Part shown: positions 1 to 37,763 of the stretch, piece after piece
How positions within the stretch are numbered: the stretch's first letter is position 1
Layout: every line of letters begins with the position of its first letter
NCBI GenBank assembly: GCA_029262315.1
Contig: JAJCZP010000152.1
Coordinates: 1 to 37,763, forward strand
DNA from: Deltaproteobacteria bacterium
GTDB taxonomy: Bacteria; Desulfobacterota; Binatia; UTPRO1
Length of the DNA stretch: 37,763 bases
Reading direction: 5' to 3'
Program-made: the position numbers and the translations under genes
The notes under the pieces: model-generated
The model's database searches: none
The model's input: the letters and a program-made list of their open reading frames with translations, nothing else
What the model was told of the DNA's origin: nothing

Positions 1-1
1 C

Positions 2-286
2 CCTGAGGTGCGCGCCTGGCTCGCCACGGCGCTGGCGATGTTCACGATGACGCAGCACTTCATTGGCAATACGACGGTCATTCTCGATGGCGACGCCGCG
101 ACCAGCCGTACCTACGTCTTCAACCCGATGGGGTCGCCCAAAGCCGACGGCAAAGGGCTGCACATCTTTACCGTGGGTGGCTACTACAATGACAAGCTTG
201 CCCGCACGCCCCAGGGCTGGCGCATCACCGAGCGGATCGAGGAGCTGGCGTTCTTCGACGGGGCGCCGCAGCCAGCCAAGAAGTAG
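2..286 (+). CDS. SnoaL-like (NTF2 fold) protein, 3' part
   Basis: The frame is open to the left edge, so this is the C-terminal about 94 residues of a longer gene; the GTG at 8 is probably an internal valine. The residues fit the second half of a SnoaL-like alpha+beta barrel: a strand around QHFIGN, a DGD-A-SRTYV strand, then GGYYNDKL and a GWRI-ER strand near the end, as in SnoaL-like polyketide cyclase/dehydratase relatives. Members of the fold are small cytoplasmic enzymes or binding proteins with a hydrophobic pocket. The substrate cannot be told from this fragment. The stop lies 9 bases from the end of the convergent LysR gene, with no hairpin between them. The fold assignment is fairly secure; the function is unknown. 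Confidence 0.7.
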   Translation, partial: PEVRAWLATALAMFTMTQHFIGNTTVILDGDAATSRTYVFNPMGSPKADGKGLHIFTVGGYYNDKLARTPQGWRITERIEELAFFDGAPQPAKK

Positions 287-295
287 CGGGCGCCG

Positions 296-1213
296 TCAGG
301 CTCTGCCGCGAGGCTGGCTCAACGTCCGATCACAGAGCGCGAGAAACTCGCGTGCGGCTGTGGACAGTAGTGCGAAGTCGCGGGCGACCCAGCCGAGAGG
401 CGTGGGCGGGAGGCCGCGAACGGGCAGGGCCCGGAGGTCGGTCCGCTTCGTGAGCGCCAGGGCCTGGACGGCCGGGAGCACCGCGTGCCCGAGGCCGAGC
501 TCGACAAAGAGGATAGCGGTACCCTCGGTATCGACCGTGTGGGTGATCGCGAGCTGGTGGCCGCGTTCTGCCAGATGCTCACGCACGAACTCCGACGTCG
601 TGGACTGTTCGCCGATGGCGATGAACCGTGTTGCGGCCAGGCGTTCCAGATCCACGCGCTGTCGCCGCGCGAGCGGGTCGGTGCGGTGGACGAGCAGCAT
701 GGATGGCATCTCGAGTTGGGGGCGATACGCGAACCCTGGCGTCGCCCGCCACCGCGCCACGAACGCCAGATCGGCGCGGCGCTCACGCAGAGCGTCGAGC
801 TGTTGTTCGAGCGTGTTACTGCAGGCGAGCCGGAAATCGAGGTTGGGGCGTCGACGTCGTAGCGCCAGGATGGCGGGTTTCAGCGTGTGGCGGACCGTGC
901 CGGAACTCGCGGCGAGAGCCAGCGTGCCGTCGGAGGCGCCCCGGATCGTCTCGATCTCGCTTTCGGCCGTGCGCAGTCCCGCCAGCGCCGCCGAGGCCCG
1001 GTCGTACAGCGCTCGACCAGCCTCGGTCAGCGTGACGCCGCGCTGGGTGCGATCGAGGAGGGGGGCGCCGAGCTCCTGTTCGAGTCGCCGCACGTGATGG
1101 GCGACCGCGGGCTGCGTCCGCCCGAGCGTTCGCGCCAACTCGCTCATGCTGCCCGTCTCGGCCGCGATGACGAAGATCCGGAGGTCCTCGAGGGTCATGC
1201 TCCTCGATAGCAT
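296..1213 (-). CDS. LysR-family transcriptional regulator
   Basis: A 305-residue protein of normal LysR length. The N-terminal winged helix-turn-helix spans about residues 7-66 (LEDLRIFV, GSMSELARTLGRTQPAV, LEQELGAPLLDRTQRGV). A linker helix and a periplasmic-binding-protein-like effector domain follow (about 95-295). These proteins usually act as tetramers and switch a divergent target when a small molecule binds. The ATG at 1213 has only a short AGG just before it. A second ATG at 1198 (residue 6) has GGAG one base away, too close to be ideal, so the start is uncertain by five residues. The gene diverges from the membrane hydroxylase gene at 1294, and the 80-base gap holds two inverted repeats. 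By the usual LysR arrangement it probably controls that gene and itself. The effector is unknown. Confidence 0.92.
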   Translation of the reverse strand: MLSRSMTLEDLRIFVIAAETGSMSELARTLGRTQPAVAHHVRRLEQELGAPLLDRTQRGVTLTEAGRALYDRASAALAGLRTAESEIETIRGASDGTLALAASSGTVRHTLKPAILALRRRRPNLDFRLACSNTLEQQLDALRERRADLAFVARWRATPGFAYRPQLEMPSMLLVHRTDPLARRQRVDLERLAATRFIAIGEQSTTSEFVREHLAERGHQLAITHTVDTEGTAILFVELGLGHAVLPAVQALALTKRTDLRALPVRGLPPTPLGWVARDFALLSTAAREFLALCDRTLSQPRGRA

Positions 1214-1215
1214 TC

Positions 1216-1240
1216 CTACCCTAGCTCTAGCTAGGGGTAG
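1216..1240. promoter_or_regulatory. Palindrome, likely LysR operator
   Basis: CCCTAGCT at 1219-1226 and AGCTAGGG at 1229-1236 form perfect 8-base arms around a CT centre. Allowing one bulged G, the symmetry extends to CTACCC at 1216 and GGGGTAG ending at 1240. The site touches the start of the LysR gene and lies upstream of the divergent hydroxylase gene, as expected for an autoregulatory LysR recognition site. Binding is inferred from position and symmetry only. Confidence 0.5.
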
Positions 1241-1253
1241 TAGAGCAAAGGAT

Positions 1254-1286
1254 AGAATTCCCTAGGTATCGCAAGCATGGAATTCT
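1254..1286. promoter_or_regulatory. Second inverted repeat before the hydroxylase gene
   Basis: AGAATTCC at 1254-1261 and GGAATTCT at 1279-1286 are perfect 8-base arms with a 17-base spacer. A TAGAAT hexamer at 1253-1258 resembles a -10 box for the plus-strand gene. The repeat sits eight bases before the hydroxylase ATG, where a bound protein or an mRNA hairpin could affect its expression. LysR activation sites often lie near the promoter like this, but the role here is inferred. Confidence 0.4.
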
Positions 1287-1293
1287 CACGACC

Positions 1294-2058
1294 ATGGATA
1301 TCGACTTTCGGTTCACTGCTGTTGCCGTTCTCGTCACGTACGCGACGGTCGCCGCGCTCGAGCGGGTCCCGTTCTTGCGGCTACGCGCCTCACCGTTCTG
1401 GCGCCCGTTCTTTGCCACGGACGTGGGCTGGTATCTGGCGGCGGTGGGCGTCACGGTAGCGTTCGGGCCGGCACTCGAAGGATTGGGACGAGGCCGCGCG
1501 GCCCTGGGCCTGCCGGGGATCGAGTCGCTGGCGCTCCCGTGGGCGGCGCAGGTCGTCGTTGCGACGGTGCTCTACGATCTGGGGACGTTCATCGCCCACC
1601 GGGTGTTGCACCGCTCTGATCTCCTCTGGCGTCTGCACAAGGTCCATCACTCCTCGCGCGTGCTCGATTGGTTGGCGACCACGCGCGCCCACGGCCTCGA
1701 ACACCTGGCGCGCGGCATTCCGACCCAGGCCGTGCTCTTCACTCTCGGTGTCCCTGCGTCGGCGTTGGCCCTGGCGCTCGCCATCTACACGGCCTTTGCC
1801 ACACTCGGGCACTCGAACCTGCGGCTCGATCTCGCGCGGCTCGAATGGCTCTTCGTGACACCCCGCATTCATCATCTTCATCACGTTCCCGAGACCACAC
1901 ACCGGAATTTCGGGACGATCTTCACGATCTGGGATCGCTTGTCGGGCCGACTGATCGTCAAAGCGGCCGCGCCCGACGAAGTGCTGGGCGTGCCGGGTGA
2001 GATCGAACACTACCCGCAGTCGTGGTGGCGCCAACTGGCCGAACCCTTCCGTGGGTGA
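1294..2058 (+). CDS. Sterol desaturase/fatty acid hydroxylase superfamily membrane protein
   Basis: A 254-residue integral membrane di-iron oxygenase-like protein. All three histidine clusters of the superfamily are present: HRVLH (HX3H), HKVHH (HX2HH) and HHLHH, the last followed by THRNFGTIFTIWD, which is typical of the family C-terminus. Hydrophobic helices flank the first cluster (start to about residue 60) and fall between the second and third (about 145-175). Relatives hydroxylate or desaturate sterols, fatty acids, sphingolipids, alkylglycerols or carotenoids using O2 and an electron donor. The substrate is unknown here; a carotenoid oxygenase gene nearby makes an isoprenoid plausible but not shown. 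No clear Shine-Dalgarno precedes the ATG. The gene diverges from a LysR regulator across 80 bases with two palindromes. Confidence 0.9.
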   Translation: MDIDFRFTAVAVLVTYATVAALERVPFLRLRASPFWRPFFATDVGWYLAAVGVTVAFGPALEGLGRGRAALGLPGIESLALPWAAQVVVATVLYDLGTFIAHRVLHRSDLLWRLHKVHHSSRVLDWLATTRAHGLEHLARGIPTQAVLFTLGVPASALALALAIYTAFATLGHSNLRLDLARLEWLFVTPRIHHLHHVPETTHRNFGTIFTIWDRLSGRLIVKAAAPDEVLGVPGEIEHYPQSWWRQLAEPFRG

Positions 2059-2071
2059 GCCGTAGGTTTAA

Positions 2072-2100
2072 TTGACACAGTAAAATTTACGCAGTATACG
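2072..2100 (+). promoter_or_regulatory. Sigma-70 promoter with embedded operator, TetR operon
   Basis: A perfect -35 box TTGACA (2072-2077) and a -10 box TATACG (2095-2100) are separated by 17 bases, the best sigma-70 match I found in the window. Between them GTAAA (2080-2084) and TTTAC (2086-2090) form an inverted repeat around a single A. An operator between -35 and -10 suits repression by the TetR protein encoded immediately downstream. The patch is AT-rich against a GC-rich background. Confidence 0.75.
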
Positions 2101-2108
2101 GATTTTCG

Positions 2109-2711
2109 ATGCCTCGTGCCGCACTCACCCAGTCCGAGCTCGATGCCTTTCGGGACGAGATCTGCGATGCCGCTACACGGCTCTTCGCCGAGCGTGGCTA
2201 CGATGGGGTGACGATGCGCTCGATCGCAGCTGAACTCGGGTGCAGTGCGATGACGCCGTATCGCTACTTTGCGGGTAAGGGTGAGATCTTCTCCATGGTG
2301 AAGGCCGACGCGTATGGGCGTTTCGCCGATGCCCAGGAGCAGGCCGCAACGGGTACGGACGATGCCAGCGAGCGACTTTCGATCCTTGCTCGCGCGTACG
2401 TGGAGTTCGCGGTCGCGGAGCCCGATGCCTACCGCATCATGTTCGAGCTCGCGCAGGACGACGATGGGGATCACGAAGAAGTACAGACGCAGTCACAGCG
2501 CGCGTGGGCGCCGCTGCGTGAGGCGGTGGGAGCGGCCGTGGCGGCGGGGTTGATCGACGGCGACGCCGATGACGTGGCGCATCTCTACTGGGCGCAGGTC
2601 CACGGCATGGTGACGCTGCATCTGGCTGGCAAGCTGAAACTCGGGCGGACCCTCGAGGAAATCCTCGGGGCAATGCTCGGTGACAAGATGGAACGGAGGA
2701 CGACATGCTGA
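2109..2711 (+). CDS. TetR/AcrR-family transcriptional regulator
   Basis: A 200-residue TetR-type protein. The N-terminal helix-turn-helix covers about residues 12-60, with the family pattern AATRLFAERGYDGVTMRSIA, a recognition helix, and PYRYFAGKGEIF after it. The C-terminal half is helical (YVEFAVAEPDAYRIMFEL) and resembles the TetR C-terminal domain found in proteins with a WHG motif. It would bind as a dimer at the inverted repeat inside its own promoter. It is the first gene of an operon: the carotenoid oxygenase ATG overlaps its last seven bases, so the two are translationally coupled. The likely role is repression of the operon, relieved by an enzyme substrate or product. The ligand is unknown. 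Confidence 0.92.
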   Translation: MPRAALTQSELDAFRDEICDAATRLFAERGYDGVTMRSIAAELGCSAMTPYRYFAGKGEIFSMVKADAYGRFADAQEQAATGTDDASERLSILARAYVEFAVAEPDAYRIMFELAQDDDGDHEEVQTQSQRAWAPLREAVGAAVAAGLIDGDADDVAHLYWAQVHGMVTLHLAGKLKLGRTLEEILGAMLGDKMERRTTC

Positions 2712-4198
2712 GAGCACGAAAACATGACGGAGCGAGCACAGGTGCGATCGAGGCCGTGGAGCCGGCGGGCGTGGAGATGGATGTGCAGACCTTCTGGCGG
2801 AATGCCTGGCGCCCCACCGACCTGGAGGAGTCCTACGAGATCACCGACATCGAAGGCGAGATTCCGCGCGAGTTGAACGGCACGCTCTTCCGGAACGGAC
2901 CGTCCCAGAAGATCCAGCCGCAGGAAGGCTACGAGGCACTGCATCTCTTCGACGGCGACGGCCTCGTGAACGCCTTTCGGTTCGAAGACGGACGCGTGTC
3001 GTACCAGGGCCGTTTCGTCGAGTCACCGACCTATCTGATCGAGCAGCAGGAAGGTCGTGCCTGTTTCGCGTTCGTTGGCGTCGACGTGCCCAATCCGAGC
3101 GACAAGGCGCTGCTCCGCCAGACCCACAATACCAACGTCGTGCATCACGCCGGCAAGTTGATGGCCTTGGTGGAGAATGCTCCACCCTTCGAGATCGATC
3201 CGAAGACGCTTGGCCCCGTCGGGTTCAACGACTTCCAGGGGAAAATCTTCGGCATGAGCACCACGGCGCATCCGAAGATCGACGGCAGGACGGGGCAGAT
3301 GGTCATCCACGGCTACCAGCCCTTCGAGCCGTACGTACAGCTCTATGTCGTCGAGCCCGACGGCACGTGTTCGCTCGCGGAGCCGATCGAGACCCCGTAT
3401 CCGGTGATGGCGCACGACTTCGCCATCACCGAAAACTACGTCGTGTTCCCGCTTTGTCCGGTGCTGATGGATGGCGAGCGGCTCATGAGTGGTCAGCCGT
3501 ACGCGGACACCCTCTCCTGGCAGCCCGACAAGGGCCTGAAGTTCGCGATCCGCCCGCGCACGGCCGGCGGACAGGTGCAGTGGTTCGAGGCGCCGAACCC
3601 CGGCTACATGTTCCATCCGGGGAACGCCTACGAAAAGGACGGGAAGATCTACATGGACGCGTGTACGTACGTCGACGGTGTGGCCTTCCTCGAGGACATC
3701 AAGAAGTGGCGGCGCGGCGAGGTGACACCGCAATACGGCGCCAACCCGTTCCTGTACGAGTTCGATCTCGCGACCGGCGTGTGCCGTGAGCGGAAACTCG
3801 ACGATCGCGGTGCCGAGTTTCCTCGCATCGACGATCGCCAGATGGGCTACGAGAACCGGTGGGGCTACGCGGTGTTGAGTCGCCCCGGAGAAGGGGCGGG
3901 AGAGCCGGGCTACCCATGGTCGCGGGTGATGAAATACGACCGCCAGGGCGGCCCGAGCGCGATTCACGACTACGGCCGCTGGCACTGGCCCAACGAGCCG
4001 GTGTTCGTGCCGCGGACGGCGACGTCGGCAGAGGACGACGGTTTCGTCGTCAACTACGTGTACGACGGGACCGACGACAGCTCCTACCTGGCCATCCTGG
4101 ATGCCCAGAACATGGACCAGCCGCTTCTGGCCAAGGCGCGCTTGAAGCATCGGCTGCCGCAGGGGTTCCACGGCAACTTCGTCGCCGGTCTCGTTTGA
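2705..4198 (+). CDS. Carotenoid cleavage oxygenase family protein (RPE65-like)
   Basis: A 497-residue protein of the size usual for this family of seven-bladed non-heme iron propellers. All four iron-binding histidines are visible: H189 (TAHP), H237 (MAHDF), H304 (FHPGN) and H489 (FHGNF). Other family features are ELNGTLFRNGP near residues 56-66, LFDGDGLVNAF near 81-91, and an acidic residue in NEPVFVPR that may be second-shell. Members cleave a double bond in carotenoids, apocarotenoids, stilbenes or related phenylpropanoids with O2. The sequence does not show which. The ATG has GGAGG six bases upstream and overlaps the TetR stop, so it shares that promoter. The first 25 residues are variable, and M25 is an alternative start. 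A glutathione transferase gene follows within 24 bases. Confidence 0.93.
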   Translation: MLRARKHDGASTGAIEAVEPAGVEMDVQTFWRNAWRPTDLEESYEITDIEGEIPRELNGTLFRNGPSQKIQPQEGYEALHLFDGDGLVNAFRFEDGRVSYQGRFVESPTYLIEQQEGRACFAFVGVDVPNPSDKALLRQTHNTNVVHHAGKLMALVENAPPFEIDPKTLGPVGFNDFQGKIFGMSTTAHPKIDGRTGQMVIHGYQPFEPYVQLYVVEPDGTCSLAEPIETPYPVMAHDFAITENYVVFPLCPVLMDGERLMSGQPYADTLSWQPDKGLKFAIRPRTAGGQVQWFEAPNPGYMFHPGNAYEKDGKIYMDACTYVDGVAFLEDIKKWRRGEVTPQYGANPFLYEFDLATGVCRERKLDDRGAEFPRIDDRQMGYENRWGYAVLSRPGEGAGEPGYPWSRVMKYDRQGGPSAIHDYGRWHWPNEPVFVPRTATSAEDDGFVVNYVYDGTDDSSYLAILDAQNMDQPLLAKARLKHRLPQGFHGNFVAGLV

Positions 4199-4221
4199 TC
4201 GAAGCCGGCGCTCGGCGCACC

Positions 4222-4998
4222 ATGCGGCCCATGGATCTCGAGCTCTGGCATTTTCCGATCTCGCACTTCAACGAAAAGGTGCGGTGGGCGCTCGACTGGA
4301 AGCGCCTGCCGCACCGTCGTCGCGCGCTGGGGTGGGACTACGTGCCGCGCACATGGTGGGCGACCGGGCAGTTGAGCGTCCCGATACTGTGGATCGACGG
4401 ACGCGCGGTCCACGACTCGACCAGGATCATTGCGGAGCTCGAGCACCGCTGTCCCGAGCCGGCGCTGTATCCGCAGGACCCGGCGCTGCGTGCCCGTGCG
4501 CTCGCGCTGGAGGAGTTCTGTGACGAACAGCTCGGGCACGCCGTGCGCACGGCGGTGCTTGGTCCCTTGCTCTATCGGGATCCCGAGGCCGCGCTCGATG
4601 TGCTGACGACGGGCATGGCGCCGCGCACGCGGCGCATCCTCGGGGCGGCGGTGCCCGCCTTCCGCGCGTTCTACACGCAGCGACACAAGATCCGCCCGGA
4701 AATCATCAAGGCCGAGCAGAAGAAGGTACGGGACGGGATGAATCGGATCGTGTCTGAAATCGGCTCGAGCGGATACCTCGTGGGCGACAGCTTCACCGTT
4801 GCCGATCTCACCGCGGCCGCACTGCTCGGGCCGATCGCGCAGCCGGGTGAGCTCGAGTACAAGCCGCCGGCACCGCTCTCGCCGTTGATGGAGGAGTACC
4901 GCTCGACCGTGGCGTACCATCCGGCACTTCGTTGGGCGGTCGATATGTTCGGCCGACATCGTGGAGTGTCCGCGGAGGCCGCCGCGTCCGGCTTCTAG
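4222..4998 (+). CDS. Glutathione S-transferase family protein
   Basis: A 258-residue soluble protein with a thioredoxin-like N-terminal domain (about residues 4-80: LWHFPISHFNEKVRWAL, VPILWIDGRAVHDSTRI) and an all-helical C-terminal domain. The latter ends in GYLVGDSFTVADLTAAALL, the usual GST folding motif. The N-terminal S-H-F-N-E-K-V-R segment replaces the common catalytic Ser/Cys motif, so conjugation activity should not be assumed. The ATG at 4222 was chosen; ATG 4231 and TTG 4195 (overlapping the previous stop) are in frame, and none has a clear Shine-Dalgarno. As third gene of the TetR-carotenoid oxygenase operon it may handle reactive cleavage products such as aldehydes or epoxides, which is inferred. 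The 112 bases to the convergent P450 gene hold only a weak hairpin. Confidence 0.85.
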   Translation: MRPMDLELWHFPISHFNEKVRWALDWKRLPHRRRALGWDYVPRTWWATGQLSVPILWIDGRAVHDSTRIIAELEHRCPEPALYPQDPALRARALALEEFCDEQLGHAVRTAVLGPLLYRDPEAALDVLTTGMAPRTRRILGAAVPAFRAFYTQRHKIRPEIIKAEQKKVRDGMNRIVSEIGSSGYLVGDSFTVADLTAAALLGPIAQPGELEYKPPAPLSPLMEEYRSTVAYHPALRWAVDMFGRHRGVSAEAAASGF

Positions 4999-5110
4999 CA
5001 CCAGGCTGCGCCCCTGATCGAACGACGCGTGTTTCGCTGGAGCCGGCCACGTCGGCCGCGGCGGAGCTGACGATCGCTTTCCGAAGGGGGCTCCCGCCGA
5101 TTGCGTTGTC

Positions 5111-6346
5111 TTAGGGCGTCTGGGCGATCAACCGGAGCGTGCGATGGCGTCGCACGAAGATACTGCTGACGTACTCGGGGGGCGACTCCGGATCCAGTGT
5201 GAACGCGCGTGTTCGCGCGAGCAGCTCTTCGAGGATGACACGGGCTTCGAGTCGCGCCAGCCGCGCTCCCACGCAGAAGTGCATGCCCCGTCCGAACGCT
5301 AGATGATCGCGCAGGCCCGGGCGGCAAAGATCGACGGCATCGGGATCCTCGTAGGTTTCAGGGGCACGGTTTGCTGCCGCCCAGAGCAGCAGAATCCGCG
5401 AGTTCTTCGGAAGATCGACGTTGCCGAGCGTCGTCTCACGATTGACGTGGCGGTAGTGTCCGCGAAAGGGCGACTCGAGACGCAGCACCTCTTCGATGAA
5501 GTCCGGAACCAAGGTGGGGGCCGTGCGCAGCGCGTGTTGGAGATCTTCGCGCTCTGCGAGCAGGCGGACGGCGTTGCCGGTCAGGCTGGACGTCGATTCG
5601 CCACCGGCGCCGACCAGCACCACGAGAATCGAGACCGCGTCGTTTTCTGAGATCAGTCCCTCGGCGATACCCTGGACCATCGCTCCCAGGACGTCGCGGG
5701 ACGGTTCGGCGTTCGCGCTGCCCGCCGAGAGCGCCAGGTGTGTCGCCAGATACTCGGCCATCGCCGCGGCTTTGGTCACCACGTGGGTCATCCGATCGGG
5801 GGTCGTCGTGCCGGCCAGAATCTCGGTCCCGGTCATCGCCCAGTCGACCAATCGATCGACGTCTTTCATGGGCAAGCCGATCATGCGCGCCATCGCACGC
5901 GTCGGGAGGGGGTTGGCGACACGCGCGACCCAGTCCCCGCCGCCGTCGCGGAGCAGCGGGTCGATGAGCTCGATCGTCCACTCGCGAAACGTTTCTTCGA
6001 GCGCGGCGATGGCCGTTGGTGTGACGTACGGAAGCACCAGTTTCCGATGCACGGCGTGGGAGGGCTCGTCGGCGTTCGCGATGGCGTCGACGGTCCCTCC
6101 GAAACTCGAGAGGTCGAACAACTGCAATTCCCCGGCTGCGCCCGTCATCAGCACGCCAGTGAGATTGGCAGAGAAGTCCTGCTCGCGTTCGAGGGCATCC
6201 TCGATCAGGGCGCGCTTCGAGACCAAATAGACCTCGGTTCCCGGCACGCGGTAAACCGGCGCGTGCTCGCGGAGCGCGGCGTAGAACGGATACGGATCGT
6301 CCACCGTCTTCGGGTCGAGATAACTGATGTCGTCCGGCGATTGCAT
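5111..6346 (-). CDS. Cytochrome P450
   Basis: A 411-residue bacterial soluble P450 without a membrane anchor. The heme-binding loop FGRGMHFCVGARLAR gives Cys358 as the proximal ligand. The K-helix ExxR is EVLR, and the I-helix reads VGAGGESTSS. There the usual acid-Thr pair is Glu followed by Ser-Thr, a modest departure that may shift the O2-activating hydroxyl. The first residues (YLDPKTVDDPYPFYAALREHAPVY) match the usual N-terminus of this group. The enzyme needs a ferredoxin and reductase that are not encoded here. A G-rich stretch five bases before the ATG can serve as Shine-Dalgarno. It is the second gene after the small Cys-motif protein (10-base gap) and runs toward the carotenoid oxygenase operon. 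The substrate is unknown. Confidence 0.95.
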   Translation of the reverse strand: MQSPDDISYLDPKTVDDPYPFYAALREHAPVYRVPGTEVYLVSKRALIEDALEREQDFSANLTGVLMTGAAGELQLFDLSSFGGTVDAIANADEPSHAVHRKLVLPYVTPTAIAALEETFREWTIELIDPLLRDGGGDWVARVANPLPTRAMARMIGLPMKDVDRLVDWAMTGTEILAGTTTPDRMTHVVTKAAAMAEYLATHLALSAGSANAEPSRDVLGAMVQGIAEGLISENDAVSILVVLVGAGGESTSSLTGNAVRLLAEREDLQHALRTAPTLVPDFIEEVLRLESPFRGHYRHVNRETTLGNVDLPKNSRILLLWAAANRAPETYEDPDAVDLCRPGLRDHLAFGRGMHFCVGARLARLEARVILEELLARTRAFTLDPESPPEYVSSIFVRRHRTLRLIAQTP

Positions 6347-6356
6347 GCGAGCCCCC

Positions 6357-6755
6357 CTACGGCCGCTTCGGGAGGACGATTTTGAGCCTCGGGTAGCGCT
6401 TCTTCATGAACTCCAGCGCCAACACGGTGTGGCAATGCCGCACGTCCGGGTTGCTACGGGTCGGACACGAGCACCCGAGGTAGACGTCGTCGCCGCGCGC
6501 GAGATCCGCGAGCGCATCGAATTCCTGACGCGTCTCCGCGAATCGCTCCCCGAGACAGGCACGGTAGCCGGTCGCGAATACCCGCCACGCCGCGTCCGTC
6601 GGATCGCGCAGATACTCGTCGACGAGTTCACGGGGTGGGCGCAGGATGTGTCGCGTATGCCTGCGGGTGTCGATGCGGTGGCCCGTGGGAAGTGGATCGC
6701 CGGCTGGCCGTTTGCCTCTGACCATCTGATAGCGAGCGAGCATGTGCCGAAGCAT
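6357..6755 (-). CDS. Small protein with C-terminal CSCP/CH motif (DUF488-like)
   Basis: A 132-residue cytoplasmic protein whose likely start is M1 or M11 (6725). The central part (YLRDPTDAAWRVFATGYRA, then LADLARGDDVYLGCSCP) and the end (RHCHTVLALEFMKKRYP) resemble the closing half of DUF488-type proteins, where a strand ends in a cysteine cluster followed by a helix. The Cys-Ser-Cys-Pro and Cys-His pairs could bind metal or be redox active; that is inference. It lies ten bases upstream of the P450 gene on the same strand, so both are probably one transcript. I see no signal peptide. The family assignment is tentative and the function unknown. Confidence 0.65.
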   Translation of the reverse strand: MLRHMLARYQMVRGKRPAGDPLPTGHRIDTRRHTRHILRPPRELVDEYLRDPTDAAWRVFATGYRACLGERFAETRQEFDALADLARGDDVYLGCSCPTRSNPDVRHCHTVLALEFMKKRYPRLKIVLPKRP

Positions 6756-6813
6756 AGGGCAACGGCCGGTTCCGCACTACACGCGTGGACCGCAGGGATC
6801 GAGGCGAGGCGAC

Positions 6814-6845
6814 AGGCGGGTGCAACGCGAACGCCGCACCCGCCT
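6814..6845 (-). terminator. Hairpin after the exported hydrolase gene
   Basis: AGGCGGGTGC (6814-6823) and GCACCCGCCT (6836-6845) form a perfect 10-base stem with a 12-base loop, starting 19 bases beyond the stop of the minus-strand hydrolase gene. No T-run follows on the minus strand, so it may act with Rho or as an RNA 3' stabiliser. Confidence 0.5.
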
Positions 6846-6863
6846 AGGGCTGCCGCAGCGGAG

Positions 6864-9470
6864 CTATGGTGTCACGCAGGGCAGGCCGGAGCAGACGTCC
6901 ACAATTGCGCCACCAGTTTTCAGGAACTCGGACTTTTGCATCCGTGCGTCCGGGCTACGCCGGGGGCATTCGTGAGGGTCGGAATCGTGATCCTGGGCGC
7001 AGAGCGTCAGATCCGTCCATTCGGGATCCACGTTGGTGATCTCGGGGGGAGGCTCGTTCCCGACCGGTGGCGCCGGATTGCCGCTGTCCCAGATCACCAC
7101 GGCCGAGCCATCGAACGGATACGCGGGAATGGCGGGGATGTCGTAGTACGGATCCACCTCGGGCAGGACCTTGCTGCCCGACACGATGGGGGTGTGGATC
7201 GAGGCGCCGTTGCTGCGCGCTGCAATCTCGGCGGTGACCGGCGCGACTTGATGGTCGCCGAAGGCCACCTGGTAGAGGTTCTTCTTGGCCGGGGTTCCCG
7301 GGTAGGTGTCGGCCAGGGTGTGGTTGACGTGGCCGTTCGGATCGGTCCGGTCCCACATGGTCTGTGCGATCGACAGCAGCGTCACCCGGTCGAGTTCGTT
7401 CAGATAGGTCGTCGCCAGGATTGCGCTGAACGGGTCGAAGTCGACGCTGCGGCGCAGTAGCGTGCTGTAGTTGATGCCGGGGACGCCGAGCACGAAGCGG
7501 GTGATGTCCTGGGCGAAGGCCGCCAGGACGCCGCCCAGGATCCCACCCTGGCTGTTGCCGTCGTAGAAGAGCGCGCTCGGATCGATCACGGACTGGCCGC
7601 CCACTTGGAACGCGGCGTCGGCGGCGAAGCCGTTGGCATGTTGCATCAACTTGCCGAGCGTCATGAAGTTGAGCACGCCCTGGTGCTGGCGGTCGATGAA
7701 CTTGGGGAAGTTCGAGAAGTCTTGGAGCACCGAGAACACGATGCCGAGATCCTCCGAGGCGAAGCCCGACCAGTCGGTGCCACACATGACGAAGTTGTGC
7801 TCCGACGCCATATCGCGCACGTGGCTCGCGCTTGTCTGATTGCCGGTTCCCAGGAGGCCGTGACCGTAGAGGGACGGGCGGGCCGGGACGGCGGGTGCTG
7901 CGCCGCCCGTGGTGGCTGCGTAGGGGATGACGCAACGGTAGCTGGCCGTGAAGAAATCACCGAGGTTCTCGGGCAGACCGTCGGCGCCCAACCGCAGGCG
8001 GGATCCCGGGACGCCGCCGCCGTCGAGGTAGAGGGGGACTTGGAAGGTCCCGTCGACCTGGCGGAAGATGTTGGCGTCGAGCGGCTCAGTGACGCTGTCC
8101 ACCGTGAACGCTGGCGAGGCTCCCGCGAGCACGTTGTCGAAGGCATCGTCGCGCATCTGCAGCAGATACTGCGAGGTGCTTTCGACCGATTGCGTCGAGA
8201 AGTCCCACGCCAGGAAGAGATCGTCGCGTGGAATACCCGCACTTTCGAGAATGTCGAAGAGCTCTTCCATGTGCGGGCGACGAGCCTCGACGGGAAATTG
8301 ATGGGTCGCGACCCGGTCGCGATAGGCGGCGAAGGTCGCCCCGGCTTCGAGAGCCGCACCCCCGGCGTCCTTCATGTTTCGCAGTGCGACGATGAAACGC
8401 TTGTCGTTCGGTAGATTCCTTCCGACGCGCATGATCAAGCCGTGCTCGGCCGGAACGCTTCCACTGACATCGCGTTCCACCCACAGCAATTGCTTGGCCC
8501 CGGTTTCGGCGTCGATCAAGACGACCGGCGAATTGGGATCCAGCGAGGCGGCCAGGTCGGTGATCGGCGGGGCGCCCGTCATCGCGAGGTCGATTTCTTG
8601 ATCGTCGGTCAGCAGCATCGGGCCGACGGAGAAGCCGTCGATGATGTTCCAGGCAGTCGGGTCGACTTGTACGGCACCGGCGTTGACGGGCATCGCCTGG
8701 GGCGCGAGGTTGAGGCGCCGATGGGAGGCGGCGGAAGGATCGACGACCGAGAAGTAGTCGTTCGATAACGGGAAGAGGCAGCGCGTGGTGTCGAGTGGAT
8801 CGCACGGGCCCGCGGCGGCTCCGACCATCTGCGCGGCCGTCTGCTCCACGAAGTCGGCGGAGGCTTCACCGAGCAGACTGGAGAGATCCGCGCACTTCTT
8901 GTCGATCTTGACGACCGCCTTGGCCCCGGCCTCTGTTACCTTGGTTTCGAACTTGTCGAGATCGCAGTTGGGTTTCTTCGCGCATAGCGCGGCCTGTTTC
9001 AGGTTCTTCGAGAGGAGTTTGCCGGCTTCCTTGGCGGCGGCGAGCAGGCACTTGCTCTCGTCCGACGTCGCGCCGACGAGGAAGGGGCCACTGGCACCGC
9101 CGAAGCTACGGAAGTCGATGCTTGCGACTTCGCGTGTGCAGGCTGCCTCGAAGCGTGCAGTCAGCTCGGCCGGCGTGAGCGGTTCGTAGCCTGCATTGCC
9201 TACCGTCTCCGTGCCGAGACATTTCTTGCTGACGATTTTGTCGATCTTGGCGAGCGCGGAGACGACCTTCTTGTCTCCAGGAGAGCAGGCGGCGCCCGTC
9301 TTCTTGAAACAGGCGACCGAGGCTTTGCTGAGCTTGCCGATGCACGTGGGCAGGGCCTTGCCGGCGGCCTGAGCGCATAGCTCGCCCGGAGTCGCGGCGC
9401 GCGCGAGGCCCGGCAAGCTGACGAGGAAGACAACGAGCGCGAGAGACGGGGAGAACGTACGCAACGCCAT
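6864..9470 (-). CDS. Exported alpha/beta hydrolase (lipase-like) with Lys/Cys-rich N-terminal domain
   Basis: An 868-residue exported protein. A signal peptide (about residues 1-25, ending GLARA-A) precedes a helical Lys/Cys-rich region to about residue 215. Its paired cysteines sit in patterns such as CIGKLSKASVACFKK, KIDKIVSKKC and KIDKKC. The rest resembles large bacterial lipase/esterase-like alpha/beta hydrolases: a strand region, then YGHGLLG (possible oxyanion loop), CGTDWSGF, and the nucleophile elbow D-G-N-S-Q-G-G with Ser640. Late candidates for the acid and histidine are the D and H of FGDHQVAP. It probably hydrolyses an ester at the cell surface or outside; the substrate is unknown. 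The start is supported by GGAGG six bases before the ATG. The N-terminal region resembles segments in the proteins at 29716 and 33498. Confidence 0.8.
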   Translation of the reverse strand: MALRTFSPSLALVVFLVSLPGLARAATPGELCAQAAGKALPTCIGKLSKASVACFKKTGAACSPGDKKVVSALAKIDKIVSKKCLGTETVGNAGYEPLTPAELTARFEAACTREVASIDFRSFGGASGPFLVGATSDESKCLLAAAKEAGKLLSKNLKQAALCAKKPNCDLDKFETKVTEAGAKAVVKIDKKCADLSSLLGEASADFVEQTAAQMVGAAAGPCDPLDTTRCLFPLSNDYFSVVDPSAASHRRLNLAPQAMPVNAGAVQVDPTAWNIIDGFSVGPMLLTDDQEIDLAMTGAPPITDLAASLDPNSPVVLIDAETGAKQLLWVERDVSGSVPAEHGLIMRVGRNLPNDKRFIVALRNMKDAGGAALEAGATFAAYRDRVATHQFPVEARRPHMEELFDILESAGIPRDDLFLAWDFSTQSVESTSQYLLQMRDDAFDNVLAGASPAFTVDSVTEPLDANIFRQVDGTFQVPLYLDGGGVPGSRLRLGADGLPENLGDFFTASYRCVIPYAATTGGAAPAVPARPSLYGHGLLGTGNQTSASHVRDMASEHNFVMCGTDWSGFASEDLGIVFSVLQDFSNFPKFIDRQHQGVLNFMTLGKLMQHANGFAADAAFQVGGQSVIDPSALFYDGNSQGGILGGVLAAFAQDITRFVLGVPGINYSTLLRRSVDFDPFSAILATTYLNELDRVTLLSIAQTMWDRTDPNGHVNHTLADTYPGTPAKKNLYQVAFGDHQVAPVTAEIAARSNGASIHTPIVSGSKVLPEVDPYYDIPAIPAYPFDGSAVVIWDSGNPAPPVGNEPPPEITNVDPEWTDLTLCAQDHDSDPHECPRRSPDARMQKSEFLKTGGAIVDVCSGLPCVTP

Positions 9471-9672
9471 AAACGACCTCCGGATGTTTTAGTTCCTTCT
9501 TTGCGGATCGGTGCACGACGGCGGACCGACCGGAGTGAGCCGATCCGGAATCACGAATGCCAGATCGCAGATGCCCCGGGCGGCGTCAAGGCGAATGACA
9601 AGCAAGCATGAACACCCAGTTCGCTTCGGGCATTCCCATCGCCGGCATGGCTCCAGCACTGCCCGGACTTGC

Positions 9673-10374
9673 TCAGTCGACCTCGTCTTGCTCACAAACT
9701 CCGCGCACCCCGTTGTTGCGCAGATTCCATTCCGGGACGAGGTTCAAGGCGTTGGCGACGATGCTGAATGAGCACTTCCCACCAACGTAGCAGGCGTCCG
9801 GGATGGGCACGTGATACGTTCGCTCCGTGCCTTTCGCTAGGTACGGTAGCTGCTCGAGCTTGAACCCGGGAAGATCCCAGATGTAGATGTAGCTCCCCGG
9901 CGTCGTTGGAGTCCCGTTCGGTACCTCGAACAAGACCCAGAGGAAGCCATCACGCTCGACGTTGCTGAATCCGTCGTTGCGGACGATGATGCGTAAGAGT
10001 TTTCCATCGTCGTTGGCACTCTTCGCGCACGAATCGTTCGGGCCAGTGACGCGGCAACACGCGCCCGGACTCGGTTCGACGATCAGATAGTCGTTCATCT
10101 CCCGGCACACGCCGCGTCCAAACTTCGAGTCGTTCGCTGGGTTCGTATCGATGACGTTCGTGTTTTTCGACTCGACCAGGACGGTGAACTCGCAGTTCTC
10201 GAGATCGTTCCGGCACGCCGTCGGCACCTCGAACTGCTTCATCTTCGACTCGTCCGGCGCGAGCTTCACGGTCTTCCAGCCTGAGGCGCCACCCCATTGC
10301 GGCGCAAAGTCCACCCGCACCTGCGCCGAGTGCGACTGCGTTCCCTTCTCGTTGTTCTTCACACCGACGTACAT
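9673..10374 (-). CDS. Two-module CARDB-like cysteine-containing protein
   Basis: A 233-residue beta-rich protein that looks like two tandem CARDB-type (Ig-like) modules. Each has the family alternation of strands and ends the same way: NPANDSKFGRGVC in the first and NLRNNGVRGVCE in the second. Shared features include a paired-cysteine turn (ACRNDLENCEF, ACYVGGKCSF). Such modules are normally extracytoplasmic, yet no signal peptide is present: an in-frame TGA lies one codon before the ATG. AGGAGG is about 12 bases upstream, rather far. Either export uses another route or the real N-terminus is missing. A sigma-54-like -24/-12 element stands 47 bases upstream of the ATG, matching a short leader. 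It diverges from the lipase-maturation-factor-like gene. Function unknown. Confidence 0.7.
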   Translation of the reverse strand: MYVGVKNNEKGTQSHSAQVRVDFAPQWGGASGWKTVKLAPDESKMKQFEVPTACRNDLENCEFTVLVESKNTNVIDTNPANDSKFGRGVCREMNDYLIVEPSPGACCRVTGPNDSCAKSANDDGKLLRIIVRNDGFSNVERDGFLWVLFEVPNGTPTTPGSYIYIWDLPGFKLEQLPYLAKGTERTYHVPIPDACYVGGKCSFSIVANALNLVPEWNLRNNGVRGVCEQDEVD

Positions 10375-10420
10375 TATTCACGGTGCACCTCCTCCGTCTG
10401 TGCTCTCTGCCCAAGGGGAA

Positions 10421-10436
10421 TGCATCCGTCGTGCCA
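10421..10436 (-). promoter_or_regulatory. Sigma-54 (-24/-12) promoter element, CARDB-like gene
   Basis: The minus strand reads TGGCACGACGGATGCA. Against the consensus TGGCACG-N4-TTGCW only the first T of the -12 half differs, and the GG-N10-GC spacing is exact. The predicted start near 10409 would give a leader of about 35 bases carrying the Shine-Dalgarno, in the correct order for the gene at 10374. Confidence 0.6.
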
Positions 10437-10571
10437 GTGCCTCGCCCAATAGGGGGCGTGCCCGTACTGAGGCGATTCGCGTCGTCAGGACAGCTTTCCC
10501 CTGAGCCTTCCGAATGAGGGGAACGGCGGAGGTGTCACGCGTCGGGTGGTCAGGTTGGGGCGGTCGACGGT

Positions 10572-12137
10572 ATGCTCGACGCCGTGGTGCGGGATGCCGA
10601 GCGAGAGAGGACGGGAGTGCTGCATCCATCATCATACTGGCTCACGCGCTTTCTGATTCTTCGGCTCCTTGGGTTCGTTTATGTGGTCGCGTTTCTTTCG
10701 TTGGCGCACCAGGTGTTGCCGCTGATCGGGGAGCATGGACTTCTCCCGGCAGCGGACTTCCTAGAGCGCGTGGCGCTGCGTGCGGGCTCGCGTGGGGCGG
10801 GCTTCGCGGCGCTGCCGAGCGTCTTCTGGTTCGACAGTGCCGATGCGCTCCTGGCGGCGCTCGCGTGGCTCGGAGTCGGCGGCGCGGTGATCGTGCTCGC
10901 GGGGTACGCGAACGCCATCTTGCTGGCCGTACTGTGGGCGCTCTACATGTCTTTCGTCCACATCGGGCAGGTCTGGTACGGGTACGGATGGGAGATCCAG
11001 CTGCTCGAGACGGGCTTTCTCGCGATCTTCCTCGTGCCCGTCCTGGACGGGCGACCGTTCCCACGAACGGCGCCGCCCGCCGCGGTGCTCTGGCTCTATC
11101 GCTGGCTGATCGCTCGCATCATGCTCGGCGCGGGTTTGATCAAGCTCCGTGGTGATTCGTGCTGGCGTGACCTGACCTGTCTGCAATACCACTACGAGAC
11201 GCAGCCGATTCCGAATCCGCTGTCGCGCCTTCTCCACTTCATGCCGAGCTGGTTTCACCAACTCGGCGTCCTCTGGAACCACGTGACCGAGCTTGTCTTG
11301 GCGTGGCTCGCCTTCGGACCATCGGCGTTGCGGCGAATCGCGGGCGTCTTCCTGATTGCCTTCCAGGTGTTCCTGATCGCGAGTGGGAACCTCTCGTTTC
11401 TCAACTGGTTGACGATCGTTCCCTGTCTCGCATGTCTCGACGACGCGTTTCTGCGACGCCTGCTGCCGGGCGCGTTGGTGCGACGGGCCGAAGCGGCGGC
11501 GCGCGATGCCGTTCCCCCAGCCCTTGCCGGTCGGGTGGTGGTCGGTGCGCTGGTCGCGGTGGTCGCAGTGCTGAGCATCGCGCCGGTCCGAAATCTACTC
11601 TCCCCGCGCCAGGCGATGAACACGTCGTTCGACCGGCTTCATCTCGTCAATACGTACGGGGCGTTCGGCAGTGTTGGGCGGCAGCGCCCCGAGCTCGTCG
11701 TCGAGGGCACGAATGACCCCGCGATCACCGAGACGACGCGATGGCGTCCCTACGAGTTCAAGTGCAAGCCTGGGGCGGTCGATCGTCGTCCATGTCAGAT
11801 CTCGCCGTATCACTACCGACTCGACTGGCAGATCTGGTTCGCGGCGATGTCGGAGGTGCGCCGACATCCATGGACGATCCATCTCGTCGCCAAACTCCTG
11901 GAAGGAGATCCGGCGGTCCTGACCCTGTTCGCGGAGAACCCATTTCCGGACGGGCCGCCGCGCTACGTGCGCATCATGCGCTATCGCTACGAGTTCGCGC
12001 CGCGCGGCGATGTGTCAGGCACCTGGTGGAAACGTGAGCTCATCGGGCAATGGTTTCCACCGCTCGAGGTCGACGATATCCGCATGCAGCGGATGCTCCG
12101 CGAGTACGGCTGGTCGATAGACGTGCCCGCTCGATAG
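10572..12137 (+). CDS. Lipase maturation factor family membrane protein
   Basis: A 521-residue multi-pass membrane protein of the lipase maturation factor (LMF1-like) family. The signature lies at about residues 186-218: GLIKLRGDSCWRDLTCLQY followed by HYETQPIPNPLS. Hydrophobic helices lie around 25-50, 85-145, 225-290 and 325-345, with a soluble C-terminal domain after about 360 containing FNRLHLVNTYGAFG-type sequence (here FDRLHLVNTYGAFG) and RWRPYEFKCKPG. Vertebrate LMF1 helps lipases fold in the ER; the role of bacterial homologues is not established, so the name is by homology only. It is tempting to link it to the exported lipase-like hydrolase upstream, but they are on opposite strands. 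The ATG at 10572 lacks a strong Shine-Dalgarno. A weak inverted repeat follows at 12147-12180. Confidence 0.9.
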   Translation: MLDAVVRDAERERTGVLHPSSYWLTRFLILRLLGFVYVVAFLSLAHQVLPLIGEHGLLPAADFLERVALRAGSRGAGFAALPSVFWFDSADALLAALAWLGVGGAVIVLAGYANAILLAVLWALYMSFVHIGQVWYGYGWEIQLLETGFLAIFLVPVLDGRPFPRTAPPAAVLWLYRWLIARIMLGAGLIKLRGDSCWRDLTCLQYHYETQPIPNPLSRLLHFMPSWFHQLGVLWNHVTELVLAWLAFGPSALRRIAGVFLIAFQVFLIASGNLSFLNWLTIVPCLACLDDAFLRRLLPGALVRRAEAAARDAVPPALAGRVVVGALVAVVAVLSIAPVRNLLSPRQAMNTSFDRLHLVNTYGAFGSVGRQRPELVVEGTNDPAITETTRWRPYEFKCKPGAVDRRPCQISPYHYRLDWQIWFAAMSEVRRHPWTIHLVAKLLEGDPAVLTLFAENPFPDGPPRYVRIMRYRYEFAPRGDVSGTWWKRELIGQWFPPLEVDDIRMQRMLREYGWSIDVPAR

Positions 12138-12146
12138 CGGCGGAGG

Positions 12147-12180
12147 GGGCAACTCACCGTCAGGCGGCAGCGGGTTGCCC
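12147..12180 (+). terminator. Weak inverted repeat after the LMF-like gene
   Basis: GGGCAAC (12147-12153) and GTTGCCC (12174-12180) can pair across a 20-base loop ten bases after the stop. No T-run follows, so termination is only a possibility. Confidence 0.25.
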
Positions 12181-12205
12181 GTGTCGTCGGCTGCGGGGCG
12201 GGCGC

Positions 12206-12673
12206 CTATGGTGCGGCGGCTTCGCGGCGCTCTAGGCTTTCGGCGGGCCACAGTTCCTCCCGGTCGTAGAGGACGTCGAACGATGGGGTATCGTCCGGGA
12301 GACGAACCCAGGGCAGTTTCGAGCGCGTGAATATGTGGGCGTTCGGCGGCAGGGCCGATGGATCATCGAGTGTGCCGACCCGAATGAAGCGGAGTTCGGG
12401 CTGGCGGCCGTAGTCGCTCCACACCGCCGTCTTGCAGTCCGGGCAGCGGTAGAGGTCGTGCACCTGTCCGCTACCGGAGCCGACGGGCGAGGGCTCCGGA
12501 TCTCCCGACAGCTTCTCGATCCGGTCCGTCTCGATGCAGGCGTTGATCGCGAAGGCACTTCCGGTCTGCACCTGGCAGTACGTGCAGTGGCAGCAGTTCA
12601 CGAAGATCGGTCGGGAGCGCAGCCGGTACCGGATCTTGCGACAGAAACATCCACCTTCGAGAGTCTCCGACAC
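12206..12673 (-). CDS. GFA/CENP-V family zinc protein
   Basis: A 155-residue cytoplasmic protein of the GFA family (named for glutathione-dependent formaldehyde-activating enzyme). The zinc-binding cysteines are all visible: C9 and C11 (GGCFC), the CCHCTYC cluster (C27, C28, C30, C33), and C77/C80 in RCPDCKTAVWSDYG, followed by a RVGTLDDPSAL strand. Some members bind glutathione adducts, but most are uncharacterised. Translation starts at GTG 12673, backed by AGGAGG six bases upstream. It lies 26 bases downstream of the acyl-CoA dehydrogenase gene on the same strand, so the two are likely co-transcribed. Whether it acts on an aldehyde or thiol adduct in the same pathway is inference. Confidence 0.9.
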   Translation of the reverse strand: MSETLEGGCFCRKIRYRLRSRPIFVNCCHCTYCQVQTGSAFAINACIETDRIEKLSGDPEPSPVGSGSGQVHDLYRCPDCKTAVWSDYGRQPELRFIRVGTLDDPSALPPNAHIFTRSKLPWVRLPDDTPSFDVLYDREELWPAESLERREAAAP

Positions 12674-12699
12674 GTCCGACCTCCTGTGTGGCGTCGCCG

Positions 12700-13869
12700 C
12701 TAGCCGGCGAGCTTCAACCGGTTGGCGATGTTGTTGCGTTGCATGTTGGAGGAGCCGCCGACGATCGGCATGCCGAGGAGATCGCGCACGTGCCGCTCCA
12801 TGTTGTATTCGCCGGAGAGTCCGTAGGCGCCCATCACGCGTTGACAGATGATCGCGATCTCGACCGCGGTTTCAGCCACGAAGAGCTTCGCCATCGATGT
12901 CTCGATGCCGCATGGGCGCCGCTCATTGGCGAGAGAGACGGCGTGGTGCAGCATGTGCCGGCAGGCCTCGAGCTTGGTACGCGCATCGACGAGTGCGTGA
13001 CGTACGGCTTGATGGCCGCTGATGGGCCGCCCGAACTGCTGGCGCTCCTGCGCGTAGCGCCAGGCCTCCTCGACCGCGGCCTGTGCGATCCCGAACGTGA
13101 TGGCGGTGATCTCGATACGCTCGACGTCGAGTGCTTCGCCCGCCAGCATGCCCCAGCCGCGATTCCACGCCGGTTCGCCACCGACGATGTTCTCGATCGG
13201 AATCTCGGCATCCTCGAAGATCACGTCACTGCTGAGCGTGTATCGAATGTTGGCGTGCTCGATCGGCTGGATGGTCACGCCGGGGGTGCGCGGCGGAATC
13301 AGCACCAGGGAGAGATTCTCGTAGCGCGGGGCGTCGCCGTCGCTCCGCACGAGGCAGTAGATGTAGTCGGCGAAGTCGGCTCCGGTGCACCAGCGCTTCG
13401 TGCCGTTCACGACGACGCGGGTGCCGTCGGACGAACGGCGCGCGGTCGTGCCGACACTCGCAAGGTCACCGCCGACATCGGGTTCGGTGAGACCGTAGGC
13501 GAAGAGCAGCTCGCCGCGCGCCAATCGCGGGAGCAGTGAGCGCTTCTGCGCTTCGGTGCCGTTCTCCGAGATGTTGACACCGCCGTAGAACGCGCAGTGC
13601 ACGAACGGTCCCGCGAGGCACGCGCCGTGTCGGCAGAGCTCCTCGATCACGGCCACTGCGGCGAGCAGATCGCGCCCCTGTCCACCGTACTGCTCGTCGA
13701 TGGTCAGACCACAGACGCCGAGATCCGCCAGTTTCCGGAAGACCTCCGGCGGAAAACGGTGCTCGCGATCCCATTGCCGAACTTTCTCCGGCGGCATCTC
13801 CGCCGCCCCGAATCGCTGCACGGTTTCGCGGAGCTGCGTGACGTGGTCGGGTTCGTTTGGGAAGGGCAT
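12700..13869 (-). CDS. Acyl-CoA dehydrogenase family protein
   Basis: A 389-residue flavoprotein of the acyl-CoA dehydrogenase family, with the usual N-terminal helices, a central beta domain (YGLTEPDVGGDLASV, RVVVNGTKRWCTGA) and a C-terminal helical domain (YAQERQQFGRPI, QRVMGAYGLSGEY). The position that carries the catalytic glutamate in short- and medium-chain enzymes (IYEGTSEIQ) reads IVGGSSNMQ, so Gly371 replaces it. A glutamate at 250 in ALDVER matches the alternative catalytic position of isovaleryl- and long-chain enzymes, so activity is probably kept. It would pass electrons to ETF while introducing a C2-C3 double bond in an acyl-CoA. The substrate chain is unknown. It heads an operon with the GFA gene; no clear Shine-Dalgarno precedes the ATG. 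Confidence 0.93.
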   Translation of the reverse strand: MPFPNEPDHVTQLRETVQRFGAAEMPPEKVRQWDREHRFPPEVFRKLADLGVCGLTIDEQYGGQGRDLLAAVAVIEELCRHGACLAGPFVHCAFYGGVNISENGTEAQKRSLLPRLARGELLFAYGLTEPDVGGDLASVGTTARRSSDGTRVVVNGTKRWCTGADFADYIYCLVRSDGDAPRYENLSLVLIPPRTPGVTIQPIEHANIRYTLSSDVIFEDAEIPIENIVGGEPAWNRGWGMLAGEALDVERIEITAITFGIAQAAVEEAWRYAQERQQFGRPISGHQAVRHALVDARTKLEACRHMLHHAVSLANERRPCGIETSMAKLFVAETAVEIAIICQRVMGAYGLSGEYNMERHVRDLLGMPIVGGSSNMQRNNIANRLKLAG

Positions 13870-13932
13870 GGGAACGCTGCTCTAGTACCGCCCGCTGGGC
13901 GCTTACGCTAGCACAGATCGGGAAAACGGCCG

Positions 13933-13961
13933 GGGGCTCCTGCTCGGGAAGCAGGAGCCCC
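13933..13961 (-). terminator. Strong hairpin after the methyltransferase gene
   Basis: GGGGCTCCTGCT (13933-13944) and AGCAGGAGCCCC (13950-13961) form a perfect 12-base stem with a 5-base loop, eight bases past the methyltransferase stop. On the minus strand TTTT follows within about six bases, as in an intrinsic terminator with an offset T-run. Confidence 0.7.
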
Positions 13962-13968
13962 GCCAACC

Positions 13969-15027
13969 CTACGGTCGAACTTCGAGTACCAGGTTGAACG
14001 GCGTCTCGGTCGCACGGCGGAAGCGGGTGAAGCCGGCGCGCTTGACGACGTCGTCGAGCTGTCCTTCCCCGGCTTGCGCGCCGAGGCCGAGACCGACTTC
14101 CTGCGAGAGCGAGGCCGGCGTGCAGACGAGCGTCGAGACCGAGTAGAACAGCCGGCCGATTGGATTCAAGTTGTCCGCGAGGTCGTCGTTCGCGAACGGC
14201 TCGACGAGCAGCCAGGTGCCGTCGGGCTTCAGCGACTTCCGTACGTGTTCGGACGCGCCTACGGGATCGCCCATGTCGTGCAGACAATCGAAGAACGTCA
14301 CCAGGTCGAAGTCAGTGCCAGGGTAGGTCTTGGCGGCCGCGACCTCGAACGTGACGCGGTCCGAAAGGCCAGCCTCCGCCGCGCGCTGGCGCGCGCTCTC
14401 GATGGACTCGGCGTGATAGTCGAATCCGACGAAGGTCGAGTTCGGAAACGCGCGCGCCATGATGATGGTCGAGGCGCCGTGGCCGCAGCCGATGTCGGCG
14501 ACTTTCGCTCCCGCTTCGAGCTTCTCCTGCACGCCGTCGAGGGCGGGGATCCACGACTCGACCAGATTGGCGAGGTAGCCGGGACGGAAGAAGCGCTCCG
14601 TGCCCTCGAAGAGGCCGGGATCGTGCTCGTGCCAGCCGACGCCGCCACCGTTCTTGAAGGCTTCGGTGACTTTGGGCTCGGCCTTCATCGCGGAGGTCAT
14701 CCCTTGGAAGCCGCCGAGTACGCATGCCGGGCTGGTCTCGTCGGTGAGTGCCGCGGCGTGCGCGTCCGGGAGAGTGTACGACTTGGTGGCGCGATCGTAC
14801 TCGACGTACCCGGCGGCTGCCTGTGCCGATAGCCACTCGCGCACCAGGCGCTCACCAGTGTCGGTCCGCTTTGCCAACTCTTCTGAGGTGAGCGGGCCGG
14901 CGCCTGCCATGGCGCGGTACAGTCCGACCTTGTCGCCGATGACGACGAGCGACGCCGTGAGCGCGCTCCCGAGATCGCCCATCGCCTTGCCAACGAACTC
15001 GTGCACTTTGTCCATGTCGACGTCCAT
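13969..15027 (-). CDS. SAM-dependent class I methyltransferase with N-terminal winged helix
   Basis: A 352-residue cytoplasmic methyltransferase. An N-terminal helical/winged-helix region (about 15-95: IGDKVGLYRAM, LTSEELAKRT, YVEYD) resembles the dimerisation domain of small-molecule O-methyltransferases. The Rossmann domain follows, with motif I VADIGCGHGAS at 176-186 and the acidic loop GFDY (Asp203). DLVTFFDCLHDMGDP corresponds to motif II and WLLVEPF to the next strand. The overall form resembles the mycobacterial Rv2258c-type enzymes; the acceptor substrate is unknown. GGGGAG lies five bases before the ATG. It diverges from the sigma-54-type regulator gene, has a -24/-12 element 72 bases upstream of the ATG, and ends in a strong hairpin. 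It is therefore a single-gene transcript and the best candidate target of that regulator. Confidence 0.9.
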   Translation of the reverse strand: MDVDMDKVHEFVGKAMGDLGSALTASLVVIGDKVGLYRAMAGAGPLTSEELAKRTDTGERLVREWLSAQAAAGYVEYDRATKSYTLPDAHAAALTDETSPACVLGGFQGMTSAMKAEPKVTEAFKNGGGVGWHEHDPGLFEGTERFFRPGYLANLVESWIPALDGVQEKLEAGAKVADIGCGHGASTIIMARAFPNSTFVGFDYHAESIESARQRAAEAGLSDRVTFEVAAAKTYPGTDFDLVTFFDCLHDMGDPVGASEHVRKSLKPDGTWLLVEPFANDDLADNLNPIGRLFYSVSTLVCTPASLSQEVGLGLGAQAGEGQLDDVVKRAGFTRFRRATETPFNLVLEVRP

Positions 15028-15098
15028 GATTTCTCCCCTTGTCTCTCTAGTTCTATGGTTGGAGTTGGTGATCTCAGCGTTGCTCTGGCTCTAGCATC

Positions 15099-15114
15099 GC
15101 AAGTGCGGTGCCAA
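15099..15114 (-). promoter_or_regulatory. Sigma-54 (-24/-12) promoter element, methyltransferase gene
   Basis: The minus strand reads TTGGCACCGCACTTGC. Both halves, TTGGCAC and TTGC, are exact with the correct five-base gap, so GG and GC stand ten bases apart. Only the weaker flanking positions (G after GGCAC, W after TTGC) differ from consensus. Transcription would start near 15087, 60 bases before the methyltransferase ATG. The divergent neighbour is a sigma-54-type AAA+ regulator. Confidence 0.7.
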
Positions 15115-15195
15115 CGGGTCCATCTCCGTAAGGGCTTGAAATCTCAGGGTTTGGTTACTAAGGCTCTAGGACCAATGGTGGTTCATGAGCCATAA

Positions 15196-15225
15196 GTGGC
15201 CCTTGTGGCCCATGATTCAGGGCCA
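15196..15225. promoter_or_regulatory. Possible enhancer (upstream activator) site
   Basis: TGGCCCT (15197-15203) and AGGGCCA (15219-15225) form an inverted repeat, and GTGGCCC occurs twice (15196-15202, 15205-15211). The site is about 85-110 bases upstream of the -24/-12 element of the methyltransferase and just before the regulator gene, the usual distance for a sigma-54 activator enhancer. Binding is inferred. Confidence 0.35.
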
Positions 15226-15251
15226 ACGAGCCGAACAAGGAGAACCGAGAC

Positions 15252-18200
15252 GTGGCAGACGCGAAAGCGGAGGGGCAGGGCGCACCCGCGCTTGTCGGTA
15301 ACGCGGATTCGATCGAGGCCTTGCGAGCCCAGATTCGCCATTTGGTCTCCTTCGACGGCGTCAAGAATCCTCACGTGCCGACGGTCCTTCTCCTGGGGGA
15401 GACCGGGACAGGTAAGGGTCTCGTGGCCCGTTGGATGCACGAGAGTGGGCCGCGCGCGCAGGGCCCGTTCGTCGATGTGAACTGCGCCGCGATTCCGGAG
15501 ACGATGCTCGAGTCGGAGCTGTTCGGCTTCGAGGCCGGTGCGTTTACCGATGCGCGGCGTCCGAAGGCGGGGCTGTTCGAGGCTGCCTCGGGCGGCACGC
15601 TTTTCCTCGACGAGATCGACGCGTTGACAGGCCCGCTGCAGAGCAAGCTCTTGAAGGCGATCGAAGAGAAGCGGGTGCGGCGGCTAGGTGCGGTCGAGGG
15701 GCATCACGTCGACGTGAAGCTGATCGTGGCGACGCAAAGCGATCTGCGGGGGGGTGTGGAGGACGGATCGTTTCGGGCCGATCTCTATCATCGGCTCGCG
15801 GTCGTGATTCTCACAGTGCCACCGCTGCGTGAGCGTGGGAGTGACGTGACGGTACTCGCCGAGCACTTTCTCGCGACGTACGGTCACGCGCATGGACTGC
15901 CGCCGCGCCGTTTGAGTGACGAGGCTGCCGCATGGCTTCGGGCCCAGTCGTGGCCCGGAAACGTGCGCGAGCTCGGGCACCTGATGGAGCGGGTGACCCT
16001 GCTTTCGCCCGACGCCGACGTGCGCGCCGAACATCTGGCGGTGCTTGCCGCGCCGGCGCTCGTGCCGCGGACGTCGGCGGCGCCGAGGCGTGCGACCCCA
16101 TCGCCCGCGTCCGACGACGAGGCCTCGCTCATTCGTGACGCACTGGAGCGTTCAGGAGGAAACGTCGTCGCGGCGGCACGTCTCCTCGGGATCGGTCGGA
16201 ACGCGCTTCGCTACCGCATGCGTCGGCACGGGATTCCACGGCCGACCCTCGGAGCGCTCGGTCTCGAGACGCCGACTGTCGTTGCCGACGCGGGTCCATC
16301 GGCGAGCGCGGCGCCGGTGCCATCAGTGGGCGCGGGTCGCGAACGTAAGCAAGTTGCCGTCCTGGCGATCGAGCTGACGTTTCCCGAGCGTGGCGAGGGC
16401 GAGCGCTCGTCCTACGAGCCCTGGACGGCGGTCCGCCGCTGGCAGGAGGCCCTGACCGACACGGTGCGGGGTTTCGGTGGATCTTTCCTGCCGCACGGTC
16501 CTTCGCGCTCCACGGCGGTGTTCGGCGCGCCCCGCGCCTTGGAGCAGATTCCCGTGCGTGCGATACGGGCGGCATTGGCGGTACGCCGACTGCAGAGCAC
16601 GATGCTCCGCGACGCGATTCCGGAGCTGCGCGCGGCGCTGCACCTCGGGACGATCGAGCTCGATGGTGTTTCGGAGGAGTCGCTCGGGCGCATGCGGCCC
16701 ATCGGGGATACGTTGACGCTGGCCGAGCGGTTGCTTGGACATGGGAGCGCGGGCGAGATTCTGGTGTCCGAGGCGTTGGCGCATCGCGTGCGGACGGTCT
16801 GCGATCTCGAGCCGCGCGAGCTGCGGATTGGCACGACGCCCCTGGCGGCCTTTGCCGTTGCTGCCGCTCGTCCACAGGCCGCACGAGGGTTCGAGGAGGA
16901 GGCCAGTTTCGTCGGTCGCGATGCCGAACTCGATCTTCTCGGGGGGGCATTCGCGAGTGCGGCTGCGGGCAGTGGCCAGGTGGCGTTCGTCATGGGCGAC
17001 GCCGGGCTCGGAAAGTCACGGCTGCTTGCGGAATTTCGTGCGCGGTTGGCTGACACCGATCATCTGTGGGTGGAGGGGCACTGTGAGTCGTACGGCGCAT
17101 CGACGGCTTTGCTGCCGATTGCCGAGGCGCTCCGGCGTTTCTTCGGAATCGATGAGGCTGACGACGAGCGTGGCGCGGCGACCAAGGTGGCGACTGGATT
17201 GGCGGTGTTCGGCGACGCGCTCGCGTGGGCACGTCCCTTTCTCGAGGGGGTACTGTCGCTCCGTCTGGAGCACCAGGCGGCCGATCTCGATGCCGCGAGT
17301 TGGCGGAGCGAGACCTTCCGGGCGCTGAAGGCTCTTCTGCTACGGCTCGCAGAGACCCGGCCGCTGATCCTGGTGATCGAGGATCTGCATTGGATTGATT
17401 CCGCATCCGAGGACTTGATCGTCTTCCTCACCGAAGCGGTTCCCACCGCGCGCGTGCTCCTCGTCTGTTCGCATCGGCCGGGGTATCGAAAGCCGATCGA
17501 GGACCGTACCTATCATCTACAGCTCGCACTTCGTCCGCTTTCGGAAGGTGAGATGACGACGATGACCGGCACGCTGCTCGCGGGTGGGCAGTTGCCCGAG
17601 GCCTGGCGGAGCCTGATCGCCCAAAAGGCCGAGGGCAATCCGTTTTTCGTCGAGGAGGTCACGAAGTCGTTGCTGGAGGATGGCTCCCTCGCCCGCCAGG
17701 CGGGAGGCGCGATCGTTGCCCGCGATGTCGCCGAGCTGGTCGTGCCGGATACGATCCAGGACGTGTTGTTGGCGCGGATCGATCGTCTTCCCGACGAGGC
17801 GCGTCGGGCCATCCAGGTGGCCGCCGTCATCGGGCGCGAATTCGTCTTGCGCTTACTGGCGCGCATCGTCGAGGGCGGCAGCGAGGTGCGGGGCCTCGTG
17901 GACGAGCTCCGGACGCTCGAGCTCGTCTACGAAAAGGCCACCCATCCCGAGCTGGCGTACATGTTCAAGCACGCGCTGACGCACGACGTCGCCTACGGGA
18001 GCATCGTGCCTGAGCGGCGGCGTGCGTTGCACTGCACGATCGGGGAGGCCGTCGAGGAGCTGTACGCCGATCGACTTGCCGAGCACTACGAGACGCTTGC
18101 CTACCACTTTACGGAGAGTGAGGAGTGGTCACGCGCGTTCGACTACCACGAGCGCGCTGCCGAGAAGGCCGCCAGTGTGCACGCCAATCGTGCGGTCGTG

Positions 18201-19529
18201 GCGCACTGCCGTGCGGCGTCGGAGATTGCGGCGCGCCGCGCCGACGCCGAGACGCCCGAGATGCAACGCCGGCTGCGATATCTCGCGGAGCGTCATGGGT
18301 TGGCGGCGCTTCAGACCAGTGAATTCGCGGATTCGGGTGCGGCGTTCGGGCGCGCGGCCGCGCTGGCGACGACACCCAACGGGCAAGCGGTGGCGTTCGC
18401 CAATGCCGCGGTGGGGTACTTCTGGGCCCACGACTATCCGCGGTGTCTTCATGCGATCGATCGCGCGGTGGCGATCGCTCGCGCCGCGCATCTTCCCGGC
18501 CCGCAGGCGATGGCGCTGACGACACGCGGGTGGTACAGCGCCGTGCACGACGCCGACCTCGACGCGTACGAACGCTCGTGCAACGAGGCGGCGGCGCTCT
18601 GCGCGACGATCGACCATCCGGCGACCGACGCGACGGTGCGCTATCAGCGGGTGATGTTTGCCGAGTGGGTTGGTGACTACGCGACCGTCCTTGCGCTTGC
18701 CGACGGTGTCGTCGCGGATGCGCGCCGGCTCGGTCTTCCTCATCTGGTCGTGTTGCCGAGCTGGTTCCTCGGGAAGGCGCTCTGCTGTCTCGGGCGCTAC
18801 GGGGAATCGCTGGCGCGGCTCGACGAAGCCTATGCGTTTTGCGACCGGATCGGTGACCGGGCGTGGCGCAGCCGGCTTCTGAACACGCTCGGCTGGTGTT
18901 ACGCAGAAATCGGCGATCATGCGGCGGCTGAGCGCTTCAACGAACGCGCGGCGGTGATTGCGCACGAGTTCGGCGATCCCGAGATCATCGCCAACTCGGA
19001 GATCAACCTTGCCGGCTGTGCGATCGCGGTTGGCGATGCGGACGGAGCGGCTCGTCGTCTCGAGCCGATCGTGGCCGAGCTGGAACGGCCGGGCGATCCC
19101 TGGATGCGCTGGCGGTACTCGTTGCACGTCGACGATCTCCGGACCCGGCTCGAGGTCGGGAGGGGGGATCTCGACGCGGCGGCGGTGCGCGTGCAGCGCA
19201 CGCTCGACAGCGCGCGTCGGCATCGCGCGCCAAAGCTCGAAGCGCGCGCGCTGGTGCTGCAGGCGGAGGTGCGACTCGCGGGCGACCAGCGCGCCGATGC
19301 GATCGTCAGCCTCGACGCCGCGCTCACCGTGGCGACACGGATCGGCTACGCCCGGGCTGGGTGGCAGGTCCATGCGCTGTTGGCCGAGATTGCGCGGCGC
19401 GCGGGGCGGAGCGAGGCTGCGGCGGAGCACGAGGCCGCGCGCCGGACGTTGGTCGAACGCGTCGGTGGCGGCATGCACGACGCGGCGCTCCGCGAGCGGC
19501 TGCTGCGGACAGCGCTGGGTCCGCGCTGA
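15252..19529 (+). CDS. Multidomain regulator: sigma-54-type AAA+, Fis HTH, cyclase-like, ATPase, TPR
   Basis: A 1425-residue cytoplasmic regulator starting at GTG with AAGGAG nine bases upstream. Residues 12-265 form a sigma-54-activator AAA+ domain: Walker A GETGTGKG (49-56), loop GAFTDA (96-101) in place of the standard GAFTGA, Walker B TLFLDEID (116-123), and FRADLYHRL with a candidate arginine finger at R175. A Fis-type helix-turn-helix follows (about 290-330: GGNVVAAARLLGIGRNALRY). Residues 366-540 resemble a class III cyclase domain but lack the metal-binding aspartates. A second ATPase starts near 553 (FVGRDAEL, Walker A GDAGLGKS at 582-589, Walker B VIEDLHWID near 706), as in AfsR/MalT-like STAND proteins. 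A long helical TPR-like tail continues to the end. There is no receiver or PAS domain, so the signal probably enters through the C-terminal half. The stop overlaps the next ATG. Confidence 0.9.
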   Translation: MADAKAEGQGAPALVGNADSIEALRAQIRHLVSFDGVKNPHVPTVLLLGETGTGKGLVARWMHESGPRAQGPFVDVNCAAIPETMLESELFGFEAGAFTDARRPKAGLFEAASGGTLFLDEIDALTGPLQSKLLKAIEEKRVRRLGAVEGHHVDVKLIVATQSDLRGGVEDGSFRADLYHRLAVVILTVPPLRERGSDVTVLAEHFLATYGHAHGLPPRRLSDEAAAWLRAQSWPGNVRELGHLMERVTLLSPDADVRAEHLAVLAAPALVPRTSAAPRRATPSPASDDEASLIRDALERSGGNVVAAARLLGIGRNALRYRMRRHGIPRPTLGALGLETPTVVADAGPSASAAPVPSVGAGRERKQVAVLAIELTFPERGEGERSSYEPWTAVRRWQEALTDTVRGFGGSFLPHGPSRSTAVFGAPRALEQIPVRAIRAALAVRRLQSTMLRDAIPELRAALHLGTIELDGVSEESLGRMRPIGDTLTLAERLLGHGSAGEILVSEALAHRVRTVCDLEPRELRIGTTPLAAFAVAAARPQAARGFEEEASFVGRDAELDLLGGAFASAAAGSGQVAFVMGDAGLGKSRLLAEFRARLADTDHLWVEGHCESYGASTALLPIAEALRRFFGIDEADDERGAATKVATGLAVFGDALAWARPFLEGVLSLRLEHQAADLDAASWRSETFRALKALLLRLAETRPLILVIEDLHWIDSASEDLIVFLTEAVPTARVLLVCSHRPGYRKPIEDRTYHLQLALRPLSEGEMTTMTGTLLAGGQLPEAWRSLIAQKAEGNPFFVEEVTKSLLEDGSLARQAGGAIVARDVAELVVPDTIQDVLLARIDRLPDEARRAIQVAAVIGREFVLRLLARIVEGGSEVRGLVDELRTLELVYEKATHPELAYMFKHALTHDVAYGSIVPERRRALHCTIGEAVEELYADRLAEHYETLAYHFTESEEWSRAFDYHERAAEKAASVHANRAVVAHCRAASEIAARRADAETPEMQRRLRYLAERHGLAALQTSEFADSGAAFGRAAALATTPNGQAVAFANAAVGYFWAHDYPRCLHAIDRAVAIARAAHLPGPQAMALTTRGWYSAVHDADLDAYERSCNEAAALCATIDHPATDATVRYQRVMFAEWVGDYATVLALADGVVADARRLGLPHLVVLPSWFLGKALCCLGRYGESLARLDEAYAFCDRIGDRAWRSRLLNTLGWCYAEIGDHAAAERFNERAAVIAHEFGDPEIIANSEINLAGCAIAVGDADGAARRLEPIVAELERPGDPWMRWRYSLHVDDLRTRLEVGRGDLDAAAVRVQRTLDSARRHRAPKLEARALVLQAEVRLAGDQRADAIVSLDAALTVATRIGYARAGWQVHALLAEIARRAGRSEAAAEHEAARRTLVERVGGGMHDAALRERLLRTALGPR

Positions 19530-20788
19530 TGGTCGGACGCAGCCTGGCGTCGATCCTGGCGTTCGCACTCGTTGCCACCAGCGTGTCGACATCGCGAGTC
19601 CTCCACGACGCGCGGCCCCGCCATCTCATCCTGATTGTCGTCGATACCCTGCGTCGTGATCACGTTTCTGCCTACGGGGGGCGAGTGCCGACGCCGAACA
19701 TCGATCGGTTGGCGGCGCGCGGCCAACGCTTCACCAACGTGCTCGCATCGTTTCATCAAACCAGCATGTCAATGGGCGCGTTGTTCAGCGGGCGGACGCC
19801 GAGTCTCGAGTCTGGTCGTCGAGCCGAGCCACTGCATTGGAATGGCCGACACTGGTGCGGCCTCGCCCGCTTTGCGGAGGGCGCCGACGACCCCTGTCTC
19901 CCGCCGAGCCTGCCGACGCTCGCCGAGGCGATGCGGGAGGCAGGGTACCGGACCGTGGCGGTGGTCTCGAACGAGTTTCTCTACCGCCCGGCGGGCTTCG
20001 ATCGTGGCTTCGATGTGTGGCGCGAGGTGGGCGAGTCCCCGACGGGCGCCGCGGACGACGGATTCGCGGCCAAGCGTGCGCGGGCTGCGGCGCATGTGAA
20101 TCGGAGCGTGGGCGCCGTGCTCGATCGCGAGGTCTCCGCGCCACTGTTTCTCTATGTGCACTATATGGACGCGCACGATTGGGATCTGCACGGCTCCTAC
20201 GCCGAGGCGGTGGTGGTGCAGGATCGCGGAATCGGCGCGCTGCTTGCCGACCTCTCGCGGCGTGGCGTGCTCGACGCGGCTCGGGTCGTCCTCACGGCCG
20301 ATCACGGAGAGGCGCTCGGCGAGCAGCACGCGTTGCCGGGCACCCACGGGCACGTCGGGGATCCGTCATTCGAGCCGCTGCTGGAGATTCCCCTCATCGT
20401 CGCTCCGCCGGTCGGCATCGAGTCGTCACGGTTTTTGCGGACCGAAGACGTGTTTCGCCTGCTCCGTCGTTGGGCCGGACTGGCTGGTGGGCGCGGGCGC
20501 GATCTGGAACGCGACGAACTCTACCTGAGCGAGGCCTCGTATCAGACCTACCGCCAGGGACGGTGGAAGAGTATGCGGCGGCGTGCCAGCGGGGCGCTCC
20601 ATCTCTTCGACCTCGACGCGGATCCAGGCGAGGAGCGGAACGTTGCGTTGCGCCATGCCGACATTGCGCGTCGCCACGTCCATCGTTTGGGTGAGATCGA
20701 GCGGACGCTGGCGGCATCCGGGGTACGCTCGACGACCCTGTCCGAGAGTGATGCGGCGCGGCTGAAGGTGCTCGGGTACCTCCAGTAG
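19529..20788 (+). CDS. Alkaline phosphatase/sulfatase superfamily protein without the formylglycine Cys
   Basis: A 419-residue protein with a hydrophobic N-terminus (about residues 5-22), so exported or anchored. Sulfatase-superfamily metal motifs are present: VVDTLRRDH (Asp39), TPNIDRLAARG, and TADHGEALGE with a downstream THGHVG. Sulfatases carry C-x-P-S-R, whose cysteine becomes formylglycine. Here the aligned segment is TSMSMGALFSGR: Thr78 replaces Cys, and Met80 and Met82 replace Pro and Arg. A Thr nucleophile is used by phosphotransferases and phosphodiesterases of the superfamily, so a true sulfatase is unlikely. The ATG overlaps the regulator stop by one base (TGATG), giving translational coupling. 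The start shown is the first one after that stop. The gene ends ten bases from the convergent propeller gene. Confidence 0.85.
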   Translation: MVGRSLASILAFALVATSVSTSRVLHDARPRHLILIVVDTLRRDHVSAYGGRVPTPNIDRLAARGQRFTNVLASFHQTSMSMGALFSGRTPSLESGRRAEPLHWNGRHWCGLARFAEGADDPCLPPSLPTLAEAMREAGYRTVAVVSNEFLYRPAGFDRGFDVWREVGESPTGAADDGFAAKRARAAAHVNRSVGAVLDREVSAPLFLYVHYMDAHDWDLHGSYAEAVVVQDRGIGALLADLSRRGVLDAARVVLTADHGEALGEQHALPGTHGHVGDPSFEPLLEIPLIVAPPVGIESSRFLRTEDVFRLLRRWAGLAGGRGRDLERDELYLSEASYQTYRQGRWKSMRRRASGALHLFDLDADPGEERNVALRHADIARRHVHRLGEIERTLAASGVRSTTLSESDAARLKVLGYLQ

Positions 20789-20798
20789 GTGGGCGCGC

Positions 20799-22049
20799 CT
20801 AGGGTTCGAAGAGCGGGTAAGAGTTCAGGATGAACAGCTGCGAGCTGTCGTTGCCGTTGCCGACCAGATCGGCATCGCTGGTGAACGCCGCGAAGGTGTA
20901 CTGGCCCGCGACGTCTGTGCCGAGCGTCTGGCCGTCAGTGAGTCGGATCAGCCCGCGCGTCTCGTCGAATTGATAGAGGTTGTCGCTGCCGGGCGGCGTG
21001 CCGTCGGTCAGGCCGGCGGTCGAGTGGAAGAAGAACCGGATCTTCCTCCGCGTGCCGTTCGGCGCCGGGCGCGTGCTGTCGCCGTCGGTGCCGAACGTCA
21101 TCTGGGTGAGGGTGTGGGGCGTGCGCCGGAGGTTCATCTGGAAGATCTGCGTGTGGGCCGAGCCGGTGCCGAGGAGGTCAGCGTCGGACTCGAACAGCAC
21201 GCTGTGGTAGCTCCGGGTGAAGACCGGATGGCGACTGTCCGCGGTGCCGCAAGTCAGTTGCTCGACGCTGCCCGTGCGGAAATCGCGGACGAACACCTGT
21301 GCGATGCCGAGGCCGCAGCCGGTGCCAGCGACGTCCCCGCGGGACGTGAACACGATACGCTCGCCCTTGCGATCGACGTCCGGCTCGGCGGCGGGAAACG
21401 GTGTGATGAGCTCCAAGCCGGGGTTCCCGGGGCACGGGTAGCCGTCACACCCACTGCGCTCGAGGGTTGGGAGATTGGCGCGATAGAGGTGAGCTTCCGG
21501 TGCCAGTCCCGCGCTGCTCAAGTCGGCGTAGGACGAGAAGACGAGGGAGCGGCCGCGTCGCGGGCTCACGAGGGCGCCGAAGCTGTCGGCGCTACTCCGG
21601 GTGACCTGGATCAAGGGGACGATGCCACGGACGAACTTCGCGCGTGTGGACGCGAAGACCTGTCGTCCGGTGCTGCCGTTGCCGAGCAGGTCGGCCTCCG
21701 AGTCGAAGGCGAGGACACGACCGCGCCGAGTTGCCGCCGGCGCGCGGCTCGGCGCGTTGCCGAAGGTGAGCTGGTAGAGCGCGTGTGCCTCGCGCTTCAC
21801 CCGGCTGGCGAGGTCGAAGGCGAAGATCTGCGTCATGCCGTTCCCGTTTCCGAGCAGATCCGCATCCGAGTGGAAGAACAGCACGTTCGAGCTGGCGGAG
21901 AAGCGCATGCCGCCCGTGACCCCGCCGCCTGCCTCACCCACTTGCAGGAAGAGCGGAGCGTTTCGGTGTAGTGCCGCGGACTGGCTCGCCGTGATCAGCG
22001 CGCACGCGACGAAAGCGATGGTGACACTCCAGCGGACCCTGGATCTCAT
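20799..22049 (-). CDS. Exported TolB/PD40-like beta-propeller protein
   Basis: A 416-residue protein with a signal peptide (about residues 1-25, SQSAALH). The mature part is made of about six repeats of roughly 55-65 residues with the core (F/V)-x-S-D-A-D-L-L-G-N-G-x3-Q-(I/V)-F. The copies FFHSDADLLGNGNG, AFDSEADLLGNGST, VFSSYADLSSAG, LFESDADLLGTGS and AFTSDADLVGNGND alternate with LTQMTFG-type strands. This is the PD40/TolB propeller pattern. No catalytic residues are evident; such propellers usually bind proteins or polysaccharide, so a surface or periplasmic binding role is inferred. The Shine-Dalgarno GGGGAGG lies nine bases before the ATG, and a sigma-54-like element stands 58 bases upstream. 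It is the only gene on its transcript. Confidence 0.8.
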   Translation of the reverse strand: MRSRVRWSVTIAFVACALITASQSAALHRNAPLFLQVGEAGGGVTGGMRFSASSNVLFFHSDADLLGNGNGMTQIFAFDLASRVKREAHALYQLTFGNAPSRAPAATRRGRVLAFDSEADLLGNGSTGRQVFASTRAKFVRGIVPLIQVTRSSADSFGALVSPRRGRSLVFSSYADLSSAGLAPEAHLYRANLPTLERSGCDGYPCPGNPGLELITPFPAAEPDVDRKGERIVFTSRGDVAGTGCGLGIAQVFVRDFRTGSVEQLTCGTADSRHPVFTRSYHSVLFESDADLLGTGSAHTQIFQMNLRRTPHTLTQMTFGTDGDSTRPAPNGTRRKIRFFFHSTAGLTDGTPPGSDNLYQFDETRGLIRLTDGQTLGTDVAGQYTFAAFTSDADLVGNGNDSSQLFILNSYPLFEP

Positions 22050-22106
22050 GCTGTGGAACCTCCCCTATGGCGGATGCGTGGTGACATGGATGCCCCACGG
22101 GGGAGG

Positions 22107-22122
22107 AGCGAGATGCGTGCCA
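22107..22122 (-). promoter_or_regulatory. Sigma-54 (-24/-12) promoter element, PD40 gene
   Basis: The minus strand reads TGGCACGCATCTCGCT. TGGCACG is exact, the GG-N10-GC spacing is exact, and the -12 half TCGCT differs from TTGCW at one base. Transcription would start near 22095, about 46 bases before the ATG at 22049, with the Shine-Dalgarno inside the leader. Confidence 0.55.
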
Positions 22123-22218
22123 CGGGTCGCACCGAACGACGAGGCTTTTCAGGCCGGATCTAGGCCCCCGCGCGTGACGTTTGCGCGAGCCCTCGCGCGC
22201 CTGCCCGACGAGCCCTGG

Positions 22219-22234
22219 CGTCTCTCATGAGACG
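22219..22234 (-). terminator. Small hairpin after the Cys-repeat gene
   Basis: CGTCTC (22219-22224) and GAGACG (22229-22234) pair around a 4-base loop, 31 bases beyond the stop of the minus-strand gene ending at 22266. No T-run follows. Weak on its own. Confidence 0.3.
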
Positions 22235-22265
22235 TGCGTTGTTGCGCGACTGGCGTTGCTAGTCG

Positions 22266-24209
22266 CTAGTCGGCCTTGGCTTTGAACTCTTCCGGGAGGT
22301 TTTTCTTCAGACCGGAGGCGGAGTACGCGGCCTCCCAGCAGTTGCCATTGTCTGCGTGCAGCTGGGCGCGGAGGGGCAAGGGGAGGGGCATCGTCGGCAT
22401 CGCCAGATTGTCCCCTTTGCCGTTGACCAGGATCTTCGCCTTGCCGGGCTCGAGGCCTTCCTTGAGGTCGATCTTCAGCAGCCCGTCGGGTGTGAGTGCC
22501 TTGTCGACGTACTTGTAGCCCTTCTTCGTGCTCTTCCAGCAGTCCTTGGTCTTGTTGCCCGTGCTGCAGTCTCCGGCCGCCGGCGCCTCGGCTCGCAGCA
22601 GGACGCTCGGCGTTCCCCCGGAGACATCGTAGAGGCAGAACGTATACGCGTCGGTCGTGTCGGGTGCGCCGAACTCCGGAATGGTGGTGACCTCGCCCTT
22701 GATCCACTTCCAGACCAGCGCATCCTTCGCGTCCGGCGTCTTGTTCTTGATCTGCAGCAGTGCCTTCGCGGAATCTGCGGGGAGGAAGCAACCGCTTGCC
22801 GGCGTCGCGTGGTGTTCGCATGTGCCGGCCCCGTCGCATTCGCTTACGGTCGTACAGGCGTCGCCGTCGTCGGGGCAGGGGCTTGCGGCCGCCTCGGCGG
22901 TGCACGACGCTGAACAGCAGTCGCCGGCGCTCGTGTTTCCATCATCGCAGTCTTCGCCCGCGGTCGCGTTCGTGGTGCTGTCGCCACAGCTCGCGACGGT
23001 GCAATCGGCATCGCACGATGCGGACTCGCCACTCGCGTCGCAGGTCTCGGGGGCGGTGACGACGCCGTTGCCGCAGCCCGTGGGCGTGCAGTTGGAGTCG
23101 CAACCGTCGCCATCGATGAGATCTCCGTCATCGCAAACTTCGCCGGCCGTGGCGTTGACGGTCGCGTCGCCGCAGGCTGCCGGCGTGCAGTTCGCATCAC
23201 AGGACGCGGATTCCCCGCTGTCGTCACAGATTTCTGGGGCGGTCACGACGCCGTTCCCGCAGCCGGTCAGCGTACAGTTGCCGTCGCAGCCGTCGCCATC
23301 CTCTACGTCGCCGTCGTCGCAGATTTCGCCGGCTGTGGCATTGAGCGTCCCGTCGCCGCAGGCAGCGATCGTGCAGTTGGCATTGCAGGCCGCCGACTCG
23401 CCGGCGCCGTCGCACTCCTCGTCACCCTCCAGGAGGCCGTTGCCGCATCCGAGATCGACGGCGTTGATGTTTTCATCGTCATCAAAGTTGCTCTCGGCGA
23501 AAAAGAGCGTCGCGGTGTTGGTGGCGGAGCGATAGGCGACGAGATCGCCATCCCCAAAGACCACGCCGCCGAGCGAGACGCCAGTCTCGCGCTCCACCGA
23601 TAGCACCAGGTCACCGTTGGTCGTTTCGTGGAGGGCGTCGATGTCCTCGTCGGTGCCGAAGGCGGCCTCCGAGAAAATGCGTGTGGCGGTGTCGGTGGTC
23701 GGATCGTAGTGCACGATGTCGCCATCGAGAATCGTGAGCCCTGGGGTTCCGAGGGTCGCTGTATCGTCCGTGGACAAGAGGAACGTCCCGTCCGCACGTA
23801 CGTGGAATGCGTCAACATCGGCGTTTGCCGTGAAGATAGATTCGGACAGCAGCAGCGTCGCCGTATCAGTTGCGAAGTCGTACTCGACGACGTCACCGTC
23901 GCTGAACGTGAGGCGGGGATCGCCGAGTCGGGCTTCCGCGGCCGTGGACAGCGCCAGATTTCCGCTCGGCAGCACATGGATCGCGTCGATGTTCTCGGCG
24001 TTGGCGAAGTTGCCGCCGTCGAAGAAGAGCGACCCGAGATCGGTCGTGAGGTCGAGCTGGCCGACGTCGCCACGTTCGCTCTGGAACACGGGCGTTCCGT
24101 ACCGCGCGCGTCCGCTCGTCGAGATGCGCAACGGCTCGGCGTCGGCGATGGTCGCGCTGGCGGCTGCGACGAGGATGACGAGAGCGAGGAGTCGATGTGG
24201 TTTGCGCAT
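22266..24209 (-). CDS. Exported propeller protein with DUF4215-type Cys repeats
   Basis: A 647-residue exported protein. The ATG at 24209 is preferred over an upstream in-frame one (24392), because GGGGA lies six bases before it and a clean signal peptide (about residues 1-24) follows at once. Residues about 30-235 hold four repeats of about 50 residues of the form GD-V-Y-x3-T-x-TA-LFSES-F-x4-DIDA-H-x4-G-LVLS, probably propeller blades. Residues about 235-440 are cysteine-rich repeats of the DUF4215 (myxococcal) type, for example GEICDDGDVEDGDGC. A C-terminal domain (about 480-647: LLQIKNKTPDAKDALVWKW, CWKSTKKGYKY) is beta-rich and of unknown function. DUF4215 regions are common on the surface of myxobacteria. 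A surface or extracellular binding role is inferred. A weak -24/-12-like element lies upstream. Confidence 0.78.
   Translation of the reverse strand: MRKPHRLLALVILVAAASATIADAEPLRISTSGRARYGTPVFQSERGDVGQLDLTTDLGSLFFDGGNFANAENIDAIHVLPSGNLALSTAAEARLGDPRLTFSDGDVVEYDFATDTATLLLSESIFTANADVDAFHVRADGTFLLSTDDTATLGTPGLTILDGDIVHYDPTTDTATRIFSEAAFGTDEDIDALHETTNGDLVLSVERETGVSLGGVVFGDGDLVAYRSATNTATLFFAESNFDDDENINAVDLGCGNGLLEGDEECDGAGESAACNANCTIAACGDGTLNATAGEICDDGDVEDGDGCDGNCTLTGCGNGVVTAPEICDDSGESASCDANCTPAACGDATVNATAGEVCDDGDLIDGDGCDSNCTPTGCGNGVVTAPETCDASGESASCDADCTVASCGDSTTNATAGEDCDDGNTSAGDCCSASCTAEAAASPCPDDGDACTTVSECDGAGTCEHHATPASGCFLPADSAKALLQIKNKTPDAKDALVWKWIKGEVTTIPEFGAPDTTDAYTFCLYDVSGGTPSVLLRAEAPAAGDCSTGNKTKDCWKSTKKGYKYVDKALTPDGLLKIDLKEGLEPGKAKILVNGKGDNLAMPTMPLPLPLRAQLHADNGNCWEAAYSASGLKKNLPEEFKAKAD
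22899..23447 (-). repeat. 186-bp tandem repeats coding DUF4215-type units
   Basis: Two full units (23178-23363 and 22992-23177) of exactly 186 bases (62 codons), plus a half unit on each side, encode CGDGTLNATAGEICDDGD and GCGNGVVTAPEICDDSGE type segments. The spacing is exact to the codon, but the copies differ at several bases, so this is an old in-frame coding duplication. Confidence 0.8.
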
Positions 24210-24260
24210 GAGAAGTCCCCTTTGTGTGCAGTGGCTCGGCACCACCAGGGGAAAGAGAAC

Positions 24261-24276
24261 AACAACAATCATGCCA
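24261..24276 (-). promoter_or_regulatory. Weak sigma-54-like element, Cys-repeat gene
   Basis: The minus strand reads TGGCATGATTGTTGTT: two mismatches to TGGCACG-N4-TTGCW, one of them in the important -12 GC pair (GT here). The distance to the ATG (52 bases) matches the three better elements in this window, which is the main reason to list it. Confidence 0.3.
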
Positions 24277-24464
24277 GGTGGCGCGCGAGATCGCCGTGCG
24301 CGGTGTCCGCGCTGGAACGTGCGTTGTGGCGCGAATCTGCGTCGGCCGACGCGGCGGGGAGGTGCGCGACGGTCGTGGGGGTGATGCCGCAATCCTGCGC
24401 GATCGGCGGCAGGCGCGGCAGGCGCGCACGGCGCCCAGGTGGGGAGCTTAGTGCGTGTGGTTGG

Positions 24465-25421
24465 TCATCCGTATGCGCGTTCGACAGTGTGCATGCCATC
24501 GCGTGCGCGTTGACGTGTGGAGGATGACGGCGCGCGCATGCGGAGCGCGTGCGGCACAACCTCGATCTCGAGTTTCGTGGTCGGGCCATACTCCTCGCCG
24601 TCGATCTGCACTGCCAGCGGCTGAGCGAACGTGAGGTTGACGGCGCGGACACGCTGCATGGCGTCGGGAGAGATCGCCCGGGCGTGCGCGTACCCGACCC
24701 GTCGCCGCCACGCCATGACGAAGCGTACGATGTAGTCTCGGCGGGTGGCGAAGGTGTGGAGATCGAGGAGGCCGTCGTCGGAGCGGTCGGCGATATCGAA
24801 CATGAATTCGCCAGCGTAGAGGACCGTATTTGTAAAGAGCAGGTTGTAGAGGTCGCGCGCGCTCTCGGCTCCGTCGATCGTCATATGGGTGCGAGCGCCG
24901 TGTCTGGGCACTAGGGCGTTGATCGCACAGCTCCAGAGGTAGAGCGGATACCCTCCGAGGCGGCGACCGAGATGCCAGCGTTGGCGTAGGCGATTCCGGA
25001 GCGCGAGGATGTCGGCGTCCATCCCAACCGCCAGCGAGCTCACGAAGTAGCGCTCATTGGCGCGGCCGACGTCGAGCGATCGCGGGGCGCCCGTGTGCAC
25101 GGCCCCGATGGCGGTATCGATGGCCGTCGGTCCGCCGGTGCGGATGCTGGTCAGGCCGAGGGAGCGGGCGACGTTGTTTGCGGTACCGAGCGGCAGGATG
25201 CCGAGACGTGGCCGCTCCACACGTGAGTGGCGCATCAGCGCGGTCACGACATCATTCACGGTGCCGTCGCCGCCTGCGGCGACGACGACCTCAGGGTGAG
25301 TGTCCTCGATCCAACGTGCGATCCGCTCGATGTCCCGACCGTCTCCGCATGTTTCGAGATACCCGGCTTGAGCCAGTCGATCGTGAATGGTGCGCGCGGT
25401 CTCGGTCCAGACCGAACGCAC
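24465..25421 (-). CDS. Diacylglycerol kinase catalytic-domain protein (YegS/DgkB-like)
   Basis: A lipid kinase-like protein of 318 residues from GTG 25421, the first standard start codon in frame. The nucleotide loop VVAAGGDGTVNDVV and the following GILPLGTANNVARSLGL are classic for the DAGK catalytic domain. The C-terminal beta domain (VGMDADIL, DDGLLDLHTF, QIDGEEYGP) is complete. Such enzymes phosphorylate diacylglycerol, sphingosine or undecaprenol at the inner membrane face with ATP. The GTG start omits the first strand of the fold: VVNPSALAGPV is encoded just upstream, in frame, after a TAG. No ATG, GTG or TTG lies between the TAG and that strand. So the true start is probably a rare codon (ATC 25481 is possible), or the TAG is read through from the upstream membrane-anchored gene. 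Confidence 0.85.
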   Translation of the reverse strand: MRSVWTETARTIHDRLAQAGYLETCGDGRDIERIARWIEDTHPEVVVAAGGDGTVNDVVTALMRHSRVERPRLGILPLGTANNVARSLGLTSIRTGGPTAIDTAIGAVHTGAPRSLDVGRANERYFVSSLAVGMDADILALRNRLRQRWHLGRRLGGYPLYLWSCAINALVPRHGARTHMTIDGAESARDLYNLLFTNTVLYAGEFMFDIADRSDDGLLDLHTFATRRDYIVRFVMAWRRRVGYAHARAISPDAMQRVRAVNLTFAQPLAVQIDGEEYGPTTKLEIEVVPHALRMRAPSSSTRQRARDGMHTVERAYG

Positions 25422-25484
25422 CGGGCCAGCGAGTGCGCTCGGATTGACGACGAGAGCCGACGATATGACGTGGTCGCCGATGGC
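25422..25484 (-). other. In-frame N-terminal extension of the lipid kinase without a standard start
   Basis: These 21 codons between the TAG (25485-25487) and the GTG at 25421 read through GDHVISSALVVNPSALAGP, in frame with both the upstream gene and the kinase. ALVVNPSA is the expected first strand of DAGK domains, so the region is very likely translated. Candidate starts are ATC (25481) or ATA (25466). GGAG lies about ten bases before the ATC. Confidence 0.55.
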
Positions 25485-25955
25485 CTAGCCGCTCCGTCGG
25501 CGACGCAGGGCGCGTGCCAGGGCGAGCGCGGCGTAGAGCAAGCCGGCCGCGGCGATCTGCGCGCGATAGCGAAAGAGGAAATGCGCGGAGTAGACGACGC
25601 GGTCACCGGACTCGATCTTGGTGATGCAGGCCTGCCAGCGGTCGAGCCCTCCCGGGAACCCCACCCGCAGCGTGAGCGTCCATGGCGTGTCGGAGGAGGC
25701 GGCGCAGTCGATGACCGTGACACCCCAGGTCTGCTCGCGCGCGGTACACTCCGCGAACAGGTCGAACCCGAGCGCGGCCTCAACGCGGTCACGGAATGCC
25801 AGGGCGCTCTCGGAAAGGCCGCGGCTGCTCTGCCAGTAGCAAGTGCCACCGAGCGCCTGGGCGTCGTCGGCGAGGGTGGCGGACGCCCTCGGGGCCAGCG
25901 CGAGCCCCAGCAGTAGGCCCAGGCACGCGACAGCGGTGATGCGAGATCGACCCAT
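25485..25955 (-). CDS. Exported protein with C-terminal membrane anchor
   Basis: A 156-residue protein starting at ATG 25955, with AGGG eight bases upstream; an in-frame ATG at 26063 adds 36 residues that spoil the signal peptide. Residues 1-26 form a signal peptide (VACLGLLLGLALAPRASA). The middle contains four cysteines (GTCYW, FAECTA, VIDCAAS, WQACIT), probably two disulfides in the periplasm. The end is a hydrophobic helix AGLLYAALALARA followed by RRRRSG, giving an outside-to-inside anchor with the C-terminus in the cytoplasm. I do not recognise the family. The TAG stop is in the same frame as the downstream lipid kinase, with no frameshift and no intervening stop, so the two may be coupled or occasionally fused by readthrough. 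Confidence 0.7.
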   Translation of the reverse strand: MGRSRITAVACLGLLLGLALAPRASATLADDAQALGGTCYWQSSRGLSESALAFRDRVEAALGFDLFAECTAREQTWGVTVIDCAASSDTPWTLTLRVGFPGGLDRWQACITKIESGDRVVYSAHFLFRYRAQIAAAGLLYAALALARALRRRRSG

Positions 25956-26167
25956 GCGGTCGCCCTTCGTGCTGCAGTTGCCGGGCGGCGTCAAGCGGCT
26001 CGGGGCGACCGTAGTCCGGGCCTGTGGTTCGGTTGTGGCGCCCCGCGAGCGCAGCTGGCACACTACATGGCTTGCGCGGTATGGATGTGGGGGCTCGACA
26101 GCGATGGAGCCCTCGATGGGTGGGGATTGTGGCAGGCGCGCGGTCAGAGCGTGGAGCGGAGGGGATT

Positions 26168-27142
26168 ATGAGCAACCGAGGTGTGCTAGTCGGAGCGATG
26201 GTCGCGGTACTGCTGGGCGCGGCACCCGTGCTGGCGCAGGAGGTTCGACAGTTGTCGCCGGCCAGCGTGCTGGTCATGCCGTTCGACGCCACCATGAACA
26301 AGGCGAGCTTTCAGATCGTGAGTCGCATCGGCCCGTCCGTCGGTCAAGCTGCCCTTCAGACCCATTGGATCTACTACGCCGCCGACTGTCGGCATCTCGT
26401 GAACGTCACCGTGTGGCTCACCGAGAACGACACCATCGTCATGGACCCCCGTGCGGTGCGGGGGCAGACGCAGGCACTCAATCCGCCGGAGAACCACGCG
26501 GTCGGTTCGGTGACCGATTTGAGTGGTGAGCGCGGCGTGGTGACCGTCACCGCGCAGGTGCAAAATGGCGGCTCGTCGCAGCAGCTCATCGGTGGGTGGA
26601 ACATCGCGGATACGACGACCAGCGCGGCGTTCGGTGCCGATGCCATCGGGTTGGCGGAGGAGGGGGTCCTCCCGGATGCTGGGCTGTTGGCGAGTGGACT
26701 CTTCCTGCCGTCGTTCGATCCGTCGGTGCTCGGTGACTCGCAAGTCATCGCCATCGGTCTCGAGGCGGACGGCGATGGCATCGTCCCGATTTCGCGGCCG
26801 AGTGCTGAGCTCGACGGGGCGCACGTATGCTGCGACGTGAGCTTCATCGACAATCTGGAGGCGGGATTCTCGCTCCCGAGTTTTTGTTTCGACTGTGTGG
26901 GTTTTGCGACCATGGCGGGGGTTATCGATCCTGACGAGGTGCCGTTGATTCCGCCGTCGTCCGCGGTCACCAGTCCTGGATTCGTCGAGCTGCGCAATTG
27001 TCGCAGCGCCAACGTCGATGGATTCGCTGAACTGATCGGCCAGGGTGATTTTCAGCAATTCATCTTTGCGTTCCACGGACAGGCCATCGGCCCCTTTGGG
27101 GCTGCCATGAGCGGTACGTATACGAGCAGGTCGGTGAATTAG
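26168..27142 (+). CDS. Exported protein of unknown function
   Basis: A 324-residue protein with a signal peptide (about residues 1-23, ending PVLAQ). The start is supported by GGAGGGG just before the ATG. After LSPASVLVMPFD the mature part has WIYYAADCRHLVNVTVWLTENDTIVMD, a pattern I associate with uncharacterised exported proteins of deltaproteobacterial genomes. Three cysteine groups follow (HVCCDV, FCFDCV, NCRSAN). The sequence looks beta-rich with short hydrophobic strands. I see no catalytic motif. The neighbours are also exported proteins, each with its own spacing, so it is probably a separate transcript ending at the hairpin 27167-27183. Function unknown. Confidence 0.7.
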   Translation: MSNRGVLVGAMVAVLLGAAPVLAQEVRQLSPASVLVMPFDATMNKASFQIVSRIGPSVGQAALQTHWIYYAADCRHLVNVTVWLTENDTIVMDPRAVRGQTQALNPPENHAVGSVTDLSGERGVVTVTAQVQNGGSSQQLIGGWNIADTTTSAAFGADAIGLAEEGVLPDAGLLASGLFLPSFDPSVLGDSQVIAIGLEADGDGIVPISRPSAELDGAHVCCDVSFIDNLEAGFSLPSFCFDCVGFATMAGVIDPDEVPLIPPSSAVTSPGFVELRNCRSANVDGFAELIGQGDFQQFIFAFHGQAIGPFGAAMSGTYTSRSVN

Positions 27143-27166
27143 TAGCGGAGCCCGTGCGATCTCGCG

Positions 27167-27183
27167 GCGTGAGTGTCTCACGC
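27167..27183 (+). terminator. Hairpin after the unknown exported gene
   Basis: GCGTGAG (27167-27173) and CTCACGC (27177-27183) form a perfect 7-base stem with a TGT loop, 24 bases after the stop. Only a loose T-containing stretch (TTGTTCTCC) follows. Confidence 0.4.
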
Positions 27184-27274
27184 GCGCGGTTGTTCTCCTG
27201 GTTGCCGCTTTCTACCTTGACTGGCACGGCGGCCCGGGCGTACTGCCGTCTCTATAGAGAGAGGGAGGCCGTCC

Positions 27275-28792
27275 ATGGAGAACCAGTCCCGGGGGTACCT
27301 GTGCCGTATCGCTGTCGCCGCCGTCGCGACCGTCGTGGTTGGTGGCGCCGCACCTGTCGGCGGAACGATCATCAATTTTAGCGCGGCCATCGACGGGGCC
27401 CAGGAACTGCCCGGGTGTGGATCCTCTGGGGTCGGGACCCCATCCGCCGAGACCGGTACTGGGACGTTCGTCATGGACACATGTGCCAACACCCTCAGTA
27501 TCGACGTTTCGTTCACCGGCCTCGAGGTTCCACCCGAGTCCGCGGCCCACATCCACGGCTTCACTCCCGCCGGTGCCAATGCGGGTATTGTCTTCGGGCT
27601 CCCGGGCGGGAATCCCAAGGCCACCGTCTGGAACTTCTTCGAGGCGCAGGAGGCCAGCATCATCGCCGGTCTCGCCTATGTAAACATTCATGGTCAGCCG
27701 CCCTGCGGCGCCGGGGAAATCCGTGGGCAGATCCTGCAGGACCCCGGGCAGCCGACACCGGGGCCATGTCCAACATCGACGCCAACTCCGACGCCGACGC
27801 TCACCCCCACGGCCACGCAGACGCCCGATACCGATCACTACGTGCTGTACAAGGCCAAGGCGCCGAAGAAGTTGAGCGATCCACCACTGTTCAACCGGTT
27901 TCCAACGAAGGACTACAACCTGCTGCTGGATGACCTGACGCTCCCGAACACCGAGCCCGATGATCCCGAGAACTACCAGGTGAAGAAGGAGAAGAGTCTG
28001 CTCCTGCCGGCGATGAAGAACGATGAACCCGGTCCGGCCGACGCGACGCTTCACTACGTGCGCTATCAGATCAAAGAGGCGAAAGAGGGCGCTTTCGATC
28101 CGGGCGACGGCAACTACCCGAAGGCGGTCAAGCATCAGCCGCGCGTGTGGGGACTCCTGAACCAGTTCGGGACGGTGAACGTGCTCACCAAAAAAGTGGA
28201 GGCGATGCTGGTGCCGGCTTCGAAGGATGTGAACGCGCCGAGCCCGCCTGATCCCGGCGACCACACGCACTACATTTGCTACCAAGCGAAGGCGACGAAG
28301 GACAACACGGCCCAGACCCCGGCCGGCAAGTTCCGGAAGGACATCGAGGCCTATTTCGGGGATCAGTTTCTCGACGTGGACTGCGCGACCGATCGGAACG
28401 GCAGCCTGTCGTTTCCTGGGAGCGCGGTGACCGGCAAGTGTCTCCTCACGCTGAAGAAGGTGAAGTTCCTCTGCAACCCCATTGCGAAGGACGACGTGGG
28501 CGGTACGCCGCCACGGGTGACCGTGGCGCCCCCCGGGAGCACCTCGGTGGCGTCGACGAACGACAGCTTGCTCTGCTACCAGGCGAAGCTGTCGTCGAAG
28601 GTGGCGAGCGCGGGCGCCGCGGCTCTCGGCGGAGTGAGCGCGGGCGACGCCTTGAAGCAGTCGAAGCATGTCCAGCGCGCTCCGTATACGACACCCGGTA
28701 ACCAATTCCCGGTGCCGATCCAGCTGACCACCAAGAAGATCGAGTTCGCGTGCATTCCGACGTTCGTCACCTCCGTGATCGACGCGCCCTGA
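27275..28792 (+). CDS. Exported CHRD-domain protein with C-terminal HY-x2-Y-x-(A/I)-K-like repeats
   Basis: A 505-residue exported protein with an N-terminal hydrophobic signal (about residues 10-30) and GGAGG seven bases before the ATG. Residues about 33-150 are a CHRD domain: FSAAIDGAQELPG, an AHIHGFTPAGANAG segment, and YVNIHG before GEIRGQI. A Pro/Thr linker (PTPTPTLTPTATQTPD, about 170-185) leads to about 320 residues built of four related units of about 80 residues. Each begins with HYVLYKAK, HYVRYQIK, HYICYQAK or LLCYQAK and ends in a strand like TLKKVKFLCNPIAKDD. CHRD domains occur in secreted or surface proteins, and their bacterial function is unclear. The C-terminal repeat is not one I can name with confidence. 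A surface role is inferred from the signal and linker. Confidence 0.82.
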   Translation: MENQSRGYLCRIAVAAVATVVVGGAAPVGGTIINFSAAIDGAQELPGCGSSGVGTPSAETGTGTFVMDTCANTLSIDVSFTGLEVPPESAAHIHGFTPAGANAGIVFGLPGGNPKATVWNFFEAQEASIIAGLAYVNIHGQPPCGAGEIRGQILQDPGQPTPGPCPTSTPTPTPTLTPTATQTPDTDHYVLYKAKAPKKLSDPPLFNRFPTKDYNLLLDDLTLPNTEPDDPENYQVKKEKSLLLPAMKNDEPGPADATLHYVRYQIKEAKEGAFDPGDGNYPKAVKHQPRVWGLLNQFGTVNVLTKKVEAMLVPASKDVNAPSPPDPGDHTHYICYQAKATKDNTAQTPAGKFRKDIEAYFGDQFLDVDCATDRNGSLSFPGSAVTGKCLLTLKKVKFLCNPIAKDDVGGTPPRVTVAPPGSTSVASTNDSLLCYQAKLSSKVASAGAAALGGVSAGDALKQSKHVQRAPYTTPGNQFPVPIQLTTKKIEFACIPTFVTSVIDAP

Positions 28793-28796
28793 AGCG

Positions 28797-28836
28797 GCAC
28801 GGGCATGTGGCCTGCGGCGCGGAGCCGTCCCCGTGC
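28797..28836 (+). terminator. Possible hairpin after the CHRD gene
   Basis: GCACGGG (28797-28803) and CCCGTGC (28830-28836) pair across a 26-base G+C-rich loop that can fold further, beginning five bases after the stop. No T-run follows, and the next gene's -35 box starts at once. Confidence 0.3.
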
Positions 28837-28838
28837 GG

Positions 28839-28867
28839 TTGACAACCTGCCGGGTGGTCGCTCGAAT
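28839..28867 (+). promoter_or_regulatory. Sigma-70-like promoter close to the HAD gene start
   Basis: A perfect TTGACA (28839-28844), a 17-base spacer and TCGAAT (28862-28867, 4 of 6 to TATAAT) lie directly before the ATG at 28876. Transcription would begin within a base or two of the ATG, and no Shine-Dalgarno is present, which fits a leaderless mRNA. Confidence 0.4.
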
Positions 28868-28875
28868 GGCGTGTC

Positions 28876-29568
28876 ATGACACCGAAGCGCATCGTCTTTC
28901 TGATCGACGTCGACAACACGTTGCTCGACAACGATCGTGTGGTGGCCGATCTGATGCGGCATCTCGAACGCGAGGTTGGTCAAGAGGGCGAGCAGCGCTA
29001 CTGGGCGATCTTCGAGAGCCTGCGGACGGAACTCGGCTATGCGGACTATCTCGGGGCGCTGCAGCGGTATCGGGCCGAGTATCCGCGCGACCCGCGCTTG
29101 CTCACCGTGTCGTCGTTCCTCGTCAACTATCCGTTCGCGAACCGTCTGTTTCCGAACTCACTCGACGTCGTCGAGCAGTGTAAGGCGTGGGGGACTCCGG
29201 TCATTCTGAGTGATGGGGACGTCGTCTTCCAACCACGCAAGGTCGAGCGCTCGGGCCTTGGTGAGGCGGTCGATCGCAACGTCCTGATCTACGTCCACAA
29301 GGAGCAGGAACTCGAGGATGTCGAAGCGCGCTACCCGGCCGACCACTATGTCCTGATCGATGACAAGCTCCGTATCCTCACGGCCGTGAAGCGCGTCTGG
29401 GGGAGTCGAGTGACCACTGTCTTTCCGCAGCAGGGTCACTACGCGCATGATCGAGACGTTCTGAACGCCTTTCCGCCGGCCGATCTGGCGATCGAGCGCA
29501 TCGGACAGCTACTGTACTACGAGCTCGACGGCATCTTGTCCGCGGCCGGCGATGCCCCCATCGCGTAG
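28876..29568 (+). CDS. HAD-superfamily hydrolase
   Basis: A 230-residue cytoplasmic HAD protein. Motif I is FLIDVDNTLLD with Asp11 as nucleophile and Asp13 as acid/base. An alpha-helical cap follows (about 18-95). Motif II is VILSDGD, a Lys in FQPRKVE or YVHKEQE may serve as motif III, and motif IV is YVLIDDKLRIL. The length and cap fit small-molecule phosphatases or dehalogenase-like members; the substrate is unknown. There is no Shine-Dalgarno before the ATG, and a sigma-70-like promoter ends eight bases upstream, so translation may be leaderless. It is the one clearly cytoplasmic enzyme between several exported proteins and has no obvious operon partner. Confidence 0.88.
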   Translation: MTPKRIVFLIDVDNTLLDNDRVVADLMRHLEREVGQEGEQRYWAIFESLRTELGYADYLGALQRYRAEYPRDPRLLTVSSFLVNYPFANRLFPNSLDVVEQCKAWGTPVILSDGDVVFQPRKVERSGLGEAVDRNVLIYVHKEQELEDVEARYPADHYVLIDDKLRILTAVKRVWGSRVTTVFPQQGHYAHDRDVLNAFPPADLAIERIGQLLYYELDGILSAAGDAPIA

Positions 29569-29715
29569 TGGCGCGCCAGGGCGTCCTCGAGCTTGTACCG
29601 CCATACTAGCCTGTGCTAGACGCGAGTCGTGATGGTTGTCCTGTGGAGGCCAACCACGCCAGCGGGTGAGCCGTGCACCCGGAACGATTCGAGCGACGAC
29701 CCAGGAGGAGAATCT

Positions 29716-32559
29716 ATGGCAACCCCGAGCACGTTCCCGCGGGTGGAGACCCGGATCCGCGTTTCGATCTTGGCGACGATGGTGAGTGTGCTCATGCTCA
29801 CCCCCGCGCTGGTTACTGCGCATCCCGAGGGGGGACTGCCGCAGACCAAGAGCCAGCAGAAGTGCACCAACAAAGTAAACAGCAGCTGGTCGAAGGTCTC
29901 CAAGACGACCCGCAAGAGCGTGCAGAAGTGTCTCAATAACTACGCAAAGGGCGCGCCACTCACGAGCTTTCCGAGCATCACGACGCTCGAGGAGTGCATC
30001 ATCTTTGATGCCGGCGGCAAGATCGCCAAGACGAAGGACAAGACCAGCGACACCTTCGACAAGAGCTGTGGCGGACCGGCGCGCGATGAGATCGACAGCG
30101 AGGGCTTTCCGGTTTTTCCCGACTATGGGGTGAGCACTGTGCCCACGGTCAACGCGGCCGGCCAGCAGATGGAGATCGACCTGATTCACGACCTCTTCGG
30201 CGCCGATCTCGATGCCGCGGGCGTGCTAGCACTGAGCAGCGGTCCGGGAGACTCCGCCGACGCGGCGAAGTGCCAGAAGAGCGTCGTGAAGTCGATGGGC
30301 AAGTGCATCGCGGAGCGCCAGAAGCAGTTTGCGAAGTGCGCGAAGGCCCGCCTCAAGACTGACGAAATCGCTGTACGCATTTACGATCCTGACGATCTTG
30401 CCCTCTGCTTCGACGGCATGGACCCGACCAAGATCATGAAGAAGTGCGACGGCATCCCAGGGCAGGGGATTGGCAAGACGCTGCAGAAGCAGTGCGCCGA
30501 CAAGGTCACGGACCGCACGCTCTCGGCGATGTTCCCCGAGTGCGGTACCGACGACGTGGAGACGTTGGCGACCTGCTTGGGGCAGCGGGCTGCCTGCCGA
30601 CTGTGCCTGTCGGCGAACGCGGCGGACGACGCCACGCGTGATTGCGATTTGTTCGACGACAACGACACCGACAACGAGAGCTGCCTGCCGTGTGCCGGCG
30701 CCGTTGCCGGATTCGACTCGACGTATGACGGCATCCAGACCCTCATCTTCGACTCGCCGACGTACGGTTGCTCGAGTGCGCTCTGCCACGGCGCGGCAAG
30801 CCAGGGTGGACTCAACCTGACCGACGATCCGAACACGCCCGTGATCGAGTCGCATGCCAACCTGGTCAATGTTCCGGGGGCCAATGCCAGCCCGCCGACC
30901 GATCGCGTCGAGCCCGGTGAGCCGGTCTTGAGCTTCCTCTACAACAAGCTCGCGGCCGGAGTGGATCCGAACCACCCGACCGGCGGTGGATCCTCGATGC
31001 CGAGCGGCGGCGCGACGGCCCTGACGCCGGAGCACCTCGAGGCGATCGAGAAGTGGATCCGCGGTGGCGCGCCCGAAGACCTCACGGTCGAGGGGACGGC
31101 CGTACTCCTGGGGAGTTGTCTCCCCGAGGCTGACCCGCTGACGATTCCTGTTCCCGATCCCCCACTAGCAGGGACCGGCCTCCAGTTCACGCAAACGGCA
31201 TGGGATCTCCCTTCGCAGTTCGAGGACGAGATCTGCATGGCAACGCTCTACGATCTCACCGGAACCGGCCTCGTGCCGGCGGCGGCGCTGGTGACCTGTC
31301 CGGACGAGTTCCTGCCGGGACGGTGCACCGGTGGTGCGAACGACCCGGACAATGATGCGTGTACGGTCTTGGCGGACTGTCCCGATCAGGGCGGCGGCAC
31401 GGACTGTGATCTTACCCTCGGCATGGTGAACAACCCGACGGGGACGTGCTTTGCGTATAAGAAGCAGATCCTGGCGCAGGATCCGCAGTCGCACCACAGC
31501 ATCATGCACATCTATACCGGCAGGTTCGATACGGACGATGCCGGGTGGGGCGGATTCACGTACAAGTTCCAGGATCCGAACGATCCACTGAATGGCCTAG
31601 CGTGTGATCCCACCGATTTCGACGCCACCGGTCAGAACGACGGCTGTAGTGGCTTCCCCCAGAGTGCGGCCGCGTGTCTCGGCTACGGGCCTCCCGATTA
31701 CACGTTCGGCGGGGGCTTGGGCTTCGGTGTCGGTGGCACGGCCCCGATGATCACGCGCTCACAGGAGCCGTTCTACTCCCAGGAGTATCCGGCGGGCGTT
31801 TACAGTATCCTGCCGATGGGCGGCCTCATCGTGTGGAACTCGCACGCGTTCAATCTGACCCAGACGGATTCAACGCTGAGCGCGTATCTCAACCTCGACT
31901 TCGCGCTTGGCGCCGGCGAGCAGCTGGACGTGGTCGAGTCGATCTTCGACGCCGCCTCGATCTTCTGGCAGCCGCTCGGCAATCCAGACAACACCGTACC
32001 CCCGTTTACCACCCGGGAGTTCTGCCGGACGTACACGATCCCTCCGGATGCCGAGCTGTTCGAGTTGGGCTCGCATACGCACGAGACCGGCGTCCTCTGG
32101 CGGACCTGGGCACCCCCGAACACGCCGTGCGTCCCGGGTGCTGCCGCGTGCGTACCGCGCATCGACGTGCCCCTGTACCTCAGTACAGACTACGCGGATC
32201 CGCTCCAGCTCCTCTTCGATCCTCCGATCTCGCATTCGGGCGGGTTGTCGGTGGCTGCTCGCACCTACCTCTTCTGTTCGCAGTACGACAACGGTTCCAC
32301 GCCGGCCAGTCCGGGCGTCAAGCGGCGCTCGACCTCGCCGAGCCCGCCGCTGGGGCTGCCGGTTGGCGGGCCGTGTTCCATTGGCGAAACGCAATGCATC
32401 GGTGGCCCGAACCACGGGACGCTCTGCTCCGGTATTCAGTCCATCTGTGACAGCTCACCCGGGGCAGGCGACGGTGATTGCGACGCGTGCCCGATGCGGG
32501 GCGGTCTGACGACGAAGGATGAGATGTTCATCCTGCTCGGGAACTACTTCATCCCGTAG
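29716..32559 (+). CDS. Exported copper type II monooxygenase-like protein with cytochrome c-like domain
   Basis: A 947-residue exported protein. ATG 29716 is chosen because AGGAGGAG lies just upstream and a signal peptide follows (about 13-37). Residues about 45-310 are Lys/Cys-rich helices (QQKCTNKVNSSWSKVSK, KTKDKTSDTFDKSCGG, KCQKSVVKSMGKC). Residues about 335-455 resemble a cytochrome c domain of the planctomycete type with CSSALCH (C352, C357, H358), a CX4CH heme motif, ending EKWIRGGAPED. The rest matches the PHM/DBH copper monooxygenase fold: HHSIMH (H593, H594), NSHAF (H710), SHTHETG (H787, H789) and GGLTTKDEM (Met937) as copper ligands. A Cys-rich insert lies before the last motif. 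It could hydroxylate a substrate with electrons delivered by its own heme; the substrate is unknown. A strong terminator follows. Confidence 0.85.
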   Translation: MATPSTFPRVETRIRVSILATMVSVLMLTPALVTAHPEGGLPQTKSQQKCTNKVNSSWSKVSKTTRKSVQKCLNNYAKGAPLTSFPSITTLEECIIFDAGGKIAKTKDKTSDTFDKSCGGPARDEIDSEGFPVFPDYGVSTVPTVNAAGQQMEIDLIHDLFGADLDAAGVLALSSGPGDSADAAKCQKSVVKSMGKCIAERQKQFAKCAKARLKTDEIAVRIYDPDDLALCFDGMDPTKIMKKCDGIPGQGIGKTLQKQCADKVTDRTLSAMFPECGTDDVETLATCLGQRAACRLCLSANAADDATRDCDLFDDNDTDNESCLPCAGAVAGFDSTYDGIQTLIFDSPTYGCSSALCHGAASQGGLNLTDDPNTPVIESHANLVNVPGANASPPTDRVEPGEPVLSFLYNKLAAGVDPNHPTGGGSSMPSGGATALTPEHLEAIEKWIRGGAPEDLTVEGTAVLLGSCLPEADPLTIPVPDPPLAGTGLQFTQTAWDLPSQFEDEICMATLYDLTGTGLVPAAALVTCPDEFLPGRCTGGANDPDNDACTVLADCPDQGGGTDCDLTLGMVNNPTGTCFAYKKQILAQDPQSHHSIMHIYTGRFDTDDAGWGGFTYKFQDPNDPLNGLACDPTDFDATGQNDGCSGFPQSAAACLGYGPPDYTFGGGLGFGVGGTAPMITRSQEPFYSQEYPAGVYSILPMGGLIVWNSHAFNLTQTDSTLSAYLNLDFALGAGEQLDVVESIFDAASIFWQPLGNPDNTVPPFTTREFCRTYTIPPDAELFELGSHTHETGVLWRTWAPPNTPCVPGAAACVPRIDVPLYLSTDYADPLQLLFDPPISHSGGLSVAARTYLFCSQYDNGSTPASPGVKRRSTSPSPPLGLPVGGPCSIGETQCIGGPNHGTLCSGIQSICDSSPGAGDGDCDACPMRGGLTTKDEMFILLGNYFIP

Positions 32560-32574
32560 CGCGGTGCAGTACCC

Positions 32575-32619
32575 CGACACGAGGGCGGTGGCCGAATGGC
32601 CGCTGCCCTCGTGTCGTTT
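32575..32619 (+). terminator. Strong intrinsic terminator after the copper protein gene
   Basis: CGACACGAGGGC (32575-32586) and GCCCTCGTGTCG (32605-32616) form a perfect 12-base stem that continues inward (with two G-T pairs) to a GAAT loop, followed by TTT. It lies 15 bases after the stop and directly abuts the stop of the convergent TetR gene. Confidence 0.8.
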
Positions 32620-33284
32620 CAGGAAGGCGTTGCGCCGAGTCGATCGGCGATGACGGTCCACACGAGGTCCGCCAATTCGGTTGGCGGACAGTAGGCGGTG
32701 TCCATCGCTGCGTACATCAGCATGCCGTCGATCGTCGCGAAGATGGTTCGGGCTTCGATCGATGGATCGAGCCGGGGCTTGAAGGCGCCGGCCGCGGTCC
32801 CCTCGCGAACGATGTCGGCGCAGGCATTCCACATCTGCTGACGGATCGTTGCCGCTGGTCGAAACGCGTCCGGATCGCGAATCATCTCCACCCGGAAGTT
32901 CATCAGGCAGCGGTAGTAGTCCGGTCGGTCGATCGCCCAGCCGACAGCGGCGCGCACGTGGTGCTCCAGGCGCTCACGCGCGCTGCCCCCGGTGGAAGCC
33001 TGAATCTGGATCGTCGCCCAGTCGCTTCCGACGGTGGCGAACGCGAGGCCGATGATCTCTTCCTTCGATCGGAAGTGGTAGCTGAAATGGCCACGGGCGA
33101 ATTTAGTTTCGTTCTCGAGGGCGGTAATCGTGCAGGCCCGGATCCCACGTTGTGCGATGACCTGGATCGCAGCGGCGATGATTTCGTTGCGCCGCTTCAG
33201 GCTTGCCTTGCTTGGCCGGACCTTGCCGGGCCCGTCGTGGCCAGTCGACAGGAGACGGTCGAGCTTGCCGCTGACTTCTTGCAT
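32619..33284 (-). CDS. TetR-family transcriptional regulator
   Basis: A 221-residue TetR protein from ATG 33284. The frame is open much further upstream, but that part lies opposite the propeller/cytochrome gene and has no homology signal. The helix-turn-helix spans about residues 30-75 (RRNEIIAAAIQVIAQRG, CTITALENETKFARGHFSYHF, SKEEIIGLAF). The C-terminal domain (WAIDRPDYYRCLMNFRVEMIRDPDAF) has the helical pattern of BetI-like TetR proteins. A GGGGATCA segment upstream may serve as Shine-Dalgarno. It diverges from the large propeller/cytochrome gene across 213 bases that hold a GTAT/ATAC inverted repeat overlapping a TATACA box, so it may control that gene and itself. The ligand is unknown. 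It converges on the copper monooxygenase gene. Confidence 0.9.
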   Translation of the reverse strand: MQEVSGKLDRLLSTGHDGPGKVRPSKASLKRRNEIIAAAIQVIAQRGIRACTITALENETKFARGHFSYHFRSKEEIIGLAFATVGSDWATIQIQASTGGSARERLEHHVRAAVGWAIDRPDYYRCLMNFRVEMIRDPDAFRPAATIRQQMWNACADIVREGTAAGAFKPRLDPSIEARTIFATIDGMLMYAAMDTAYCPPTELADLVWTVIADRLGATPS

Positions 33285-33370
33285 GGAGTGATCCCCATTC
33301 CCCGTGTCTGCGGTGTCGATTTTCGCGGTAGAGGCTTGATTCGTTGGACGTCGGCGTGGCACGGTTTCCT

Positions 33371-33383
33371 TGTATACGCATAC
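33371..33383. promoter_or_regulatory. Inverted repeat and -10-like box between TetR and propeller/cytochrome genes
   Basis: GTATACGCATAC (33372-33383) is a near-perfect palindrome (GTAT/ATAC arms, central CG). On the minus strand TATACA (33376-33371) resembles a -10 box for the TetR gene 87 bases away, though no good -35 box is seen. A TetR operator overlapping its own promoter would look like this. The other 200 bases of the intergenic region show nothing else clear. Confidence 0.35.
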
Positions 33384-33497
33384 TAGAGATCCGTAAAGGA
33401 TTGTCTCGGGATAACTACGTAGGAATGCAACAGCCCTTTCCCGGGTGCCGCGCGATGGATTCAACCGGGACTGGCGGGTTGCAGGAGGAGCACGACC

Positions 33498-36400
33498 ATG
33501 ACCGCTCTCACTTGGTATCGAGGGGCCACGCTCGCATCGATGGCCGCGGTGATCCTGATCGGCACTGCGACTGTCGTGTCGGGACAGTCGAACTTCGTCA
33601 CGTTCGAGACCGGCCAGGTACGCCCGCTCGCGCTTTCGCCGAACGGCGCCCGGTTGTTCGCGCTCAACACCCCGGACAATCGCTTGGAAATCTTCGACGT
33701 AGCGGGTGGCAGCATTACTCGCGTCGGCTCGGTGCCGGTCGGCCTCGAGCCGGTCGCCGTGGCGGCGCGCTCCAATACCGAAGTGTGGGTAGTGAATCAT
33801 CTCTCGGACAGTGTCAGCATTGTCGATGTGACGACGCCGGCGACCGCCCGCGTCGTTCGCACCCTGCTCGTCGGCGACGAGCCACGCGATATCGTGTTTG
33901 GCGGCAGCGGCTTCGACCGCGCGTTCATCACGACCGCGCACCGCGGACAGAATACGCCGCTGCACGCGACCATCGAGACCGAACTCATTACCGACGGCAT
34001 CGGACGCGCGGATGTCTGGGTGTTCGACGCCAGTAGTCTCGGCGCATCGCTCGGGGGCGACGAGTTGACGATCATCCAGCTGTTCACGGATACGCCGCGG
34101 GCGCTCGCGGTCACCGCCGACGGCTCGACCGTATACGCCGCGGGGTTTCATACCGGCAACCAGACCACGGCCATCAACGATGGTGTGATTCCGGATGGCG
34201 GTGAGGGGGCGGGAGGTCTCCCCGAGCCGAATACGAACCACGACGCCATCACCGGTCCGGAGACCGGTCTGATCGTGCAGTTCGATGGAGTGGGATGGAA
34301 AGACGAGCTCGACCGCGACTGGTCAGCGCAGGTGAAGTTCGATCTTCCCGACGAAGACGTGTTTGGGATCGACGCCGACGCCAATCCACCCGTGCAGATT
34401 GCTGGCGCGACGGGGGTGTTCGCCACCGTCGGAACGATTGTGATGAACATGATCACCAACCCGGTGACCGACAAGGTCTACGTGTCCAACCTCGAAGCGT
34501 TGAACCGCGTCCGGTTCGAGGGCCCGGGGACGTTCGCGGCGCCGTTCAAGCCGATTGGCGAGCCCGCAACCGTGCAGGGGCACATTGCCGAGAGCCGCAT
34601 CACCATTCTGGACGGCTCCACGGTGACGCCGCGGCACCTGAACAAGCACATCGATTATAGCACGTGTTGTACCGCGCTCCCCAACACTGAGAATGACGAT
34701 AGCATTGGCTTTCCAGTCGACATGGCCATCTCCAGCGATGGCGATACGCTCTACGTGGCGGCCTTCGGCTCGAGCGAGATCGCCGTCTACGATACGGGGG
34801 AGCTCGAGAGCGACGCCTTCGTTCCGGATGCTGCCGATCAGATCGCCGTCTCCGGCGGCGGTCCGTCGGGTGTCGTGCTCGATGAGACGAACGCGCAGCT
34901 CTACGTCCTGACGCGCTTCGACAATGCCGTGAAGGTGATCAGCACCGCGACGGGTGCCGAGCTCGACGCCGACCCGCTGCACAATCCAGAGCCCGCCCAG
35001 GTCGTGGATGGCCGGCGGTTCCTGTACGACACCTCGTTTACCTCGGCGCACGGCGACTCGGCATGCGCGAGCTGTCACATCTTCGGCGACATGGACAATC
35101 TCGCCTGGGATCTCGGGGATCCCGACGGAGACGTCGTCAACAATCCAGGTCCGTTTGCCGTTGGTCCGTTCATCGATCCGGACTTCCACCCGATGAAGGG
35201 TCCGATGACGACCCAGAGCCTCCGCGGCCTCGCGAACCAAGGCCCAATGCACTGGCGCGGTGATCGGACTGGCGGGAACGCCGAGGCCAGCGCGCAGCCG
35301 GATGCGGGGAGCTTCGACGAGGTCGCGGCTTTCACGGCGTTCAACCCCGCCTTCGAAGGGTTGATCGGGCGCAGCGTGGCGCTGACCGCGGGGGAGATGC
35401 AGGCCTTCACGGACTTCATCCTGCACGTCACCTATCCGCCGAACCCCATTCGGAATCTCGACAACTCGTTCACGACCCAACAAGCAGCCGCCGATACGTT
35501 CTTCTTTGGCTCGATCTCGGATTCGCTCGAGAACTGCGACGGGTGTCATACGACGACCCGCACTGGCAACGCGGGCTTCGGCGTGTCGAAGCCCGGTTTC
35601 TTCGGCACTGACGGGCAGTCCAGTTTCGAGGGCGAGGTGCAGATCTTCAAGGTCCCGCACCTTCGAAATCAGTACCAAAAGGTCGGTATGTTCGGGACGC
35701 CCTCCGTCCCGTTCGTGAATGATGGTGACAACGGACACAAGGGGGATCAGATCCGGGGCTTTGGCTTCTTGCACGACGGATCGCTGGACACCGTCCTTCG
35801 ATTTCTGAACGGATTGGTCTTCAACCAGACCGGTGCCAATCCGACCGGTATTCCCGCGGGCGTGCCCGGCAATCCTACGCGCCGCGAGCTCGAGTCGTTG
35901 ATGCTGGCCTTCGACAGCAATCTCTTTCCGATCGTTGGGCAGCAGATCACGCGGACCGACTCCAACGGCGCGACCGTCGATGCGCGCATCGACCTCATGA
36001 TCGCGCGCGCCAACGCTGGCGAGTGCGATGTCGTCGTGAAAGGGATCGTGGGCGGGATCGCGCGTGGCTCCGTGTACGTGGGCGGCGGGCTTTTCCAGCC
36101 CGACCGTGCCGCCGACGGGCCGCTCACGACCGCCCAGACCAAGGCGCTCAGCAACACGCCCGGGCAGGAGGGCACCTGGATGGCCGTGCCGCCTGGCAGC
36201 GGGACCAGGATCGGCGTGGATCGTGACGGGGACGGTTTCTTCGATCTCGACGAAGTCGATGCCGGCACCGACCCCGAGGATCCGCTCAGCTTCCCCGATC
36301 TCTGCTCCGGCGATCCGGCCTGCGTGAAATGTCAGCGCGTGCTCACCAAGGAGGCCATCAAGTTCGCCAAGACCCGCTCGAAGGCGCTGGTGCGGTGCGA

Positions 36401-37193
36401 GCGCCGGAAGATCAAGGGACAACTGTCGTCGGGCGTCGACTGCGACGTCGACCCGCTAACGGCCCAGAAGGTTCAGAAGGCCGGCGACAAGATGGCCAGC
36501 AAGATCGACCGGGCGTGTGGCGGCGTCGACGACGTGTGCAACGGAGATGTCTCCGAATCGAGCCCGGCCGTGCTCGGCTGGGGCGGCGCGTGTCCGAATC
36601 TCGCGAACGGCTCGTGCGACAACCTCCTCAGCGATTGTGGGGACATCGCCGACTGCGTGCAGTGCATCCACACGGCGGCGACGTCGCAGGCGAACGATCT
36701 CTACTACGCGAACATGTTCATCCCACCGCTCGACGTGTCGCTCCGCAAGTGTCAGGAGGCGATCGGTCGTGAAGGGCAGAAGTTTCAGGAGAAGAAGGCG
36801 AAGCTCATCCAGAAGTGCTGGGACAGCCGCCTGAAGGGGAAACACGCGGATACGTGTCCCGACGCGACCGCCCCCGCGGGCAGCCAGGCGCGGAAGGCGT
36901 CCGAGAACATCGCCAAGGCGGAAGCCAAGGCCGAGCAGAAAATCTGCAAGGCCTGCGGTGGCGGTGACAAACTCTGTGGCGGCGTCGACGACTTCGACCC
37001 GGCGACCGAGATCGGTTTCCAGGCCACCTGCGACGCCGTGACGATTCCGGGTGGTGCGAGTTGCGCCGGCGCTGTGACGACGCTTCAGGATCTGGTCGAT
37101 TGTGCGTTGTGTGTGACCGAGTACGAAGTCGATTGCATGGATCGTTCGACCGTCCAGGGATTTGCAGCGTATCCGGCGGAGTGCAATCCGTAG
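33498..37193 (+). CDS. Exported beta-propeller/di-heme cytochrome/Cys-rich protein
   Basis: A 1231-residue exported protein; GGAGGAG precedes the ATG and a signal peptide spans about residues 1-29. Residues about 35-510 are YVTN-type beta-propeller repeats (PLALSPNGARLFALN, PVAVAARSNTEVWVVNH, MAISSDGDTLYVAAFGS). Next comes a cytochrome c peroxidase/MauG-like region with two heme sites, CASCH (C523, C526, H527) and CDGCH (C680, C683, H684), and MTTQSLRGLANQGPMHWRGD between them. A calcium-type loop DRDGDGFFDLDEVDAGTDPED starts at Asp908. The last 295 residues are Lys/Cys-rich helices (CVKCQRVLTKEAIKFAK, KMASKIDRACGG, KAEQKICKACGGGDK). A role as an outer-surface or periplasmic electron-transfer protein or peroxidase is inferred. 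It diverges from a TetR gene, and the DUF427 gene follows after 51 bases. Confidence 0.85.
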   Translation: MTALTWYRGATLASMAAVILIGTATVVSGQSNFVTFETGQVRPLALSPNGARLFALNTPDNRLEIFDVAGGSITRVGSVPVGLEPVAVAARSNTEVWVVNHLSDSVSIVDVTTPATARVVRTLLVGDEPRDIVFGGSGFDRAFITTAHRGQNTPLHATIETELITDGIGRADVWVFDASSLGASLGGDELTIIQLFTDTPRALAVTADGSTVYAAGFHTGNQTTAINDGVIPDGGEGAGGLPEPNTNHDAITGPETGLIVQFDGVGWKDELDRDWSAQVKFDLPDEDVFGIDADANPPVQIAGATGVFATVGTIVMNMITNPVTDKVYVSNLEALNRVRFEGPGTFAAPFKPIGEPATVQGHIAESRITILDGSTVTPRHLNKHIDYSTCCTALPNTENDDSIGFPVDMAISSDGDTLYVAAFGSSEIAVYDTGELESDAFVPDAADQIAVSGGGPSGVVLDETNAQLYVLTRFDNAVKVISTATGAELDADPLHNPEPAQVVDGRRFLYDTSFTSAHGDSACASCHIFGDMDNLAWDLGDPDGDVVNNPGPFAVGPFIDPDFHPMKGPMTTQSLRGLANQGPMHWRGDRTGGNAEASAQPDAGSFDEVAAFTAFNPAFEGLIGRSVALTAGEMQAFTDFILHVTYPPNPIRNLDNSFTTQQAAADTFFFGSISDSLENCDGCHTTTRTGNAGFGVSKPGFFGTDGQSSFEGEVQIFKVPHLRNQYQKVGMFGTPSVPFVNDGDNGHKGDQIRGFGFLHDGSLDTVLRFLNGLVFNQTGANPTGIPAGVPGNPTRRELESLMLAFDSNLFPIVGQQITRTDSNGATVDARIDLMIARANAGECDVVVKGIVGGIARGSVYVGGGLFQPDRAADGPLTTAQTKALSNTPGQEGTWMAVPPGSGTRIGVDRDGDGFFDLDEVDAGTDPEDPLSFPDLCSGDPACVKCQRVLTKEAIKFAKTRSKALVRCERRKIKGQLSSGVDCDVDPLTAQKVQKAGDKMASKIDRACGGVDDVCNGDVSESSPAVLGWGGACPNLANGSCDNLLSDCGDIADCVQCIHTAATSQANDLYYANMFIPPLDVSLRKCQEAIGREGQKFQEKKAKLIQKCWDSRLKGKHADTCPDATAPAGSQARKASENIAKAEAKAEQKICKACGGGDKLCGGVDDFDPATEIGFQATCDAVTIPGGASCAGAVTTLQDLVDCALCVTEYEVDCMDRSTVQGFAAYPAECNP

Positions 37194-37244
37194 CGCAAGA
37201 GCGGTACGGGTGCGGTAGTCGCCGTCGGCTACTGACCTGGACTG

Positions 37245-37763
37245 ATGGCTAGGTATACGGCTGAGCAAGAGCGGGAGCGCGTGCGGTGGCTGGCCGTTCG
37301 GCGGACACGGCCGGAGCGGGTCGTGCGCCCAAGGCGGGGGCAGGAGTCCGTGTGGGACTATCCGCGGCCGCCTCGGGTGGAGCGCGTGCGGGCGCGTGTT
37401 CGGGTCGAGCTTGGTGGAATCGCTCTGGTCTCGAGTGATGGGGCGTACCGAGTGTGTGAGACGGCGGGGGCTCCGGTCTACTATGTGCCGCAGGCGGACG
37501 TTCGGATGGACGTTCTGGAGGCCACCGGGCGGACGGCGCTCTGCGAGTGGAAGGGTGTGGCGACGTATTGGACGGCGCGGGTCGGGGGCCAGGTCGTTCC
37601 AGAGATCGCGTGGAGTTATCCCGATCCTGAGCCCACGTATCAGTCGATTCGGGACTGGCTCGCCTTCTTTCCGGGTCGGGTCGATGCGGCGTTCGTGGGT
37701 GATGAGGCCGTGACGCCGCAACCTGGCGGGTACTACGGTGGGTGGATCACGGCGGCCATCGTC
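37245..37763 (+). CDS. DUF427 domain protein, 5' part (truncated at edge)
   Basis: An ATG at 37245 opens a frame of 173 codons that runs off the right edge without a stop. After an Arg-rich start and VWDYPRPPRVE come the DUF427 features: RVRVELGGIALVSSDGAYRV, ETAGAPVYYVPQADV, ALCEWKGVATYW, WSYPDPEPTYQ, and PQPGGYYGGWIT near the end. DUF427 proteins are small cytoplasmic beta-rich proteins of unknown biochemical role. Only a few residues are probably missing at the C-terminus. No clear Shine-Dalgarno precedes the ATG. It lies 51 bases after the propeller/cytochrome gene with no strong terminator between, so some co-transcription is possible. Confidence 0.85.
   Translation, partial: MARYTAEQERERVRWLAVRRTRPERVVRPRRGQESVWDYPRPPRVERVRARVRVELGGIALVSSDGAYRVCETAGAPVYYVPQADVRMDVLEATGRTALCEWKGVATYWTARVGGQVVPEIAWSYPDPEPTYQSIRDWLAFFPGRVDAAFVGDEAVTPQPGGYYGGWITAAIV

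Follow-up and report, generated by a model that had tools for sequence, protein, structure and literature searches.

A DAGK/YegS-type lipid kinase gene of an uncultured Binatia bacterium with its conserved first strand ahead of any standard start codon, possibly translated from a near-cognate AUC

Near-cognate, weak start codons are a rare but known kind. Myxococcus dsg starts at AUC and pcnB at AUU, while infC, which encodes IF3, is a further gene with a near-cognate AUH start. In Staphylococcus aureus, the AUA or AUU starts of ccpN, cvfC1 and citZ are reported to yield, in poor medium, about a tenth (10%) of the expression seen with AUG, ccpN reaching up to 30% in rich medium, and all of these non-canonical starts carry extended Shine-Dalgarno sequences (SDs) (PMC13009471). 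A second study used an E. coli reporter, in which reinitiation dropped twofold when stop and start were 4 nt apart; it also reports that raised IF3 levels are inhibitory to non-canonical starts (PMC2268962).

The locus described here was found in the window, by which we mean the whole stretch of 37,763 nucleotides that was analysed, and comprises a DAGK/YegS-type lipid kinase on the minus strand. The putative near-cognate AUH start of the kinase would be shared with infC and pcnB, and infC of the same genome reads ATA. As for S. aureus ccpN (AUA), cvfC1 (AUU) and citZ (AUA), the non-canonical start would belong to a metabolic or regulatory gene; however, the S. aureus starts are backed by ribosome profiling and reporters and come with extended SDs (PMC13009471), whereas the kinase start is predicted from sequence. 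Following the TAG at 25487-25485, an open frame runs from 25484 as far as a stop whose last base is 24465, covering 339 codons with no internal stop or frameshift. The features of the locus are:

25485..25955, minus strand: upstream ORF (ATG 25955 to TAG), 471 bases, with a signal-peptide-like N-terminus, a C-terminal hydrophobic stretch and RRRRSG
25492..25495, minus strand: GGAG, Shine-Dalgarno-like, 10 nt before ATC 25481
25485..25487, minus strand: TAG stop, end of the upstream ORF, read from the sequence
25479..25481, minus strand: ATC, favoured putative start codon of the kinase, 10 nt after GGAG and 3 nt after TAG; infC starts at ATC in L155 and L157 (by eye)
25464..25466, minus strand: ATA, second candidate start codon, in a weaker SD context; infC of the same genome starts at ATA
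25422..25484, minus strand: coding leader without ATG, GTG or TTG, holding strand 1 (ALVVNPSALAG), based on Pfam, PDB match and codon comparison
24465..25481, minus strand: DAGK/YegS-type lipid kinase, 338 residues if ATC-started (PF00781 1.5e-21, PF19279 3.7e-7)
25419..25421, minus strand: GTG, first standard start, not preceded by an SD; strand 1 would be lost

The first ATG, GTG or TTG downstream of the TAG is GTG 25421, and 21 codons lie in between: GCC ATC GGC GAC CAC GTC ATA TCG TCG GCT CTC GTC GTC AAT CCG AGC GCA CTC GCT GGC CCG. Reading all of them bears out the observation, made in a sequence-only reading of this DNA, that a conserved DAGK strand is encoded here with no ATG, GTG or TTG between the upstream stop and the conserved coding sequence. 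The same reading correctly placed the upstream gene in the frame of the kinase, and the ORF ending at the TAG does have both the hydrophobic C-terminal stretch and RRRRSG.

Two Pfam domains of the kinase were found above their curated cut-offs, DAGK_cat (PF00781) at 76.7 bits against 23.6 and YegS_C (PF19279) at 30.5 bits against 27. The catalytic and C-terminal domains, together with the GGDGT motif, are common to the window protein and the DAGK_cat/YegS lipid kinases (PF00781, PF19279; TIGR00147). It differs from these in its start codon and in scoring below the cut-off of NCBIfam TIGR00147 (YegS/Rv2252/BmrU; 87.8 bits against 118.65), and is not placed in that subfamily. Codon usage is normal: the score is 42 in frame, against -120 and -155 in the two alternative frames of that strand. 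A single-sequence AlphaFold model was uninformative (pLDDT 36), and two further DAGK_cat matches occur in the same genome.

A start-free leader by itself means little, because 97 of the 267 ORFs that were called from codon usage, in a sample of 437,763 bases from the genome, have a start-free stretch of at least 20 codons before the first standard start; its coding character is what matters. The codon-usage score of the leader is neutral (0.2, versus -6.4 and -10.0 for the two alternative frames). The DAGK_cat alignment begins at residue 11 of the frame, corresponding to profile position 4, while a protein started at the GTG aligns only from profile position 17, its score falling slightly, from 76.7 to 73.1 bits. 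Of nine PDB matches, 4wer_A is the best by sequence and its alignment starts at query residue 9, but four start only after residue 50. We compared the 11 codons of ALVVNPSALAG with those encoding ALVVNPCALAG in the relative L032 (genome G108; 48% identical overall), and found 3 identical, 7 synonymous and 1 non-synonymous; for L002, the same codons gave 3, 5 and 3, respectively. By this comparison the leader is conserved at the protein level, and so translation should begin before GTG 25421, unless the enzyme has no first strand.

It was found that the GGAG could form an SD duplex of -6.2 kcal/mol. This is a moderate match and not strong evidence by itself, since -6 kcal/mol is reached by 16.6% of 2000 random 25-mers. 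For comparison, infC of the same genome has an SD of -11.1 kcal/mol, and there is no SD at GTG 25421 (-2.2 kcal/mol). RNA folding around the kinase start is unremarkable (z 0.04). The infC start is an ATA (L086 1471-1473, contig C251 of genome G000), located directly after AGGAGGTGTCCC and overlapping the TAG of the preceding gene, which we take to be thrS on the basis of its sequence. The same ATA comes after AGGAGGTG.

Among 23 infC loci of the class inspected by eye, 15 start at ATA, two at ATC (L155, L157) and four at ATG or TTG, with two not assigned. A further gene of this genome, fmt (L088 14789-15781, minus strand), seems to be CTG-started, and five family members have CTG (two), ATG (two) or TTG (one) at the same codon; the support from fmt is weak, as a GTG shortly after the CTG is also possible. 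Taken together, the infC counts and the fmt CTG suggest that near-cognate starts, ATC included, appear to be a natural feature of the class, for infC at any rate. Unlike the kinase, which has GGAG only, infC here has the full AGGAGGT and an ATA that is widespread in the class; the kinase start, in contrast, is not shared by any relative read.

A survey of the 267 called ORFs revealed 13 with coding signal at least 8 codons before the first standard start. Nine of these, the kinase and eight others, were scanned with Pfam, with four in L095, L098, L104 and L106 outside the scan. Two of the eight are without a Pfam family and six have no domain beginning before the first standard start, leaving the kinase as the only one of the nine with a domain beginning ahead of it; the fmt domain was aligned only from profile position 14, not before its first standard start. 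The survey is a lower bound, because spurious upstream starts hide genes such as infC, which was missed for this reason.

The relatives of the kinase were found to be few and distant. Matches at E<=1e-35 occur in 7 of 148 class genomes, its own included, with a best identity of 53%; the five further genomes of its family are all without one. This patchy occurrence of the subfamily (window 24465-25484, minus strand) suggests transfer or repeated loss. Five of the six close class relatives are readable at this end (L002, L003, L004, L032 and L033, but not L034), and all five have standard starts ahead of strand 1: L003 has a GTG five residues ahead of LLIIVNP, L032 a TTG or GTG, while in L004 and L033 a GTG overlaps the preceding TGA. 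The start-free arrangement is found in none of these five, all at most 53% identical to the window kinase. In L002, the N-terminal region of the kinase (about 1385-1515) crosses GCGGAATG/CATTCCGC-like repeats, the source of some upstream starts. A wider check covered 35 DAGK loci, with a search pattern that can begin inside strand 1. Fourteen were resolved, each with a standard start no later than the part of strand 1 that was matched; 12 of the remaining 21 were also resolved, 10 with a standard start before strand 1 and two (L021, L068) with long frames and no standard start in the residues shown before it. Nine loci, L034 included, were left out of these counts. The search for closer relatives turned up no other assembly of the species and, among genome contigs, one distant locus only; a scan of viral contigs gave none, and plasmid matches were all under 60% identity. 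A search of 395 phylum genomes at 1e-40, which does not repeat the 148-genome class search, gave only the window's own match among the matches listed; up to five candidates were scored in each genome, and the class was represented by 15 genomes besides its own.

The upstream ORF has a coding score of 22.8 in frame, against -68 and -52 in the two alternative frames of its strand. It has no family above cut-off (Asp5 at 18.9 bits against 25), and the class search, with 147 genomes besides its own, gave no clear homologue, just the ORF itself and one partial match (E 0.0057, residues 2-67). Neither a fusion to this ORF nor the ORF itself was seen in any of the five readable close relatives of the kinase.

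On balance, we consider that the kinase is probably, if far from certainly, a separate protein initiated at a near-cognate codon, most likely AUC 25481 and less likely AUA 25466, through coupling or via the GGAG. The kinase would be started by ribosomes fresh from terminating the upstream ORF, whose TAG lies three nucleotides before the AUC, or alternatively by new ribosomes loading on the GGAG. Most initiation would occur on AUC and a little on AUA. From the DNA sequence we infer all that is said here on kinase expression, including the use of AUC, the coupling to upstream translation and a low expression level, and the start may be sensitive to IF3, as is known for infC.

The sequence-only reading had put forward translation through the TAG, with initiation at ATC 25481 after GGAG as its alternative, and the latter proves the better supported of the two, given the GGAG at 10 nt, the 3-nt gap from the TAG and the ATA and ATC starts of infC in this genome and class. 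Programmed UAG readthrough would fuse the upstream membrane protein to the kinase, yielding mostly the short membrane protein and few membrane-tethered kinases, such that the sole full-length kinase would always be anchored. The topology argument made for it is sound, as the hydrophobic stretch and RRRRSG at the C-terminus would keep the kinase on the cytoplasmic side, and the two ORFs share a frame with no start between them; it has, however, no support beyond itself. A shared frame is ordinary in the genome sample, where 132 adjacent same-strand pairs include 31 of this kind (in 22 pairs a single stop lies between the two), and the upstream ORF lacks clear homologues. TAG is also common as a stop, ending 96 of the 267 called ORFs, and the RF1 gene is present, as is that of RF2, both assigned by their sequences; prfB (L083) appears to keep what we take to be the usual early in-frame TGA calling for a +1 frameshift. 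A suppressor tRNA and a fused gene in relatives had been proposed as checks. None of the five readable relatives is fused, and no CUA anticodon was found among the 44 tRNA matches in the genome (typed with ARAGORN), a set that could miss a suppressor and is no proof, being visibly incomplete. Several expected anticodons, such as Ile-GAT, Ala-TGC and Leu-TAA, are missing from the 44 tRNAs of G000 despite a high completeness estimate, so the assembly misses some tRNA genes. With no fusion in the five readable relatives, no CUA tRNA among the 44, RF1 present and frequent TAG stops, readthrough was rejected as the leading idea and is highly unlikely. Very improbable too is that the gene has an ordinary start, GTG 25421, and encodes a 318-residue kinase that lacks strand 1: although this is the first standard start in frame and DAGK_cat still scores 73.1 bits, the strand 1 sequence is conserved in L032 and L002 and aligned in 4wer_A, and the GTG has no SD. 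It was rejected on the conservation of strand 1 in relatives.

The main rivals to a coupled near-cognate start are a consensus error and a recent start-codon loss. A sequencing or assembly error masking an ordinary start codon in the leader would fit with an assembly in 298 contigs, with several leader codons that are one base from a standard start, with an SD of no more than moderate strength for a weak start codon and with the standard starts of the five readable close relatives. According to the sequence-only reading, relatives with a clear ATG at this point would refute its observation and indicate such an error. Standard starts do exist in relatives, which bears this out in part, but with identities of at most 53% they do not prove an error. 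Apart from its start, the frame is intact across its 339 codons, and an error in one given start codon would seem improbable a priori, whereas non-canonical starts form a small but known class; we therefore judge an error unlikely, if the more serious of the two. Less likely again is that the start codon was lost recently, leaving a young pseudogene or background-level expression only. The subfamily does look dispensable, present in 7 of 148 class genomes and in none of five others of the family at E<=1e-35, and the two other DAGK_cat matches in the genome point the same way. Against this, the 339 codons contain no stop or frameshift, and codon usage is normal (42 in frame versus -120 and -155).

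Should an error or a start loss be the explanation, the case is an ordinary one. If real, the kinase would add a near-cognate start to those of infC, in an uncultured lineage where ATA or ATC also serves to start infC, and annotation limited to ATG, GTG and TTG would cut a conserved strand off this enzyme. A lipid kinase would then be under IF3-sensitive, coupled translation.

Follow-up and report, generated by a model that had tools for sequence, protein, structure and literature searches.

The gene at 29716-32559 of the window (by which we mean the whole 37,763-nucleotide stretch of DNA that was analysed) encodes a predicted exported protein of 947 amino acids, in which a c-type cytochrome domain precedes a copper core homologous to that of PHM and DBH. 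The same heme-copper fusion, with all heme and copper ligands kept, is shared by at least 73 genes in 25 genomes of related uncultured bacteria. From these sequences we infer that the protein is probably a secreted, PHM/DBH-like two-copper monooxygenase that carries its own electron relay, a class-I cytochrome c. The best-known examples of PHM and DBH are those of animals, connected with amidated peptide hormones and noradrenaline synthesis, and the supply of electrons to their two distant coppers is a classic question. A natural heme fusion offers a spectroscopic handle on this step, while a heme-fed fusion would show that PHM/DBH chemistry need not depend on ascorbate. Our search of the open-access literature found no published account of a fusion between heme c and copper monooxygenase domains and, since all scanned family members fall short of the curated cut-offs of Pfam and NCBIfam, the genes are likely annotated as hypothetical proteins.

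The protein and its family

The features of the gene, all on the forward strand, are as follows.

29703-29708, +: ribosome binding site AGGAGG, read directly, 7 nt upstream of the ATG at 29716
29716-32559, +: gene for the 947-residue heme c / copper monooxygenase fusion, predicted exported (sequence and relatives)
29716-29820, +: type I signal peptide, residues 1-35 (LTPALVTA|H), predicted from hydrophobicity in the sequence by a simple rule rather than by a dedicated program
29821-29823, +: His36, probable mature N-terminal residue by predicted cleavage, with His also there in 17 relatives
29833-30687, +: Cys-rich N-terminal module, about residues 40-324, with related modules elsewhere in the genome
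30709-31095, +: cytochrome c domain, about residues 332-460 (profile comparison)
30769-30789, +: heme attachment motif C352-SSAL-C357-H358 (CX4CH), conserved in 73/73
30997-30999, +: Met428, probable sixth heme ligand in a Met-Pro motif (73/73; alignment with a FoxE segment)
31159-32556, +: PHM/DBH-like two-copper core, about residues 482-947 (profile homology)
31303-31422, +: Cys-rich insert of about 40 residues, lacking in the two closest relatives (family alignment A1)
31492-31497, +: His593-His594, equivalent to PHM His107-His108 (CuH; alignment and 73/73 conservation)
31843-31845, +: His710, equivalent to PHM His172 (CuH; alignment and 73/73 conservation)
32074-32082, +: His787-x-His789, equivalent to PHM His242/His244 (CuM; alignment and 73/73 conservation)
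32374-32490, +: family-wide Cys-rich insert upstream of the Met ligand, with six Cys (C887-C925)
32524-32526, +: Met937, in GGLTTKDEMFILLGNYF, probably equivalent to PHM Met314 (CuM; invariance and motif match)

The reading frame and the numbering of C352/C357/H358, H593/H594, H710, H787/H789 and M937 in the original prediction proved exact, although Met428, the signal peptide with His36 and the Cys-rich module of about 280 residues ahead of the cytochrome domain had not been mentioned there. Taken alone, the window protein gives no match above threshold in Pfam (0 families), NCBIfam or the PDB, so that the earlier call rested on motifs and relatives were needed to assess it. These were sought in 58 genomes, namely the genome of the window and further members of its class. 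Matches occurred in 35 of them, one genome containing as many as 41 matching pieces, and some genomes matched in the cytochrome part only. The resulting family set, drawn from 25 genomes of a single uncultured class, comprises 73 non-redundant genes, among them locus L049, whose source is an unclassified 'Deltaproteobacteria' MAG with the tree label Myxococcota; from this one relative we take the class, and with it the window, to belong to that phylum. Paralogues are numerous per genome. When 198 genomes of the phylum were sampled, full-length matches were confined to the window's class, four genomes outside it yielding one fragment each, three of the four in the cytochrome part, and the viral contigs searched held no relatives. 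The original prediction had proposed looking for the same domain order in other genomes, and it is this order that the 73 genes display.

Across the family C352, C357, H358, M428, H593, H594, H710, H787 and H789 are identical in every gene, M937 is present in 72 of the 73, the remaining one having a gap, and the Cys positions checked are kept in 71-73. Such invariance in 73 relatives from 25 genomes argues that the ligand pattern is not due to chance.

The N-termini are far more diverse. Export signals, assigned with a simple rule and visual inspection, occur throughout, and on the same basis 34 of the 73 members are predicted lipoproteins; in others a type I signal stands either straight before the cytochrome domain or separated from it by an extra module. 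Within this last group a His directly follows the predicted cleavage site in 18 proteins, including that of the window, and is absent from 5, the sites being placed by a simple rule rather than a dedicated program. These 18 His residues stand over different kinds of module, none belongs to a lipoprotein, and on the tree of relatives the N-terminal His label needs four changes; the His-bearing rows are related and hence not independent. Other ORFs in the retrieved loci show His after a site of this type in 3 of 117 cases. In LPMOs and PmoB the copper site begins with the His at the mature N-terminus, and the recurrence of such a His here makes it a candidate for a further copper site, which we regard as only a lead. 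The Cys-rich module itself (29833-30687) recurs at about 15 further places in the genome (loci L004-L017), where its copies are fused at either end to partners that, judged by eye, seem unrelated, such as a CHRD-like protein (L005) and one containing a cytochrome (L016); the window copy bears no Pfam name.

The copper core and its relation to PHM and DBH

The link to the animal enzymes is provided by ten proteins of the same class retrieved with Pfam Cu2_monoox_C (alignment A3), which were compared with A1, the 25-row family alignment serving as family profile. With hhalign the two align at a probability of 99.9 and E 2.7e-33, bringing HH, H and HxH into register; the copper core alone gives E 1.7e-13 and the cytochrome part alone E 8e-26, as against 0.0096-0.71 for the controls (one reversed and eight column-shuffled templates). 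A3 in turn finds PHM (E 9.4e-12) and DBH (E 3.1e-7) in the PDB. The family profile searched directly against PHM gives no match, and hhalign to the single PHM sequence only E 0.15, so that the homology with PHM and DBH needs the bridging Cu2_monoox_C proteins. Likewise, the window protein does not reach the curated cut-off of PF03712, the best family member scoring 11.9 bits against 23.

In the joint alignment PHM H107, H108, H172, H242, H244 and C81 coincide with invariant family residues. The predicted CuH set of three His (HH + H) is thus represented by H593, H594 and H710, and of the CuM set, HxH plus Met, H787 and H789 are placed by alignment and M937 by motif alone. The Met is the weakest of the ligand assignments, because a family-wide Cys-rich insert defeats the automatic alignments, none of which places Met937 on PHM Met314. 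The best-scoring site in PHM for the motif GG-x-T-T-x-D-E-M is nevertheless exactly Met314, with 176 of 20,000 shuffles scoring at least as high. That insert had been called unusual, a description at odds with its presence in the whole family. The spacings are longer than those of PHM, with 116 residues rather than 64 from the second His of HH to the third His, and 148 rather than 70 from HxH to Met. AlphaFold models of the cytochrome domain with the core and of the cytochrome domain alone, for which the inputs were the window protein and one relative only, reached pLDDT 26.5 and 35.8 and were unusable. In nine of the ten A3 proteins (L050, L052, L055, L056, L059, L060, L065, L066 and L067) the CuM Met is apparently His, NEHCNLF standing where PHM has DEMCNLY; L064 retains the Met.

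The profile homology, the mapping of the ligands and their invariance across 73 genes together lend strong support to a two-part protein, a c-type heme domain followed by a PHM/DBH-type copper core, and bear out the copper ligand set that had been read from the window sequence. Given that the solved structures nearest to the bridging proteins are those of PHM, the core could in principle be a strict peptidylglycine hydroxylase devoted to peptide amidation. PHM Arg240 lies two residues before H242 and belongs to the peptide-carboxylate site; it aligns here with Gly785, and most relatives have Ser, Thr, Gly or Asn. Its absence, and the lack of a visible lyase partner among the neighbouring genes, render this function highly improbable.

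The cytochrome domain and a proposed supply of electrons

The domain preceding the core bears the marks of a class-I cytochrome c, namely Met-Pro at 428-429, W447 and a C-terminal W-I-x-x-G-A. The heme motif Cys...Cys-His, the distal Met and the C-terminal helix of the class are all present, and covalent heme attachment at C352 and C357 is predicted. Its wider affinities, to Cytochrome_CBB3, PSCyt1 and FoxE, are each weak. The best PDB match of the cytochrome profile is FoxE, at E 0.0023, the MP...W-I-x-x-G-A segments being aligned; PSCyt1 matches 9 of 23 members (best E 0.0021, in a scan without bit scores) and Cytochrome_CBB3 matches 7, while the sole PSCyt1 bit score seen, that of L064, is 16 against a cut-off of 22, and the window's own domain has no PSCyt1 match. 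Of the 'planctomycete-type cytochrome' with CSSALCH in the original prediction, the heme domain and its motif therefore stand, whereas the planctomycete label is weak. The CX4CH pattern has been reported for tetraheme cytochrome c3 (PMC10454114). Matches to CTI (fatty acid cis/trans isomerase) were rejected, since in the four members with positions they cover only 27-31 residues within the cytochrome domain, at E 0.065-0.36.

In the mechanism that we favour, the heme, held by His358 and Met428, would be reduced one electron at a time by a donor in the periplasm or at the cell surface and would pass the electrons to CuH (H593, H594 and H710), whereupon CuM (H787, H789 and M937) would bind O2 and hydroxylate a C-H bond of the substrate. 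A role of the heme in place of ascorbate, with electrons supplied by a respiratory or extracellular source, is plausible because the protein is predicted to be exported, about half of its relatives are predicted lipoproteins and cytochrome c assembly genes are found in the window's genome.

Alternatively, the core might be a true two-copper monooxygenase whose coppers are reduced by a small molecule, the cytochrome serving instead to dock to other cytochromes, to limit wasteful turnover or to carry electrons away. Four Cu2_monoox_C relatives (L056, L060, L065 and L066) are without the cytochrome domain, so that the core can exist alone, and DBH has an unrelated N-terminal DOMON domain and uses ascorbate (PMC4846438). 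However, the cytochrome domain adjoins the core and shows, across the 73 genes, the same invariance in its four heme residues as is seen in the copper ligands, whereas the regions further towards the N-terminus vary freely; we therefore consider such an indirect role rather unlikely. A second possibility is that the PHM fold has been turned to copper handling, copper sensing or metal oxidation at the cell surface with no monooxygenation at all, as the recurrent His36, the weak resemblance to FoxE and the many paralogues per genome could suggest. This we judge improbable, as the six catalytic ligands are kept, the CuM Met at the O2-binding site among them, and so exact a set would not be expected for storage or binding.

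The neighbourhoods of 22 loci (L049 and L082 being the same contig) contain no conserved neighbour gene, and none accordingly names the donor or the substrate; acyl-CoA dehydrogenases and LLM-type oxidoreductases recur near a few loci and were judged to be background. In the window itself, 33498-37193 encodes an exported beta-propeller protein of 1231 residues with weak similarity to the hydrazine synthase beta subunit; it has two CXXCH motifs, and its C-terminal part, rich in Cys, resembles the Cys-rich module by eye.

Returning to the heme-relay monooxygenase, we would tentatively extend it to a large, self-contained family of heme c / dicopper monooxygenases, which may use electrons of respiratory or extracellular origin in place of ascorbate, may have multiplied within an uncultured myxococcotal class, with many copies per genome, and, in part of the family, may possess an extra copper site at the mature N-terminal His. 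In this full form the proposal is possible, but we hold it with some doubt.

Comparison with known systems

With PHM (PDB 1opm, 8dsn) the family shares the five aligned His ligands, the Met in a DEM motif and Cys81; it differs in the added cytochrome c domain and Cys-rich inserts and in lacking Arg240, and the homology is seen through bridging sequences only. The fungal LPMO and cellobiose dehydrogenase systems have a cytochrome b, an unrelated copper fold and one copper; what they have in common with the present family is the idea of a heme domain that supplies a secreted copper monooxygenase (PMC7078924). DBH (PDB 4zel) likewise has an extra N-terminal domain before its copper core, and its ligands (His262/263/333 and His412/414/Met487; PMC4846438) correspond to the CuH and CuM sets given here; its extra domain is DOMON rather than cytochrome c, and it is driven by ascorbate. 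The same layout is found in four bridging proteins that exceed the Pfam cut-off (L052, L055, L059 and L064), in which a CX4CH cytochrome domain lies immediately N-terminal to the copper core, so that the order is seen also outside the 73-gene family; unlike the window family, these four are without Cys-rich inserts, and nine of the ten A3 proteins carry an EHC motif, with His for the CuM Met.
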